Below, in pieces: positions 1 through 64,000 of a stretch of 64,000 bases of DNA (position 1 is the first letter of the stretch; each line of letters starts with the position of its first letter). Under the pieces are notes generated by a model, which did not search any database, was not told the origin of the DNA, and saw only the letters and a program-made list of their open reading frames with translations. The DNA lies in NCBI RefSeq assembly GCF_003143995.1, contig NZ_QFWG01000005.1:62001-126000 (forward strand), given 5' to 3'. Source of the DNA: Pseudoglutamicibacter cumminsii. Its GTDB lineage: Bacteria; Actinomycetota; Actinomycetes; Actinomycetales; Micrococcaceae. Position numbers and translations under genes: made by a program.

Positions 1-1
1 C

Positions 2-654
2 CACGTGTTCATGGTCAACGAAAACCAGAAACACGGGATCATCTGCGACGTCGACGACACCGTAGTGGTCACGATGCTTCCGCGCCCACTGCTTGCCGCG
101 TGGAACTCCTTCGTGATCGACGAGCACGCCCGCGTCCCAACCCCCGGCATGGCGGTATTCCTCGACCGATTCTCCAACGCCCACCCCGGCGCGCGACCCT
201 CTACCTCTCCACGGGCGCGTGGAACACCAACCGGGCACTCAGCCGATTCATGGCCCGCAACCTCTTCCCAGACGGCCCACTCCTGCTCACCGACTGGGGC
301 CCGGTAGAAGGCCGCTGGTTCCGCTCAGGCGTCCAACACAAAGTCGACAACCTCCGCCGCCTTGCTCACGAATTCCCTGACATCTCGTGGCTGCTCGTAG
401 GCGACGACGGGCAAAAAGACCCCAACACGTACGCCGAATTCGCGCGCCGCTACCCGGACAACGTTTCCGCGATCGTGATCCGCCAGCTCACCCCATCGGA
501 AGCCGCGCTCGCCGGTGGACGTAACGCGGCCATCATGAACACCACCCCAGGTGTTCCGTGGGTCTACGAGCCCGATGGCGGCCGCATCGCCGCCCGGCTC
601 GTCGCGCTCGGCCTCATGCCAGAAGCGCCCGATGCTCTCGACCCAGACAATTAA
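2..654 (+). pseudogene. DUF2183 (App1-type phosphatase) gene, 5'-truncated by window and frameshifted
   Basis: Two overlapping reading frames together spell one DUF2183/App1-like phosphatidate phosphatase domain. The first frame carries the HAD-like nucleophile motif CDVDDTVVVT (positions about 44-73) and AWNSF; the second continues with LYLSTGAWNT, LLLTDWGP, RSGVQHK and LVGDDGQKDP up to the stop at 652-654. The switch falls near 188-200 in GGCGCGCGACC, where one missing base would restore a continuous protein. The gene is already open at base 2, so its N-terminal part lies outside the window. Family members act on phosphatidate or related phospholipid phosphates; the substrate here is unknown. 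A real pseudogene and a sequencing error cannot be told apart here. The last 11 bases are repeated after the stop. Confidence 0.8.
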
Positions 655-677
655 CAGACGCAGACAACTAAAATTAG
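644..677 (+). repeat. tandem copy of gene 3' end (17-bp unit, 2 copies)
   Basis: CAGACAATTAA (with the DUF2183 stop) at 644-654 is followed, 17 bases on, by CAGACAACTAA at 661-671. Both copies contain a TAA. It belongs to the series of stop-codon echo repeats described in the findings. Confidence 0.7.
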
Positions 678-686
678 AAGGACATT

Positions 687-1151
687 ATGAGCCGCCAAAC
701 CGTCTCCGTACCACTGCGTTGGGCAGACATGGACGCGTACGGGCACGTGAACAACGCCAACCAGATCCGACTCATGGAAGAAGCCCGAGTCGCAGGCTTC
801 GGGGTCCCCGGCGGAACCGGCTCACCCGTTGGCCGCGAAGGCAAAGTTGACCTGTTCGAAAACATGGGCGACGGCCTCATGATCCTGGTCGTTGAACACA
901 CGATCCGCTACCTCGCGCAACTCCCGTACCGCGACGTGCCCGCCTCCGTGGACATCTGGATCTCCGACATCAAACCCGCGACCTTCACCGTCAACTACGA
1001 AATCCGCGACGGCCACGACGGAACCCTCTGCTCACGCGCCAAAACTCTCATGGCGCTCGCCGACGGCGAGACGGGACGCCTCATGAGAATCCCGGCCGAC
1101 GTCCGCGAAGCCATGCAGGCATTCACAGACGACAGCCGGGAGACTGAATAA
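687..1151 (+). CDS. acyl-CoA thioesterase, hot-dog fold (YbgC/FadM-like)
   Basis: This 154-residue protein has the single hot-dog domain of the 4-hydroxybenzoyl-CoA thioesterase/YbgC group. The N-terminal signature RWADMDAYGHVNNANQIRLMEEAR (about residues 11-34) holds the catalytic Asp (DMDAYGHVNN) typical of the family. Such enzymes hydrolyse acyl-CoA or acyl-ACP thioesters in the cytosol; the chain-length preference cannot be read from the sequence. The start is well set by GAAGGA about 7 nt upstream of the ATG. It follows the DUF2183 gene by 32 bp and may share its transcript, a weak hint at a lipid-related role. It converges on pncA. Confidence 0.9.
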   Translation: MSRQTVSVPLRWADMDAYGHVNNANQIRLMEEARVAGFGVPGGTGSPVGREGKVDLFENMGDGLMILVVEHTIRYLAQLPYRDVPASVDIWISDIKPATFTVNYEIRDGHDGTLCSRAKTLMALADGETGRLMRIPADVREAMQAFTDDSRETE

Positions 1152-1156
1152 TCAAG

Positions 1157-1254
1157 TAGCGCTTAACGCATCGCTAGTACAGCGCGCTAACGCACGACGA
1201 GTAAGTCAACAGCGCGCTTAGCGCACTGGTTGCTTAGCGCGCTCAGCGCACGAC
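1157..1254 (-). repeat. degenerate copies of the pncA 3' end (4 copies)
   Basis: On the minus strand the pncA ending GTGCGCTGAGCGCGCT is followed by GTGCGCTAAGCGCGCT- and GTGCGTTAGCGCGCT-like copies and a shorter ATGCGTTAAGCGCT. The spacing is about 25-30 bp. The stop codons read TGA, TAA, TAG, TAA in turn. On the plus strand the units appear at about 1157-1173, 1181-1200, 1211-1228 and 1236-1254. They are partly self-complementary (AGCGCGCT), so they may also fold and help end transcription between the convergent genes. Confidence 0.75.
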
Positions 1255-1863
1255 GGTCGCGCCGGCTTCCTCGAGGGAAGCCAGTGCCGCTTCCGCCGCG
1301 TCCGCATCAACGTAAGCGGTGTGCTCGTTCAGTACGGTCACGCTGAAGCCGTGTGCGAGGGCATCGCGCGCGGACGCCAGAACGCAGTGATCGGTTGCGA
1401 TCCCCACAACATCCAGGTGGGTGATGCCCTCTTCCTTGAGGACCTCAGCCAGGCCGGTTCCGTCATCGGCGACGCCTTCGAAAGCGGAGTAGGCGGGGCT
1501 ACCCATGCCCTTGCGGACCTCGAGCTCGATCCGGGACGCATCCAAATTAGGGTGATAGGCCGCGCCGTCAGTGTTGGCGACGCAGTGAACCGGCCACGTC
1601 GTGGTCCAGTTCGGTTCTTCGCCCTCAGGCGCAAAGTGGCCGCCGTTATCGCCTTCCGAGGAATGCCAGTCTCGCGATGCCGCGATCAACTGATAGCCGT
1701 GGCCCCGCGCGGTGAGCGAGTTGATGGAAGCCGCAACAGCTGCACCACCATCGCACCCCAAGGCGCCGCCCTCAGCGAAGTCGTTCTGGACATCGACGAT
1801 CAGCAATGCACTGCCGTCAGCCGCACCCTCAGCCTTGTGTCGGGGAGTCTGTTCGGACACCAT
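1243..1863 (-). CDS. pncA: nicotinamidase / isochorismatase-family hydrolase
   Basis: The protein (206 aa) matches PncA, which deaminates nicotinamide to nicotinate in NAD+ salvage and also activates pyrazinamide in mycobacteria. The catalytic triad is visible: Asp in LLIVDVQNDF (about residue 24), Lys in EVRKGMG, and Cys in GIATDHCV. The metal-binding Asp-His pair is present in SRDWHSS and the following GGHF. The length is close to the family norm of about 190-210. The ATG at 1863 is the first plausible start, with only a weak AGAAAG motif upstream. It is convergent with the thioesterase gene; no operon partner is evident. Confidence 0.93.
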   Translation of the reverse strand: MVSEQTPRHKAEGAADGSALLIVDVQNDFAEGGALGCDGGAAVAASINSLTARGHGYQLIAASRDWHSSEGDNGGHFAPEGEEPNWTTTWPVHCVANTDGAAYHPNLDASRIELEVRKGMGSPAYSAFEGVADDGTGLAEVLKEEGITHLDVVGIATDHCVLASARDALAHGFSVTVLNEHTAYVDADAAEAALASLEEAGATVVR

Positions 1864-1925
1864 CGTTAGCTTTCTTCTCTCGAGTCAGCCGGGTTGTCTT
1901 GAGCCCGTCTTGAACCAGCGGGAAC

Positions 1926-2321
1926 TTACTTAGCGGACAGAGCCGCGACCTTCTTCTGTGCAGCCTTGTGCGCGCGGTCAGCCTTACGTTCCGCACGCTT
2001 AGCGGCGATCTTCGCTTCGCTGCGCTTGGAGCCGCCGAAGAGGAACGCGCTCAAGCCCGACGCCGCGGTCACGATGGCGACGGCCTCTTCCGCGCCGACC
2101 TTCTTGGCCAACGGGTGCGAGTAGCCGAAAGCGCCAAGGTAGATCGCGAGCAACACGAGCGCGCGCGGCCAGCCGACCTTCTTGACCCAGATGCAGGTTG
2201 CCAACACGCCACACACGGCTAGAACGGCGCCGCCGAGTGGACGGTTCTTGGTGCGGCGGGCAACTTCGAAGCCGCCCACCAGGCCGGTCGTGGTCAACAG
2301 CGGGGTAGTCAGATTAGCCAT
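1926..2321 (-). CDS. small membrane protein of unknown function
   Basis: This 131-residue protein is not recognised. It has about three hydrophobic stretches (residues about 9-20, 28-65 and 75-93) and a strongly basic, alanine-rich tail of about 35 residues (KRSEAKIAAKRAERKADRAHK), likely a cytoplasmic helix. The start is supported by GGAGA 6 nt upstream of the ATG. The gap to the stop of the upstream YihY/BrkB gene is only 56 bp on the same strand, so the two are probably co-transcribed. No catalytic motif is visible. Confidence 0.7.
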   Translation of the reverse strand: MANLTTPLLTTTGLVGGFEVARRTKNRPLGGAVLAVCGVLATCIWVKKVGWPRALVLLAIYLGAFGYSHPLAKKVGAEEAVAIVTAASGLSAFLFGGSKRSEAKIAAKRAERKADRAHKAAQKKVAALSAK

Positions 2322-2377
2322 AGTGGCTCTCCTTCGATGTGGTGTAAAAGTTTGGGGTGGATTGGGTACGGACCCGC

Positions 2378-3577
2378 TTATTCTTTGGAGCTATCGGTGT
2401 CAGAAGATGGTTCCGCGTCTTCCGGCGGGGTCTGGGATGCCGAGCGGATCATGCTCAGCACAGCGACCACGCCGCCGATGCTCGCGAGGGCTTTCAACCG
2501 ATTCTTCTTACGTCGCGGATCCATCGGCTCGGGGCCAATCGGGTTGGTCATCGCGCGCAGCTTGCGGCCCTCGTAAACGTCCTTGGCGTACGCCTTTTCC
2601 TTCTTCTTGATGCCCGAGGTTGCCCGCGGTGGGAGCAGGACTTGCTCTTCAGCTTCAAGACCAGCGGTAAGCTGGCGTGTGCGCTGAGCTTCCACATCGA
2701 CCTCCGCGCCCAGAATCAGCACACAGTTGATAATCCAGATCCACATCAGACCAGCGATCGCACCACCGATGGAGCCGTAGGTCTTGTTGTAGTTAGCGAA
2801 GTTGGAGAGGTACCACGCGAAGCCCGCGGTGGCCAGCGCCATCGCGACGAGCGCGAACGTAGCGCCCAAGGTGATCCAACGGACCTGCGGGCGGCGAACG
2901 TTAGGGGTGAAGTTGTAGAGCAAGCCGATCATGACGATCGCGACCACGATCAGAACAGGCCATTTGAGGATGTTCCAAACAGTCACCGCTTCAGGGCCCA
3001 GGCCAATCCAACCGCCGATCATCGACGCGAAGTCACCCGAGACGAGCAGCAGCAGGATGCAGATCATCGCGCCGAACAGCAATGCGAGGGTGATGAGGTA
3101 CATCTGGATGCGCAGGAACATCGCGGCGCGGCCTTCTTCGACACCGTAGACGGTGTTGATAGAGCGGGAGAACGCGTTGACGTAGTTCGAGGACGTCCAC
3201 ACGGCACCCAGGACACCGATCACGAAGAACAACCCGGCGCCGCTACCTTCCGTGAGACCCGTAATGGGTTCTTCGAGGACTTTCGCCATCTCAGGGGAGC
3301 CGACGTCCTTGATGGTGTTGAGCAGTAGCTTGGTGGTTTCTTCGCCTTGCCCGAACAAACCTAGCGTTGAGACCACGGCGAGTAGCGCCGGGAAGATCGC
3401 GAACACCGTTCGGTAGGTGAGGGCAGCGGCCATGTCCATGCCGCCGTCGCGAGTGAATTCGCGGAGTGCTCTGCCGAAGATGTATTTCCATCCGGCCGCC
3501 GGGATGGGTCCGGCGTTGTCCATGCGTTCTTCGATCGCGTCTTTTGCGTCGGGGTCTGCCGTGATGCTTCTCTCCAC
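2378..3577 (-). CDS. YihY/virulence factor BrkB family membrane protein
   Basis: The 399-residue protein has the BrkB (YihY) domain: a conserved N-terminal MAAALTYRTVFAIFPALLAVVSTLG (about residues 48-72), a central SSNYVNAFSRSINTVYGVEEGR, and about six membrane segments ending near residue 270. A hydrophilic tail of about 110 residues rich in Lys/Glu/Ser follows. Members are inner-membrane proteins once mislabelled RNase BN; their transport or envelope role is unsettled. The GTG start at 3577 has AGGAAGG about 8 nt upstream. The small membrane gene follows on the same strand. Confidence 0.9.
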   Translation of the reverse strand: MERSITADPDAKDAIEERMDNAGPIPAAGWKYIFGRALREFTRDGGMDMAAALTYRTVFAIFPALLAVVSTLGLFGQGEETTKLLLNTIKDVGSPEMAKVLEEPITGLTEGSGAGLFFVIGVLGAVWTSSNYVNAFSRSINTVYGVEEGRAAMFLRIQMYLITLALLFGAMICILLLLVSGDFASMIGGWIGLGPEAVTVWNILKWPVLIVVAIVMIGLLYNFTPNVRRPQVRWITLGATFALVAMALATAGFAWYLSNFANYNKTYGSIGGAIAGLMWIWIINCVLILGAEVDVEAQRTRQLTAGLEAEEQVLLPPRATSGIKKKEKAYAKDVYEGRKLRAMTNPIGPEPMDPRRKKNRLKALASIGGVVAVLSMIRSASQTPPEDAEPSSDTDSSKE

Positions 3578-3802
3578 GCTATTGGCCTTCCTGATGGATG
3601 CTATTGATCTAGAGCCTAGTCATCTCACAGGTTTGATGCCACACTCGCGCTTTTTTGGGGTGTCCTGCGGGTGTTCTCGCCGCGCCTGCGCGTGCTGTGG
3701 GTTCTAAGATGGCACGATCGTTGGTGGAGTGTCGTGAAACTGTGCTCGATGTTGTGGCATGGCGCTCGATGCTGAGTTGAGTTGGTTGAGGGATGTTGCA
3801 GG

Positions 3803-5197
3803 ATGCCTACAGATTTTAAGGACTCGCGTGACGCTGATACGTCGCCTTCGGGTGAGGTTGATGCGGGCGCGGAGCTTGCTTATGAGGCGACTGATGAGCG
3901 TCCTTCGTTGACGACGCGCACCCGGGAGGCTCTGTATCGTTTCCGGGTTGGTTTGCAGGAGGGCATGCCGCTGCCGCTGGTGATTCAGGGCAGTATTGAG
4001 GCGATTCAGGTGTATGTCCTGGGGCTGATTGTTGTTGCGATTCCTTTGGGTGTTGCGGCGGCGTCTGGCGGCTGGTTGGATGCTGGCGCGGGCGATGTTG
4101 CTCATGCGACTGGGCAGTGGTGGCTCATGGGGCATGGGGTTCCGTTGGTACGTTCGGATGCCGCTATTGGTGGTGAGGGGACGATGTGGTTCCTTCCGTT
4201 GGGTTTCGTGTTGGTGCCTGGATGGTTGGCGTGGCGTGCGGGCCGGCGGTTGGCGCGGGCGTCGTGGTCTGATCAGTTGTGGCAGGCGATGTTGGGTTCG
4301 CTGGTCGTGTATGGCTTGTTGGGTATGGCGACGACGTGGTGGGCTTCGACTGAGTTGGTTTCTGCGCCGTGGTGGGGTGCGTTGTTGATCCCGTTGGTGA
4401 TCCATGTGATCGGCTTGATCGGGGGAGCGTGGCGTGAGGCGGGCTCGTTTGGCCGGTTGATTGGTTTTGATGCGGCGGATTGGGTTGTTCAGCATTCGCA
4501 GTATCAGCGGTGGGCTGGCTCGTATGTGTGGGCTGTTGTGCGTGCTGGTTTTGTGGGGCTTGTGACGGCTGTGGGGCTGGCGTCTGCGGTTTTCACGGTG
4601 CAGTTGTTGGTGCATTGGGTTGATGTGGTCAATAACGTGATGCGTTTGAACCCTGGTGTGTGGGGTGGTTCAGCGTTGATGTTGTTGCAGCTGGTGTTTG
4701 TTCCGAACATGGTCGTGTACACGCTCGCGTATCTGACTGGCGGCGGTTTTGCCCTGGGTTCCACCACATCGGTTTCGGCGTTTGGTGTGTTTGGGACTGA
4801 TATGCCGCCGTTGCCGTTGTTGGGGATGCTTCCTGAGGGCCCGCATGTGTGGGTTGTTGTGATTCCGGTGGTGGCTGGGATTGTGGCCGGTTGGTGGTTT
4901 TTGCGTGAGGGCGAGAATCACTTGGAGGAGTGGTTGACGCTCCGTTTTGAGCAGCGCTGGGTTGGTTTGACGTTGTCTTCGCTGGTTTTGGGGCTTCTGG
5001 TGGGTGCGGTTTCGGCCGCTGGTTTTGTGGTGTTCGCGTTGTTGTCTTCTGGCACGTTGGGGTTGGGCGTTTTCACGTGGATTGGTCCGCATGTGTGGGC
5101 GTCTGCTGGCTTGTTGGTCGCGGAGATCGGCGTGGGTGCTGTGATTGGTAATGTTGCGGCGCCGTTGTTTGAGCGTGATCCTGTTTTGGATGCGTGA
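3803..5197 (+). CDS. DUF6350 family polytopic membrane protein
   Basis: A 464-residue, very hydrophobic protein with about nine to ten membrane helices after a charged N-terminus of about 50 residues. It fits the actinobacterial DUF6350 family, usually encoded next to purN as here; its function is not known. The ATG at 3803 is preferred because GAGGG lies 10 nt upstream, although a TTG at 3782 would extend it by 7 residues. The stop is 20 bp before purN, so co-transcription is likely. The coding strand is unusually rich in G and T (GTT, TTG, GGT codons), unlike the C-ending codons of most neighbours. A TAAGAT at 3707-3712 could be the -10 box. Confidence 0.8.
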   Translation: MPTDFKDSRDADTSPSGEVDAGAELAYEATDERPSLTTRTREALYRFRVGLQEGMPLPLVIQGSIEAIQVYVLGLIVVAIPLGVAAASGGWLDAGAGDVAHATGQWWLMGHGVPLVRSDAAIGGEGTMWFLPLGFVLVPGWLAWRAGRRLARASWSDQLWQAMLGSLVVYGLLGMATTWWASTELVSAPWWGALLIPLVIHVIGLIGGAWREAGSFGRLIGFDAADWVVQHSQYQRWAGSYVWAVVRAGFVGLVTAVGLASAVFTVQLLVHWVDVVNNVMRLNPGVWGGSALMLLQLVFVPNMVVYTLAYLTGGGFALGSTTSVSAFGVFGTDMPPLPLLGMLPEGPHVWVVVIPVVAGIVAGWWFLREGENHLEEWLTLRFEQRWVGLTLSSLVLGLLVGAVSAAGFVVFALLSSGTLGLGVFTWIGPHVWASAGLLVAEIGVGAVIGNVAAPLFERDPVLDA

Positions 5198-5217
5198 GTT
5201 TTAGGGAGGGTTTCGCG

Positions 5218-5811
5218 ATGCGTGCTGTGGTTTTGCTTTCGGGGTCTGGTACGAATTTCCAGGCTGTTGTTGATGCTGTTTCTGCCGGTCGGTTGACTGG
5301 TGTGGAGATTGTTGCGGTGGGCACGGATCAGCCGGGGGCGGCTGGTCTGCATCGTGCTGATGGTTTGGGTGCTGAGACGTTTGTTGTGGACCCTAAGGAT
5401 TACGATGCGCGGGCTGAGTGGGATGCCGCGTTGGCTTCCGCTGTGGCTGGTTTCGAACCGGACGTGGTGGTGTGTTCGGGCTTTATGCGGATTTTGGGTG
5501 CGGCGTTCCTTGAGCGTTTCGGGGATCGGACGGTGAATACGCATCCGGCCTTGTTGCCGTCGTTCCCGGGTGCGCACGGCGTGCGTGACGCGTTGGCTTA
5601 CGGCGTTAAGGTCACGGGTTGCACGGTGCATTGGGTTGATGCGGGCGTGGATACGGGCCCGATCATCGCTCAGCGTGCGGTTGAGGTACGCGAGGGCGAG
5701 TCGCAGGATGAGCTGCATGAACGGATTAAGGTTCAGGAGCGCTCTGCTTTGATCGAGGTTCTGCAGGGTCTTGCGGATGGCGCAATCAAGTTCCCTTCCA
5801 CGGGAGACTGA
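5218..5811 (+). CDS. purN: phosphoribosylglycinamide formyltransferase (GAR transformylase)
   Basis: PurN transfers a formyl group from 10-formyl-THF to GAR in step three of purine synthesis. The 197-aa length is typical. The GSGTNFQAV phosphate loop lies at residues about 8-16. The catalytic Asn/His (VNTHPALLPSFPGAHG, about 105-120) and Asp (VDAGVDTGPII, about 140-150) are all present. The ATG at 5218 is chosen because AGGGAGGG (5203-5210) ends 7 nt upstream; an earlier GTG at 5194 lacks this. It sits between DUF6350 and purH, an arrangement common in actinobacteria. The stop region GAGACTGA is followed by a weakly similar GTAGACTAG 12 bp on. Confidence 0.95.
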   Translation: MRAVVLLSGSGTNFQAVVDAVSAGRLTGVEIVAVGTDQPGAAGLHRADGLGAETFVVDPKDYDARAEWDAALASAVAGFEPDVVVCSGFMRILGAAFLERFGDRTVNTHPALLPSFPGAHGVRDALAYGVKVTGCTVHWVDAGVDTGPIIAQRAVEVREGESQDELHERIKVQERSALIEVLQGLADGAIKFPSTGD

Positions 5812-5909
5812 AGCGTAGACTAGTCGTGTCTGCCTTGTGAGGCGGGCTGTTTTTCATGCGCATTGTGTAGTGCGTATTTTCCGCGATTTCTCCTGAGGAG
5901 CCTTTTCTC

Positions 5910-7586
5910 GTGACCGTTCAGGATTCCACGCCGACGACCGTTCCGATTAAGCGTGCACTGATCTCTGTTTATGACAAGACCGGTTTGGAGGACCTTGCTC
6001 GCGGCCTGCATGAGGCTGGCGTCGCGATTGTGTCTACCGGTTCCACTGCTGGCCGTATTGCTGATGCGGGTATCCCGGTGACTGAGGTGTCTGAGGTGAC
6101 GGGCTTCCAGGAGTGCCTCGAAGGTCGTGTGAAGACTCTGCACCCGCGGGTTCACGCGGGTATTTTGGCTGATCGCCGCAAAGATGATCATGCTCAGCAG
6201 CTCAAGGACATGGAGATTGAGCCGTTTGATCTGGTGGTCGTGAACCTGTACCCGTTCGTTGAGACGGTGCGTTCGGGTGCAGACCAGGATGCGGTGATTG
6301 AGCAGATCGATATCGGTGGCCCGTCGATGGTTCGCGCGGCCGCCAAGAACCACCCTTCTGTTGCCGTGGTGGTGAACCCTGAATTCTATGGCCAGGTGGT
6401 TGAGGCAGCACGCGGTGAGGGCTTCGATTTGGCGACCCGCCGTCGTCTGGCTTCGCTCGCTTTCGCGCACACTGCCGCTTACGACAACGCTGTGGCCGCG
6501 TGGACCGCGGCCCAGTTCGGTGACCCGGGCGCGGAAGAGGCTCCGGTGTTCCCTCCATACGCTGGCTTGTCGCTTGAGCGTGCTGAGGTTCTGCGTTACG
6601 GCGAGAACCCGCACCAGCCGGCAGCTCTGTACGTGGATCACGCGGCGTCCCCGGGCATCGCTCAGGCTGAGCAGCTACACGGCAAGGCGATGAGCTACAA
6701 CAACTACCAAGACGCCGACGCCGCAGTGCGCGCGGCTTACGACTTCGATGAGCCGGCGGTCGCCGTGATCAAGCACGCTAACCCATGTGGCATCGCTGTC
6801 GCGACCCCGGGTGCGGAAGATCCGATCGCTGACGCGCACCGCAAGGCTCACGGAACCGATCCGTTGTCGGCTTTCGGCGGCGTGATCGCGGCTAACCGCC
6901 CTGTGACGGCGGGTATGGCTCGCACGGTTTCGGAGATCTTCACCGAGGTCGTTGTGGCCCCGGGCTTCGAGGATGAGGCCGTTGAGATCCTCTCCAAGAA
7001 GAAGAACATCCGCTTGCTGAGCCTTCCGAAGGACTTTAAGCAGGACACCGTTTCGATCCGCCAGATCTCCGGTGGCGCCCTGCTCCAGACAACCGATCAG
7101 CTCGATGCGCCAGGCGATGACCCGAAGACCTGGACGCTCGCAGCCGGCGAACCAGCTGACGAGAAGACGCTCGCCGACCTCGCTTTCGCATGGCGTGCTC
7201 TGCGTTCCGCTAAGTCGAACGCGATCCTGCTCGCCAACGACGGCGCCGCCGTCGGTATCGGCATGGGCCAGGTCAACCGCGTCGATTCGTGCCGCCTCGC
7301 GGTAGAGCGCGCCAACACCCTGGGTGTCACGGTCGCATCTGACGTCAACGCGGCAGGCGGGGCAGAAGCCGACGCCAACGCACAGTCTGAGGAACGCGCA
7401 CGCGGAGCCGTTGCCGCATCGGACGCTTTCTTCCCCTTCGCGGACGGCCCGGAGGTCCTCATCAACGCTGGCGTGCGTGCAATCGTCCAGCCGGGCGGTT
7501 CCGTACGTGACCAAGACACGATCGACGCCGCGAACAAGGCCGGCGTGACGATGTACTTCACGGGTGAACGCCACTTCTTCCACTGA
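5910..7586 (+). CDS. purH: bifunctional AICAR transformylase / IMP cyclohydrolase
   Basis: A 558-residue PurH catalysing the last two purine steps, AICAR to FAICAR (10-formyl-THF dependent) and closure to IMP. The N-terminal MGS-like cyclohydrolase part (about 1-200) shows [21 protein letters not shown] and the [13 protein letters not shown] stretch. The transformylase part (about 210-558) shows RYGENPHQ and the catalytic Lys-His in [10 protein letters not shown]. The GTG start at 5910 has TGAGGAG about 11 nt upstream. It follows purN by 98 bp. Codon use shifts visibly at about 6670, from T/G-ending to mostly C-ending codons, inside this gene. A strong hairpin follows at 7609-7670. Confidence 0.96.
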
Positions 7587-7608
7587 TTCCAATCAGTTGA
7601 CCACCTAG

Positions 7609-7670
7609 AAGAGGCCGGTGAGGTGATTGCCAATGAACGCAAGTTCGGCAATAAACCTCACCGGCCTCTT
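7609..7670 (+). terminator. intrinsic terminator after purH
   Basis: A perfect 16-bp stem (AAGAGGCCGGTGAGGT at 7609-7624 with its complement at 7655-7670) encloses a second 6-bp stem (ATTGCC at 7626-7631, GGCAAT at 7647-7652). Only a short T run is present after it, so efficiency is uncertain. It separates purH from icd. Confidence 0.75.
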
Positions 7671-7680
7671 TGCGACCCTT

Positions 7681-7686
7681 TAGAAT
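7681..7686 (+). promoter_or_regulatory. possible -10 box for icd
   Basis: TAGAAT lies just after the purH terminator, 75 bp before the icd start; the implied leader is about 65 nt. No convincing -35 box is seen, so this is tentative. Confidence 0.35.
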
Positions 7687-7760
7687 AGAGACGAGTGTGC
7701 CCAGACAACTGACGGGCACAACCCAACTCATCAGCGACTGTTGAGGGAGAAAGCCGCCAC

Positions 7761-9983
<2,223 letters not shown>

Positions 9984-10028
9984 GCATCTCGCTTCAGTGG
10001 GGCTCGCATAGCTCGCTGATTAAACGAA

Positions 10029-10060
10029 CGGGAGGCGTGACCATGTGGTCACGCCTCCCG
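10029..10060 (+). terminator. intrinsic terminator after icd
   Basis: A 14-bp stem (CGGGAGGCGTGACC, 10029-10042) with an ATGT loop and its exact complement at 10047-10060, then CGTGTTT. It lies between convergent icd and the gamma carbonic-anhydrase-like gene and can act in both directions. Confidence 0.85.
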
Positions 10061-10110
10061 CGTGTTTAAGGACGTGTTTGAGGGCTAGCGTCTTATAGCT
10101 GCTGAAATCC

Positions 10111-10632
10111 CTAGTTACCGAGCGCTGCCGCGTGACGGCGGGCCAAGCCTACGTAGGTTTCGGCGGAGGTTGACAGTGCCGCAACTTCTTCATCGGTCAG
10201 TTCGCGGCGAACCTTCGCAGGAGCTCCAGCAACCAGAGACCGCGGCGGAACCTCCATGCCTTCCAAAACGAGCGCGCCAGCGGCAACAAGCGACTGTTCA
10301 CCGATCACAGCGCCATTCATGATGGTTGCTGACATGCCAACCAGCGTCCCGTTACCTACAGTGCAACCATGCACTACGGCGGCGTGGCCGACCGTGACGT
10401 CGTCACCGAGCGTGCACGGGTACTCAGGGTCAGCATGAACCACGACGTTGTCCTGCAGGTTGGTGCGGGCGCCGACGCGGATCGGGGCGGAATCGCCGCG
10501 GACTGATACGCCGTAGAAAGCCGAAGAATCCTCAGCCATCACTACATCGCCACTGACCGTGGCGGTAGGGGCCAGGAACGCGGCGGCCTCGACGTCAGGG
10601 GTTCCGTTATCAAGTGGAATGATGTGTGCCAT
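10111..10632 (-). CDS. gamma-class carbonic anhydrase-like hexapeptide-repeat protein
   Basis: A 173-residue left-handed beta-helix protein with hexapeptide repeats (FLAPTATVSGDVVMAEDSSAFYGVSVRGD, TNLQDNVVVHAD, DDVTVGHAAVVHGCTVGNGTLVGMSA). The three metal-binding His of gamma carbonic anhydrases appear in VVHAD, VGHAAVVHG. Relatives (YrdA, CaiE, PaaY) bind zinc, but not all are active anhydrases. There is no Shine-Dalgarno motif; TAGGCT at 10639-10644 sits 6 nt upstream of the ATG, which suggests a leaderless mRNA. The upstream neighbour on the same strand is the HNH nuclease gene. Confidence 0.88.
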   Translation of the reverse strand: MAHIIPLDNGTPDVEAAAFLAPTATVSGDVVMAEDSSAFYGVSVRGDSAPIRVGARTNLQDNVVVHADPEYPCTLGDDVTVGHAAVVHGCTVGNGTLVGMSATIMNGAVIGEQSLVAAGALVLEGMEVPPRSLVAGAPAKVRRELTDEEVAALSTSAETYVGLARRHAAALGN

Positions 10633-10638
10633 ACGACC

Positions 10639-10644
10639 AGCCTA
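10639..10644 (-). promoter_or_regulatory. -10-like box, leaderless start
   Basis: TAGGCT, then 6 nt, then the ATG of the gamma carbonic-anhydrase-like gene; no ribosome binding site is present. Confidence 0.45.
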
Positions 10645-10653
10645 CTGAGGCCG

Positions 10654-10694
10654 GCAAGCTGTTGCACTCAAAACGCTGTTGCATTCACAGCTCA
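10654..10694 (-). repeat. 17-bp tandem repeat after HNH nuclease stop
   Basis: Plus-strand units 10654-10670 and 10671-10687 agree at 13 of 17 bases, and each ends in TCA (TGA on the minus strand). The gene's own stop TCA at 10692-10694 follows directly. Confidence 0.6.
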
Positions 10695-11678
10695 GTCGCG
10701 AACCCACGAATCCGGAAGCATGGGTGCGTCCTTCGGGGCGAAACCGCCCACCGGGATGGTCTGGTTCGGGCAGCTCTTCAGAACCCGTTTCATCGCCTCC
10801 TTTTCCGGCTGAGTGACCCACAAACCATACCGGGACTTCACCGCGATTTGCCGCGCGACCATCGGGCACCTGTACGCCTTGTTGGGTGGGAGCCAGCTTG
10901 CGGCGTCGTGATCGGATTTCTGTTGGTTGAGCGGGCCGGAGACCGCGAGCAAGTTCAGCGGGTCGTTCGCGAGCAGGACGCGTTCGCGTTGGCTCAGGTT
11001 CTGCGCGCCCTTCTGCCATGCGTCAGAGAGCGCTACGACGTGGTCGATCTGGACGGCCTGGGATGTGCGGGGACCGCGCTCAAAGTTGATGGTTCGGCCT
11101 GAATACGGGTCATTCAGGACGCCCGATGTGATCTTGCAACGGCCTTCGCGTGTTGTGTTGCGGAGGTCGCGGGTAAGGATGTCGTCGCGGGTGCGGCAAC
11201 CGTTGCGGTCCGTATCGAGCCACGCGCGGCCAAAGGCTCCGGTGCGGTCGTAGCCGGTCTTGGGTGCTCGGCCTTTGACCTGGAGCGTTTCGAGGACGAC
11301 CGCTGCGTTATTGGATGGCTTCGCCGGCTTAGCTGGCTTAGCCGTTTTGCTCGGCTTGGCCGATTGTGACGGCTTCGCTGATTCGCTTGGTGTGGGCGAT
11401 GCAGTTGGTGCGGCCGGCTGAGTGGTTTGCGAAGGCCCCGACTCCGAAGGTGCCGCCTCCGATGGGCTCGGCGTCGCTTCGACTGACGGTGCGGCGGTCT
11501 GCGAGTGTTCCGCGTCTTCAGCCGAGCACCTTCCGATCATGGAAAGCACAAAGAGAATCACCACGACAACCAGGATTTTCTGCGTCGTGGTTGACTGCGT
11601 TGATGAGGCTCCGGACTTTCCATGCATACCGAGCATCATCCACCAGTAGGAGCCCCATACGCGGGATCGGCTCGCCAT
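10692..11678 (-). CDS. membrane-anchored or secreted HNH endonuclease (DUF1524-like)
   Basis: The protein (328 aa) has one hydrophobic segment (TTTQKILVVVVILFVLSMIG, about residues 29-48), a Ser/Pro/Thr/Ala-Lys linker of about 75 residues that probably spans the cell wall, and a C-terminal HNH/DUF1524 nuclease domain. The domain shows YDRTGAFGRAW, QIDHVVALSDAW, NDPLNLLAV and QKSDHDAASWLP, with the His and Asp/Asn expected for metal binding. Similar proteins are secreted nucleases in actinobacteria; the target is unknown. The start is uncertain: no binding site precedes the ATG at 11678, and ATGs at 11639 and 11627 are alternatives. A tandem repeat follows the stop. Confidence 0.82.
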   Translation of the reverse strand: MASRSRVWGSYWWMMLGMHGKSGASSTQSTTTQKILVVVVILFVLSMIGRCSAEDAEHSQTAAPSVEATPSPSEAAPSESGPSQTTQPAAPTASPTPSESAKPSQSAKPSKTAKPAKPAKPSNNAAVVLETLQVKGRAPKTGYDRTGAFGRAWLDTDRNGCRTRDDILTRDLRNTTREGRCKITSGVLNDPYSGRTINFERGPRTSQAVQIDHVVALSDAWQKGAQNLSQRERVLLANDPLNLLAVSGPLNQQKSDHDAASWLPPNKAYRCPMVARQIAVKSRYGLWVTQPEKEAMKRVLKSCPNQTIPVGGFAPKDAPMLPDSWVRD

Positions 11679-11762
11679 TGGCCGCTATGTGACGCGTCAC
11701 GGCAGGGTACACAACGCTACGGCACACAGTGCCGGGCCGCGGGGCGTCATAATGGACTCATC

Positions 11763-12908
11763 ATGCAGTGCGATTATTACGATGCGGGAGTGTGCTTGTC
11801 GTGCACGCTCATGGAACAGCCGTATGGCGAGCAGGTTCAGCTCAAGCAGCGGCAAGCCGAGCAGTTGCTTGAGCCGTACGGGCCAACGACCTGGCTTGAA
11901 CCGTTCACCGGGCCTGAGCAGGGGTACCGCACCCGCATCAAGATGGTGGTGGGAGGCACCTTCCGCCGCCCGACGTTCGGGATCCTGGATCGTGAACGCC
12001 GCGGCGTTGACTTGCGCGAATGCGGCGTGATCCACCCTGAGCTGACCCGGATGTTTGGCCTGATTCATTCGCTCATCCGCATCAGCAAGCTCGCCCCGTA
12101 CTCCGTGCCGGAGCGCGCCGGTGAGCTCAAGCAAGTCCACATGACGCTGAACGAAGCCGGGCAGATCATGCTGCGCTTCGTGGTCCGCTCCCGCGCCGGC
12201 GTCGCGGCCTTGCGCCCGCATCTGGCGGGCTTCCTCGAAAGGGCGCCGCACATCGTGACCGTGACCGCGAACCTGCTACCGGATCACGTCGCGCTCGCCG
12301 AGGGTGATGAGGAAATCCACTTGGCAGGCGAAAAGACCTTCCCGCTGAAGATCAGCGGTTTGCCGTTGCGGGTTCGCCCGCAAGGCTTCGTGCAGACCAA
12401 CCAGGTTGTTGCGGAAGGCCTCTACGCGCAGGGAGGGGAGTGGGTTGCCACGGCCTGCGCGGGCAAGGACGGTGCGCTGCCTGAAACGGTGTGGGACCTG
12501 TATGCGGGAGTTGGCGGTTTCGGATTCACCGCGGCTCAGGCAGGTGCCGGGTCAGTGGTCGGCGTTGAGCAGTCCGCCGATGCGGTCGCGGCGGGCAACG
12601 CTGCGGCGGCTCAGCAGGGGCTGGGCTCGGTCGAGTTCATCGCGGCGGATGCGACGCAGTGGGTGCGTGAAAAGCCTTCGCCCGAGCTGATCATCGTCAA
12701 CCCGCCTCGGCGCGGCCTGGGCCCCGATCTGCCTGGCTGGCTCAACGAATGCGGAGCAGAACGCATCATCTATTCGAGCTGTAACCCGACCACGCTAGCG
12801 CGTGACCTCGCCGCGATGGATCGTTGGAAAGTGGAACAGGCCCGCTTGCTCGACATGTTCCCGCAGACCCCACACATGGAGGTCATCGCGTTGCTGAGCA
12901 GGTCTTAG
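11763..12908 (+). CDS. rlmC: 23S rRNA (uracil-C5)-methyltransferase, RlmC type
   Basis: The 381-aa protein starts MQCDYYDAGVCLSC, colinear with E. coli RlmC (RumB), with cysteines at 3, 11 and 14 and a fourth in DLRECG for the 4Fe-4S cluster. GPEQGYRTRIKMVV, the SAM motif DLYAGVGGFG (about 243-252), VNPPRRG and the catalytic Cys in YSSCNPTTLARDL complete the TrmA/RlmC/RlmD fold. It should methylate a uridine (U747 in E. coli) of 23S rRNA. The conserved N-terminus fixes the ATG at 11763; upstream codons in frame are not conserved. It has no clear binding site, with CATAAT about 9 nt upstream. It is convergent with purU, and their 3' ends share a repeat. Confidence 0.9.
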   Translation: MQCDYYDAGVCLSCTLMEQPYGEQVQLKQRQAEQLLEPYGPTTWLEPFTGPEQGYRTRIKMVVGGTFRRPTFGILDRERRGVDLRECGVIHPELTRMFGLIHSLIRISKLAPYSVPERAGELKQVHMTLNEAGQIMLRFVVRSRAGVAALRPHLAGFLERAPHIVTVTANLLPDHVALAEGDEEIHLAGEKTFPLKISGLPLRVRPQGFVQTNQVVAEGLYAQGGEWVATACAGKDGALPETVWDLYAGVGGFGFTAAQAGAGSVVGVEQSADAVAAGNAAAAQQGLGSVEFIAADATQWVREKPSPELIIVNPPRRGLGPDLPGWLNECGAERIIYSSCNPTTLARDLAAMDRWKVEQARLLDMFPQTPHMEVIALLSRS

Positions 12909-12960
12909 TCGAAAACGGCAGGATCTAATCGAAAACAACCCTGCTCAGTCGAAAACAACA
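12898..12960. repeat. three 20-bp units spanning the rlmC and purU stops
   Basis: Units at 12898-12917, 12918-12937 and 12941-12960 share a core of about TCTTAGTCGAAAAC. The first contains the rlmC stop (TAG) and the third the purU stop (TGA on the minus strand). The middle copy has stops for both strands. On the minus strand the stops read TGA, TAG, TAA. Confidence 0.8.
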
Positions 12961-13877
12961 GTGCGGTGGCCGTCCAACAGCACACGGTGTTGCGCATGCC
13001 AGCGCACGGCACGCGCGAGAGTCTGGGCCTCGGTCGCGCTGCCTTGCTGTACGAGCTCTTCCGGGGTGCGGTCGTGGCGGACCGGCGTCACGGCCTGGTC
13101 GATGATCGGGCCTTCGTCGAGGTCGCTCGTCACGTAGTGCGCGGTCGCGCCGATGAGCTTGACGCCCCGAGCGTGCGCCTGGTGGTACGGCCGTGCACCC
13201 TTGAAAGACGGCAAGAACGAGTGGTGGATGTTGATCGCGCGGCCCGCGAGCTCGGTGCAGAGCTCGTCGGAGAGGATCTGCATGTAGCGGGCGAGCACCA
13301 CGAGGTCGATGTCGTGTTCCGCAACAAGCTCGCGTAGCTGCGCCTCGGCCTCTGGCTTGTTATCTTTCGTCACCGGGATGTGGGCGAACGGAACGCCATA
13401 AAACTCTGCAAGAGGCTTCAACGTCGTGTGGTTGGACACGATGAGCGGAACCTCGATCGGCAGGTAGCCCGCGTGCTGGCGGCTCAACAATTCTTCAAGT
13501 GCGTGCGGCGCTTTCGAACACATGATGAGAGTCCGCAACGGCGCGCTCGCATCCCACACGCTCAAATCCATCTGGAACTGCTGAGCAACCGGGCGCAACT
13601 GAGCTGCAACATCGTCAGTCGGAAGCGAAACATCAGCTTCGATGCGCATGAAGAACGTACCGGTCTGCTGCGAACCGTACTGCTGGGACTCAATGATGTT
13701 GCCGCCAGCCTGGAACAGCGCGCCGGTGACGTGATGTACGATGCCGGGCTGGTCTGGGCAGGACAAGGTCACCACAATCCGGTGGTTGCTGTTCACATCG
13801 CGGTTCAGACTCACGTCGCGGTTCTGAGTCACATCGCGGTTTTGAGCTTCGTCGCGGTGGTTGTTTTTGCGTTCCAT
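12945..13877 (-). CDS. purU: formyltetrahydrofolate deformylase
   Basis: PurU hydrolyses 10-formyl-THF to formate and THF, balancing the one-carbon pool. An N-terminal ACT domain (RIVVTLSCPDQPGIVHHVTGALF, about 26-48) precedes a PurN-like hydrolase domain with NIHHSFLPSFKGARPYHQAH and the catalytic Asp in TSDLDEGPIIDQ. The ATG at 13877 is preferred: TATCGT (13885-13890) lies exactly 7 nt upstream, as in other leaderless genes here; an ATG at 13916 would add 13 residues without any signal. The resulting 310 aa exceed the usual roughly 280-290 because of an N-terminal tandem repeat (NRDV units). It lies divergent to glyA. Confidence 0.93.
   Translation of the reverse strand: MERKNNHRDEAQNRDVTQNRDVSLNRDVNSNHRIVVTLSCPDQPGIVHHVTGALFQAGGNIIESQQYGSQQTGTFFMRIEADVSLPTDDVAAQLRPVAQQFQMDLSVWDASAPLRTLIMCSKAPHALEELLSRQHAGYLPIEVPLIVSNHTTLKPLAEFYGVPFAHIPVTKDNKPEAEAQLRELVAEHDIDLVVLARYMQILSDELCTELAGRAINIHHSFLPSFKGARPYHQAHARGVKLIGATAHYVTSDLDEGPIIDQAVTPVRHDRTPEELVQQGSATEAQTLARAVRWHAQHRVLLDGHRTVVFD
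13794..13865 (-). repeat. 18-bp in-frame tandem repeat at purU N-terminus
   Basis: Plus-strand units at 13794-13811, 13812-13829 and 13830-13847, plus a decayed fourth at 13848-13865, share CGCGGTT. They encode repeated NRDV(T/S)xx before the ACT domain begins. Confidence 0.85.
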
Positions 13878-13884
13878 AGGCTTC

Positions 13885-13890
13885 ACGATA
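13885..13890 (-). promoter_or_regulatory. -10-like box, leaderless purU
   Basis: TATCGT, 7 nt, then the purU ATG; no Shine-Dalgarno sequence. Confidence 0.4.
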
Positions 13891-13969
13891 GCGGCGGTGG
13901 AAGCCCGCGCAGGCATTCGTTGAGTTGTTAAGTCGAGTATCCGACGGTGCCCGGGGAGTGTTCACGGGC

Positions 13970-13975
13970 TAGAAT
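13970..13975 (+). promoter_or_regulatory. possible -10 box for glyA-folD
   Basis: TAGAAT lies 105 bp upstream of the glyA GTG, implying a leader of about 95 nt. A matching -35 box is not convincing. The leader was searched by eye for a riboswitch fold and none was recognised. Confidence 0.35.
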
Positions 13976-14080
13976 GAATGCGTCCGCCGTGTGTTCACTC
14001 GTCACCTCACGTGCCGGGTGCCGCGGCATCAGCTGTTGCCGAACAACAACGAGCGCTAAGCGCCGCACAGGAGAGGCCCC

Positions 14081-15370
14081 GTGTCACAGACTCCCGATGT
14101 CACTAATCAGCCGCTTGCTGAGCTTGACCCCGAAATCGCTGCCCTGATCGATCAGGAATTGGGTCGCCAGCGCGACACCCTGGAAATGATCGCTTCTGAA
14201 AACTTCGCGCCGCGCGGTGTTCTTGAGGCTCAGGGCTCGGTTCTGACGAATAAGTACGCCGAAGGTTATCCGGGGCGCCGTTATTACGGCGGCTGCGAAT
14301 ACGTTGACCAGGTTGAGGACCTGGCTCGGGACCGCGTCAAGGCACTGTTTGGAGCTGGCTTCGCTAACGTTCAGCCGCACTCGGGTGCTTCCGCTAACGC
14401 TGCTGCGTTGGCTGCGATGATCAACCCTGGCGACACGATGCTGGGCCTTTCGCTCGCTCACGGCGGTCACCTGACGCACGGCATGAAGCTCAACTTCTCC
14501 GGCAAGCTCTACAACGTTGCGGCGTACGAGGTTGACCCTGAGACGTTCCGCATCGACATGGATAAGGTGCGCGAACAGGCGCTCGAGACCCGCCCGAACG
14601 TGATCGTTGCCGGCTGGTCTGCGTACCCTCGTCACCTGGACTTTGAGGCCTTCCGTTCAATCGCCGACGAGGTTGGCGCGCTTCTGTGGGTTGACATGGC
14701 GCACTTCGCTGGCCTGGCAGCGGCTGGCCTGCACCCGAACCCAGTTCCGGTTGCTGACGTCACGACCTCCACAGTCCACAAGACCCTCGCCGGCCCTCGT
14801 TCCGGCGTGATCCTCTCCAACACCGCTGAGATGTCCAAGAAGATCAACTCCGCTGTGTTCCCTGGCCAGCAGGGTGGTCCTCTCATGCACGCGATCGCCG
14901 GTAAGGCTGTTGCGTTCAAGGTTGCTGCTTCCGAGGAGTTCAAGAACCGCCAGGAGCGCACGCTCAGCGGCGCGAAGATCCTTGCCGAGCGCCTCACCGC
15001 CAAGGACGTTGCCGACACCGGTGTATCGGTTCTGACCGGCGGCACCGACGTGCACTTGGTCCTGGTTGACCTGCGCGAATCCGAGCTCGACGGCCAGCAG
15101 GGCGAAGACCTGCTCCACGAGGTCGGCATCACCGTCAACCGCAACTCTGTCCCGTGGGATCCACGCCCACCGATGGTGACCTCCGGCCTGCGCATCGGTA
15201 CCCCGGCTTTGGCGACCCGCGGCTTTGGCGACAAGGAATTCACCGAGGTTGCGGACATCATCGCGGTTGCTTTGCGCGACGGCAAGAACGCCGACGTCGA
15301 TGCGTTGCGTGCCCGCGTAGATAAGCTCGCCGCTGACTTCCCGCTCTACCCAGGCCACGAGAACTGGTAA
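14081..15370 (+). CDS. glyA: serine hydroxymethyltransferase
   Basis: The 429-aa PLP enzyme interconverts serine and glycine and charges THF to 5,10-methylene-THF. Family landmarks are [10 protein letters not shown] (about 33-42), [35 protein letters not shown] and the PLP-lysine motif [15 protein letters not shown] (about 226-240). The GTG start at 14081 has CAGGAGAG about 6 nt upstream. folD starts 9 bp after the stop, making a two-gene operon: GlyA's product 5,10-methylene-THF is FolD's substrate. Codon bias suggests high expression. Confidence 0.97.
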
Positions 15371-15379
15371 GGGGCATCA

Positions 15380-16264
15380 GTGACTGCAGTAAAGCTTGAT
15401 GGGCGCGCGGCGTCCAAGGCGATCAAGGAAGAGCTCGCTGAGCGCATCGCGGCGCTCAAGGAGCAGGGTGTGACCCCGGGAATCGCGACCGTCCTGGTGG
15501 GTGCTGACCCGGCGTCCCAGCTGTACGTGGGGATGAAGCACAAACAGTCGGTGGCTTTGGGCATGAATTCGATCATGCGTGAGCTGCCGGCGGATGCTAC
15601 CCAGGAAGATGTTGAGGCTCTGATCGATGAGCTCAACGCGGACGATTCCTGCCACGGTTACATCGTTCAGTTGCCGCTGCCGAAGCACCTGGATACGGAT
15701 GCGATTCTTGAGCGGATCGACCCGAAGAAGGACGCGGACGGCCTGCACCCGACCAACCTCGGCAAGCTGGTCCTCAACGTCAATGACCCGATCGATACCC
15801 CTCTGCCGTGCACCCCTCGCGGTGTCATCGAGCTTTTGACGCGCAACGGTGTTGAGATCGCGGGCAAGCATGTTGTTGTTGTGGGCCGTGGTGTCACGAT
15901 CGGTCGCCCGATTGGCCTGTTGCTGACCCGCCGCGAACACAACGCGACCGTGACCCTGACGCACACCGGAACCAAGGACATGAGCGAGCACTTGCGTCAG
16001 GCCGACATCGTGGTTGCCGGCGCGGGCGTCAAGCACATGATCAAGGCTGAAGACATCAAGCCGGGTGCTGCCGTGCTCGATGTGGGTGTCACCCGCGAAC
16101 CGGACCCCGAAGGCGGCCGCGATAAGGTCTACGGCGACGTCGACCCAGCGGTTGAAGAGGTCGCGGGCTACCTTTCACCGAACCCGGGTGGTGTTGGTCC
16201 GATGACGGTCGCGCTACTCATGACCAACGTCGTTGAGGCCGCGGAGCGTTCCCTCAAGAAGTAG
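15380..16264 (+). CDS. folD: methylenetetrahydrofolate dehydrogenase / methenyl-THF cyclohydrolase
   Basis: The 294-aa bifunctional FolD converts 5,10-methylene-THF to 10-formyl-THF, using NADP+. The catalytic Lys lies in [15 protein letters not shown] (about 50-64). The substrate motif [11 protein letters not shown] and the dinucleotide-binding [14 protein letters not shown] (about 172-185) are intact, as is [14 protein letters not shown]. The GTG at 15380 follows AAGGGG by about 5 nt and lies 9 bp after glyA. It supplies formyl donors for PurN and PurH, and PurU removes the excess. A very strong palindromic terminator follows. Confidence 0.96.
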
Positions 16265-16307
16265 GCGATCGCATCACGTAGAGGTATCAAACCTCGCTGA
16301 TACGCGA

Positions 16308-16351
16308 AGTGGGGGCGTCCAAACAGTTCGAACTGTTTGGACGCCCCCACT
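16308..16351. terminator. bidirectional terminator between folD and katA
   Basis: A perfect 44-bp palindrome (arms beginning AGTGGGGGCGTCC, centre TTCGAA) followed by CGTTT lies between the convergent folD and katA genes. Both transcripts could end here. Confidence 0.9.
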
Positions 16352-16376
16352 CGTTTAAGCGGTAGGCCGCGTCAGC

Positions 16377-17834
16377 TTACTTGCGGACGTTGGCCTCGAT
16401 GCGCTGACCGACCTCTTGGTCGATGTTCTTCCAGTACTCGATCGCGTTGGAGAGAACTGGCTCTACAACGTCGTGGAGTGCGCCGGAAACGGTCTCGACG
16501 AGGCGGTCACGGCCGGCGTCGTCGAAGACGTTGCGGACCAGGTCGTGTGCCTGCGAGAAGTCGTCGTCGTCCTTACGGAGGGTGTAGGCCGCGCGGGTCA
16601 GGTCGCCGTCAGCTTCCCAACCGTTGTCGACTGGGCCCACTTGGTCCGACCACGAGTCACCGAACGAGTTCGGAGCGTATACGGAACGTGCACCGGTGTG
16701 CTCGTACCACATGTTGCCCTCGAAGTTGTAGGTGTGGACGTCGTTGATTGGACGGTTGACAGGCAGCTGCTGGAAGTTGGTGCCGATGCGGTAACGCTGC
16801 GCATCCGCGTATGCGAAGTTACGGCCCAGCAGCATCTTGTCTGGGGAGTTACCGGTACCTGGAACCATGTTCGCTGGGGAGAAAGCAGCCTGCTCGATCT
16901 CAGCGAAGAAGTTCTCAGGGTTGCGGTTCAGGGTGAAGGTACCGACCTTGTGACGTGGGTAGTCACCCAGCGGCCAAACCTTTGTGAGGTCGAATGGGTT
17001 CAGACGGTAGGTCTTAGCCTCTTCGTACGGCATGATCTGAACGTGCATGTCCCACTTCGGGTAGTCGCCGTTCTTGATGGCCTCGAACAGGTCGCGGCGG
17101 TGTGCTTCAGCGTCGGTACCTGCGAGGTGCTCTGCTTCCTCGTTGGTGAGGCCTTCGACACCCTGCTGGGACAGGAAGTGGTAGCGAACCCAGAAGCGCT
17201 CGCCTTCGGCGTTGACCCACAGGTAGGTGTGGGAGCCGTAGCCGTTCATGTGGCGGTAGCTCTTAGGGATACCGCGGTCACCCATGAGGTAGGAAACCTG
17301 GTGTGCGGTCTCTGGGTTCTGGGTCCAGAAGTCCCACTGCATCGTGTTGTCGCGCAGGCCGTTTTCAGGCAGGCGCTTCTGCGAACGGATGAAGTGTGGG
17401 AACTTCATTGGGTCGCGCACGAAGAAGACTGGGGTGTTGTTACCGACGAGGTCGAAGTTGCCCTCTTCGGTGTAGAACTTGAGTGCGAAACCGCGAACGT
17501 CACGCCACGTGTCTGGGGAGCCGAGCTCACCAGCAACCGTGGAGAAACGAGCCAGCATCGGGGTCTTCTTGCCAGGCTGCAGGAAGTCAGCCTTGGTCCA
17601 CTGCGAAACGTCCTCGGTGACTTCGAGCTCACCGAAAGCGCCGGAGCCCTTTGCGTGTGGGCGGCGCTCTGGAACGTTCATGCGGTTGAAGTGCGCCAGC
17701 GTCTCGACCAGGTGGTGGTCGTGCAGGACGATCGGGCCGTCCTGGCCAACGGTCAGCGAGTTGCGGTCGCTGACAGCAGGGATGCCGGCCTGGGTGGTTG
17801 AACCAGTGCCGTGTGGCTTGGTGTTCTCAGCCAT
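16377..17834 (-). CDS. katA: monofunctional haem catalase
   Basis: A 485-residue small-subunit (clade 3-like) catalase that dismutates hydrogen peroxide. The distal His is in [13 protein letters not shown] (about 58-70), the distal Asn in [12 protein letters not shown] (about 130-141), and the proximal haem Tyr in [14 protein letters not shown] (about 337-350). AAGGAG lies 5 nt before the ATG. It follows furA by 43 bp on the same strand. This furA-kat pairing is well known in actinobacteria, where FurA represses the pair until oxidised. Control probably acts through the palindrome at 18355-18377 upstream of furA. Confidence 0.97.
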
Positions 17835-17877
17835 GTTGCTCCTTTACTTGGATGAGATTGAAACTTTGTGGACGACC

Positions 17878-18336
17878 TTATGATTCTTTGCAGTCCTCGC
17901 AAAGACCGCGGTAGAGAACCTCCGCCACGTCAATATCGATGCCGTGGGCGTGTGAAGGTTCAAGGCACGGAGCGTGCCCGACGGCGCACTCCACGTCCTC
18001 AAGTCTGCCGCATTTCACGCACTGAACATGGTGGTGGTTGTCTCCGGTTTCCACCTCGTAGAGGGTGGGGGAGTTGGGGACTTCCACGCGCCGCAGCAGC
18101 TTCACGTTTGTGAGGTCGTGCAGGATCATGTGCGTGGTTGAAAGCGCTAACTGAGGTAGAGCTTCCGATGCGAACTTGTGGATCTGTTCTGCCGACGCAT
18201 GGGATGACGCGGCTGTTGTTCGCATCACCGCCATCCGTTGCTTGGTGACACGGCGGTGGTGCGCTTTGAGCGTCTCTGCCCATGAGCGTTCACGGTCGTC
18301 AACTGGTGTAGCCGCCGTGATCGGTCCGAGTGTCAT
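17878..18336 (-). CDS. furA: Fur/PerR-family peroxide regulator, FurA-like
   Basis: A 152-residue Fur-family repressor with an N-terminal winged helix (RRVTKQRMAVMRTTAASSHASAEQIH, ...ALSTTHMILHDLTN) and a C-terminal metal domain (DNHHHVQCVKCGRLEDVEC). It has two CxxC pairs (CVKC and CEDC at the extreme C-terminus), the structural zinc site. It is probably peroxide-sensing, as katA follows in the same operon. The start is placed at the ATG of MTLGP (18336): the extended -10 TGCTAGAAT lies exactly 7 nt upstream, giving a leaderless mRNA. An ATG nine bases earlier overlaps the -10 box. The operator-like palindrome covers the promoter, so autoregulation is likely. Confidence 0.92.
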   Translation of the reverse strand: MTLGPITAATPVDDRERSWAETLKAHHRRVTKQRMAVMRTTAASSHASAEQIHKFASEALPQLALSTTHMILHDLTNVKLLRRVEVPNSPTLYEVETGDNHHHVQCVKCGRLEDVECAVGHAPCLEPSHAHGIDIDVAEVLYRGLCEDCKES

Positions 18337-18343
18337 GCAACAC

Positions 18344-18352
18344 ATTCTAGCA
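18344..18352 (-). promoter_or_regulatory. extended -10 promoter of furA-katA, leaderless
   Basis: TGCTAGAAT on the minus strand, then 7 nt, then the ATG of furA. Transcription would start at the A of the start codon. Confidence 0.6.
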
Positions 18353-18354
18353 AA

Positions 18355-18377
18355 TTATTCTGAATTATTCAGAATAA
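18355..18377. promoter_or_regulatory. 23-bp palindrome, probable FurA operator
   Basis: The half-site TTATTCTGAAT and its exact inverted copy flank a single central T (11-1-11). It is AT-rich in a GC-rich setting and lies where the spacer and -35 region of the furA promoter should be, so a bound repressor would block RNA polymerase. The layout resembles known autoregulatory Fur/PerR boxes, but the sequence is not the classical Fur consensus. Confidence 0.75.
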
Positions 18378-18459
18378 GAGGCGAATTTTTGGTGACGTAC
18401 CAGGGAATCCAGAGGCTGTCCGGGGCAACTCTGCCGGAAGGCTTCACACTGAACTTATG

Positions 18460-18465
18460 TAGTAT
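18460..18465 (+). promoter_or_regulatory. -10-like box, leaderless ABC operon
   Basis: TAGTAT, 6 nt, then the GTG start of the ABC ATPase; no ribosome binding site. Confidence 0.5.
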
Positions 18466-18471
18466 TCACGT

Positions 18472-19464
18472 GTGACACAACACTCAAAACCACACTCTGA
18501 GACATCGCGCACGGCGCCCCTTGGAACCTCCCAGGCCGGCACGCCAACGGTTCTGCGCGCACGTTCGCTGACTAAGCGATTCGGCGACTTCACCGCCGTC
18601 AACGGCATCGACTTCGACGTCGCGGCAGGCGAATCCTTCGGCTTGCTCGGCCCTAACGGCGCCGGCAAGTCCACGACCATGAACATGATCGGCGGCGTCT
18701 CAACCCGCACATCGGGCGAGCTCAACATCCTCGGAATGGACCCGAGCGAAGAAGGCCCACGCTTGCGTGCACACCTTGGCGTTGTGCCACAGCAAGACAA
18801 CCTCGACGAAGAACTCACCGTCCGCGACAACCTCTACATCTACGGCCGCTACTTCGGGATGAAGCGCCGCGAGATCGTGCCGCGCATCAAAGACCTGCTC
18901 GCGTTCGCGCAACTTGAAGACAAAGCCGCCAACCGCGTCGACCAGCTCTCGGGCGGCATGAAGCGCCGTCTCACCATCGCGCGTTCGCTCATCAACGACC
19001 CCGCCGTGCTGCTACTCGACGAGCCGACCACCGGCCTCGACCCACAGGCCCGTCACATCCTGTGGGACCGCCTGTACAGGCTGAAGGAACGCGGCACAAC
19101 GCTCATCATCACGACCCACTTCATGGATGAAGCCGAGCAGCTCGCTGACCGGCTCATCGTGGTCGATGGCGGCGAGATCAAGGCTGAAGGTTCCCCTTCC
19201 GCGCTCGTACGCGAGTACGCGACCCGCGAAGTCGCGGAGATGCGCTTCGGCTCGGACCAGAACGCTGCAGCGGCGGAGGTCCTGAACAAGGACGGCTTCC
19301 GTACCGAGACCCTCGCCGACCGCGTGCTCGTCTACGCGGACGACGGCGAGGCCGCGATCTCCCGCGCCGTGAGCTTGGGCCTGCGCCCGGTCTCGACCCT
19401 GGCTCGCCGCGCATCCCTTGAAGACGTGTTCCTGATTCTGACGGGACGGTCCCTCATTGACTGA
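18472..19464 (+). CDS. ABC transporter ATP-binding protein (DrrA/NodI-like exporter)
   Basis: The 330-aa ATPase carries Walker A GPNGAGKST (about 62-70), the Q-loop VVPQQDN, signature LSGGMKRRL (about 161-169), Walker B LLLDEP and the H-loop TTHFMDEAEQLADRL. The C-terminal roughly 90 residues match the extension of the DrrA/ABC-2 exporter group. It overlaps the permease gene by 8 nt, so the two form one unit. It exports an unknown substrate; drugs, lipids or polysaccharides are all possible. The GTG start is leaderless-like. It is divergent from furA-katA, with 94 bp between the FurA palindrome and its start. Confidence 0.93.
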   Translation: MTQHSKPHSETSRTAPLGTSQAGTPTVLRARSLTKRFGDFTAVNGIDFDVAAGESFGLLGPNGAGKSTTMNMIGGVSTRTSGELNILGMDPSEEGPRLRAHLGVVPQQDNLDEELTVRDNLYIYGRYFGMKRREIVPRIKDLLAFAQLEDKAANRVDQLSGGMKRRLTIARSLINDPAVLLLDEPTTGLDPQARHILWDRLYRLKERGTTLIITTHFMDEAEQLADRLIVVDGGEIKAEGSPSALVREYATREVAEMRFGSDQNAAAAEVLNKDGFRTETLADRVLVYADDGEAAISRAVSLGLRPVSTLARRASLEDVFLILTGRSLID

Positions 19465-21394
19465 CTCTCGCAACCCACACGCAACCGGTGCCTCAGCAAC
19501 AGGCGCCACTGCGGTCGGCACCGCAGCAATAGGCACCGACGTCATCGAACGCCGCGAACCGATCACCGGCCCAACAGAACAAGGCGACCGCTCGGCACGG
19601 AAGGTCGCCCGCTCAGGCTCGTGGTACTTCGCGGAATACCTCTTCCGCGGGATGCGCCGCTACATCGACGTGATCCTCGCGGACTCCGTCGGAACCCCGC
19701 TCATGTACCTCGTCACGCTGGGCGTGGGTCTCGGCGCGATCCTCACGAACAATCAAACGAGCTTCGACGGCGTCCCGTACATCACCTTCATCGCCGGTGC
19801 GCTCGCCGCAACCATGGCGGTCGGCATCGCGATGGAGGAAATGACTTTCCCCGTGATGGGCGGGTTCAAATGGAACCGCACCTATTACGGGCCGCAGGTC
19901 ACCCCGATCACGCCGCAGCAGATCGCTCGGGGTACGGTGATCGCGGTATCGATACGCGTGGTGGCGCAGACCGTCCTGTTGCTTTTGATCCTCGCGGCCT
20001 TCGGCGCCATTCACAGCCTGAGCTCTGTCTTGGTGATTGTGTTTTCAACGATCGCAGCACTTGCTTTCGGCTTGCCGTGCATGGCGTTCGCGGCCGGTAT
20101 TTTCCAGGAGCGCGGCCAATTCTCGGTCATCATCCGCTTCATCTTCATGCCGATGTTCCTGTTCTCGGGAACCTTCTACCCGCTCGAGCACCTGCCGATC
20201 TACCTGCAGTGGATCGGCTGGGTCTCACCCATCTGGCATGCGACCGAGCTGAACCGGTGGGCGATCTACGGGCACGAGGTTGAGCCGTGGATGTTCCCGG
20301 TCCACCTCGGCGTCATGATCGTGGTTGCGGTGATCGCGTTCCTGATCGCGCAGACTCGCTATTACCGCCGCTTGCGCGGTGAAAAGGTTAAGACTCGCGT
20401 ATGGGGTGCCCGCGCCGCCAAGAAGACGATGGCGAGCATGGCCCCCGCTGGCACCTCGGGTGAAGCAGGTGATCCGTACGCGGTCGGCTACGGAAGCCGA
20501 GGCGTCGGTTCCGACGGTGCCTATGAAGACTCCGCACCTTCCGCCGCGGCCGCTGCCCAGGCCCCGGGCGCAGCGCAAGCCGCGCTTTCGCGGGTCAGCA
20601 AGCCACGGCGTCGTTGGCTATCGAACCTGTATGGCCGCAACGCTAAAGCGGTCATGGAACGTTCGTGGATGGCGACCAAGAACTCGACGTGGATTGTGAT
20701 CGTAACCGGCTTTGCGGAGCCGGTGCTGTATTTGGCCTCGCTCGGTTTCGGCCTCGGCGTGGTCATCAGCGGGGTCGAAGGCCCAGGCGGGCAGACGATG
20801 AGCTACGCGGCGTACATCGCGCCGGGCTTGCTCGCGGTTTCAGCGATGAACGGTGCCCTCATGGACACTAACAACATGTTCTTCAAGCTGCGCTACGCGA
20901 AGCTCTACCGGGTCATGCTTAACACGTCGCTCGGTCCGATGGACGTTGCGATCGGCGAAATCACGATGGCGATGATCCGTGGGTTCATCTACTCGCTCGG
21001 TTTCTACCTCATCGCCGCGGCGGCGGGTCTTGTGGGGTGGGGCAGTGGACTGCTCATGATTCCGGCAGCGGTGCTCATAGCGTTCGGATTCGCGGCCGTG
21101 TTCATGGCCATCACCACGTGGTTCACACGCTTCCAACACCTCGACTGGCTCAACCTGGTCGTTCAGCCGCTGACCCTGTTCTCCGCGACCTTCTTCCCGC
21201 TGGACGTGTACCCGCAAGCCGTGCAGGCCGTCATCGCTTCGCTACCGCTGTGGCACGGCGTCGACCTGCTGCGCATGCTCGCGACCTCGACGTTCACCAT
21301 CGACATCCTCTGGCACGTGCTGTACTTCGTTGTCATGGCGGTTGCGGGACTGACGGTTGCGACGATGAGGTTCAAGAAGATGTTCCTCACCTAA
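19457..21394 (+). CDS. fused double ABC-2 permease
   Basis: The 645-residue protein contains two ABC-2 permease domains in one chain. The first spans about residues 55-300 (TPLMYLVTLGVGLGAI, FSGTFYPLEHLPIYLQWIGWVSPIWHATELNR) and the second about 390-645 (EPVLYLASLGFGLGVV, FSATFFPLDVYPQAVQAVIASLPLWHGVDLLR). The matching motifs show internal duplication. An Ala/Gly-rich linker of about 70 residues joins them. One such chain could replace the usual permease dimer. The TTG start at 19457 overlaps the ATPase stop and has GGGACGG upstream; no ATG or GTG is better placed. Confidence 0.88.
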   Translation: MTDSRNPHATGASATGATAVGTAAIGTDVIERREPITGPTEQGDRSARKVARSGSWYFAEYLFRGMRRYIDVILADSVGTPLMYLVTLGVGLGAILTNNQTSFDGVPYITFIAGALAATMAVGIAMEEMTFPVMGGFKWNRTYYGPQVTPITPQQIARGTVIAVSIRVVAQTVLLLLILAAFGAIHSLSSVLVIVFSTIAALAFGLPCMAFAAGIFQERGQFSVIIRFIFMPMFLFSGTFYPLEHLPIYLQWIGWVSPIWHATELNRWAIYGHEVEPWMFPVHLGVMIVVAVIAFLIAQTRYYRRLRGEKVKTRVWGARAAKKTMASMAPAGTSGEAGDPYAVGYGSRGVGSDGAYEDSAPSAAAAAQAPGAAQAALSRVSKPRRRWLSNLYGRNAKAVMERSWMATKNSTWIVIVTGFAEPVLYLASLGFGLGVVISGVEGPGGQTMSYAAYIAPGLLAVSAMNGALMDTNNMFFKLRYAKLYRVMLNTSLGPMDVAIGEITMAMIRGFIYSLGFYLIAAAAGLVGWGSGLLMIPAAVLIAFGFAAVFMAITTWFTRFQHLDWLNLVVQPLTLFSATFFPLDVYPQAVQAVIASLPLWHGVDLLRMLATSTFTIDILWHVLYFVVMAVAGLTVATMRFKKMFLT

Positions 21395-21448
21395 CAAGTG
21401 AGCTGGACACAACACGTGATCCGGGCCGTGCGCGGCTGAGGCATCTGG

Positions 21449-21454
21449 GATAAT
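21449..21454 (+). promoter_or_regulatory. extended -10 box, leaderless
   Basis: TG, one base, then GATAAT; the ATG at 21462 follows 7 nt later and no Shine-Dalgarno motif is present. Confidence 0.5.
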
Positions 21455-21461
21455 GGACACC

Positions 21462-22016
21462 ATGTCTGAACTCCCTTCGTCTAATAAACAGGCCAGCGCG
21501 CGCGCTCGTAACGTCGCTCGCCCGCTCGGCATGGCCTCCTGGATGATGGCCGTGCTGACGCTCGCGCTCATCGTCGCCATCATCTTCGCTGCGAACTCCA
21601 ACCAGGTTGTCGGCTGGATCGTCGTCATCATCACGGGCCTGTGGCTCTTGCTCGTGGCCGGTGTGTTCCTGACCTTGCGGGCCGGCGCGCGGGCAGTGGG
21701 CCGTCGCTGGGATAAAACGAACGCGAACCTCGCCGCGAAAATCTCGAACAACGCGAGCCCGGACAGCACCCGCCCTGGCGTGATCAGCGAAGCCGAAATG
21801 AACCACGAGATGAAGCTCGATCACTCGTTCAAGATCGTGCAGGTCCAGCACGGTGTGGTTATGGAGAACCTCGGCAAAGACGACGAACAAGCCAAAGATA
21901 TGGTCAACCGTGCGCTGGACACCATTAACATCACCGCGACGAACGCCCGCGACATGATTAAGCAGCGCCGCAAAGACCGCCACACCAGCACTGTCGAAGG
22001 CGAAATCATCGACTAA
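21462..22016 (+). CDS. hypothetical membrane protein
   Basis: This 184-residue protein is not recognised. It has a short charged N-terminus, two transmembrane helices (about residues 26-45 and 51-71) and a hydrophilic, probably cytoplasmic C-terminal part of about 110 residues (EAEMNHEMKLDHSFKIVQVQ, DMVNRALDTINITATNARDM) with helical character. The ATG at 21462 is chosen over an ATG 9 bases earlier, which overlaps the -10 box. Downstream xthA starts 83 bp later. No function can be assigned. Confidence 0.7.
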   Translation: MSELPSSNKQASARARNVARPLGMASWMMAVLTLALIVAIIFAANSNQVVGWIVVIITGLWLLLVAGVFLTLRAGARAVGRRWDKTNANLAAKISNNASPDSTRPGVISEAEMNHEMKLDHSFKIVQVQHGVVMENLGKDDEQAKDMVNRALDTINITATNARDMIKQRRKDRHTSTVEGEIID

Positions 22017-22099
22017 CCCTGGGCGGCCGAGCCCGCGCAGAGAACCAACCACATAGAACGAACCAAAGACTGAGAACCGATCAAGCTAAAGGTAATTGA

Positions 22100-22906
22100 G
22101 TGTCTGAGAACGCATTGCGAGTAGCATCCTTCAACGTCAACGGAATCCGCGCGGCAGCACGCCGGGGATTCGATGAGTGGCTCGAAGACCGTGGCGTCGA
22201 CATCCTCGCACTGCAAGAAGTGCGTGCGCAGGATTCAATCGTTCAGAAACACTTCGAAGGAAGCGACTGGCATGTCCTGCACGCAGAAGCAGCGGACAAG
22301 GGCCGCGCAGGCGTGCTCATCGCCTCCAAGCAGAAGCCAGACGCAACCCGCATCGGAATCGGGGAAGCCTACTTCGAAACCTCTGGCCGTTGGGTCGAAG
22401 CCGACTACACCATCAACGGCCGCAAGCTGACCGTCGTCTCCGCATACGTGCACTCCGGCGAAGTAGATACCCCGCGTCAGGACGATAAATACAAGTTCCT
22501 CGACACGATGCTCGTGCGCATGCCGGAACTTGCAAAGCATGCAGACGACGTGCTGATCGTCGGTGATCTCAACGTGGGCCACACCGAACTTGACATCAAG
22601 AACTGGAAGGGCAACGTCAAGAACGCAGGCTTCCTCCCGGAAGAGCGTGCCTACTTCGACAAGTTCTTCGGCGAGATCGGCTACAAGGACGTCGCCCGCG
22701 AACTCGCAGGGGATGTGCCAGGCCCCTACACGTGGTGGTCCTACCGCGGAAAGGCCTTCGACAACGACGCCGGCTGGCGCATCGACTACCACATGGCCAC
22801 CCCAGACCTCGCCGCCCGCGCCATCCAGGCGACAGTCGACCGCGCCGAATCCTACGACAAGCGAGTATCAGACCACTCGGCGCTCGTCATCGACTACCGC
22901 ATCTAG
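22100..22906 (+). CDS. xthA: exodeoxyribonuclease III / AP endonuclease
   Basis: The 268-aa enzyme of the exonuclease III (EEP) family acts in base-excision repair, cutting at abasic sites. Key motifs are RVASFNVNGIRAAARRG (about 6-22), the metal Glu in DILALQEVR, VVSAYVHSG, the IVGDLNVGHTELDIKN active-site loop, RIDYHMATP and the terminal SDHSALVIDY with the catalytic Asp-His. The GTG start at 22100 has AAAGG about 7 nt upstream. trpS follows 33 bp later with its own ribosome binding site, probably on the same mRNA. Confidence 0.93.
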   Translation: MSENALRVASFNVNGIRAAARRGFDEWLEDRGVDILALQEVRAQDSIVQKHFEGSDWHVLHAEAADKGRAGVLIASKQKPDATRIGIGEAYFETSGRWVEADYTINGRKLTVVSAYVHSGEVDTPRQDDKYKFLDTMLVRMPELAKHADDVLIVGDLNVGHTELDIKNWKGNVKNAGFLPEERAYFDKFFGEIGYKDVARELAGDVPGPYTWWSYRGKAFDNDAGWRIDYHMATPDLAARAIQATVDRAESYDKRVSDHSALVIDYRI

Positions 22907-22939
22907 CTCACATACCACCTGAAGGACACCAGCATCACC

Positions 22940-23986
22940 ATGAGCACCGAAATCGAAACCCCGAAGGAAACAGCTCACCGCCCACGCATCCTCTCCGGAA
23001 TGCAGCCTTCCGCGGACTCCCTGCATCTCGGAAACTACCTGGGTGCGCTCGTGCAGTTCGTGAAGCTTCAACACGATGCCGACGCGTTCTACTTTGTGCC
23101 GGACCTGCACTCGATCACGTCCCCAGACGGCTCGACCAACCTCGCGCAGCGCACCCGCACGACCGCCGCGCAGTACATCGCGGGTGGCGTCGACGTCGAC
23201 AAAGCGACGCTGTTCATTCAGTCCCACATTCCAGAGCACGCCGAGCTTAACTGGGTTCTGCAGTGCCTCACCGGCTTCGGCGAGGCATCCCGCATGACCC
23301 AGTTCAAGGACAAGTCGAGCCGCTACGGGGCCGACTCGACCAACGTGGGCCTGTTTACCTACCCATCGCTCATGGCGGCCGACATCCTGCTTTACAAGGC
23401 GGATCAAGTGCCGGTCGGGGACGACCAGACCCAGCACGTCGAACTGACCCGCACCCTCGCACAACGCTTCAACCACCGCTTCGGTGAGGTGTTCGTGATT
23501 CCTAAGGCCGTCAACCCGCCAAACGGTGCCCGCATCTACGACCTGCAGGACCCGACCTCCAAGATGTCCAAGTCCGGCGAATCACCTAACGGCCGCATCG
23601 ACATCCTCGATGCGCCAAAGACGATCGCCAAGCGCATCAAGTCCGCAGTGACGGACAATGGCACCGAGATCTCCTTCGACCGCGAGACCAAGCCGGGCGT
23701 ATCCAACCTGCTTTCGATCCTCTCCGCGGTAACTGACAAGCCAATCGACGCGCTTGTGGCCGAGTACGAAGGCAAGATGTACGGCCATCTCAAGGTAGAC
23801 GTTGCCGACGCCGTGGTCGCGGCCCTCGAGCCGGTCCGCGACCGCACGCTCGAGCTGCTCGATGACCCTGCCGAACTGGACCGCTTGCTCGCCGTTGGCG
23901 CGGCGAAGGCCCGCGCGGTTGCACAAGAGACCCTCAAAGAGGTGTACGACGCGGTCGGCTTCCTGCCTCCTGCACGCTTGTCCTAA
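22940..23986 (+). CDS. trpS: tryptophanyl-tRNA synthetase
   Basis: The 348-residue class Ic synthetase charges tRNA-Trp. The HIGH-like motif reads [14 protein letters not shown] and the KMSKS motif [15 protein letters not shown] (about 197-211), both intact. RILSGMQPS at the N-terminus is typical. GAAGGA lies about 11 nt before the ATG. It is the last gene of the xthA-trpS unit and is followed by a strong intrinsic terminator at 24025-24053. Confidence 0.96.
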
Positions 23987-24024
23987 GAACCTCAAGCCCG
24001 CCTCAAATGAAGCCACGGCGCAAT

Positions 24025-24060
24025 CTGGAGCCCAGCATTTCGCTGGGCTCCAGCTTCTTT
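24025..24060 (+). terminator. intrinsic terminator after trpS
   Basis: A 12-bp stem (CTGGAGCCCAGC, 24025-24036, with its complement at 24042-24053), a five-base loop, then CTTCTTT. Confidence 0.9.
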
Positions 24061-24086
24061 TATGGGCTGCGCGGTAAGGTTCAAGT

Positions 24087-24698
24087 ATGGGAACCGAACG
24101 CAACGAGCACGGCGCGACCCAGGACGGATCAACAGAGCGCGGAGCAACACAGGACGGAGCAGCGCAGGGGAGCATCCGCCTTCCTGGGGCGAGCCAGTCC
24201 TTTCTCGGCATCGTGATCCCAGTTGAGGGCGAGTACGCCCGCAAGGTTTCGCAAACCCGCGCTGCAACGGGCGATCCGTTCGCCTACATCCCTCCGCACA
24301 TCACGCTAATGTCAGGCGTACCGTTGACTGACCCTGCGGAAGCGATTGCTCACGTCCGGAACGTTGTGTCAGCGTTTTCGTCATTCCCGATTCGTTTCGC
24401 GGGAACCGACACGTTCTACCCGGTTTCACCCGTGACCTATCTCCGTGTGGTGGAGGGGGAGCGGGAACTCACCGAGCTACATGAACGCCTGCATGCCGGC
24501 CCGCTCGATTCGAAACCGGCGTTCCCTTTCGTGCCACATCTCACCCTGGCGCAGGAGATCGCGCCTGAGCGTCTTGCCGAGGTGCGCCGGGAGTGGGAGG
24601 ACGTCTCGTTCAATATGGCGGCGCACAGCGTCACGGTGCATGTGGGGGACGGCGCGGGGGCTTGGACTCAGATCGAAGAGCTCGTTTTCAACGGCTGA
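24087..24698 (+). CDS. 2'-5' RNA ligase / cyclic phosphodiesterase superfamily protein
   Basis: The 203-aa protein has the two HxT motifs of the 2H phosphoesterase superfamily, YIPPHITLM (about 69-77) and FVPHLTLAQ (about 150-158), at the spacing of LigT/ThpR-like proteins. Such proteins act on 2'-5' or cyclic phosphodiester bonds in RNA or nucleotides; the substrate is unknown. The first roughly 30 residues contain a 10-residue duplication (GATQDGSTER, GATQDGAAQG) before the fold begins at SFLGIVIP. AAGG lies about 7 nt before the ATG. Degenerate copies of its 3' end follow, then a terminator shared with sdhB. Confidence 0.85.
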   Translation: MGTERNEHGATQDGSTERGATQDGAAQGSIRLPGASQSFLGIVIPVEGEYARKVSQTRAATGDPFAYIPPHITLMSGVPLTDPAEAIAHVRNVVSAFSSFPIRFAGTDTFYPVSPVTYLRVVEGERELTELHERLHAGPLDSKPAFPFVPHLTLAQEIAPERLAEVRREWEDVSFNMAAHSVTVHVGDGAGAWTQIEELVFNG

Positions 24699-24757
24699 TC
24701 CGCCGACGCTGTATCGTCCAACACTGTTAGACGTTTGCCAACACTGTTAAACGTGTG
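24689..24757 (+). repeat. four degenerate copies of the RNA-ligase gene end
   Basis: CAACGGCTGA (gene end, 24689-24698) is followed by CGACGCTGTA (24704-24713) and then two 20-bp copies at 24718-24737 and 24738-24757, which agree at 18 of 20 bases (CCAACACTGTTA...). The last two carry TAG and TAA. Confidence 0.7.
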
Positions 24758-24795
24758 TGGGCCGGAAAGGGACATTCCCTTTCCGGCCCACACAC
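24753..24795. terminator. bidirectional terminator between RNA-ligase gene and sdhB
   Basis: A perfect 20-bp stem (GTGTGTGGGCCGGAAAGGGA, 24753-24772, with its complement at 24776-24795) and a CAT loop lie between convergent genes. No long T run is seen. Confidence 0.85.
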
Positions 24796-24833
24796 ATGCG
24801 AGGGGCTAAGCCCTACACGGCCATGCCGTCACC

Positions 24834-25610
24834 TTAGACGGTGCGGTTCAGGATCGCGCGCTTGACCTCAGCGATGGCCTTGGTCACCTGGATGCCACGT
24901 GGGCATGCCTCGGTGCAGTTGAAGGTCGTGCGGCAGCGCCATACGCCTTCCTTGTCGTTGAGGACCTCAAGACGCATGTCGCCGGCCTCGTCACGCGAGT
25001 CGAAGATGAAGCGGTGAGCGTTCACAACGGCCGCTGGGCCGAAGTACTGGCCGTCGGTCCAGAAGATCGGGCACGACGTGGTGCATGCTGCACACAGGAT
25101 GCACTTGGTGGTGTCATCGAAGCGTGCACGCTCTTCCTGGGACTGCAGGCGCTCACGGGTTGGAGCGTTGCCCTTGGTCACGAGGAAGGGCATGACCTCA
25201 CGGTAGGACTGGAAGAACGGTTCCATGTCCACGATAAGGTCCTTCTCGACTGGAAGGCCCTTGATTGGCTCAACGGTGATTGGCTTGGAGGTGTCCAAAT
25301 CCTTGAGCAGGGTCTTGCATGCCAAGCGGTTGCGGCCGTTGATGCGCATAGCGTCGGAGCCGCAAATGCCGTGGGCGCAGGAACGACGGAACGAAAGCGA
25401 ACCGTCCTGATCCCACTTAGCCTGGTGTAGGGCATCCAGGACACGGTCGGTGCCGTACATGGTCAGCTTGAACTCGTCCCAGTGGGCCTCGTCGGAGACC
25501 TCTGGGTTGAAGCGGCGGACCTTCAGGGTGATATCGAACTGTTCGATTTCGCCGGACTCGGAGCCAGCAACCTCAATCTTGGATGCTGGTTCAGCAACGT
25601 TGGTAGACAT
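24834..25610 (-). CDS. sdhB: succinate dehydrogenase iron-sulfur subunit
   Basis: SdhB (258 aa) links the flavin subunit to the membrane anchors of complex II. The 2Fe-2S ligands are in SCAHGICGSDAMRINGRNRLAC (about 71-92), with Asp replacing one Cys as in E. coli. The 4Fe-4S and 3Fe-4S clusters are bound by CILCAACTTSCP and FNCTEACPRG plus an upstream Cys. The ATG overlaps the sdhA stop (TGATG), which implies translational coupling. It is the last gene of sdhCDAB and ends before the terminator at 24753-24795. Confidence 0.97.
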   Translation of the reverse strand: MSTNVAEPASKIEVAGSESGEIEQFDITLKVRRFNPEVSDEAHWDEFKLTMYGTDRVLDALHQAKWDQDGSLSFRRSCAHGICGSDAMRINGRNRLACKTLLKDLDTSKPITVEPIKGLPVEKDLIVDMEPFFQSYREVMPFLVTKGNAPTRERLQSQEERARFDDTTKCILCAACTTSCPIFWTDGQYFGPAAVVNAHRFIFDSRDEAGDMRLEVLNDKEGVWRCRTTFNCTEACPRGIQVTKAIAEVKRAILNRTV

Positions 25611-27397
25611 CAGTACTTACGCTCCATCGGTTCGTAGCGGGTGAAGACAACCGGCTTGGTTTCGAAACGCAGGCCGCGAGTGCCGTCGATGTTGGCGGAC
25701 TCGTCCTTGTAGATCATGGAGTGCTTCATGAAGTTCTCATCGTCACGGTTCGGGTAGTCCTCGTGGTAGTGGCCACCGCGGGACTCGTGACGGTGCATAG
25801 CAGCAACGGTCATGACCTCTGCAAGGTCGAGCAGGAAACCGAGCTCGATGGCTTCGAGCAGGTCCAGGTTGAAGCGCTTGCCCTTGTCCTGGATACCAAC
25901 CGACTTGTAACGCTCACGCAGCGCCTCGATGTCATCGAGGGCCTGCTTCATGGAAGCCTCGGAACGGAACACCTGCATGTTGGTGTCCATGGTCTGCTGC
26001 AGTTCGGCACGGATGTGCGCAACGCGCTCTGGGCCGTCGTTGTGCAGAGCGTGGTTGACCTGCTCTTCGACGAACGCGGTTGGGTTCTCCGGAACAGCAA
26101 CGAACTCAGCGTTACGCGCGTATTCAGCGGCGTTGATGCCGGAGCGCTTACCGAAGACGTTGATGTCCAGAAGCGAGTTGGTGCCCAGACGGTTCGAGCC
26201 GTGAACGGAAACGCACGCGACCTCACCGGCAGCGTACAGGCCAGGCACGATCGTGTCGTTGTCCTGGAGGACCTCACCCTTCACGTTGGTTGGGATACCA
26301 CCCATGATGTAGTGAGCGGTCGGGAAGACCGGAACAGGCTCGGTGTATGGCTCGACACCCAGGTAGGTGCGTGCGAATTCGGTGATGTCCGGGAGCTTCT
26401 CGTCGATGTGGGAAGGCTCGAGGTGGGTGAGGTCGAGGAGGACGTAGTCCTTCTTCGGGCCAGCACCGCGACCTTCGCGGACTTCCTGAGCCATCGAACG
26501 TGCCACGATGTCACGTGGCGCGAGGTCCTTAATGGTTGGTGCGTAGCGCTCCATGAAGCGCTCACCGTCGCCGTTACGCAGGACGCCACCTTCACCACGA
26601 GCAGCCTCGGAGAGGAGGATGCCGAGGCCAGCGAGGCCGGTCGGGTGGAACTGGACGAACTCCATGTCCTCGAGTGGCAGGCCTGCGCGGAACGCGATCG
26701 CCATGCCGTCACCCGTGAGGGTGTGAGCGTTCGAGGTGGTCTTGAAGATCTTGCCTGCGCCACCGGTTGCGAAGACAACCGACTTAGCCTGGAAGACCTC
26801 GATCTCGCCGGTTGCGAGGTCATAGGTCACGACGCCGGCAACGCGCTTCTGCTTGTACGGGGTGCCGTCTTCGCGGGTCGCGTCCTCTTCCGTGAGGAGC
26901 AGGTCGAGAACGTAGACCTCGTTGAAGAACTCAACGTTGTGCTTGACGCAGTTTTGGTAGAGGGTCTGCAGAATCATGTGACCCGTGCGGTCTGCTGCGT
27001 AGCAAGCGCGGCGGACAGGGGCCTTACCGTGGTCGCGGGTGTGGCCACCGAAGCGACGCTGGTCAATCTTGCCTTCTGGGGTTCGGTTGAACGGGAGACC
27101 CATCTGCTCGAGGTCGATCACCGCGTCGATGGCTTCCTTAGCCATGATCTCCGCGGCGTCCTGGTCAACGAGGTAGTCGCCACCCTTAATGGTGTCGAAC
27201 GTGTGCCATTCCCAGTTGTCCTCTTCAACGTTGGCGAGTGCCGCGCACATACCGCCCTGCGCTGCACCGGTGTGAGAACGAGTTGGGTAGAGCTTAGTCA
27301 AGACCGCGGTGCGTGCACGCTGACCTGCCTCGATGGCAGCGCGCATGCCGGCGCCGCCGGCACCGACGATCACGACGTCGTACTGATGTACCTGCAT
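25610..27397 (-). CDS. sdhA: succinate dehydrogenase flavoprotein subunit
   Basis: SdhA (595 aa) oxidises succinate to fumarate with covalently bound FAD. The FAD Rossmann motif VVIVGAGGAGMRAAIE lies at about 8-23. The His that carries FAD is in RSHTGAAQGGM (about 40-50), and the active-site HPTG, RGEGG, GxSR-like RSMAQEVREGRG and GSNRLGTNSLLD (about 400) motifs are intact. AAAGGAAAA precedes the ATG by about 6 nt. It lies 34 bp after sdhD. Strong C-ending codon bias fits a highly expressed respiratory gene. Confidence 0.98.
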   Translation of the reverse strand: MQVHQYDVVIVGAGGAGMRAAIEAGQRARTAVLTKLYPTRSHTGAAQGGMCAALANVEEDNWEWHTFDTIKGGDYLVDQDAAEIMAKEAIDAVIDLEQMGLPFNRTPEGKIDQRRFGGHTRDHGKAPVRRACYAADRTGHMILQTLYQNCVKHNVEFFNEVYVLDLLLTEEDATREDGTPYKQKRVAGVVTYDLATGEIEVFQAKSVVFATGGAGKIFKTTSNAHTLTGDGMAIAFRAGLPLEDMEFVQFHPTGLAGLGILLSEAARGEGGVLRNGDGERFMERYAPTIKDLAPRDIVARSMAQEVREGRGAGPKKDYVLLDLTHLEPSHIDEKLPDITEFARTYLGVEPYTEPVPVFPTAHYIMGGIPTNVKGEVLQDNDTIVPGLYAAGEVACVSVHGSNRLGTNSLLDINVFGKRSGINAAEYARNAEFVAVPENPTAFVEEQVNHALHNDGPERVAHIRAELQQTMDTNMQVFRSEASMKQALDDIEALRERYKSVGIQDKGKRFNLDLLEAIELGFLLDLAEVMTVAAMHRHESRGGHYHEDYPNRDDENFMKHSMIYKDESANIDGTRGLRFETKPVVFTRYEPMERKY

Positions 27398-27431
27398 TCG
27401 TGTTTTCCTTTTCGAAACGTCAGGGGGCTAC

Positions 27432-27884
27432 TCAGGCGCCACACACGGCGAGAGTCGAGCCAGGGATGCATGGGTCAAAGGTGAAAATGACCATGGTGCC
27501 GAGAATCACGGTGAAGATCGATGCGATGTAGAGGATCGTCTTGAGCCAGAAACGGGTGCGATCCTTCTCAGCGTAGTCATTGATGATGGTGCGAACACCG
27601 TTGGTGCCATGCAGCATTGCCAGCCACAGCATCGTCAGATCCCAGAACTGCCACAGTGGGTTAGCCCACTTACCGGCAACGAAACCGAAATTGATAGCTG
27701 CGACGCCGTCGCCCACCAGCAGGTTGGTGATGAGGTGGCCGAAGATCAGAACGATCAAGACCACGCCAGAGAAGCGCATGAACAGCCATGTCATCATCTC
27801 GAAGTTGTTGCGGGACTTACGTGACCGGTTGTACTTCGGGTCAATCCGTGGGGAACGGGGAGCTTCAATCTGTGCAGTAGCCAT
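27432..27884 (-). CDS. sdhD: succinate dehydrogenase hydrophobic membrane anchor
   Basis: A 150-aa anchor subunit with three membrane helices (about 37-55, 75-95, 115-135). A haem/quinone-region signature is visible in LAMLHGTNGVRTIINDY. It forms cytochrome b556 with SdhC and passes electrons to menaquinone. It is separated from sdhC by 2 bp and followed by sdhA after 34 bp. Confidence 0.92.
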   Translation of the reverse strand: MATAQIEAPRSPRIDPKYNRSRKSRNNFEMMTWLFMRFSGVVLIVLIFGHLITNLLVGDGVAAINFGFVAGKWANPLWQFWDLTMLWLAMLHGTNGVRTIINDYAEKDRTRFWLKTILYIASIFTVILGTMVIFTFDPCIPGSTLAVCGA

Positions 27885-27886
27885 GA

Positions 27887-28279
27887 TTAGTTACCCCCAA
27901 AGAAGTGGCTGAACACGAGAGTCAAGTGGCGGGCGCCGAATGCGGCGACGGTCACGACCCAGAGGACAATGACGCCCCAGAAGAGGCCGCGCTGAATCTT
28001 GGTGCCCTGCTTGAGGAAGTCAACCAAGATCAAGCGGACACCGTTGAAGGCGTGGAACACGATAGCGGCAACGAGTGCGAACTCGGCGATCGCCATGATC
28101 GGGTTCTTGTACGCGCCAATCACGGCGTCGTATGCGCCTGGGTCAATGCGAACCAGGGCGGTGTCCAGAACGTGGACGAGCAAAAAGAAGAAAATAACGA
28201 CACCGGTAACGCGGTGTCCCACCCACGACCACATGCCTTCACGGCCGCGGTACAGGGTGCCAGAAGATGTCTTCGACAC
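27887..28279 (-). CDS. sdhC: succinate dehydrogenase cytochrome b556 subunit
   Basis: This 130-residue membrane anchor has the SdhC signature WSWVGHRVTGVVIFFFLLVHVLDT, where the S, HR and second His are the usual quinone and haem contacts, and three helices. A GTG at 28324 would give a longer protein. However, GGAGGT at 28286-28291 stands 6 nt before the GTG at 28277-28279, which decides the start as MSKTSSGTLYRGREGMW. It is the first gene of sdhCDAB. The promoter must lie in the 282-bp divergent gap to manC; TAGGCT and TAGATA in 28353-28365 (minus strand) are candidate -10 boxes. Confidence 0.92.
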   Translation of the reverse strand: MSKTSSGTLYRGREGMWSWVGHRVTGVVIFFFLLVHVLDTALVRIDPGAYDAVIGAYKNPIMAIAEFALVAAIVFHAFNGVRLILVDFLKQGTKIQRGLFWGVIVLWVVTVAAFGARHLTLVFSHFFGGN

Positions 28280-28548
28280 TGATCTACCTCCAAGACCACC
28301 GGGCGTATGTGCCACTTTGGGCACAATTTCGGGTGCGCGCCGATGTCAGCGTTCCTATCTAGCCTAATGCACTTTGAGTTCGCTTGCCGCGTAGCTAGCC
28401 AAGAGTGTGACCTGTGCCGCACAAATGCGTTGGTTGCTCTCGGGGTCAACGTCATCTGGCTGAAATACGCACGCTAAAGCTTTCTTAATAGAGTGTGGGC
28501 AGCCGTGAAACGGGGGCACGTGTGTCAGGGCAGGCAGGTGTTCTCGGG

Positions 28549-28554
28549 TAGGGT
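28549..28554 (+). promoter_or_regulatory. -10-like box before manC
   Basis: TAGGGT lies 7 nt before the manC ATG, as at other leaderless genes here. The AGGG within it could instead be a poor ribosome binding site, so this is one of the weaker cases. Confidence 0.3.
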
Positions 28555-28561
28555 GAATCAA

Positions 28562-29692
28562 ATGATGATGAATGATGGTGTCTCCGACGACGTCATGAAG
28601 CGCTTTTATGGCGTCATTCCTGCCGGCGGGACGGGGACTCGGTTGTGGCCACTGTCGCGGGCCGCTGCCCCTAAGTTTTTGCATGACCTCACAGGTTGCG
28701 GCAGCACACTCATTCGTTCGACGTACGAACGCCTTTTGCCGCTGACTAACGAGCGCGTCCTCGTCGTCACGGGGCAAGCGCACGGCGAGGCTGTTCGCCG
28801 CCAGATCACAGAACTTCGTGAGCATGACCTCGTGTTGGAGCCTGAACCGAAGGACTCTGCCGCGGCGATTGGCTTGACTGCCGCGATTCTCAATAAGTTC
28901 AACCCAGACATCATCATGGGTTCGTTCGCGGCCGATCAGGTCATCACTCCGGAAGCACAGTTCCGTGACGCGGTCGTGGAGGCAGTACATGTTGCCGCGA
29001 CGGGCAAGATCGTGACGATCGGAATCACCCCGACCTATGCCGCGACCGGTTTCGGTTACATCCGTGCGGGCAAAAAGCTGATCATCCCGGGCGCTCCGAA
29101 CGGCCGTGCAGTGATCGATTTTGTTGAAAAGCCGGGAGAGGACGCGGCGCAGCGTTATCTTGCGAGCGGCAACTACTTGTGGAATGCAGGCATGTTCGTG
29201 GCCCCTGTCGGGCTGATGCTCAAGCATCTGCGGAAGAACGAGCCGGCGCTGGCCGCAGGTCTTGAGGAGATCGCCGATGCGTGGGGCACTGATCGTCAAC
29301 AGCAGGTCATGAACGATGTGTGGCCTGGCCTGCCTAAAACTGCGATTGACTACGCGGTTGCGGAACCTGCGGCCGCCGCGGGCGATGTTGCGGTGGTTCC
29401 AGGTGAGTTCACGTGGGATGACGTAGGTGACTTCGCTGCCCTTGGACGTCTTAATCCGGCAGAAGATGACTCCCGCGTAAGAGTCCTTGGTCATGGCGGC
29501 CGTGTCTACGTCGATGAGTCCTCCGGCATCGTTGTGTCCGATACCAACCGTGTGATCGCTTTGATCGGCGTGGAAGATGTTGTCGTCGTCGATACGCCTG
29601 ATGCGCTGCTTGTGACCACCAAATCGCACGCGCAGCAGGTTAAGGACGCAGTTAACGCGTTGAAGGCTCACGGCCAAACCGACGTACTCTAA
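28562..29692 (+). CDS. manC: mannose-1-phosphate guanylyltransferase
   Basis: The 376-aa nucleotidyltransferase makes GDP-mannose from mannose-1-phosphate and GTP. The pyrophosphorylase signature GVIPAGGTGTRLWPLSRAAAPKFL (about 16-39) carries the nucleotide loop and catalytic Lys. GYIRAG and VDFVEKPGEDAAQRYL-like segments and the NAGMFV motif are conserved. It is a short ManC without the isomerase domain; manA is separate at 53.5 kb. The ATG at 28562 is the first of three tandem ATG codons. The 3' end is tandemly repeated at 29680-29711. GDP-mannose feeds envelope glycan and mannolipid synthesis. Confidence 0.93.
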   Translation: MMMNDGVSDDVMKRFYGVIPAGGTGTRLWPLSRAAAPKFLHDLTGCGSTLIRSTYERLLPLTNERVLVVTGQAHGEAVRRQITELREHDLVLEPEPKDSAAAIGLTAAILNKFNPDIIMGSFAADQVITPEAQFRDAVVEAVHVAATGKIVTIGITPTYAATGFGYIRAGKKLIIPGAPNGRAVIDFVEKPGEDAAQRYLASGNYLWNAGMFVAPVGLMLKHLRKNEPALAAGLEEIADAWGTDRQQQVMNDVWPGLPKTAIDYAVAEPAAAAGDVAVVPGEFTWDDVGDFAALGRLNPAEDDSRVRVLGHGGRVYVDESSGIVVSDTNRVIALIGVEDVVVVDTPDALLVTTKSHAQQVKDAVNALKAHGQTDVL

Positions 29693-29711
29693 CAGCGACG
29701 TACTCTATTGA
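29680..29711 (+). repeat. 16-bp tandem copy of the manC 3' end
   Basis: CGACGTACTCTA occurs at 29680-29691 (spanning the manC TAA stop) and again, identically, at 29696-29707. Confidence 0.8.
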
Positions 29712-29735
29712 GGAGACGAAGAGGAAGGTAACGCC

Positions 29736-30941
29736 GTGACAGCTCAAACGTTCGCACTGGACACTTCTGCGCAAATCGAGGATCTGTTTGAGAGCCTCGT
29801 GGCGTTCCGACGTGAAGTGCATGCTGATCCGGAGTTGTCATTCGAGGAGTTCCGTACAACCGACAGGATCGTAGAAGCCCTCGAAATAGCAGGACTTGAG
29901 CCTCAGCGCTTGCAGGACACCGGCGTTTACGTTGATATCGGCGAGGGGCCTTTCGCGATCGGCTTGCGTGCAGATATCGACGCTCTGCCGGTCACCGAAG
30001 TTACGGGACTCGAGTACGCATCCAAAAACAAGGGTGTGGCGCATGCGTGTGGCCACGACGTCCACACGACCGTGATGCTCGGCGTCGCGTTCGTGCTTCA
30101 CCGCCTGAATCAGGAAGGCAAGCTCAACGCTCGCGTACGCGTCATCTTCCAGCCAGCTGAAGAGAAGATGCCGGGCGGAGCTAAGAAGGTCATTAAGCAG
30201 GGCATCATTGACCCGCTTCCGCGCCTGGCCGCGTTGCACTGCGAGCCGCGCATCCTCGCGGGCCGCGTTGGAACCCGCATCGGCGCTATCACCTCGGCAT
30301 CTGACACGATCCGCATTCGCCTTCACGGCCGCGGCGGCCACACGTCCCGCCCGCATCTGACCGAGGACCTTGTGTACGCGATGGCGCAGATCGCGCTGGG
30401 TGTTCCGGCGGTTCTGAGCCGCCGCATCGACGTTCGTTCCGCGGTTTCTGTTGTGTGGGGTCAGATCAGCGCGGGTAACGCGCCGAACGCGATTCCGGCG
30501 TTCGGTACCTTGTCCGGCACGATGCGCTGCCTCGACGCCGGTGCGTGGGACCAGGCGGGTGAGTTGCTTGATCAGGTCATCAAGCAGGTCGCGGCGCCGT
30601 ATAACGTTGAAGTTGAGCTGGATCACATCCGCGGTGTTCCGCCGGTTGTCAACGCCGAGTCCGAGACCGCGCTCATCGAAGAAGCCGCCCGCCAGGAGAT
30701 CGGCGGCGAGGCTATCGAACTGATGCCGCAGTCGATGGGCGGCGAGGATTTCGCATGGATGACGATGCGCAAGCCAGGCGTTCTGATGCGCTTGGGTACG
30801 CGCCGCCCCGGTGGGCCGGTTTACGACCTTCACCAGGGTGACTACGATCCGGATGAATCCGCGATCAAGACTGGCGTTGCTGTGATGGCTCGCGCCGCGC
30901 TGCTTGCTGCTGACGAGGCGGCGCACAAGGCGCAGAAGTAG
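29736..30941 (+). CDS. M20 family amidohydrolase / metallopeptidase
   Basis: The 401-aa zinc hydrolase belongs to the M20 amidohydrolase (AmhX/HipO-like) group: VHADPELSFEEFRT near the N-terminus, LRADIDALPV, the metal site HACGHDVHTTVMLG (about 104-117), QPAEEKMPGGAK, and PQSMGGEDFAWM. Such enzymes split N-acyl amino acids, hippurate or similar amides; the substrate is not evident. GAGGAAGG precedes the GTG by about 8 nt. The terminal codons CAG AAG TAG are repeated in frame directly after the stop. Confidence 0.92.
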   Translation: MTAQTFALDTSAQIEDLFESLVAFRREVHADPELSFEEFRTTDRIVEALEIAGLEPQRLQDTGVYVDIGEGPFAIGLRADIDALPVTEVTGLEYASKNKGVAHACGHDVHTTVMLGVAFVLHRLNQEGKLNARVRVIFQPAEEKMPGGAKKVIKQGIIDPLPRLAALHCEPRILAGRVGTRIGAITSASDTIRIRLHGRGGHTSRPHLTEDLVYAMAQIALGVPAVLSRRIDVRSAVSVVWGQISAGNAPNAIPAFGTLSGTMRCLDAGAWDQAGELLDQVIKQVAAPYNVEVELDHIRGVPPVVNAESETALIEEAARQEIGGEAIELMPQSMGGEDFAWMTMRKPGVLMRLGTRRPGGPVYDLHQGDYDPDESAIKTGVAVMARAALLAADEAAHKAQK

Positions 30942-30950
30942 CAGAAGTAG
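30932..30950 (+). repeat. 9-bp tandem duplication of the gene end, in-frame second stop
   Basis: GCAGAAGTA at 30932-30940 and again at 30941-30949 gives two TAG stops nine bases apart in the same frame. Confidence 0.75.
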
Positions 30951-30981
30951 TCGACCGCGTCGATAGGAAGAGTATGACGGG

Positions 30982-31690
30982 ATGAACCTGATCGGACTAG
31001 TTGTCGCTTCAAAACTGGGCGACACGTTGGACATGGTTAACGATTGGATCCTCCACACGGCGACCGCGTGGTGGGTTCTACCCGTTGTTTTCCTGATGTC
31101 CGTGATCGATGGGTTCTTCCCGGTTGTTCCCTCGGAGTCTTTGCTTATCGGCTTGTCTTCGGTGTGGAGCTCACAAGGCTTCTGGCCGGTGTTCGTTTTG
31201 GCGCTCGTGGGCGCAACCGGCGCTTTCATTGGCGACCAGATCGCTTATTCGATGGGCCGGGCGGTGGGCCGCCAGGGTTTCAAATGGATGCGCAGGCCTG
31301 CGGTCGCGAAGATGCTGGTGACCGCCGAAAAGCAGCTTGAGAAGCGTGGCGGCGTCCTGATTTTCACTGCGCGGTATGTGCCCATTGGTCGCGTCGCAGT
31401 GAACTTCACGGCCGGCGCGACGGGCTACTCGCGTAAGGCGTTCATGCTCTATGACGCGATCGGGTGCCTCATGTGGGGCGCGTATTCCGTGTTGATCGGA
31501 ACCGTGGGTGGCCAGTGGATGGAAGAGAACCGCCTGCTGGGGATTTTCATTTCGATCTGTATCGCGATGGCGCTCGGCTGGGTCTTGGACCGCATCGTGC
31601 ATCGCGTGATTTTTCGGGTTAACCCTGACTGGGAAGAAACTGAGCCGAAGCCTAAGCCTCCGCGCCGTGAGGTGCATTTGAAGGATCCCG

Positions 31691-31701
<11 letters not shown>
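30982..31701 (+). CDS. DedA family membrane protein
   Basis: A 239-residue DedA/SNARE-associated protein with about five membrane segments. It contains the family motifs EGFFPVVPSESLL-like (VIDGFFPVVPSESLLIG, about 42-58), GDQIAYSMGR, and FTARYVPIGRVAVNFTAGATGYSRKAF (about 121-147) with the conserved Arg. DedA proteins act in membrane lipid or undecaprenyl-phosphate handling; the exact role here is unknown. AGGAAGAG lies upstream of the ATG. It overlaps mazG by 11 nt. Confidence 0.92.
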
Positions 31702-33503
<1,802 letters not shown>

Positions 33504-33597
33504 CGCGGCTGGCCGCAGCCGTGATCGCGTCTAGTGAGACTGCCGATGCGCTCGCGGCGCGGTTAGCCCGCAGACACAGCTCAGCTGAGTAGGATAG

Positions 33598-33630
33598 GAA
33601 ACCACCGAAGCTTTGTTCTTCGGTGGTTTC
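33598..33630 (+). terminator. intrinsic terminator after eno
   Basis: A 13-bp stem (GAAACCACCGAAG, 33598-33610, with its complement at 33618-33630) and a seven-base loop, followed by only a short pyrimidine run. It separates eno from divIC. Confidence 0.8.
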
Positions 33631-33675
33631 CTGCGTTACTAGCGGGTATGGATTTAGCGCCGAAAGGATGTGCCA

Positions 33676-34800
33676 ATGAGCCAGCGACGCCCACGCGTAC
33701 CGCATGCGCACAGTGCACAGCAGGCGCGTGAATCCAGCGCGCAACAAGCTCGCGAAGCTGAGCAAGCACGCGAAGACGCAGAAGCGCGCGAAGCTGAGCA
33801 AGCGCACAAAGCCGAAGAAGCGCGCAAAGACGCAGAGGCGTTGCAGTCGGCGCAAGAGCCCGGACTAACACCGCACCCTGAACAGGCGCATCAGCCTGAA
33901 CCTTCGGTAGCTGAGGCTGACAAGCCGCAAGAGACCATCACCGCTACATCTAAGGCGCGGCCCAGCAAGCAAGATAAGAAGCAGCGCCGCCTCGAAAAAA
34001 GCGAACGCCGCCGCATGCAACGCGAGCAGGCCCGCAAGCGTGCCGAGGCGCGGGCGAAAGACACCGAAGAACGCAAAGCGCGCTTCCACGCTCGCCAAGA
34101 AAAAGCTAAACAAGAGCGTGCCTCGCGCGCCTCAGTGCGGGACGCCCAGCACCCAGCGCAACGCAACGACCAAGCTGGAACTAAGCGTGGACGTGCCGCG
34201 GCGCGAGCCGCGGCGGCCGAACGCCGCAAAGCCCGCGTCAACGATCGGCTTACCGAACGTGCCGCACTTCAAGGTGCCATCCGTTCCACCGGAGTGCGTG
34301 CCTCAGCGCAGAAGACCAAGCCGACGCCGCAGCAGCCGGTTCCAGCGAAAAGCTTGTCGATGCGCGTTATCGTGCTGACCATCGTCGTCATCATCTCTGC
34401 GGTGACGATGTTCCCGGCACTCACAACACTCGGCAACCAGACGGCTGAACTTAACAAAGCCCGCGCTGACATCGCCCAAGCTAAAGCCGAACAAGAACGG
34501 CTAGACCGCGAGCTTAAACGCTGGGACGACCCCGAATACATCAAGCAGCAGTCACGCAACCGGCTCAACGTGTATTCGCCGGGGGAGAAGCTCTACGTTC
34601 CGGTCGGTAAGCCGGCCAAGAAGAAGCTCGCAGCGACAAGCCATCCAAGCGGTTACAGGCAAGGGCTGCCGTGGGCAGAAGGTCTGTGGGATTCCACGGT
34701 TTCATTAGGAACCAACCCGACCTCACGCCAACAAACCGACCAGAAGACTGAACAGAACCAGAACACTGGTCAGAACCACAAGACTGATCAGAACGACTAA
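33676..34800 (+). CDS. septum formation initiator (DivIC/FtsB-like) with long basic N-terminus
   Basis: The 374-residue protein has one membrane helix (about 234-256, MRVIVLTIVVIISAVTMFP) followed by a DivIC coiled coil (TAELNKARADIAQAKAEQERLDRELKRWDDPEYIKQQSRNRLNVYSPGEKLY). That is the usual core, placed between eno and DUF501. It is unusually long: about 230 cytoplasmic residues precede the helix, made of Ala/Glu/Gln/Arg/Lys repeats (AREAEQARE-like units) that should form a long charged coiled coil. The C-terminus repeats Gln/Asn/Lys motifs. The start is fixed by AAAGGA 8 nt before the ATG. It probably acts in divisome assembly. Confidence 0.88.
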   Translation: MSQRRPRVPHAHSAQQARESSAQQAREAEQAREDAEAREAEQAHKAEEARKDAEALQSAQEPGLTPHPEQAHQPEPSVAEADKPQETITATSKARPSKQDKKQRRLEKSERRRMQREQARKRAEARAKDTEERKARFHARQEKAKQERASRASVRDAQHPAQRNDQAGTKRGRAAARAAAAERRKARVNDRLTERAALQGAIRSTGVRASAQKTKPTPQQPVPAKSLSMRVIVLTIVVIISAVTMFPALTTLGNQTAELNKARADIAQAKAEQERLDRELKRWDDPEYIKQQSRNRLNVYSPGEKLYVPVGKPAKKKLAATSHPSGYRQGLPWAEGLWDSTVSLGTNPTSRQQTDQKTEQNQNTGQNHKTDQND

Positions 34801-34829
34801 TCTGGGCAGAAGCGTAACGAGGAGAAGAA

Positions 34830-35507
34830 ATGACGACCCCCGCCGCAGAAGCGCTCAACAGCGAACAGCGGATTCCTACTGAGAAGGACGTCGACACCGT
34901 GTCGCGCCAACTGGGCCGTCCAGCCCGCGACATCGTTGAGATTGGGGCTCGTTGCGTCTGTGGAAACCCACTTGTAGCGACCACCGCGCCTCGTCTGAGC
35001 TCCGGAATTCCGTTCCCGACCACGTACTACCTGACGCACCCGGTTGCGACGTCCGCGTGCTCACGCGTCGAGGCTGAAGGCCTCATGGTCACGATGAACG
35101 AGAAGCTGGCCGAAGACCCGGAACTCGCGAAAGCCTACGCCGCGGCCCACGAACACTACCTCGCTGTGCGTGATGCGATCGGTAAGCGTTCAGGCGTCGG
35201 GGAAGTTCCGGAGATCGCGGGCGTATCTGCTGGAGGGATGCCTGATCGCGTCAAGTGCATCCACGTGCTCGTGGGCCATTCGCTGGCGGCGGGCCCGGGA
35301 ACGAACCCGCTCGGTGACCAAGCTCTCGAGGCGATTTCCGAATGGTGGCGTCCCGACGTGTGCTCGTGCGCTGGCGCGTGGGACACCGAAGGTCCAGCCC
35401 CATCCAAGGACAAATCACGCCACGTCCGGACCCAGGCCGGCGACCCTGAGAAGAAGCGCATCGAACGCGCCGCTAAACGTGCCGCAGAGAAAGCGGAGGG
35501 TAACTAG
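34830..35507 (+). CDS. DUF501 domain protein
   Basis: The 225-aa protein of unknown function belongs to the actinobacterial DUF501 family, almost always between divIC and ppx as here. Conserved stretches are RQLGRPARDIVEIGARCVCGNPLVATTAPRLSSGIPFPTTYYLTHP (about 26-71) and GVSAGGMPDRVKCIHVLVGHSLAAGPGTNPLGD, with Cys and His residues that could bind metal. The C-terminal tail is basic. GAGGAGAA precedes the ATG. The ppx ATG begins right after its stop codon, so the two are translationally coupled. Confidence 0.9.
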   Translation: MTTPAAEALNSEQRIPTEKDVDTVSRQLGRPARDIVEIGARCVCGNPLVATTAPRLSSGIPFPTTYYLTHPVATSACSRVEAEGLMVTMNEKLAEDPELAKAYAAAHEHYLAVRDAIGKRSGVGEVPEIAGVSAGGMPDRVKCIHVLVGHSLAAGPGTNPLGDQALEAISEWWRPDVCSCAGAWDTEGPAPSKDKSRHVRTQAGDPEKKRIERAAKRAAEKAEGN

Positions 35508-36464
35508 ATGCGCGCCGCCGTCATCGACTGTGGAACCAACTCAGTCCGTCTGCTGATCGCCGACATGACAGTCACCGACGGCGAAATCGAACTCACCGAC
35601 TGCGTCCGCACCATGGAGGTTGTGCGACTGGGTCAAGGCGTGGACTCGCATGGCCGGGTCTCGCCAGAAGCCCTCGAGCGGCTCGCGAAACCCCTCGACG
35701 GTTTCGCCGCGATCATCGAACGCTACAAGCCAGAGCAGACGACCTTCGTAGCGACGTCAGCAACCCGCGACGCCGCGAATGCAGAAGAAGTGCACGATGT
35801 GGTGCGCCGCTACCTCGGCGTGGAACCTAACGTCATAACCGGCGACCAAGAAGCCCTCTATTCCTTCACCGGCGCAGTTTCAGCTGTCGATGTTGCACCG
35901 GCTGAGAATGTCCTGGTGCTTGATCTCGGGGGAGGGTCAACCGAGTTTGTGATTGGCCGGGAAGGCGAAGTGCTCGCGGAAGCCTCAACCCAGATGGGTG
36001 CGGTCCGCTACGCCGAACGGTTCATCCACTCCGACCCGCCGCTTGAGAGCGAAAAAGAAGCCATCGCCCACGCCGTCGGTGACGTACTGACCGAGCTATC
36101 AGACACCATCGACCTCAGCACAGTAGACCGACTCGTCGGCGTCGCAGGAACCGTCACCACAGTGCTGGCTCACGCTCTCGACCTGCCGGCCTACGTCCCA
36201 GAACGCATTACCGGCGCATCGATTCCCGTACCACTAGCGATAGCAATATGCGGAGAACTCGCTTCCTTCTCTAAGAAAAGGCTCGCCGACTTGCCGTACA
36301 TGCACCCCGGCCGCGTCGACATCATGGCCGGCGGAGCGATGATCCTCAAGACCATCCTCGAAACCGTCCACGAGCGTAGCAACGGTCGTGTCAAAGAGCT
36401 CGCAGCCAGCGAAAACGACATCCTTGACGGGGTTGCGCTCGAACTCATGCGCCGCACGCTGTGA
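35508..36464 (+). CDS. ppx: exopolyphosphatase, Ppx/GppA family
   Basis: The 318-residue sugar-kinase-fold phosphatase degrades polyphosphate or (p)ppGpp-related substrates. The P1 loop AAVIDCGTNSVRLLIAD (residues 2-18), TSATRDAANA, LDLGGGSTEFVIG (about 142-154) and GVAGTVTTVLA are intact. It is a short form without the C-terminal HD domain, as in mycobacterial Ppx1. The ATG at 35508 directly follows the DUF501 stop, and GGAGGG lies within the end of that gene. The ndh promoter follows 9 bp after its stop. Confidence 0.93.
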   Translation: MRAAVIDCGTNSVRLLIADMTVTDGEIELTDCVRTMEVVRLGQGVDSHGRVSPEALERLAKPLDGFAAIIERYKPEQTTFVATSATRDAANAEEVHDVVRRYLGVEPNVITGDQEALYSFTGAVSAVDVAPAENVLVLDLGGGSTEFVIGREGEVLAEASTQMGAVRYAERFIHSDPPLESEKEAIAHAVGDVLTELSDTIDLSTVDRLVGVAGTVTTVLAHALDLPAYVPERITGASIPVPLAIAICGELASFSKKRLADLPYMHPGRVDIMAGGAMILKTILETVHERSNGRVKELAASENDILDGVALELMRRTL

Positions 36465-36472
36465 CGCAGACT

Positions 36473-36499
36473 TTGACAAACTCAGATCAGGCATAGAAT
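36473..36499 (+). promoter_or_regulatory. ndh promoter, leaderless
   Basis: TTGACA (36473-36478), a 15-bp spacer, TAGAAT (36494-36499), then 6 nt to the ATG of ndh. It is the best -35/-10 pair in the window. The start codon would be at or next to the 5' end of the mRNA, although GGAG inside the short gap could have weak binding. Confidence 0.65.
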
Positions 36500-36505
36500 G
36501 GAGCT

Positions 36506-37894
36506 ATGCCTAGCTCACAGCAACTATCTCAGCGCCCACGTACTCTCGTCGTAGGTGGTGGATACCTCGGCCTCTACGTTGCCAAGAACCTCCAGAAGAA
36601 GGTTCGTAGCCTCGGCGGCATCGTAACCGTGGTTGATCCGCTTCCATACATGACCTACCAGCCGTTCCTCCCAGAAGTTATGGGTGGATCGATCGAACCA
36701 CGTCACATCACCGTGCCTCACGCACGCTGGCTCCGCCACAGCGAGCTCGTTCGCGGCTCGGTCGTCAGCATCGACCACAAGGCCAAGGAAGCCCTCGTCA
36801 AGGGTGAAGACGGTGAAGAGTTCAACATTCCTTACCAGGATGTCGTCCTCGCGGCCGGCGCGATCACCAAGACGTTCCCGATCCCAGGCCTCGCGGACGC
36901 CGGCATTGGCGTCAAGCGCGTCGAAGAAGCGATCTACCTGCGCGACCACGTTCAGGAGCGCATCCAGTTCGCAGACAACACTGACGACCCTGTAGCACGC
37001 AACCGTGCACTGCGCGTCGTCGTTGTCGGCGGTGGCTTCAACGGCGTTGAGACCATCTCTGAGTTGCACGACGCAGCTGTTCTGGCCGCACAGCGTTGCC
37101 GCAACATCACCCCAGCAGACCTCGACTTCCAGCTCGTCGAAGCGATGGGCAAGATCATGCCTGAGGTCCAGGAAGACTCCGCTAAGTGGGTTGTTGAGCA
37201 CCTCCGCGACCGGGGCATCACCGTGCGCCTCAACACCTCGCTTTCCGACGCGACCGACCGCCACCTCAAGCTCGTCTCGATGCCAGGCGGCGACCCAGTA
37301 GACGAGTTCGACGTCGACACCCTCATCTGGACCGCTGGCGTCCAGGCCAACCCGATGATCCGCGACACCGACCTCAACGTCGAACAGCGCGGCCGCCTGA
37401 CCGTTGACGCGACCCTGCGTTGCGTTGACGCTGACGGCAACGTCATCGAAGGCGCATGGGGTGCAGGCGACATCGCCGCAGTCCCGGACCTCTCCGGTGG
37501 CGGCCTCCCAGACGGCACGTGCGTGCCGAACGCACAGCACGCCGTCCGGCAGGCACCAGTATTGGCAAGCAACCTGCTCGCAGAACGCTACGGCCAGGGC
37601 GAAATCAAGGAATACAAGCACACCAACCTCGGTGCCGTCGCTGGCCTTGGCTACGGCAAGGGCGTAGCCAAGATCATCAAGTTCCCAATGCATGGCTTCC
37701 TCGCGTGGGCTGCGCACCGCGGCTACCACGGCATGGCCATGCCAACCATCGAACGCAAGATCCGCGTCTTCAGCGGTTGGATCAACCAGCTCATCGCAGG
37801 TCGCGATGTGTGGGGCCTGCGCAACGTGAACCGTCCATTCGACGAGTTCCGTAAGGCAGCTTCCCCTAAGAAGAAGGCTGATTCTTCCAAGTAG
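36506..37894 (+). CDS. ndh: type II NADH dehydrogenase
   Basis: A 462-aa single-subunit NDH-2 that passes electrons from NADH to menaquinone without pumping protons. Two dinucleotide motifs are visible: VVGGGYLGLYVAKNLQKK (FAD, about 15-32) and VVVGGGFNGVETISEL (NADH, about 173-188). WTAGVQANP and GAWGAGDIAAVPD complete the family pattern. The C-terminal part (FPMHGFLAWAAHRGYHGMAMP) gives the membrane-binding segment. It has its own promoter and a strong terminator at 37902-37942, so it is monocistronic. Confidence 0.95.
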   Translation: MPSSQQLSQRPRTLVVGGGYLGLYVAKNLQKKVRSLGGIVTVVDPLPYMTYQPFLPEVMGGSIEPRHITVPHARWLRHSELVRGSVVSIDHKAKEALVKGEDGEEFNIPYQDVVLAAGAITKTFPIPGLADAGIGVKRVEEAIYLRDHVQERIQFADNTDDPVARNRALRVVVVGGGFNGVETISELHDAAVLAAQRCRNITPADLDFQLVEAMGKIMPEVQEDSAKWVVEHLRDRGITVRLNTSLSDATDRHLKLVSMPGGDPVDEFDVDTLIWTAGVQANPMIRDTDLNVEQRGRLTVDATLRCVDADGNVIEGAWGAGDIAAVPDLSGGGLPDGTCVPNAQHAVRQAPVLASNLLAERYGQGEIKEYKHTNLGAVAGLGYGKGVAKIIKFPMHGFLAWAAHRGYHGMAMPTIERKIRVFSGWINQLIAGRDVWGLRNVNRPFDEFRKAASPKKKADSSK

Positions 37895-37901
37895 CTCTCA
37901 C

Positions 37902-37949
37902 AGCGAGGTGTTCGGCTGCGAGTATCAGCCGAACACCTCGCTTTCTTTT
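37902..37949 (+). terminator. intrinsic terminator after ndh
   Basis: A 17-bp stem (AGCGAGGTGTTCGGCTG, 37902-37918, with its complement at 37926-37942) and a seven-base loop, then TTCTTTT. Confidence 0.92.
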
Positions 37950-38021
37950 CACTCTTCGCGGTGAGTTCGCCGTGAAAACTGATACTCACGCGTGCCCCGC
38001 TACATAGCAGTCAGCGCGCAA

Positions 38022-38094
38022 GCCCCCATAGCCCAATGGCAGAGGCAGAGGACTTAAAATCCTTTCAGTCTGGGTTCGAGTCCCAGTGGGGGCA
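38022..38094 (+). tRNA. class I tRNA with anticodon UAA (nominal tRNA-Leu)
   Basis: The 73-nt cloverleaf has a perfect 7-bp acceptor (GCCCCCA with TGGGGGC), a 3-bp D stem (GCC/GGC, fourth pair C-A mismatched) with GG in the loop, anticodon stem GAGGA/TCCTT, anticodon loop CTTAAAA giving anticodon TAA (38055-38057), a 5-nt variable loop TCAGT, T arm CTGGG-TTCGAGT-CCCAG and discriminator A. UAA normally decodes the leucine codon UUA and belongs to class II tRNAs with a long variable arm; here that arm is absent. CCA is not encoded. The amino acid it carries is therefore uncertain. A TACATA at 38001-38006 may be its -10 box. Confidence 0.85.
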
Positions 38095-38095
38095 C

Positions 38096-38746
38096 GTGCC
38101 AGGTGTTGATCTGATTCAGCCGATCGCGGTCTTGAAAGACCCCGAGGCTTTAGCGACCCACGAAGATACGTGCCTTGCGGCCGCGCTCGCATCCGTTACC
38201 GCGTGGCTGGCTTTCCCAGATGACCCGATGTGGGAGCCATGGATGTACGGGCCCGACGGCCGCGGCGGTGGCCAAGGTAAAAGCGTGCGTCGAGGCAAAC
38301 CGAAAGACTTCCGTGCACTCGAGACTGCCGGCGCAGTGATGGTGAGCGTCGGAACTGCGAAGGCCGCAGCGCTCGCCCCGACCGAATATCCACTCACCGG
38401 ACGCATGAAGCAACTGCAGGTGTCCGGAACCGAGTTCGAACACACCGGCGAACCAACAGTCCACGGCGACATGGAAGCGCCACGTGTCTTGCACATCGGG
38501 ATTGACACCGTGCTGGGGATGTCGACCGGCAAAGCGGCGGCACAGTCCGCTCACGCGGCCCTGACCTGGGCGATGCAACTCAGCCCGGAAGAACTTGAAG
38601 CCTGGATTGAACACGATTTCCCGTCAACTCTCATCCCACTGGACCGTGACGGATGGCGCACCACAGCAACCAATGCAACCGTTGTGATCCGCGACGCGGG
38701 ACATACCGAAATTAAGTCAGGTTCCGTTACAGCTGTCGCTTGGTGA
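38096..38746 (+). CDS. Pth2-type peptidyl-tRNA hydrolase family protein
   Basis: The 216-aa protein ends with the core motif of Pth2 enzymes, LGMSTGKAAAQSAHAAL (about 139-155), and DAGHTEIKSGSVTAVAW. Pth2 enzymes free tRNAs from stalled peptidyl-tRNA. The N-terminal half contains TCLAAALASVTAWL and a charged loop, as in actinobacterial relatives. The GTG at 38096 is chosen since upstream codons in frame fall inside the tRNA; the gap to the tRNA 3' end (38094) is one nucleotide. tRNA 3' processing would therefore leave an almost leaderless mRNA. No other start is close. An operon of a tRNA and a tRNA-recycling enzyme is suggestive but unproven. Confidence 0.82.
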   Translation: MPGVDLIQPIAVLKDPEALATHEDTCLAAALASVTAWLAFPDDPMWEPWMYGPDGRGGGQGKSVRRGKPKDFRALETAGAVMVSVGTAKAAALAPTEYPLTGRMKQLQVSGTEFEHTGEPTVHGDMEAPRVLHIGIDTVLGMSTGKAAAQSAHAALTWAMQLSPEELEAWIEHDFPSTLIPLDRDGWRTTATNATVVIRDAGHTEIKSGSVTAVAW

Positions 38747-38848
38747 AGCCGACCTGTAGGATAGATCACGGTTCCTTGGACGCGCGTTTCAGCACGTGAA
38801 TCTCACGGGGTGAAGGGCGCCGCCCTAAGAAAAAGAGGTAGAAAATTA

Positions 38849-39838
38849 ATGGCTTACCGCAGCAGTAACCCGGTGTTTAAAGACAAAAACTTCCGAGAGA
38901 AGATGCGGAACGGCGAGGGCGCTGAAGCTATTCACGCGCCTTCGGCAGCAGACCTTGACCGTATGTACGGCGCTCCTTCGGCACAGGCCGGCCAGCAGGC
39001 TCCGCAGCAACCATACGGTTACAACGGTCCACAGAACGCCCCACAGAACCAGTACGGCTACCAGCCGCAGCAGGGTTACGAGCAGCCGAACTACGCTGCA
39101 GGTGACCTGAGCGTCCAGGGTAATCAGGGCGACCGGATGGTTATGGGCGATGTGCTCAACAAGATGACCATCATGCTCGGCCTCATTGTGGCTTCCGGCG
39201 CTGTCGCTTGGTTCCTGGTGATGAACTCGGTCCGCAACGCGATGGCGGGCATGGGTTTCGGCGCGCTGGGCGGCTCGGTTTTCGCGATGGTGGGTATCGC
39301 GGCGCTTGCGGCGTTCGTGATCGCTCTTGTCAACCAGTTCAAGCGGGTTACCTCGCCAACGCTTTCGGTGATCTACGCGGTCCTTGAAGGTTTCGTTCTG
39401 GGTGCGATCTCCGCGATCGCTGAAGTCGCCTACCCTGGTATCGCGCTTCAGGCGGTTCTCGGTACGGTCCTCGTCTTCGCTGTGACCTTGGGCCTGTTCC
39501 GCTCCGGCAAGTACCGCACCTCGCCACGCATGACCCGCATCGTCATGGTTGCGGCAATCGCGTACCTCGCGTTCTCGCTCGTGAACCTTGGCCTCGTGCT
39601 GATCGCGGGTACCTCGATGCGCACGGGCCTCTTCGGCATGGCGATCGGCCTGTTCGCAGTGCTGCTGGCGACCTACTTCCTGGTCATGGACTTCGAGTTC
39701 ATCCAGAACGCAATCTCCCAGGGCGCTCCAAAGCAGGTCGCATGGACCTGCGCTTTCGGCCTGACCTTGACGCTCGTGTGGATCTACATCGAGATCCTGC
39801 GCCTGCTCATGATCATCCGCGAAATGGTGGACCGCTAA
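38849..39838 (+). CDS. Bax inhibitor-1 / YccA family membrane protein
   Basis: The 329-aa protein has an N-terminal soluble region of about 95 residues rich in Gln, Tyr, Pro and Asn (QQAPQQPYGYNGPQNAPQNQYGY...), then seven membrane helices of the TMBIM/BI-1-like YccA group (from KMTIMLGLIVASGAVAWFLV). The last helices contain DFEFIQNAISQGAPKQVAWTCAFGL with the conserved Asp and Gly. Relatives are calcium- or proton-leak channels or protease regulators; the role here is unknown. The ATG at 38849 follows AAAGAGG by 10 nt or more. TAGGAT at 38757-38762 may be a -10 box. A terminator follows. Confidence 0.88.
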   Translation: MAYRSSNPVFKDKNFREKMRNGEGAEAIHAPSAADLDRMYGAPSAQAGQQAPQQPYGYNGPQNAPQNQYGYQPQQGYEQPNYAAGDLSVQGNQGDRMVMGDVLNKMTIMLGLIVASGAVAWFLVMNSVRNAMAGMGFGALGGSVFAMVGIAALAAFVIALVNQFKRVTSPTLSVIYAVLEGFVLGAISAIAEVAYPGIALQAVLGTVLVFAVTLGLFRSGKYRTSPRMTRIVMVAAIAYLAFSLVNLGLVLIAGTSMRTGLFGMAIGLFAVLLATYFLVMDFEFIQNAISQGAPKQVAWTCAFGLTLTLVWIYIEILRLLMIIREMVDR

Positions 39839-39907
39839 GCGGGGACGCGGAGAGCGACCAGCTTTCTGAAACATCCGCGTTGACAACGCTCAGCGCATAA
39901 AGCATCG

Positions 39908-39949
39908 ACACGGTATGCCAAAACACATGTTTTGGCATACCGTGTTTTT
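39908..39949 (+). terminator. intrinsic terminator abutting the next start codon
   Basis: A 17-bp stem (ACACGGTATGCCAAAAC, 39908-39924, with its complement at 39929-39945), an ACAT loop and a TTTT tract at 39946-39949. The ATG of the AI-2E-like gene begins at 39950, directly after the T tract. Confidence 0.92.
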
Positions 39950-41329
39950 ATGCCCGAACCATCGAAGCGTCGGCTCCGGAGCGCCGGAGCGAGACTCGCA
40001 GAGCGGCTCCGTAGCGTGCGCAGCACGATTGAGCGGCGCCGTGAAGAACTCAGCCGTGACGAACTCAACGAACCACAAGCGCCTGTCGAGCAGGAACCCG
40101 AGCGTCCCGACATAAAGGTGCCGAGCGATGTTCCGCAGCCGTTGAAGGTCACAGCGGGTTATGCGTGGCGGATCGGTGCGATCATCTTGGTAGCCGTCAT
40201 GATCCTGTGGGGTCTGAGCCGTGTCGCGGTGGTGCTGATTCCGGTCATGATTGCCGCGCTGCTGGCGGGCCTACTGTTGCCGCTGAAGCGACTGTTCCTC
40301 AAGATGCGGTTCCCGAACGGCCTCGCGACGTTCAGTACGTTGCTCGTCTTCGCCGCTGCGTTGACGGGTGTCGTGTGGCTTGTGGTCGCAACCATGGCCG
40401 ACGGCGCGGAGAGACTGTGGTCTGAAGCGATCACTGGTATCAATTCGATCCGCACATGGCTGGCGACTGGCCCGCTGCAGATCACTGACACGCAGATCAC
40501 CGACTGGGCGCAAGAGATGCTGCATCGCATGCAGGAGAACTCGCAGGATCTTCTGAAGCAGGCAGCCTCGGTCGGAACCACGGTCACACACTTCCTGACT
40601 GGTCTGTTGCTCACGGTTTTCGCTTTGATTTTCTTCCTGCTCGATGGCGCGAAGATTTGGAAGTGGACAGTCGGCTTGTTTCCACGCCACACGCGGGCCG
40701 CTGCTGACGGCGCTGGTCGCCGCGGGTGGGGTTCGCTTGTTTCCTATATCCGTGTTCAAGTCATCGTTGCGCTGATCGATGGTTTCGGCATCGGGCTGGG
40801 TGCTTTCATCCTCAACGTCCCGCTTGCACCGCAGCTGGGTGTCTTGGTCTTCTTGGGTGCGTTCATCCCGATCGTGGGTGCATTCCTGACCGGTGCTATC
40901 GCAGTTCTGATCGCGCTCGTGGCCCAGGGTTGGGTTGTCGCGCTCATCATGCTCGGCGTCGTGCTGTTCGTTCAGCAGGTCGAATCGCATGTTCTGCAGC
41001 CGTTGATCATGGGCCGTGCGGTGAGTCTTCACCCGCTCGCGGTCGTTCTGGTGGTCGCGTGCGGTACGTTCCTCTTCGGCATCGCTGGCGCTCTGTTCTC
41101 TGTACCGCTTATTGCGATCATCAACAGTGTTGGCAAGTACCTTGCGGCTCGAGAGTGGGAGCGAGACCCTGCGGTGGCGCATCGCCGTAAAGAAGCGGGG
41201 CAGTATGACTCAAAAGCGGAGGAGGCGCCAGCGGGTACATATGATGAAGAAGAGACCCCTCTGGCCTCAGACCATGCTGACACTGTAGCTGGTCGAAAGC
41301 AGCCGGAGCAGGGCGCTCAGGAAACCTAA
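39950..41329 (+). CDS. AI-2E transporter family membrane protein
   Basis: The 459-residue protein has the AI-2E/PerM (YdiK-like) fold: two helices near 80-125 (IILVAVMILWGLSRVAVVLIPVMIAALLAGLLLPL), a soluble-looking middle segment (GITGINSIRTWLATGPLQIT...), and a C-terminal helix block with GAFIPIVGAFLTGAIAVLIAL and QQVESHVLQPLIMGRAVSLHPLAVVL (about 345-370). Exporter-like roles (autoinducer, ions, metabolites) are known for relatives. The start is doubtful: the ATG at 39950 lies on the T tract of a terminator and has no ribosome binding site. A later in-frame GTG at about 40016 would shorten the cytoplasmic N-terminus without harming the domain. Confidence 0.85.
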   Translation: MPEPSKRRLRSAGARLAERLRSVRSTIERRREELSRDELNEPQAPVEQEPERPDIKVPSDVPQPLKVTAGYAWRIGAIILVAVMILWGLSRVAVVLIPVMIAALLAGLLLPLKRLFLKMRFPNGLATFSTLLVFAAALTGVVWLVVATMADGAERLWSEAITGINSIRTWLATGPLQITDTQITDWAQEMLHRMQENSQDLLKQAASVGTTVTHFLTGLLLTVFALIFFLLDGAKIWKWTVGLFPRHTRAAADGAGRRGWGSLVSYIRVQVIVALIDGFGIGLGAFILNVPLAPQLGVLVFLGAFIPIVGAFLTGAIAVLIALVAQGWVVALIMLGVVLFVQQVESHVLQPLIMGRAVSLHPLAVVLVVACGTFLFGIAGALFSVPLIAIINSVGKYLAAREWERDPAVAHRRKEAGQYDSKAEEAPAGTYDEEETPLASDHADTVAGRKQPEQGAQET

Positions 41330-41377
41330 CCCCTCGACAATAACCGCTGGAATCCATCGGCCAGGAGAATCGGAATA

Positions 41378-42694
41378 GTGACAGAACAGGCACGTCAAGA
41401 AGAATCGTCCACGCCAAACGAAAACGCAACGATGATTCCTCGGGAAGACCCAACGCGTGACCTTCCGGTGAGGCTTGCCGATGTTCGTCGCGCGGCCGAA
41501 GTGCTCGATGGCGTGGTTGAGAAAACTGGTCTGCACCACTCGCGTGCCCTCGAGCTACATACGAAAGCTCCGGTGTGGCTCAAAGCGGAGAACCTTCAGC
41601 GTTCTGGCTCGTTCAAGGTCCGTGGCGCGTATGTGCGCATGAATAACCTTACGGAAGAGGAGCGTGCCCGCGGCGTCGTGGCCGCATCGGCTGGTAACCA
41701 CGCTCAGGGTGTCGCCCAGGCGGCTTCGAAGCTGGGGATTAAAGCGCGGATCTACATGCCGTTGGGCGTAGCGCTCCCTAAGCTCACGGCGACGCGCGAC
41801 CACGGCGCGGAGGTCGTGTTGCACGGTGAGACGGTCGACGAGGCGCTCGCGGCCGCTGAAGCGTACGCGGAAGAGAGCGGCGCGGTGTTTGTGCACCCGT
41901 TCGACCACCCGGACATCATCGCTGGCCAGGGAACGATTGGCCTGGAGATCCTGGAGCAGTATCCAGAGGTCGAGACCGTGATCATGGGCGTTGGCGGCGG
42001 CGGCCTGCTTGCTGGTGTCGCGACCGCGATCAAGGGCCGTGCTGCGGAGCTTGGCCGGGATATCAAGGTTATTGGCGTGCAGGCGGAGGATGCTGCAGCG
42101 TATCCGCCGTCGCTGGCCGCCGATGCGCTGGTTCCGTTGACGAAGGTCCGTACCATCGCTGATGGCATTGCTGTGGGCCGCCCGGGGCAGATGCCGTTCG
42201 AGATCATTCGGGAGCTCGTTGACGACGTCGTCACGGTATCTGAGGACGCGTTGGCTCGCGCGCTCGTGTTCTTGCTTGAACGTTCCAAACTTGTGGTCGA
42301 ACCGGCCGGGGCCGTGGGGGTTGCGGCACTTCTGGAGAACACTCTGGTTGAGTCCGGCATCGAGCCTTCCAAGACGGTCGCCGTTCTCTCTGGCGGCAAC
42401 ATCGACCCGCTTCTGATGCTCAAGGTGATCCAGCGCGGTCTTGCCGCCGCCGGACGCTACCTCACCATCAAGATGATGCTTCAGGACCGCGCGGGTGAGC
42501 TCGCGACCATTTCCCGCATCATCGCTGACTGTAGCGCCAACGTGACCCGCGTGGACCACACCCGCATCGGCGGCGCGTTGTCGATGGGTGACGTCGCGAT
42601 CACGATCGACATGGAAACCAACGGGCACGAGCATTCAGATGAAGTGCTCGATGCGTTGCGCGCCCACGGCTACGATCCGCAGGTCATTCTGTAA
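41378..42694 (+). CDS. ilvA: threonine ammonia-lyase
   Basis: A 438-aa PLP enzyme deaminating threonine to 2-oxobutyrate, the first step towards isoleucine. The PLP lysine is in RSGSFKVRGAY (about 71-81), the Gly-rich phosphate loop in GVGGGGLLAGVA (about 205-216), and ASAGNHAQGVA is present. The C-terminal roughly 75 residues (MMLQDRAGELATISRIIADC...) form an ACT-like domain, shorter than the two-domain regulatory region of E. coli IlvA, so feedback by isoleucine may differ. AGGAGA lies 9 nt before the GTG. Its end is tandemly tripled, then a terminator shared with greA follows. Confidence 0.93.
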   Translation: MTEQARQEESSTPNENATMIPREDPTRDLPVRLADVRRAAEVLDGVVEKTGLHHSRALELHTKAPVWLKAENLQRSGSFKVRGAYVRMNNLTEEERARGVVAASAGNHAQGVAQAASKLGIKARIYMPLGVALPKLTATRDHGAEVVLHGETVDEALAAAEAYAEESGAVFVHPFDHPDIIAGQGTIGLEILEQYPEVETVIMGVGGGGLLAGVATAIKGRAAELGRDIKVIGVQAEDAAAYPPSLAADALVPLTKVRTIADGIAVGRPGQMPFEIIRELVDDVVTVSEDALARALVFLLERSKLVVEPAGAVGVAALLENTLVESGIEPSKTVAVLSGGNIDPLLMLKVIQRGLAAAGRYLTIKMMLQDRAGELATISRIIADCSANVTRVDHTRIGGALSMGDVAITIDMETNGHEHSDEVLDALRAHGYDPQVIL

Positions 42695-42730
42695 CTCAGG
42701 TCATTCTGTAGCTAAGGCCATTCGGTAGCG
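42680..42730 (+). repeat. three 17-bp tandem copies of the ilvA 3' end
   Basis: CAGGTCATTCTGTAACT (42680-42696, with the ilvA stop TAA) is followed by CAGGTCATTCTGTAGCT (42697-42713, 16 of 17 identical) and AAGGCCATTCGGTAGCG (42714-42730). Each unit holds one stop, TAA, TAG and TAG. Confidence 0.9.
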
Positions 42731-42742
42731 CTGCATGCGCAC

Positions 42743-42790
42743 ACAGCGTGAGGGGCGGTTCAGATGATTCTGAACCGCCCCTCACGCTGT
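42743..42790. terminator. bidirectional terminator between ilvA and greA
   Basis: A perfect 21-bp stem (ACAGCGTGAGGGGCGG... at 42743-42763 with its complement at 42770-42790) and a six-base loop lie between convergent genes. No T run is present on the plus strand. Confidence 0.85.
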
Positions 42791-42819
42791 CACAAGCCCT
42801 GAACGGGCTTTCGCGCTAC

Positions 42820-43308
42820 TTAGCCGTCGTAAGGGTGTGCCTCTACGATCTCGACAGGGATCTCCTTGCCGTTAGGTGCGGTGTAGCTGAGCTTCTCGCC
42901 GACCTTGTGGCCGTCGATCGCCTGACCGAGCGCCGAGTGATCCGAATACACTTCGAGGTCGCTGCCGTCAGCAAGCTCACGGTTGCCGAACAGGAAGCGG
43001 GTCTCCATGCCAGCGATCTTCGCGACAACAACCATGCCTGGCTCGACTACGCCATCGTCTTCAGGGGTTTCACCCACCTGAGCGGACTCGAGCAGCTGCT
43101 TCAAGTACACGATGCGGCCTTCGTTCTTCGACTGCTCTTCACGCGCCGCGTGGTAGCCGCCGTTCTCCTTCAGGTCGCCCTCTTCACGAGCAGATTCAAT
43201 ACGCTCGAGGATCTCAGCCCGGTACGGGCCGGAGAGGTGCTCCAATTCAGCGCTCAGACGATCGTAGGCTTTCTGCGTAAGCCACACTTCTTCATGCTGA
43301 GACGTCAT
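42820..43308 (-). CDS. greA: transcription elongation factor GreA
   Basis: GreA (162 aa) rescues backtracked RNA polymerase by stimulating transcript cleavage. The N-terminal coiled coil holds EREGDLKENGGYHAAREEQ (about 43-61, SAREEGDLKENGGYHAA), with the acidic tip residues at its end, and the C-terminal FKBP-like domain includes SALGQAIDGHKVGEKLSY. The ATG at 43308 is preferred because GGAG lies about 6 nt upstream; an earlier in-frame start would add 22 unconserved residues. The greA, DUF4307, mca order matches that seen in mycobacteria. Confidence 0.95.
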   Translation of the reverse strand: MTSQHEEVWLTQKAYDRLSAELEHLSGPYRAEILERIESAREEGDLKENGGYHAAREEQSKNEGRIVYLKQLLESAQVGETPEDDGVVEPGMVVVAKIAGMETRFLFGNRELADGSDLEVYSDHSALGQAIDGHKVGEKLSYTAPNGKEIPVEIVEAHPYDG

Positions 43309-43507
43309 GAACACTCCATTTCGTTGAACCACGCACAACGTGCGTAGTGATTTATTGCAAAAGAAAATACCCACTGGTGACCTTGACCGGACTGAAGCAG
43401 CGTCAAGCTAATCCCAGCGGGCACATTCGTTATCGCATGAGTCTAACCCGCAAAATCAAACAATGGGAGTGTTTGCGGGCCAAATCTGCATAAAATTCAC
43501 GTTCGGC

Positions 43508-43966
43508 TTACTGCGTGCCGGTACGCCAACACGACTCATAACCCGCTGTAACAGGCGTGAACGTGGTGCGCAACGGAACCGTTTTCTGCACGATGTACCG
43601 GCTGCCTGAGCGTTCCGTGCTTTCGCTGGCCTGGAAACGCACTTCCCGGTAGCCGACCACAGAGTAATCCTGGCTCAAAGCACGCAAGCCGCACGTCACA
43701 TCGTCCCCAGCTTCCATCGTGACAGCAACCGTGACCTCGGCGCTGCGGTCGTTGATGAGCTGATACGAGATGTCTTTCGCCTCGAAGCTCGACTGAAAGC
43801 GAAGGCTCACAAACAAAAGGTAGGCGGACAGGCCAAGAATGCCGACCACGGCAACAATCCACCAGCCGCGTTTCGAGAGCGTGCGGCGCGTTGAGCCGTA
43901 GCGGTTCGCTAGGCTTGGGGACTGGCGAGTATCCTCGCCACCGAGTTTGAGATCACCTGAGGACAT
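43508..43966 (-). CDS. DUF4307 family single-pass membrane protein
   Basis: The 152-aa protein has a hydrophilic N-terminus, one membrane helix (about residues 34-54, GWWIVAVVGILGLSAYLLFVS) and an extracytoplasmic immunoglobulin-like domain with two Cys (DVTCGLRA and ESCWRTG). It matches the actinobacterial DUF4307 family, typically located between greA and mca as here. Function is unknown. GGAGG lies about 4 nt before the ATG. It is divergent from mca. Confidence 0.85.
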   Translation of the reverse strand: MSSGDLKLGGEDTRQSPSLANRYGSTRRTLSKRGWWIVAVVGILGLSAYLLFVSLRFQSSFEAKDISYQLINDRSAEVTVAVTMEAGDDVTCGLRALSQDYSVVGYREVRFQASESTERSGSRYIVQKTVPLRTTFTPVTAGYESCWRTGTQ

Positions 43967-44012
43967 GATGCCTCCAGTCTATCTGGGGCATCGAAAGGGG
44001 AACCGCAGCACC

Positions 44013-45002
44013 ATGGGACATTCTCCGCGTAGTGTGCCTGATTCGTCTGGCCTGCGAGTACTTTCCGTTCACGCGCACCCCGATGACGAAGCCAGCAAGG
44101 GCGCATCGATGGCCGCCGCATACGCGCAGGCTGGGGCGGAGGTGCTCGTCGTGACCTGCACCGGCGGCGAACGTGGTGACATCCTCGTTGAGGAAGTCCA
44201 GCGGATGCCGCGCGCACACCGTGACCTCACTGGTCTGCGCCGTGAAGAGATGAAGCTCTCCGCCAAAGCACTCAACATCAAGCACATTTGGCTTGGTTTC
44301 GAGGACTCTGGCCTCCCGGAGGGTGATCCGCTGCCGCCGCTCCCGGAGAGCTGCTTCGCCTCGGTTCCGCTTTATGATGCCGCGGCACCTCTTGTGCACC
44401 TTGTGCGGACGTTCAAACCGCATGTGCTCATCACATATGACGAAAACGGCGGTTACCCTCACCCGGACCACATCCGAACGCACCAGATCTCTGTTGAGGC
44501 GTTCAGGGCCTCCCACCGCGAGAACGAGTATCAGGGCCTAGGCGAGCCGTGGACGATCTCCAAGATGTACTACGACCGTGCGTTCTCTCTAGAACGGTTC
44601 AAGGCTCTTGATGAGGCGATGCGCGAACGCGACGGTGTCTCTCCGTTCGCTGACCGCATCGAATTCATGGAAAAGCGGCAGCGCGACAGCACCAACCCTG
44701 CGGCGCGGCACCGCGTCACAACGCACGTGCCTATCCAGGGTTTCGTTCACTTGCGTGATGAAGCGCTTTTGGCGCATCGCTCCCAGGTCGAGCCAGGCGG
44801 ATTCTTCTTCGCGGCATCCCCGGAGCTAGTTGAAGAGGTGTACCCGTGGGATGACTACGTGCTCGCGGCTACTCGCGTGCACACCGAGCTTCCGGAATTC
44901 GACCTGTTTGCGGGCCTGCACGATGGCGAAGGCGACCGAATCGGTACGCTGCGTCCGGTGCCGGAAGCGTTCAAGCCGGAGCTTGCGAACGACCGGCGGT
45001 AA
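44013..45002 (+). CDS. mca: mycothiol S-conjugate amidase
   Basis: The 329-aa zinc hydrolase of the LmbE/PIG-L fold cleaves mycothiol S-conjugates to mercapturic acids, detoxifying electrophiles and drugs. LRVLSVHAHPDDEASKGASMAA (about 14-35) gives the AHPDDE metal motif. VTCTGGERGDIL and GGYPHPDHIRTH (third zinc ligand) follow. The ASKGA context and the C-terminal WDDYVLAATRVHTELPEFDLF fit Mca better than the deacetylase MshB. It implies that the organism makes mycothiol. The ATG at 44013 follows AAAGGGGA by about 11 nt; in-frame starts at 43965 and earlier are possible. Confidence 0.93.
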   Translation: MGHSPRSVPDSSGLRVLSVHAHPDDEASKGASMAAAYAQAGAEVLVVTCTGGERGDILVEEVQRMPRAHRDLTGLRREEMKLSAKALNIKHIWLGFEDSGLPEGDPLPPLPESCFASVPLYDAAAPLVHLVRTFKPHVLITYDENGGYPHPDHIRTHQISVEAFRASHRENEYQGLGEPWTISKMYYDRAFSLERFKALDEAMRERDGVSPFADRIEFMEKRQRDSTNPAARHRVTTHVPIQGFVHLRDEALLAHRSQVEPGGFFFAASPELVEEVYPWDDYVLAATRVHTELPEFDLFAGLHDGEGDRIGTLRPVPEAFKPELANDRR

Positions 45003-45060
45003 AATGGATCAATGCACGGGGAACTGATGATTCCCGATGCGTTGAGTATGGAAGGTGAGC

Positions 45061-45363
45061 ATGCTTCTTTCAGTTTTATCGTATGTCCCAGCGAACCTGG
45101 GCACTGACTCGGAAGAGTACCGCGCCATTGGGCCGGGTTTCCCGGGTTTCGTGGCTATCGCGTGCCTCGCGGTTGCCGTCATTTTCTTGATCGTGTCTAT
45201 GGCTCGCCGCATCCGTCGCATTGATTATCAGCAGCCTGTTGAGACTGCTCAGGCGGACCTCGTGGAGCAGGGGCAGGCTGAGGAGATTGAGCGTGAAGCT
45301 CGCCGCCGTCTTGCCGAAAAGTACGGTGAGGCCGCCGATGCAGGGCAAACTCCGCGCGCATGA
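45061..45363 (+). CDS. small single-pass membrane protein of unknown function
   Basis: A 100-residue protein with a short outer N-terminus (YVPANLGTDSEEYRAIGPGFPGF), one membrane helix (about 31-50, VAIACLAVAVIFLIVSMARR) and an acidic helical cytoplasmic tail. Similar small proteins sit between mca and the prenyl transferase in related actinobacteria. GGAAGG precedes the ATG by about 5 nt. The prenyl transferase ATG overlaps its stop, so the two are coupled. Confidence 0.75.
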   Translation: MLLSVLSYVPANLGTDSEEYRAIGPGFPGFVAIACLAVAVIFLIVSMARRIRRIDYQQPVETAQADLVEQGQAEEIEREARRRLAEKYGEAADAGQTPRA

Positions 45364-46139
45364 AACTACCGAAGGTTTCGTGGCCGCCGCGCTTCCTGTA
45401 TGGGCTGTATGAGCGGCGGCTCGCGCGTGAGCTGAAGCCCGAGAAACTGCCGGGGCACATCGGCGTGATGGTCGATGGCAACCGGCGCTGGGCTAAGCTC
45501 GCGGGCGCTTCGACGGCGTCCGGGCACCGGGCTGGTGCGGATAAGATTCTCGAGTTTCTCGAGTGGTGCCGTGAGCTGGGGATCCGCACGGTGACCCTCT
45601 ACATGCTCTCTACCGAAAACCTCAACCGTGATTCGTCTGAGGTTGGCGCGTTGTTGCGGATCATCGACGAGACCTTGACACGCGTGGGTTCTGAAGGTTC
45701 GATGCGTGTGCACCCGGTGGGCGCGTTGGATGTCTTGCCGCCTGAGCTAGCTGATAAGTTGCGTGGTTTGCGTGACAGCACAGCTGACCGGACGGGGCTG
45801 CACGTGAACGTCGCGGTGGGTTATGGTGGCCGCCGCGAGATTGTCGATGCGGTGCGTGCGTTGCTTGAGGACGCCGATGCACAGGGCATGAGCGCTGGTG
45901 ATGTTGCGGGGGAGCTGGATGCGGATATGATCGCCAAGCACCTGTATACCTCTGGCCAGCCTGATCCGGATCTTGTGATTCGCACGTCCGGGGAACAGCG
46001 GCTTTCTGGTTTCTTGATGTGGCAGTCCGCGTATTCCGAGTTCTATTTTTGTGAAGCGTTGTGGCCTGCTTTCCGTCGGGTGGACTTCCTGCGTGCGTTG
46101 CGTGACTATCAGCAACGGCAACGTCGCTATGGCGGGTAA
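45360..46139 (+). CDS. cis (Z)-prenyl diphosphate synthase
   Basis: The 259-aa enzyme belongs to the UppS family: HIGVMVDGNRRWAKLAG (about 32-48) with the catalytic Asp, TLYMLSTENLNR, and DLVIRTSGEQRLSGFLMWQSAYSEFYF (about 205-231). It condenses isopentenyl diphosphate onto allylic primers. The context (mca and greA nearby) and DGNRRW rather than DGNGRW resemble the short-chain Z-farnesyl diphosphate synthase of mycobacteria. It may therefore make the C15 precursor for a separate decaprenyl synthase, but a full undecaprenyl synthase cannot be excluded. Confidence 0.88.
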   Translation: MKLPKVSWPPRFLYGLYERRLARELKPEKLPGHIGVMVDGNRRWAKLAGASTASGHRAGADKILEFLEWCRELGIRTVTLYMLSTENLNRDSSEVGALLRIIDETLTRVGSEGSMRVHPVGALDVLPPELADKLRGLRDSTADRTGLHVNVAVGYGGRREIVDAVRALLEDADAQGMSAGDVAGELDADMIAKHLYTSGQPDPDLVIRTSGEQRLSGFLMWQSAYSEFYFCEALWPAFRRVDFLRALRDYQQRQRRYGG

Positions 46140-46234
46140 CGCTGCCGACGGCCGTTAGCTTGTCCACAGCGGCATCGCAGGATTGTTCCGTCCACAATCT
46201 CGGGCGGTTTCTCGCCAGTTGAATGGGGTGTGCA

Positions 46235-46240
46235 TAGCCT
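46235..46240 (+). promoter_or_regulatory. -10-like box before prepilin peptidase gene
   Basis: TAGCCT, exactly 7 nt, then ATG. A GAAGG two bases before the ATG is too close for normal ribosome binding, so leaderless translation is suggested. Confidence 0.4.
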
Positions 46241-46247
46241 TGAAGGC

Positions 46248-46763
46248 ATGCGCACCCTGATTCTTTCCTATGCCGAGTCCGGCACGTTGTGGGGCCTTAT
46301 CGTGTCCGCATCCCTCGTGTGCTCGTGCGTGGCTTTCGTAGGGTTTGGTGCGGTACTGGCGGTGATTGATGCACGAACGCATCGTCTACCTAATGTGTGG
46401 GTTGGCCGACTGAGTGCAACGTGCGCGTTCTTCCTAACGCTCGCGACGTTCGCCTCGATCGGCGCGGGGGAGTTCCTGGGTTTCGCATGGGCACTCGCGG
46501 CGGCGGGTGGCGCCCTCGTGTTCCTTGGCTTGCGGTGGATGACCCGCAAAGGACTTGGCTTGGGTGACGTCAAACTTGCGCCGGTTTTGTGCGCCTTGTG
46601 CGCGGTGGTGAGCTGGGGGCACGTCCTTCTGGCCGGGGTTCTGATGTGTCTCATCGCTGGGGTGCATGCGCTCATCGTGATGATTGCGACGCGGAACCCG
46701 CGTGCCTTCATCGCGTTTGGCCCGGCGATGCTGTGTGGAACCGGGCTTGCTTTAGCGCTGTAA
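46248..46763 (+). CDS. prepilin peptidase (A24 family), short form
   Basis: The 171-residue membrane protein has about five helices and the two catalytic Asp motifs of type IV prepilin peptidases: AVIDARTHRLPN (about 39-50) and GLGDVKL (about 106-112). IAFGPAMLCG closes the family pattern. The N-terminal methyltransferase domain of classic PilD/PulO is absent, as in TadV/CpaA-type enzymes. No pilus gene is in the window, so its substrate is unknown. Terminator 46794-46838 follows. Confidence 0.85.
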   Translation: MRTLILSYAESGTLWGLIVSASLVCSCVAFVGFGAVLAVIDARTHRLPNVWVGRLSATCAFFLTLATFASIGAGEFLGFAWALAAAGGALVFLGLRWMTRKGLGLGDVKLAPVLCALCAVVSWGHVLLAGVLMCLIAGVHALIVMIATRNPRAFIAFGPAMLCGTGLALAL

Positions 46764-46793
46764 ACCCCGGCATGCAGAACAACCCAGCACAGA

Positions 46794-46838
46794 ACAGCCC
46801 CGTGGCCGCTCATCGGTGTGATGAGCGCACGGGGCTGT
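46794..46838. terminator. terminator between prepilin peptidase gene and fumC
   Basis: An 11-bp outer stem (ACAGCCCCGTG, 46794-46804, with its complement at 46828-46838) encloses an 8-bp inner stem (CGCTCATC, 46807-46814, with GATGAGCG, 46820-46827). Confidence 0.8.
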
Positions 46839-46895
46839 CAGCAGTGAAACGCTAGCGAAACGCTCGCGCCGGGATGCTTTGAGCGCCTCAGCAGT

Positions 46896-46925
46896 GTTTA
46901 GTTGAGGTGCGCTTAGTTGAAGCGA
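46896..46925 (-). repeat. 15-bp degenerate copy of the fumC 3' end
   Basis: Plus-strand units GTTTAGTTGAGGTGC (46896-46910) and GCTTAGTTGAAGCGA (46911-46925) agree at 11 of 15 bases. Both hold TTAGTTGA, i.e. TCAACTAA on the fumC strand, so the stop is duplicated. Confidence 0.65.
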
Positions 46926-48334
46926 CCGGTCATCGTGGTGACGTCGAGCGCCTTGTCGAGGTCTGCCTCGGAGATCTTGCCTTCGCCTTCGCCAACGAAA
47001 CCGAGCGCAACGGTTGCCTCGCGAACGGTCATACCTTCGGCAACAGCCTTCTTAGCGATCTTCGCGGCGTTTTCGTAGCCGATGAACTTGTTCAGCGGGG
47101 TTACGACGGACGGCGATGCTTCAGCGAGGAAGCGTGCGCGGTCCTTGTTGACGTTGAGGTCGGTGATCATCTTGTCGACCATCACGCGGCACGTGTTGGA
47201 GAGCAAGCGGATCGACTCGAGCAGGTTGGCAGCCATGACCGGGATACCGACGTTGAGCTCGAACGCACCGTTGGTCGAGGACAGCGAGATGGTCGTGTCG
47301 TTACCGATGACCTGCGCGCACACCATGGAAGCGGCCTCGCAGATCACTGGGTTGACCTTGCCCGGCATGATCGAGGAACCTGGCTGGAGGTCTGGGATGT
47401 GCAGCTCGCCGAGGCCGGTGTTCGGGCCGGAACCCATCCAGCGTAGGTCGTTGTTGATCTTCAACAGCGAGTACGCGATGTTGCGAAGCTGGCCGGAAGC
47501 CTCAACCAGGCCGTCGCGGTTAGCCTGAGCCTCGAAGTGGTTGCGTGCCTCGGTGATCGGCAGGCCGGTGTTCTCCGCGAGGTTAGCGATGACCTTCTCA
47601 GGGAAGCCTTCAGGGGTGTTGATACCCGTACCAACAGCGGTACCGCCCTGTGGGACCTCAGCTACGCGCGGCAGGGAAGACTCAACGCGCTCAACGCCGT
47701 AAGCGACCTGAGCTGCGTAGCCGCCGAAGACCTGACCCATCGTCACTGGGGTTGCATCCATGAGGTGGGTGCGGCCGGACTTGACGACGTCCTTCCACTC
47801 AACGCGCTTCTTCTCGAGCGCCTCGGAGAGGTACTTGAGCGCTGGGATGAGGTCGTTGACGAGAGCGCCAGTGACCGCGACGTGAACAGAGGTTGGGAAC
47901 ACGTCGTTGGAGGACTGGGAAGCGTTGACGTGGTCGTTCGGGTGAACCTGGGTCTCGGAGCCGTTAGCCTTCAGCTCGCGGGTCGCAAGCTCTGCGATGA
48001 CCTCGTTGGTGTTCATGTTCGAGGACGTGCCGGAACCGGTCTGGAACACGTCGATCGGGAACTGATCGTCGTGCTTGCCAGCGATGATCTCGTCAGCTGC
48101 GTGAACGATAGCGTCAGCGATCTCCTGCGAGATCACGCCGAGTTCGAGGTTAGCCAGAGCAGCGGCGCGCTTGACCTGGGCCAGAGCGTGGATGTGCTGT
48201 GGCTCAAGCGTCTTGCCGGAGATCGGGAAGTTCTCAACTGCACGCTGGGTCTGTGCGCGGTACAGAGCGTCGATCGGTACCAGGACTTCGCCCATCGTGT
48301 CGTGTTCAGTGCGGAATTTAGGTGTTTCAGCCAT
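46913..48334 (-). CDS. fumC: class II fumarase
   Basis: The 473-aa tetrameric, iron-free fumarase converts fumarate to malate, following succinate dehydrogenase in the TCA cycle. The superfamily signature [11 protein letters not shown] (about 324-334) and the conserved [31 protein letters not shown] and [12 protein letters not shown] segments are intact. There is no ribosome binding site: TAAGAT at 48342-48347 lies 7 nt before the ATG. The gene end is partly duplicated downstream. The fumC and glpX neighbourhood matches the order in mycobacteria, with extra genes between. Confidence 0.97.
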
Positions 48335-48341
48335 ACTTCAG

Positions 48342-48347
48342 ATCTTA
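48342..48347 (-). promoter_or_regulatory. -10-like box, leaderless fumC
   Basis: TAAGAT, 7 nt, then the fumC ATG; no convincing Shine-Dalgarno motif. Confidence 0.5.
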
Positions 48348-48465
48348 CCGCTCAGCTCTTTCATACGGACCAAATCCCGCCTACAGAACACCAAATTAAC
48401 GCTAGCTGTTAGCGAAATGTGAGCTGAGTCGACTGAATGCGTGTTCAGCCCACCAGCCTGCTTGC

Positions 48466-49086
48466 TTAGTCGACGGGATCGACGAGCTTGACCGTCCCCG
48501 TGTCGAGCGAATACACGGCGCCCACGATCTTGACCTTGCCGGCTTTCTCCGCACGGTAGAGAACGTGCGAGAGGTCGCGAAGGATCTTCACGGTGCGGCG
48601 GGTGTGGGCCTCAACGGCTCCGCTGAGTCCAGGGGTGGTTGCGTCTTCGCGGGCCTGAACCACGGAAGGGAGAATGCGTTCGACGAGAGCGGCGATGTTT
48701 CCTGGGGGAGTGTCACCGGAATCGAAGGTCGCTTTAGCGGCATCCACGGCGCCGCAGGATGTGTGGCCGAGCACCATGACGAGCGGCACCTGGAGAACCT
48801 CGACCGCGAACTCGATCGACCCGATCACGGTTTCACCCAAGGTGTGGCCAGCGGTGCGGATCGCGAACAGATCGCCGTAGCCCACATCGAACGCGTACTC
48901 CATCGGGACGCGGGAGTCCGAGCAGCCAACAACAGCTGCGATAGGGTGCTGTTCTTTACGCAGCAACTCGCGGCGGGACTTATCCGAATTAGGGCGCAAC
49001 GGGCGGTCCAAAGCGGCACGCTCAGCGCCTTCCAGCAGGACGGCGAGTGCTTCGTCTGGAGTGAGGGTTGGGTTGGTTGTAGGCAT
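48466..49086 (-). CDS. beta-class carbonic anhydrase
   Basis: The 206-aa zinc enzyme interconverts CO2 and bicarbonate. Zinc ligands and catalytic dyad are intact: VVGCSDSRVP (C-x-D-x-R, about 53-62) and VLGHTSCGAV (H-x2-C, about 105-114). GAGG 6 nt upstream decides the ATG at 49086; an in-frame start 27 bp upstream is less likely. The gamma-class homologue at 10.1 kb is unrelated in fold. It probably supplies bicarbonate for carboxylation reactions. Confidence 0.95.
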   Translation of the reverse strand: MPTTNPTLTPDEALAVLLEGAERAALDRPLRPNSDKSRRELLRKEQHPIAAVVGCSDSRVPMEYAFDVGYGDLFAIRTAGHTLGETVIGSIEFAVEVLQVPLVMVLGHTSCGAVDAAKATFDSGDTPPGNIAALVERILPSVVQAREDATTPGLSGAVEAHTRRTVKILRDLSHVLYRAEKAGKVKIVGAVYSLDTGTVKLVDPVD

Positions 49087-49160
49087 GTTGACCTCGTAGG
49101 TGCGGTCCCTCAAGTAGAGGGTGAATGGTTAGTGCCTATATTAGGGCGTGAACCGGTCCG

Positions 49161-49871
49161 TTACGGCGCGGATTTCTGAATGGTTTCGGCGACCTCCGGC
49201 AGGAAATCGGCGACGTCGTTGTTCATGGTGATGACGTAGGTGAAGCCGTTGATCTGTGCGACCCAGCTGGTCTTGCCTTTATCGCCCTTGCCGCCGCTTG
49301 AACGTTCAGTCCATTCGGTGTCGCTGATGGTGTGCTTTTGTCCGGTGGGGACGGAGCCGTCGGTTGCGAGGGTGACCCAGGAATCGTTGGCTTTGTCTGT
49401 CTGCTTGACGGCGGCGAACGCTTCGTCGCGGATCACGACGCCGAGGTCCCAGAACGCTACGCCGTCAGCGGTGCCCGGGTTCCAGCGGGCGTAGTTGACG
49501 TACCAGTCTTCGGGCAGATCTGGTGCGATCGCATCGAAATCTAGGGTTTCTTTGGTTTGTTGAGCGATCTGGGCGACGTCCACGCGGTCGTTGTATTCGT
49601 TCTTCTTGTTCGCGGGGTTGAGCAAGATGACCGGAAGTACGACGAGGATCGTCAGAACCGTCGAGATGATCATGCCCTTGATCGTTTGGTTGGCGCGATT
49701 GGCTTGTTTCTCCGTCAGCGGTGCCTTGAAGCCAGGTTCGCCGGGCAGCGGGGCGCTGTTAGGCGTTGCGGCATTAGTGGTTTCAGCCGCGCCGGTCTCA
49801 GCTGCTCCGGTGTCGTGAGGCTGTTTTTTCGCGTCGTCAGAATTCTCAAGCACGGCTCTATTGTCCACCAT
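49161..49871 (-). CDS. DUF4245 family membrane-anchored protein
   Basis: The 236-residue protein has a charged N-terminus of about 60 residues with Ala/Thr repeats (GAAETGAAETTNAATP), one membrane helix (about 64-82, MIISTVLTILVVLPVILLN) and an extracytoplasmic DUF4245 domain (APDLPEDWYVNYARWNPGTADGVAFW...TSWVAQINGFTYVITMN). The function is unknown; the family is usually encoded beside glpX, here separated by a BCCT gene. The ATG at 49871 lacks a binding site; TAAATT lies 6 nt before the next codon, GTG, which may be the true leaderless start. Confidence 0.85.
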   Translation of the reverse strand: MVDNRAVLENSDDAKKQPHDTGAAETGAAETTNAATPNSAPLPGEPGFKAPLTEKQANRANQTIKGMIISTVLTILVVLPVILLNPANKKNEYNDRVDVAQIAQQTKETLDFDAIAPDLPEDWYVNYARWNPGTADGVAFWDLGVVIRDEAFAAVKQTDKANDSWVTLATDGSVPTGQKHTISDTEWTERSSGGKGDKGKTSWVAQINGFTYVITMNNDVADFLPEVAETIQKSAP

Positions 49872-49905
49872 TCGAATTTAGTTGTGGAATTTGGTGTGAA
49901 GAGTG

Positions 49906-49939
49906 CGTGGGCCTCAGCTTCACAAAGCTGAGGCCCACG
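49906..49939. terminator. terminator after BCCT transporter gene
   Basis: A 15-bp stem (CGTGGGCCTCAGCTT, 49906-49920, with its complement at 49925-49939) and a CACA loop. It lies downstream of the BCCT gene on the minus strand and just upstream of DUF4245. Confidence 0.85.
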
Positions 49940-49975
49940 ATGGTCACGGCGCGGAGGTCATGGCTGGCATTCGCG

Positions 49976-52204
49976 CTACTTCACGTCGGTGTCGTTGTCC
50001 TTGCCTTTGCCGTGTTCCTCGCCCTGGCCAGCCTCGTTGCTGCCATCGGAAGCATCTGCTGCTTCTTCGATGATCGCGCCTTCCGGGACGTCGATGCCCT
50101 CGGCGAGGGCTTCCTGCGTGATGACGATGTCACCTGTCTCAGGGTCAACGAGCGATGGCTGCTGTGCGGCCGGCAGCGGTTTGCCGTCGTCGTCGAGGTA
50201 CAGGCCGGAATCGTAATCGAAGCCGATCGGGTTGCCGTCGGCGTCGGTGCGCGCGTACCAGTCGGTCAGCTCATCCGAGGTCGAATCGAAATCGTGGCCG
50301 GCAGCGTATTCGTTATCGGATTCGATAACGCCCAGCTCGAAGTTGTCGCCGTGTTCCTCAATACCGTGTTTGACGGCGTTAGAGAGCGCGGCGTCTTCGA
50401 ACTGCTGGCGAATCACAAGCGGGTCGGTCCGCATCTCTTTATAGAGCGCGATCGCCATGAGCCCGAGCACCACCGCGAACGGCAATGCCGTGATCGTAAT
50501 GAGATTCTGCAAGCCCTGAAGCGCCGTCTTACCGGCCATCAACAGGATCACTGCGGCGATACCGGCCATCAAGATCGCCCAGAACGCGGTAATCCAACGC
50601 TTAGGGTGCGGGTTACCGCGCTGCGAAAGCTGCGAATTCACGATCGACGCGGAGTCCGAGGTCGTGATGAAGAAGACCGCGAGCATCACAATCACGATCG
50701 GCGCGACGAACTGTGCGCCCGGGAGGTGATCAAGCACCACGAAGAAGATGTCTTCAGGTGCCGGGAGCTTATCGATGTCGTTGCCTGGGGCGATGTCACC
50801 GGCGGTGCGCTGGAGATAGATCGCGGTACCGCCCAGGATCGTGAACGCGAGCACGATGATCGAGGACGGGATAGCCAAGACGCCCACGACGAACTGGCGA
50901 ACCGTGCGTCCCTTGGAGATCTTCGCAACAAAGACGCCCACGAATGGCGCCCATGAGACCCACCAAGCCCAGTAGAACGTGGTCCATGCGGAAAGGAACT
51001 TGTTCATCTCTGGGGAGTCAGCGGTGGTTGCCGCGAGCATCGTCGGCAGTTCCGCGAAGTAGGTCGAAACAACACCAGGGATGATGTTGACCAGGAAGAT
51101 GGTCGGGCCAACGATGAAGAAGAACAGCGCAAGCGCCAGAGCCAACACGAGGTTGATGTTGGAGAGCCGCTTAATGCCCTTGCTTACGCCGGATACCGCG
51201 GACCAGATGGTTCCGATGGTCAGCAGCACGATGATGATGAGGGCAAGTTTGTTTGCGCCGGGGCTCCAGCCGGTCACGAGCTCGAAGCCTCGGCCGATCT
51301 GCAAAGCGCCGATGCCAAGGGATGCCGCGGTACCGAAGAGTGTTGCGATGATCGCGAGGCCGTCGATGATTCGTGCACGCACCGAGCTCGACGTTCCGCC
51401 CCACAGCGGGGTCAGGATCGAGCTCATGAGCGGGACCCGGCCGCGGCGGTAGGAAACGTACGCAACCGCGAGGCCCACGATGCCGTAGATAGCCCACGCG
51501 TTGAGGCCCCAGTGAAGCGCCGACTGCGCCATGGCCTTCTTGACCGCATCGACGGTTGCGGGGTCATATGCGCCCGGGCGAGGAGAGAGGTAGTACGTCA
51601 TCGGCTCGTAAGGGCCGAAGAAGATCACGCCGATACCGATACCAGCGCCGAACAGCATCGCTGCCCACGAGACCGTCGAGTATTCAGGCTTGTCACCTTC
51701 GAGGCCCAGTGGGATGCGCCCGTACTTGGTGAAAGCGAGCACCAACAGGTAGATCACGAGCACGATCGCGAGCGAGTTGAAGACCCACCCGAGGTTCGTC
51801 ATGATCCAGTTCAGCGCCGCAGTGGTCACCGAAAGCACCTGGTCAGGTTTCAGGACACCCCACACCACGAAGCCGATAATGGCAAGCCCGACTGTGATGA
51901 GCATCGGCTTGTCGACGCCGTAGCGGATCTTCTGATGATCAACGTCCACACCAGGAACCAATGCCGGGTGAATGTTGTGTGGGTAGCGGTTCATCTCGCC
52001 CAGGAACTGGCCGGCTTTGCGCCCCACGCTTTTCAGAGTCTGCCCGGCGGTCGGTTTAGGGCTGCGGCGTTCACGGTTTTCCGCGGTGAGCGGGTATCCC
52101 GGGTGTTCGGTCGATGCTGCTTTGGCAGCGCGCCGGCTCCGTTTCTTCTGAGTGCTCTCATCCGCTTGATTCGGTTGAGATTCGTGTCCATCCTCCGATG
52201 ACAT
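49976..52204 (-). CDS. BCCT family betaine/choline/carnitine transporter
   Basis: The 742-residue carrier has twelve predicted helices between about residues 95 and 590. The Gly-rich helix motif AGIGIGVIFFGPYEP (about 187-201) and the BCCT substrate-site signature FYWAWWVSWAPFVGVFVAKISKGRTVR (about 410-436) are present. Gly at the last position of the GxGxG segment is the pattern of sodium-coupled betaine carriers, an inference only. Both tails are long (about 95 and 150 residues) and charged; the acidic C-terminus might sense osmolarity, as in BetP. GAGGAGA precedes the ATG. It probably takes up osmoprotectants. Confidence 0.92.
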   Translation of the reverse strand: MSSEDGHESQPNQADESTQKKRSRRAAKAASTEHPGYPLTAENRERRSPKPTAGQTLKSVGRKAGQFLGEMNRYPHNIHPALVPGVDVDHQKIRYGVDKPMLITVGLAIIGFVVWGVLKPDQVLSVTTAALNWIMTNLGWVFNSLAIVLVIYLLVLAFTKYGRIPLGLEGDKPEYSTVSWAAMLFGAGIGIGVIFFGPYEPMTYYLSPRPGAYDPATVDAVKKAMAQSALHWGLNAWAIYGIVGLAVAYVSYRRGRVPLMSSILTPLWGGTSSSVRARIIDGLAIIATLFGTAASLGIGALQIGRGFELVTGWSPGANKLALIIIVLLTIGTIWSAVSGVSKGIKRLSNINLVLALALALFFFIVGPTIFLVNIIPGVVSTYFAELPTMLAATTADSPEMNKFLSAWTTFYWAWWVSWAPFVGVFVAKISKGRTVRQFVVGVLAIPSSIIVLAFTILGGTAIYLQRTAGDIAPGNDIDKLPAPEDIFFVVLDHLPGAQFVAPIVIVMLAVFFITTSDSASIVNSQLSQRGNPHPKRWITAFWAILMAGIAAVILLMAGKTALQGLQNLITITALPFAVVLGLMAIALYKEMRTDPLVIRQQFEDAALSNAVKHGIEEHGDNFELGVIESDNEYAAGHDFDSTSDELTDWYARTDADGNPIGFDYDSGLYLDDDGKPLPAAQQPSLVDPETGDIVITQEALAEGIDVPEGAIIEEAADASDGSNEAGQGEEHGKGKDNDTDVK

Positions 52205-52375
52205 GGTCTCTCCTCAAGGTATGGGTCCGTTCCTCATCATATAGAGAGATGTTTTTACGGCTAGTTACGCGGGATCTTCGGCTAGTCATGCTGAGCCTTT
52301 CCCTTGCAGGGGCATATGATGAACGTGAGGCATCATGCCGTTATTACTGCAAGCGAGAACACTGAAGAGGACTCC

Positions 52376-53398
52376 GTGACGCAAGAGCAGGACTACACCC
52401 AACTTTCCCCTAAGCTGTCCGTTTCGTCGGCCGTTCCTGACCGGAACTTGGCGATGGAGCTGGTCCGCGTGACCGAGGTCGCGGCGATCGCATCCGCCCC
52501 GTGGGTTGGCCACGGCGACAAGAACGCAGCAGACGGCGCGGCTGTCGATGCGATGCGTGCGATGCTCACGACCGTTGACTTCAACGGTGTTGTGGTGATC
52601 GGTGAGGGCGAGAAGGATGAAGCCCCGATGCTATTCAACGGCGAGCACGTGGGTTCCGGTAACGGCCCAGAGGCCGATGTTGCGGTTGACCCGATCGACG
52701 GTACCCGTTTGACCGCGCAGGGCCTGAATAATGCGCTGTCCGTGATGGCTGTTGCTGAACGCGGGACGATGTACGACCCTTCGGCAGTGTTCTACATGGA
52801 CAAGCTCGTGACCGGCCCGGAGGCCGCTGATTCGGTTGACCTGCGTTTGCCGATCGGCGAGAACATCCGTCGTGTGGCGAAGGCTAAGGGTAAGAAGCCG
52901 TCGCAGGTTACGGTGACCGTGCTGGATCGCCCTCGTCACGCTGACATGATCAAGGAGATCCGCGAGGCGGGCGCCCGTACCAAGCTGATCCTCGACGGCG
53001 ATGTTGCCGGCGCGATCGCGGCGGCACGCCCTGACTCGGGCGTCGACATGCTCGTGGGTATCGGCGGCACCCCTGAAGGCATCGTGACCGCGTGCGCTAT
53101 CCGCGCACTCGGTGGCGTGATTCAGGGCCGCTTGCACCCAACCGACGACGCCGAACGTGAGGCCGCGGAGAAGGCCGGCTTGGACGTCAACCAGGTCCTC
53201 TCGACCGAGGACCTCGTCACGACCGATAACTGCTATTTCGTCGCAACCGGTATCACCGAGGGTGACCTGCTGCGCGGTGTCCGCTACCGTGGCGACCGCA
53301 TCGTGACCCAGTCGCTCGTGTTGCGCGCCAAGTCCGGTACGGTCCGCGAAGTAACCGCTGAGCACCGCGCTGACAAGTGGGACGGATTCACCCGCTAA
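52376..53398 (+). CDS. glpX: class II fructose-1,6-bisphosphatase
   Basis: The 340-aa GlpX enzyme performs the key gluconeogenic step from fructose-1,6-bisphosphate to fructose-6-phosphate. The metal and substrate motifs are clear: [14 protein letters not shown] (about 62-75), [12 protein letters not shown] (about 90-101), and [21 protein letters not shown] (about 226-246). The GTG at 52376 is chosen because AAGAGG ends 5 nt upstream; an open frame continues upstream to 52304 but is not conserved. It is flanked by a terminator at 53428-53475. Confidence 0.95.
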
Positions 53399-53427
53399 TA
53401 CGGAGCACATCAAAAGCCGGAGTGCTT

Positions 53428-53475
53428 AACGTTGGTGGGGCGAGGATGAACCTTCATCCTCGCCCCACCAACGTT
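53428..53475. terminator. bidirectional terminator between glpX and manA
   Basis: A 23-bp perfect stem (arms 53428-53450 and 53453-53475, starting AACGTTGGTGGGGCG) with a minimal loop lies between the convergent genes. Confidence 0.9.
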
Positions 53476-53480
53476 TAACC

Positions 53481-53520
53481 CGTTATCTGGAAATCTAAGT
53501 CGCTACCTGGTGATCGTGGC
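53481..53520 (-). repeat. 20-bp degenerate copy of the manA 3' end
   Basis: Plus-strand units 53481-53500 and 53501-53520 align without gaps at 12 of 20 bases (shared CG-TA-CTGG). Each carries a manA-strand stop at the same offset: TAA at 53483-53485 and the real TAG at 53503-53505. Confidence 0.45.
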
Positions 53521-54774
53521 GGACGAGCCGGATGCAGCGGACGCAGGTTGCCGGTTGAGCGGGGTAGCGCACAGGTATGCGTGAGCATCCTCGTCCGCTT
53601 CGATCGAAAGCTCGCCTGCGGAGGCAGGGATGAAAGCGGACTCACCGCGGCCGAGCTGGATCTGGGTTCCATCGGCTCCGCGCACGGTGACGTTGCCCGC
53701 GAGCGCGATGATGCACGCCGGGCCCCGCAGTGAAATGTTCCCGGACGAGGCTCCCTTGATACGCACAAGCTCGAACTCGTCGAACTCGGTCGAGTACAGC
53801 TCGATGCCTGGCTTCTCTTGGTCTGGGCGAACCCACGTCGGTTCGAGTGAAGCGAAACGGACGATCGACATCAGCTCGTCAACGTTGATGTACTTGGAGG
53901 TCATTCCGCACCGCAAGACGTTGTCGGAGTTGCCCATGACCTCAACAGCAGTCCCGTGGAGGTATGCGTGGAGGTTCCCGGCTTGCAGTGCAACAGCTTG
54001 GCCTGGTTCAAGCTCAACATAGTTCAGTAGCAAGGACACCAGCACGCCGGAGTCGCCTGGATATTTCTGGTTGAGCCACGGAAGCAACGGAAGCATCGCG
54101 TCAACAGTACGAGCAGCTTCTTCGTCACGTTCAACGATCTGCACGGCGTCTGCAACAACGTCAGAAATGTTTTCAACCCCAGTCAACAAAAATGACAGGG
54201 CCGATTTGTAGTCCCGGTGCATCAAATGGGTAATGACAGTTTGCGCCACAGCTTGGGTGTCTTCACGTGAAGAATTGTCGCGGAGCAGAACCCAAGCAGG
54301 GATGCCTTTATCGGCAGACCGGAAGCCCGTCAACGCTTTGAATGGGGTGAGCGCAAGAATCATTTCCGGCTTAGGGCGTGGATCCTTGTACATCCGGTGT
54401 GGGGCATCGAGTGGAACACCCGAGCTCTGCTCGAGCATGAAACCAGCCTTCGCTTGCTGCGCGTCAGGGTGCACCTGCAACGACAGCGGAGCATCGGCAG
54501 ACAGAACCTTCATCAAGAAGGGGAGGCTAACGCACTCAGCAGGCTGAGAAGCAACAACCTCAGGTCCCAAGTTCTCTTCCGGGTGTTCTTTGAGAACATC
54601 CGTCAGCGAACGGCCATTGCTCAGCAAACGGCTAGGTGCAGCTGGGTGGGAACCAATCCACAGTTCCGCCTCTGGGCGACCAGTCGGGGCATGCCCCAAA
54701 AGTTCCGCGAGCGCGGTAGGCGAACCCCAGTCATAGTCGCGGATGGAATTCTCCAACTTCTCCACGGCTATCAC
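53503..54774 (-). CDS. manA: mannose-6-phosphate isomerase, class I
   Basis: The 423-aa zinc isomerase interconverts fructose-6-P and mannose-6-P, the entry to GDP-mannose made by ManC. Class I landmarks are IRDYDWGSPTALAELLG (about 11-27), AELWIGSHPAAPS, LSLQVHPD (zinc ligands Gln and His, about 97-104) and KPEMILALTPFKALTGFR (zinc Glu, about 134-151). AGGAGAC sits directly before the GTG at 54774. It lies 57 bp after the LCP gene on the same strand. Confidence 0.95.
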   Translation of the reverse strand: MIAVEKLENSIRDYDWGSPTALAELLGHAPTGRPEAELWIGSHPAAPSRLLSNGRSLTDVLKEHPEENLGPEVVASQPAECVSLPFLMKVLSADAPLSLQVHPDAQQAKAGFMLEQSSGVPLDAPHRMYKDPRPKPEMILALTPFKALTGFRSADKGIPAWVLLRDNSSREDTQAVAQTVITHLMHRDYKSALSFLLTGVENISDVVADAVQIVERDEEAARTVDAMLPLLPWLNQKYPGDSGVLVSLLLNYVELEPGQAVALQAGNLHAYLHGTAVEVMGNSDNVLRCGMTSKYINVDELMSIVRFASLEPTWVRPDQEKPGIELYSTEFDEFELVRIKGASSGNISLRGPACIIALAGNVTVRGADGTQIQLGRGESAFIPASAGELSIEADEDAHAYLCATPLNRQPASAASGSSATITR

Positions 54775-54831
54775 GTCTCCTGACTTCTACTTGCAAACGT
54801 ACACCGCTAGGCTCGGCCGCTATAAGTCAGC

Positions 54832-56483
54832 TTAGCCCGCTTTGCACGAATCGTTGTTTTGAGCGATCTGCTCAATTCGGCCGGTGTCGCCGACGTACTC
54901 GAGTTCCTGCAGGTACTTCTCTGTAATCGGCGAACCGTCGCGTTGTGTTGTGATGACTTGATCATCCACCCCCAAAGAGGCCTCAGAGGAAGGTTCAGAT
55001 GAACTCTGTGTAACTTCCGGTTTAGATTTCGCAGAAGACTGTTCCCCAGAATTCTTCGAAGCCGCCTCTTTCTTCTTCGGTGCAGACTTGCTAGAGGCGT
55101 TCTCTTGAACCTTCGCGCCGTCGTCCGTTGCCTTAGCAACTAATTGATCAATGCGCTGATGAATCAGATCGTAATCAGGGTATGTAGAGAACAAATCCCC
55201 AGCTTACCGAAATCCGGGGCGCCCAATGTGAGCTTCAAGAACTTATGCTTCCGGGTCTTCTCAGCAAGGCCGATGAACGAGCCGAGCTGAGACTGCGGAA
55301 TGTTCGTGCGAACAATCTCTTCACCCGAATCCATAATCTGAGTGAAATTCGTCAAGACATTCTGCGGAGTGAACTGATTGATCATCGCCTGCTGCAAACA
55401 CTGCTGACGGCGAATACGGTGATAATCCGTCGTGAAGTCACGCGAACGCGCAAACCATAGCGCTTGCTTGCCCGTGAAATGATGCTCGCCAGGGCTGAAC
55501 CACTTGGTGCGCAAGCCCGTGTTCGGGTCCCGCTTCCCGTTATACGGAACCCAGCCACCCGACTCGATCGTCACGCCACCCAGCGCATCGATCAGGTGCT
55601 CGAAACCACCCATATCGACCGTCACATACATCTGAATCTTCAGCCCCGTGACAGCGCTGGCGGCCTCCATCGTCGCTACCGCGCCAGGGTCGTCAGTATC
55701 CGGATACTTGTCTGCATGCTGTTGCTCAACCGTTGGATAAATCGCGTTGAAAATACACGCGTCCCCACAGTTGAAACCGTTCGGATACACCTCGCGCATC
55801 GGTGAATCCTCAGGGAAAGGAGCGTTCTGAAGATTACGCGGAATGGAGATCACAACAGCCCGGCCGGACTTCGCATCAATCGACCACACCTGAGCCGAAT
55901 CCGGCCGCAAACCAACACGAGACTTACCCGCGTCTCCGCCCAAAACCAAAATGTTGTAGCGGCCGTCAATCGGATCAACGGCAGGACCCGACGCGAAAAT
56001 ACTTCCCAGAGTCGCCTTGCTCTTAAACGCAACATACGAGCCGTAACCCAAGCCACCCGTCGTCACGACCACAGCCAACACCGTGAACGCAGTGATGATC
56101 CCACGCATCCCCGGAGCCAGCATCGTAGGCTTCGTAATCCGGTACGTGTGCACAAACAGCAGCAGCCAGCCCAAGGCAAGCGCCGCAAGCACGACGCCCA
56201 CCAGAACCAAAACCCACGGCCGACTAAAGACATCGAGTAGCGAGCTGCGATTCATCAATGCCCACACGACCAACACGAGTAGCGCGACCCACACCGTTAT
56301 GGTGACGGTCAGAGCCTTGCGGCCCAACCGTTTATAACCGGTGACAAGCTGCGCACCACCCGGAACAAGCAACGTCAACAACCACAAAATCCAAGCACGC
56401 TTAGAGCGGCCGGGGGCGTTCAACTGTTCCGGATCAGGGACTGATTGCGTCTTTAAGAGCTGGGACGAATCGTTCACACTCAA
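54832..56483 (-). pseudogene. LytR-CpsA-Psr (LCP) family protein gene with a frameshift
   Basis: The main frame (56483 to about 55200) encodes four membrane helices (about residues 28-155) and an LCP domain: NILVLGGDAGKSRVGLRPDSAQVWSID (about 176-202), ISIPRNLQN, and KQALWFARSRDFTTDYHRIRRQQ with the conserved Arg cluster. LCP enzymes attach glycopolymers to peptidoglycan. After GAPDFGKLG the frame ends within 11 codons, but another frame continues the expected FSTYPDYDLIHQRIDQLVA and a Ser/Lys-rich tail to 54832. Adding one G to the GGGG at 55197-55200 (minus strand) restores the full gene (about 550 residues). Nearly all of the catalytic domain lies before the shift. The start is TTG 56483 or GTG 56477. 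Confidence 0.8.
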
Positions 56484-56503
56484 AACCTATATATAGCTAC
56501 GGC

Positions 56504-57073
56504 CTACTGCGCAGAAGACTCGGCGGCGCGCTTCTCAGACAGGGCACGGCCCTTAGCCTCAGCGCCCGCACGCATCTGCTCAGCATAATCAGCCAACGCG
56601 GCAGAAATACGCGACGCCTCCTCGCCAGCGCCGCAACCCAAAATCCGGGCCGCATACAAGCCAGCGTTCTTCGAGCCATCGACCGCCATCGTCGCAACCG
56701 GAACACCACCCGGCATCTGAACGATCGAGAGCAAAGAATCCAAACCATCAAGATTCTTCAAGCTCACAGGCACACCTATGACCGGCAGGGTCGTGACCGA
56801 CGCCAACATGCCCGGCAAATGCGCCGCGCCACCCGCGCCAGCGATGATGACCTCGAAACCCTTCGACTTCGCATCCGTACCGAACTGGATCATCTGATGC
56901 GGCATCCGGTGAGCCGAAACAACATCCACGAAATACGGGATACCCAACTCATCCAAAACATCAGCGGCCGCCGACATCGTAGGCCAGTCAGAATCCGACC
57001 CCATCACAATCGCAACGCGAGGCTGCTTCGCCCCACCAGAAACAACAGAGTTAGTAGAAACAACAGAGCTCAT
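56504..57073 (-). CDS. purE: N5-carboxyaminoimidazole ribonucleotide mutase
   Basis: The 189-aa class I PurE isomerises N5-CAIR to CAIR in purine synthesis. [14 protein letters not shown] (about 20-33), SAHRMPHQM with the catalytic His (about 54-62), and [15 protein letters not shown] (about 79-93) are intact. The C-terminal helix is extended by Ala/Glu-rich residues. It overlaps purK by 4 nt (ATGA), so the two enzymes that jointly convert AIR to CAIR are co-translated. LCP starts 20 bp downstream, perhaps from its own promoter (TATATA at about 56490). Confidence 0.96.
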
Positions 57074-58227
57074 GCTGAGAATCCTTCACTCATGATGTTC
57101 GCGGCAACGCGCGCCTTCTCACGCACATCGTCCACGCTCTCACCTTCGAAACCAACACGGTTAACATGGCCGATCTTGCGGCCAGGGCGAACCGACTTGC
57201 CGTAAACATGCACCTTAACCTGCGGATCCGAAGCCAACGCATGCGGCAAAGCGGCCGCGAGGTCCTCATTCGATCCGCCCAAGAAGTTCTTCATCACCGC
57301 AACAGGCGCCAACGGCTCAGGGGAACCCAACGGAAGATCAGCGACCGCACGCAGATGCTGCTCAAACTGGCTCGTCACCGCGCCATTCTGAGTCCAGTGA
57401 CCCGTGTTGTGCGGGCGCATCGCAAGCTCATTGATCAGGAAGCCGGGGCCACGGCCGGGAGTCTCGAACAGCTCGACCGCCAAGACGCCCGTCACTCCAA
57501 GCTCAGACGCGATGGTCAGGGCGGTCTGCTGGGCGGCCTGAGCGGTTTCCGTGGAAAGATCCTGCGCCGGAGCGATCACCTCATCGCACACACCAGCAAC
57601 CTGGATCGTGTGAGCAACAGGCCACGCGGCCGTCTCACCCGACGGGCGGCGAGCAACCAAAGCAGACAACTCGCGTGAGAAATCCACCAATTCCTCACAC
57701 AAAACCTGACCGCGCTCAAACCACTCGCTGATCCGCTCAGCATCGTCAGAGGAATCCAACTTCTCAACGCCCTTGCCGTCGTAACCGCCATGAGGGGTCT
57801 TAGCGATGATCGGCCAACCGGCCTTCTCACCGAACGTGACCACATCATCTGCCGTGTCAGCCGCGCACCACAGCGGATTCGGCAGCCCCAAGCGTTCAAC
57901 GGCCTCGCGCATCACAATCTTGTCCTGGGCATGAATCAACGCATCCGGGCCAGGATGGACACGCACACCCTTATCGACGAGCTCGTGCAAGATCTCAGCT
58001 GGAACATGCTCATGATCAAACGTCACAACGTCCACAGACTCAGCGAAATCCAGGACAGTCTGCCGGTCCTTATAGTCACCCACCGGCGCATGAGCCACAG
58101 CCCGCGCGCTCGGCGTCTCTTCTGATTCACACAGAATCGAAAGCTCGATGCCCAAGTTCAGGGCCGCAGGAGCCATCATCCGGGCAAGCTGCCCGCCGCC
58201 AATCACACCAATGCGCAAAGTTTTCAT
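57070..58227 (-). CDS. purK: N5-carboxyaminoimidazole ribonucleotide synthase
   Basis: The 385-aa ATP-grasp enzyme makes N5-CAIR from AIR, bicarbonate and ATP. The N-terminal [18 protein letters not shown] (about 4-21), [11 protein letters not shown] and the ATP/metal site [32 protein letters not shown] (about 251-282) are typical. The ATG at 58227 is fixed by the conserved [12 protein letters not shown] start; TAGACT (58235-58240) lies 7 nt upstream, suggesting a leaderless mRNA, though AAAGG directly touches the ATG. Earlier in-frame codons are not conserved. Confidence 0.96.
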
Positions 58228-58234
58228 CCTTTCT

Positions 58235-58240
58235 AGTCTA
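58235..58240 (-). promoter_or_regulatory. -10-like box, purK-purE
   Basis: TAGACT, 7 nt, then the purK ATG. Confidence 0.45.
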
Positions 58241-58366
58241 AGATAAAGCGCTTGTAGCCCACTGCTCATCCGAGCAAGCCCGGTGTGACATGTAACCCAC
58301 CGTGAAGCCGTGGGAACAATTCACCAAAAGCGACGACACAGCCGCCATTTATCCAGGAGGAAAAGC

Positions 58367-58849
58367 ATGCTGCGAACCCTATGGGCCAAAATGCGTACCC
58401 TCGTTGAAATTTTGTGGCGTGAAGTCGCTAAGTTTGGTGTGGTCGGCGCGGTCGCGTGGGTTATCGACACGGCCGTGTTCCTGTGGCTCATCAAAGGCCC
58501 TATGAACGACGCTGAAGTCTGGGCTAAAGGCTGGGCGACCGTTGTCGCCTCGATCTTCTCGTGGGCGGCGAACCGCTGGTGGACCTTCCGTCACCGCCGC
58601 AACAACCGGTGGGTGCGTGAACTTGTGCTGTTTGCCGTCATGAACGCAATCGGCCTCCTCATCGCGGCCGGATGCGTGTTCTTCACCAAATACGTGCTCC
58701 AGATGACCAGCCCGACGGCGCTGTTCATCGCAGGCTCGGTTGTGGGACTCATCCTCGGGACCATCTTCCGCTTCATCGCGTACCGCTTGTGGGTCTTCAA
58801 TGAGTCGAAAGAATCGAAGCACGAAGACCGCCACGAGGTCACGCTCTAA
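58367..58849 (+). CDS. GtrA family membrane protein
   Basis: The 160-residue protein has four membrane helices and the GtrA signature KFGVVGAVAWVIDTAVFLWLI (about 22-42), FSWAANRWWTFRHR (about 65-78) and FIAYRLWVF near the end. GtrA proteins are thought to flip polyprenyl-linked sugars used to decorate cell-wall polymers. AGGAGG 6 nt before the ATG decides the start. It is divergent from purK and convergent with TIGR03089. In mycobacteria the same neighbours (purE, purK, GtrA, LCP, TIGR03089) occur together. Confidence 0.9.
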   Translation: MLRTLWAKMRTLVEILWREVAKFGVVGAVAWVIDTAVFLWLIKGPMNDAEVWAKGWATVVASIFSWAANRWWTFRHRRNNRWVRELVLFAVMNAIGLLIAAGCVFFTKYVLQMTSPTALFIAGSVVGLILGTIFRFIAYRLWVFNESKESKHEDRHEVTL

Positions 58850-58855
58850 AGCGGC

Positions 58856-58915
58856 GCTGTGTTCTCAGCCGTAGCGGTGCGGACCGAATAGTGCCGCGTT
58901 CTATGCGGTAGCGGC
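58856..58915 (-). repeat. displaced copy of the TIGR03089 gene end
   Basis: The plus-strand segment at about 58894-58914 (containing the TIGR03089 stop) and that at about 58857-58877 agree at 16 of 21 bases (shared GTTCT and GTAGCGG). On the gene strand the real stop is TAG; the copy has TGA at the matching place. Confidence 0.6.
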
Positions 58916-59668
58916 GCGTGTGATCCGCTCCTGGGCGCGCAAATTATCAGCCGGCGCGCCATCCACCAAAACATCAGGCGCAACCAGAACAAGTGAGCCC
59001 TCAGGCTGGCACGCCAAAAGCGACGCAACAGCGGCCGACCAGCCGCGCTCTGCGTTAGCGCCGCCTACCGCAAGCCACGAGACCGAAGCATCTGCGCCAT
59101 CGGCGGCCTCAGCGGCAAGCAAGTGTTCGAGCGAAGCGGAGTCCACGCCGTCGACATCCCACGAAGACTGCGCGGCGTTCGCGGCAGAAAACATCAAAGC
59201 ATCCGGCTGGGCGCGAACCTCAGCGGCGTGATCAACCATGCCCTCCGGGAGATCGCCAGGGAAAGAAACCGCGAGCGCCTCCAGCGTTACTGCCAAAACC
59301 TCGGGAGCGGACATGTGCTCCGACGGGCGGTTGGTTATGACAAGATCGGCGTCCTTTGCGCGATCCGTGACAGTGGCCCCTAAAGACAACGCGGCCAACG
59401 CAAGCGGAAGCGTGCGCCAATGAGGCGGAACATCCAAACACACGGTATCGCCCGGGCCGAGGCCGAACTCCATCTCAAGCAAACCGCAGTTCTTGGCCCA
59501 CCAATTAACAAGCACTCGGCCCGATAGTTCGATGCGGGGGCCAGCCGAATGGTCAATCAGCAGAGGACTAGGGGACGAGCCACGCTCAGCGAGAGCCGAC
59601 AGCGCGTCTGGGATTGTGGGTGCGGAAGGCTGGTGCGGATGTGAAGAGGAACTCGAGATAGGAGCCAT
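58901..59668 (-). CDS. TIGR03089 family protein
   Basis: This protein of about 255 aa fits the actinobacterial TIGR03089 family of unknown function, which resembles a fragment of AMP-dependent synthetases. Conserved features are PLLIDHSAGPRIELSGRVLVNWWAKNCGLL (about 37-66), GPGDTVCLDVPPHWRTLPLALAALSLGATV and DALMFSAANAA. The ATG at 59668 (MAPISSSSSH) is preferred on family length, with GAGGC just upstream. The frame is open to 59803, and ATGs at 59686 and 59779 are alternatives. The extended region contains a TTCAAGGTGCT direct repeat and is probably leader. Confidence 0.78.
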   Translation of the reverse strand: MAPISSSSSHPHQPSAPTIPDALSALAERGSSPSPLLIDHSAGPRIELSGRVLVNWWAKNCGLLEMEFGLGPGDTVCLDVPPHWRTLPLALAALSLGATVTDRAKDADLVITNRPSEHMSAPEVLAVTLEALAVSFPGDLPEGMVDHAAEVRAQPDALMFSAANAAQSSWDVDGVDSASLEHLLAAEAADGADASVSWLAVGGANAERGWSAAVASLLACQPEGSLVLVAPDVLVDGAPADNLRAQERITRAATA

Positions 59669-60112
59669 GCCTCTATTGTGCTTCATGGCGCTGTGTTTCA
59701 AGGTGCTGAGGCCCTGTGCTTCGACGACGCTCGAACGCTGCGCTTCAAGGTGCTCAAGCGAGGGCTGGGTGCGGCTCATATTCGCGATTTGGCATAAATT
59801 CACCCGCAGTTCTCAGCTAATTCAAAGGTTCATATGTATCGTGCTTGGGCGAAGCTAAATCAGGCCTGATCTTGCTACAAAACGCGGGTGAGGGAAGATT
59901 TTCAGCAAACTGGCATTTGACGAAACCGACTTACATGGATGTAATTATGTATGTGCACAAGGCACACCACTGTGCCTCAGGGTGTTCGATCATGACTGGC
60001 TAGTAACCAAGAAAACGGTTGCCGCAACAGTCACGCGAAGGCCCTGGGTAGAAGAGCATCGGCCCCGATGCTCCCGGTGGATCTGAAGTCTGGATGAAGG
60101 GACGCATGACAC
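59669..60112. other. 444-bp intergenic region upstream of whiB
   Basis: It holds a direct repeat TTCAAGGTGCT (about 59697 and 59750), the TIGR03089 promoter region on the minus strand and the whiB promoter. The whiB leader of about 160 nt contains two hairpins: AGGCACA-CCAC-TGTGCCT (59960-59977) and GAGCATCG-GCCC-CGATGCTC (60054-60073). No other gene is seen. Confidence 0.6.
59917..59945 (+). promoter_or_regulatory. probable whiB promoter
   Basis: TTGACG (59917-59922), a 17-bp spacer and TGTAAT (59940-59945). The long leader is unusual in this window, where many genes look leaderless. Confidence 0.55.
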
Positions 60113-60760
60113 ATGGCACAGCGTGACCGCTACGAGCTCGCGGAAGGGCGCGAGAAACGAGCAGTTGTTACGCGCGATGTGCCCGGCGACTGGTTCCTCG
60201 ACCCAGCAGATCCAGAGGCCAGCACCCGCTACAACAGCAACCTCGACCTCGAAGAAGCAGCCACGGCTTTGCTCGCCGCGCACTCGCCGGCCGAGACCTC
60301 AGAAGCTGATACGCCGGAAGCGCTGGCCACCGTAACGCCACTGCACTCCGATGTTTATGATGTCGATGCTTCCGACGTAACTGACGCAGAGCAGCAGCCA
60401 TCGGCCCAGACCGACGCCGCATCCGCATCGGGCCTTGTGGAAGCCGCACCGAACAGCGGCGCACGACCTGCCGAGGTGCAGAAACCTTCTTCGCAGCAGT
60501 TCGTTTCCCTCGTCGAATTCATGGGCATGGACGACGAAGGTGAACTCGGCTGGCAGACCCAGGCACTGTGCGCGCAGACCGATCCGGAAGCATTCTTCCC
60601 GGAGAAGGGCGGCTCAACGCGCGACGCCAAGAAGGTGTGCGGATCGTGTGCAGTCCGTGCAGAATGCCTCGAATACGCCCTCAAAAACGATGAACGCTTT
60701 GGCATCTGGGGTGGGATGTCCGAGCGTGAACGTCGTCGACTTCGAAAGCAGGGAGCCTGA
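60113..60760 (+). CDS. WhiB-family iron-sulfur regulator (WhiB2/WhmD-like) with long N-terminus
   Basis: The 215-aa protein ends in a WhiB domain with four Cys (C153, C176, C179, C185) in ALCAQTDPEAFFPEKGG and KKVCGSCAVRAECLEYAL, the GIWGG turn at about 197-201, and a basic MSERERRRLRKQGA tail. The sequence is closest to the WhiB2/WhmD group, needed for septation in actinobacteria; this is from memory, not a search. About 150 residues, acidic and Ala/Ser-rich, precede the first Cys, much more than usual. AAGGGA lies upstream of the ATG. The next gene overlaps its stop codon. Confidence 0.93.
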   Translation: MAQRDRYELAEGREKRAVVTRDVPGDWFLDPADPEASTRYNSNLDLEEAATALLAAHSPAETSEADTPEALATVTPLHSDVYDVDASDVTDAEQQPSAQTDAASASGLVEAAPNSGARPAEVQKPSSQQFVSLVEFMGMDDEGELGWQTQALCAQTDPEAFFPEKGGSTRDAKKVCGSCAVRAECLEYALKNDERFGIWGGMSERERRRLRKQGA

Positions 60761-63700
60761 TCGCTAGCTCAGCTCATGTAACAGCCGTCATCGTCACGCA
60801 TGACGCCGCATCGTTCTTACCGGCCACGGTCGAAGGTCTTCTGACCCAGACCCGGCCGGTCGATGCGTTATATGGCGTCGACGCGGGTTCTCAGGATGGA
60901 TCTGCCGAGCTGTTGAAGGAGCTCCTCCCCGAATCTGCGAAGGTTCTGGAAGCACCTGGGGCGCATTTCGGAGGCGCTGTTCAGCGGGCTGTTGACCACA
61001 TGCCGGCTCCAGCTGAGGACCATTCGAACGAGTGGCTGTGGTTCATCCATGACGATTCCGAGCCTGCCCCTGATGCACTCGAGCTGATGCTCGAGGAGAT
61101 CAGCAAGTCTGAATCGACCGCGATCGCAGGCGCTAAACAAGTGGATGCGACGGACCGTGTCCACTTGCTTGATGCTGGTTTGAGTTTGACCCGCCGTGGT
61201 GAACGGTTCGCGGGTGTTGGTCTTGAAGAGAAGGACCAGGGCCAGTACGACATGTACACGGACCGGTTGGGTGTGAACTCTGCCGGCATGTTGATTCGCC
61301 GCGACGTGTTTGAGGAGCTAGGCGGTTTCGATCCGGCTCTTCCTGGCGTGGGTGATGACGTCGATCTGGGGCGTCGCGCGTGGCTGGCTGGGTACCGTGT
61401 GGTGCTTGTGCCGGGTGCGTACATGTATCACCGTCCTGACGTGGTCAAGGAGATCGCGGGTGAGGACGCCCAGTATGCTGCGGCTCAGTACACGAGGCTC
61501 AAGTATGCGGCGCCGTTCACTTCGCTACTCCTGGGGCTCTGGATGGTGGTCTCGGGCCTGGGTAGTGCTTTGTTCCGTTTGGTTGCGGGTGACACGCACA
61601 CGGCGGGGCTTGAATTCCGGCATGCGTTCGCGCCGTTGACTCGCGCCGGGTCGGTGCGTCGCGGCCGAAAGGGCGTGCGCCGTGTTCGGCGAGTTCCGCG
61701 TTCGAGCGTCAACCGGCTTTTGGTGGATCGTTCGCAGTATCGGGACCATCAGCGGGCGATTCGCGATGGCTTGATGCTCAATGACGCCGAGCTTCAGACG
61801 AGCGACGCCGTAGGTGCCGAAGCGAGCGGCGATGATGATTCGTTCGACGCGGCGGCGGCTGATGGCCGCACGACCCGCGGTGTTGCTGCCGGGGTTATTG
61901 CGGTTGCTCTTGCCGCGATGGTGGGAACGGTAACGTTCCGTGGCCTGATCTTGGCTCACGGTGTTGCGGGTGGTTCGCTTGTGACTCCGAGTGGGGATTT
62001 GTCGCACATGTGGCATGCCGCTACCGCTCCGTGGGCTAGCGAGATGTTCGGTATGGCTTCTGGCCCGGATGCTTTCGCAGGGGTTTTGTTCTGGCTAGCT
62101 TTGGTGAGCGGCGGCAACGCCCCGATGGGTATTGTTGTCGCGTATTTCCTCGCGTTGCCGGCTACCGCATTGTCGATGTGGTGGGCTTTGCGCCTCGTGA
62201 CGCGTGTTCCGTCTTTCCGTGGCATCGGTGCTTTGGTGTGGGCTTTGGCTCCGGTGTTTGCGGTGGGCTTGACACAGGGGCGGATTGCTCCAGCGCTGGT
62301 GCATGTTGTGCTTCCGCTGTTGGTTTACGCGTTGGCGCGTGCGGTGGGCGTGCGCGGCGCGGTGGGTGCCGCATCGTATTCGGAGGGCGAGGGGCGTCCT
62401 TCGTGGCCTTCGGCTGTGTTTGCGAGCGTGCTCGCAGTTCTGGTGGTTGCGGCTGAGCCGTTGTGGCTTGTGCCGTTGGTGCTGTTCACGGTCGTTTCTG
62501 CAGTGGTTGCGCGGAGGGCCCGGGTTCTTGCGTGGGTCCCTGTTCCGGCTTTGATCGCGTCTGCGCCGACGATTCTCGACGTTGTGCGGACTCCTCGCGC
62601 TCTGCTGGCGCAGCCTGGATTGCCGTTGGCAGGTGAGCCTGCGCCGGCGTGGCAGGCTTTGTTGGGTTTCCCTCTGGGGTTCGATGCGAGTTCTGCTGTA
62701 GCAGGATGGGGTTGGCTTCCTGAAGGATTCGGGGCGCTGGTTGTTGCTCTGGTGTGCGGTGTTCCGCTTCTGCTGGTGGGCCTGGTTGGTTTGGTTGCGC
62801 CTGGGAAGGCGACCACGTGGGTTCGTGTTCTGGCTCTTGTCGCGCTGGTCGTGTTCGCGGGCTCGGTTGCTGCTAGCTGGTTGGCGGCGAGCGCGACTGG
62901 CGGACAGCTGACTCACTACTATGTGGGTTCCGCTGTGAGCCTCGTATGGCTTGTTGCGGTGTTTGCTGCTGGGGCGATGCGTGAGACTGGCACTGTCCGG
63001 ATACGGGCTGGTTTTTATCGGACTCGTTTTGTGGGCCGCTTGGTTGCGTGGTCGGTTCTGGTGGCGGTTGTCGCGAGTGCGTCCGTGTGGATTGCTCCGA
63101 TGACGCAGTCGGGTACGGAAGCTGCGGATTCTGAGCGCGGTTTGGGCGTGCAGCAACGTGTGCATTCGGTGGCTGAGACGACTCTTCCCGTGACGGCGGC
63201 CGACCGTGGCCTGGGTCCGTTCGAGGAACGGACTTTGGTTTTGACGGGCGCTGAGGACGGTCTGTTCCGCGCGAATGTTGTGGGCGGCGACGGTCTGCGT
63301 CTTGAAGAGGTTCGTTTGCGTCAGAACGCGAGCGCGCTTGCAGGCGATGTGTTTGATCCGGCTGGTGGGGCGCTGGCGAAGCCGGCGAAGGCTCAGCGTC
63401 TGGTTAAGGAAGCTGTAGCTGGTTTGGTGTCTGCCGACGGTGGCGATGTGACTGAGACGTTGCGTCAGCTGGGTGTTGGTTACATCGTGATGAAGTCTGG
63501 TCCTGATAACGCCGCGGTTGCCAAGAACCTTGATTCTATTCCGGGCATTTCAGCGGTGACGCGTGGCGAACGTGCGGCATCGTGGCTGTGGCAGGTGGAT
63601 CCGTCGGAGAAGGGTCAGACCTTGTATGAGTCCACTGGGTCTGTGACGTCCCTTGTGCGTGTTGAGGCCGCTGACGGTTCGGTTCTTCAGCTGCTTGAGA

Positions 63701-64000
63701 GTAAACATGCCCGGGTCGAGGATGCCTCTATCGAGGGTTCGACCAATAGCTCAGTGGGTTCTGACGAGGAAGAAGCTGACGGTCGTCTGGTGGTTATGGC
63801 CGAGAATTACGATGCCGGCTGGACCGCCACGCTGAACGGTGAAGAACTGCAGCCGCAGAAGTACAAGGGCTGGATGCAGGCCTTTGAGCTTCCGGAAGGC
63901 GGCGGAACGTTGAACATCACGTATTCGACGTGGTGGCATACCCCGTGGATCATTCTTTCGGGGGTCGTCGTGGCGTTTTGTGCGTTGTCGATGATGCCGA
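60757..64000 (+). CDS. family 2 glycosyltransferase with large membrane domain, 3'-truncated by window
   Basis: One frame stays open for at least 1081 codons. It opens with a GT-A fold (VTAVIVTHDAASFLPATVEGLL; FIHDDSEPAPDALE with the metal Asp pair; FEELGGFDPALPGVGDDVDLGRRAWLAGYRVVLVPGAYMYHR, about residues 185-230). From about residue 250 there are basic segments, then at least ten membrane helices and an extracytoplasmic domain near the end of the window (about 780-1060). Similar giant GT2 proteins lie beside whiB in related actinobacteria and probably build envelope glycans. There is no ATG, GTG or TTG between the in-frame stop at 60727 and the first conserved strand; the best start is CTG 60757, overlapping the whiB TGA. 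Confidence 0.85.
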   Translation, partial: MIASSAHVTAVIVTHDAASFLPATVEGLLTQTRPVDALYGVDAGSQDGSAELLKELLPESAKVLEAPGAHFGGAVQRAVDHMPAPAEDHSNEWLWFIHDDSEPAPDALELMLEEISKSESTAIAGAKQVDATDRVHLLDAGLSLTRRGERFAGVGLEEKDQGQYDMYTDRLGVNSAGMLIRRDVFEELGGFDPALPGVGDDVDLGRRAWLAGYRVVLVPGAYMYHRPDVVKEIAGEDAQYAAAQYTRLKYAAPFTSLLLGLWMVVSGLGSALFRLVAGDTHTAGLEFRHAFAPLTRAGSVRRGRKGVRRVRRVPRSSVNRLLVDRSQYRDHQRAIRDGLMLNDAELQTSDAVGAEASGDDDSFDAAAADGRTTRGVAAGVIAVALAAMVGTVTFRGLILAHGVAGGSLVTPSGDLSHMWHAATAPWASEMFGMASGPDAFAGVLFWLALVSGGNAPMGIVVAYFLALPATALSMWWALRLVTRVPSFRGIGALVWALAPVFAVGLTQGRIAPALVHVVLPLLVYALARAVGVRGAVGAASYSEGEGRPSWPSAVFASVLAVLVVAAEPLWLVPLVLFTVVSAVVARRARVLAWVPVPALIASAPTILDVVRTPRALLAQPGLPLAGEPAPAWQALLGFPLGFDASSAVAGWGWLPEGFGALVVALVCGVPLLLVGLVGLVAPGKATTWVRVLALVALVVFAGSVAASWLAASATGGQLTHYYVGSAVSLVWLVAVFAAGAMRETGTVRIRAGFYRTRFVGRLVAWSVLVAVVASASVWIAPMTQSGTEAADSERGLGVQQRVHSVAETTLPVTAADRGLGPFEERTLVLTGAEDGLFRANVVGGDGLRLEEVRLRQNASALAGDVFDPAGGALAKPAKAQRLVKEAVAGLVSADGGDVTETLRQLGVGYIVMKSGPDNAAVAKNLDSIPGISAVTRGERAASWLWQVDPSEKGQTLYESTGSVTSLVRVEAADGSVLQLLESKHARVEDASIEGSTNSSVGSDEEEADGRLVVMAENYDAGWTATLNGEELQPQKYKGWMQAFELPEGGGTLNITYSTWWHTPWIILSGVVVAFCALSMMP

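Follow-up and report, generated by a model that had tools for sequence, protein, structure and literature searches.

A class I tRNA with the leucine anticodon UAA at the chromosomal position of bldA in Pseudoglutamicibacter cumminsii and related Actinomycetota

Streptomyces bldA, a class II tRNA with the anticodon UAA, is a developmental regulator, and this role may not reach beyond Streptomycineae (PMC4255298). Leucine tRNAs that lack the long variable arm are known from several other settings. The mitochondrial tRNA-Leu(UUR) is recognised via A73 and A14 (PMC9976931), two Mycobacterium species carry an extra copy of tRNA-Leu(UAG) with a short variable loop within a tRNA gene cluster (PMC6582537), and Vibrio, Pseudomonas and Streptomyces phages encode class I tRNA-Leu(UAA) genes that are annotated as tRNA-Leu. 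Allo-tRNAs, with 8/4 and 9/3 cloverleaves, have leucine anticodons as well, and some of them insert serine (PMC7609411), while the authors of tRNAscan-SE 2.0 regarded an arm-less human tRNA-Leu(CAA) gene as suspect (PMC8450103). For the Escherichia coli leucyl-tRNA synthetase (LeuRS), a review lists A73, the A15-U48 Levitt pair, G18G19 and A20a as determinants and names A14 too; it reports that neither the sequence nor the folding of the long arm correlates with leucylation, the arm being dispensable for this enzyme (PMC9976931). Our search of the open-access literature did not turn up a bacterial class I tRNA-Leu(UAA). Since this search was limited to open papers, with GtRNAdb outside it, earlier notice by tRNA specialists is possible, and the short UAA genes presumably carry a tRNA-Leu annotation already.

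The stretch of DNA analysed here (the window) comprises 64,000 nucleotides of the genome of P. cumminsii and contains such a gene, flanked by two neighbors that are conserved in other genomes. The features of the locus are as follows.

36506..37894, + strand: type II NADH dehydrogenase-like gene (ndh), the conserved upstream neighbor (Pfam, synteny)
37902..37942, + strand: strong intrinsic-terminator-like hairpin closing ndh (hairpin scan)
38022..38094, + strand: class I tRNA-Leu(UAA) gene, 73 nt, CCA not encoded (ARAGORN, Rfam, three congeners)
38031..38046, + strand: D arm GCCC-AATGGCAG-AGGC, with A14, A15, G18G19, A20a and unpaired C13-A22, the tRNA-Leu core
38055..38057, + strand: anticodon TAA (UAA), from the letters and ARAGORN
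38065..38069, + strand: five-base variable loop TCAGT, where class II tRNAs have a long arm; U48 at 38069
38094..38094, + strand: discriminator A73 (Rfam alignment and core parse)
38096..38746, + strand: gene with a PTH2-type peptidyl-tRNA hydrolase domain (Pfam), its GTG start lying 1 nt past the tRNA end
38810..39838, + strand: Bax-inhibitor-1-like gene (BaxI), the other conserved flank (Pfam, synteny)

ARAGORN calls a tRNA-Leu(taa) at 38022-38095, and Rfam model RF00005 matches 38022-38094 with 61.6 bits (E 6e-11). The stems follow the 7/4/5/5 pattern of a canonical elongator tRNA, the sole departure being the C13-A22 mismatch, so that the 73-nt cloverleaf with a five-base variable loop and the anticodon TAA, as drawn in the preliminary description, was recovered in full. 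At 5 nt the variable loop falls short of the 10 nt or more that defines class II, and the preliminary description was right to regard a class I body with this anticodon as a departure from the textbook class II tRNA-Leu. The fold is further borne out by covariation among 157 distinct relatives, in which every stem pair other than 13-22 is maintained at 94-100%, compensatory changes being frequent, and the fourth D pair is unpaired throughout the family. In three congeners 74 nt of the tRNA gene are 100% identical, whereas the 60 nt on its 5' side are so diverged that just 40 of 65 positions are identical in one of these three; conservation of the tRNA is therefore far above chance.

All the bases that the E. 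coli LeuRS is reported to read, A73, A14, A15-U48, G18G19 and A20a (PMC9976931), are present in the tRNA at 38022-38094, and among the 39 further tRNAs of the genome with which it was compared, not one has the whole core set. A15 and A20a-G21 are present in all 157 class I UAA sequences, and A14, U48 and A73 are each found in 155. This conservation is partly built in, since many of the sequences were retrieved with a pattern in which T48 and part of the D arm are preset; 30 relatives found by BLAST, which are free of this bias, have the same core. C13-A22 is present in 157 of 157 sequences as a criterion of selection, and in 161 of 162 before selection. The preliminary description had singled out this C-A pair as unusual. 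The mismatch is there, but it is not peculiar to this gene: the family has it throughout, and it matches the G-A mismatch at 13-22 in 32 class II leucine sequences, which share the same D-loop layout, and the supposed anomaly is thus a hallmark of tRNA-Leu. The genome encodes one ordinary LeuRS (an 856-codon frame, scoring 958 bits together with a neighboring match). Given the tRNA-Leu core, A73 and this single ordinary enzyme, charging of the short tRNA by LeuRS is well supported, although it is deduced from sequence. LeuRS would recognise the tRNA-Leu-type core (A14, A15-U48, G18G19, A20a and unpaired 13-22) together with A73, and recognition by these elements would be independent of a long variable arm.

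There are 46 tRNA genes in the genome, and the anticodon TAA is found only in the gene at 38022-38094. The four class II tRNA-Leu genes, with normal long arms, have the anticodons CAA, CAG, GAG and TAG. A look through the genome for a class II tRNA-Leu(UAA), as proposed in the preliminary description, found no second or class II TAA gene when RF00005 was run over the whole 2.09 Mb, an assembly that is 98.6% complete, so that such a gene could sit in a gap. With a leucine D-arm pattern allowing up to 3 mismatches, the credible matches over the whole genome were likewise limited to the four class II genes already listed. This arrangement distinguishes the genome from the systems described above. 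Mitochondrial tRNA-Leu(UUR) is, likewise, a leucine tRNA without the long arm, but it is organellar, whereas the bacterial genome analysed here keeps class II for the other leucine anticodons. The UAG copy of Mycobacterium accompanies a normal class II gene, whereas here no UAA gene other than the short one was found, and this form is widespread across Actinomycetota. The phage genes have the same core and a short loop, and differ in being phage-borne and in some cases in having a 6-nt variable loop. Unlike allo-tRNAs, the tRNA has 7/5 acceptor and T stems and a leucine core, and does not belong with them.

The short form proved to be widespread in actinobacteria, where the preliminary description had suggested looking for it. 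Among 59 relatives, 45 match the strict class I pattern and 56 give BLAST matches of some kind. The strict class II TAA pattern, which misses the odd class II genes of genomes G024 and G025 described below, was found in none of the 59, single-contig congeners included. Of 396 genomes sampled across the phylum, 60 match the class I pattern and 84 the class II TAA pattern, while 253 match neither strict pattern. Genomes with one form hardly ever have the other (nominal Fisher p ~4e-6, a value that ignores shared ancestry). Both patterns occur in a single genome, G117; its class I match is not called as a tRNA by ARAGORN and was put down to chance, and we do not count this genome as a carrier of both forms. 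The class I matches listed include named genomes of Mycobacterium, Mycolicibacterium, Nocardia, Gordonia, Rhodococcus, Corynebacterium and Bifidobacterium, and among them are also Microbacterium, Arthrobacter, Rothia, Amycolatopsis, Streptosporangium and Acidimicrobiales.

Outside the phylum, the matches listed include single contigs labelled Chloroflexaceae, Planctomycetota, Rokuibacteriota, Deltaproteobacteria, Chthonomonadales and Acidobacteria, for which binning errors are possible since all are metagenome-assembled. At least 120 IMG/VR stretches carry the short form, as do named Vibrio, Pseudomonas and Streptomyces phages (loci L147, L148, L149 and L150); although Vibrio hosts come from a distant phylum, identity between the Vibrio phage copies and the window gene reaches 89% over about 64 bases. 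Short-armed tRNA-Leu(CAA) genes were observed on a Chloroflexaceae contig (L183:56-131) and at four viral loci (L272, L274, L283 and L345), and the short form therefore extends beyond the UAA anticodon. A subgroup of short-form loci (L086-L094, L159, L169, L206, L212 and L223), several of them labelled Acidimicrobiales or Acidimicrobiaceae, has G-rich 5' acceptor strands resembling GGGGRYG, which indicates large drift of the acceptor stem within the class.

Ndh lies directly upstream of the short tRNA on the same strand at 66 of 178 class I loci, in several families; at two mycobacterial-like-family loci that were checked (L426 and L427), ndh is not beside it. In five Streptomyces-like genomes (family f21, L421-L425), a class II UAA gene of bldA-type sequence is found between ndh and BaxI, at a distance of 5.3-5.9 kb from ndh, with order and orientation as in the window. 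Because ndh, tRNA and BaxI are arranged in the same way, the window tRNA is the positional counterpart of bldA. Both tRNAs have the anticodon UAA, the leucine D-arm core, U48 and A73; the window tRNA differs from bldA in the 5-nt variable loop, C-A at 13-22 and A9, where bldA has a long arm, G-A and G9. It is by gene and position that we liken the window tRNA to this developmental regulator. With a short tRNA at the chromosomal position of bldA (ndh ... tRNA ... BaxI), the UUA tRNA at this place would be arm-less in many families.

Since the strong terminator-like hairpin closes ndh, the tRNA is probably transcribed from its own promoter; a promoter scan at the tRNA found none, and expression of the short tRNA is what we infer. 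With the GTG start of the PTH2 gene one base past the tRNA end, 3' processing of the tRNA could give a near-leaderless PTH2 mRNA. A functional link between the tRNA and the PTH2 gene was considered and dropped from the core account, as the two adjoin only within the genus among 184 loci compared.

UUA is used 12 times in 19,454 codons of the predicted window genes and 41 times in 37,135 codons over 126 kb, in agreement with the rarity expected in the preliminary description; this rarity is explained by GC content. The meaning of the codon was examined against the congener G003, which uses UUA more freely, in 87 gene pairs with a mean identity of 87% (predicted genes only). All 14 UUA codons of P. 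cumminsii in this comparison stand opposite leucine codons of the congener, eight of them changed, and where a UUA codon of the congener differs in P. cumminsii, a leucine codon is opposite in 41 of 46 cases. A PDB search with one UUA-containing protein gave no match. With the anticodon UAA and a codon that behaves as leucine, the gene is, on the evidence of these alignments, a tRNA-Leu(UAA).

We consider it very likely that the gene encodes a functional class I tRNA-Leu(UAA) that is charged by LeuRS, lacks the arm, is the sole UUA reader found in the genome and occupies the position of bldA. The preliminary description had offered other prospects, namely poor charging by LeuRS, charging by another synthetase or a non-decoding role, and the results lend support to none of them. 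Poor charging fits badly with a lone UAA tRNA that carries the E. coli LeuRS determinants, in a genome where UUA behaves as a leucine codon. Charging by another synthetase, such as LysRS, with UUA recoded or mistranslated, might be suspected from overall identity, which is 76% to the genome's own tRNA-Lys(CUU) versus at most 68% to its own class II leucine tRNAs. Identity for LysRS, however, rests on U35 and U36, which are absent from the window tRNA. Its UUA codons align with leucine codons, the LeuRS determinants are present, and the five new codon reassignments found in a screen of more than 250,000 genomes concern arginine codons (PMC8629427), so that we regard this explanation as very unlikely. 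Even less probable, to the point of being hard to credit, is a pseudogene or a tRNA with a non-decoding task such as non-ribosomal aminoacyl transfer: the class is unusual for this anticodon, but strict phylum-wide conservation with covariation, and a genome in which no other UAA tRNA was found and UUA is still used as leucine, speak against it.

A leucine-specific regulator resembling bldA, scarce or weakly charged, with rare UUA codons gating selected genes, is closer to the evidence, and is also what the preliminary description had in mind when it proposed that a decoder of UUA could be regulatory. The locus is that of bldA, UUA is rare, and the adjacent PTH2 gene has UUA at codon 19, which is kept in four congeners. 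On the other hand, UUA shows no start-of-gene bias outside Streptomycineae and sometimes occurs in growth genes (PMC4255298). Rarity that follows from GC content needs no regulatory reading, and the freer use of UUA in the congener also argues against one. The position and the codon rarity thus agree with the proposal, the published analysis outside Streptomycineae does not, and we consider a bldA-like role unlikely. An ordinary working leucine-inserting tRNA of unexpected build is the most likely reading.

As to origin, the class I sequences group with class II leucine tRNAs in trees only if the D-arm columns are included. Trees without these columns keep the two apart, and the likeness of the D arms could be the result of convergence. 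Ancestry from tRNA-Lys, considered on the ground of overall similarity, was rejected as weak and contradicted by the codon meaning. In two genomes of the window's family, G024 and G025 (L409 and L410, context L419 and L420), a class II TAA gene lies downstream of ndh; these genes have an unusual D loop (TATACAC) and an acceptor and T arm like those of local class I genes, giving them the appearance of chimeras. In the G024 gene a class II core stands between a prefix of 8 nt and a suffix of 28 nt that also occur in a relative's class I gene. Outer parts of class I type in both genes, around a class II core in G024, suggest from sequence comparison that switching between the classes takes place in situ. 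It is possible, though we put this forward tentatively and would rather doubt than assert it, that a UUA tRNA-Leu at one ancestral actinomycetote locus underwent more than one switch between class II and class I, and that phages, which carry the short form, may have helped to spread it. If so, leucine identity in living bacteria would not depend on the variable arm, and a switch of class might free the tRNA from enzymes or toxins that read the arm.

As a rule, bacterial leucine tRNAs are taken to be class II, and on this basis identity is assigned and odd tRNAs are judged suspect. An arm-less UUA-reading tRNA-Leu is found across a large part of Actinomycetota, including loci of Mycobacterium, Nocardia, Corynebacterium and Bifidobacterium, and bears on the isotype models used in annotation and on toxins that target tRNAs by reading the variable arm. 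The short form would be a natural test of the in vitro result that LeuRS has no need of the arm, and bldA gains an unexpected short-armed counterpart.
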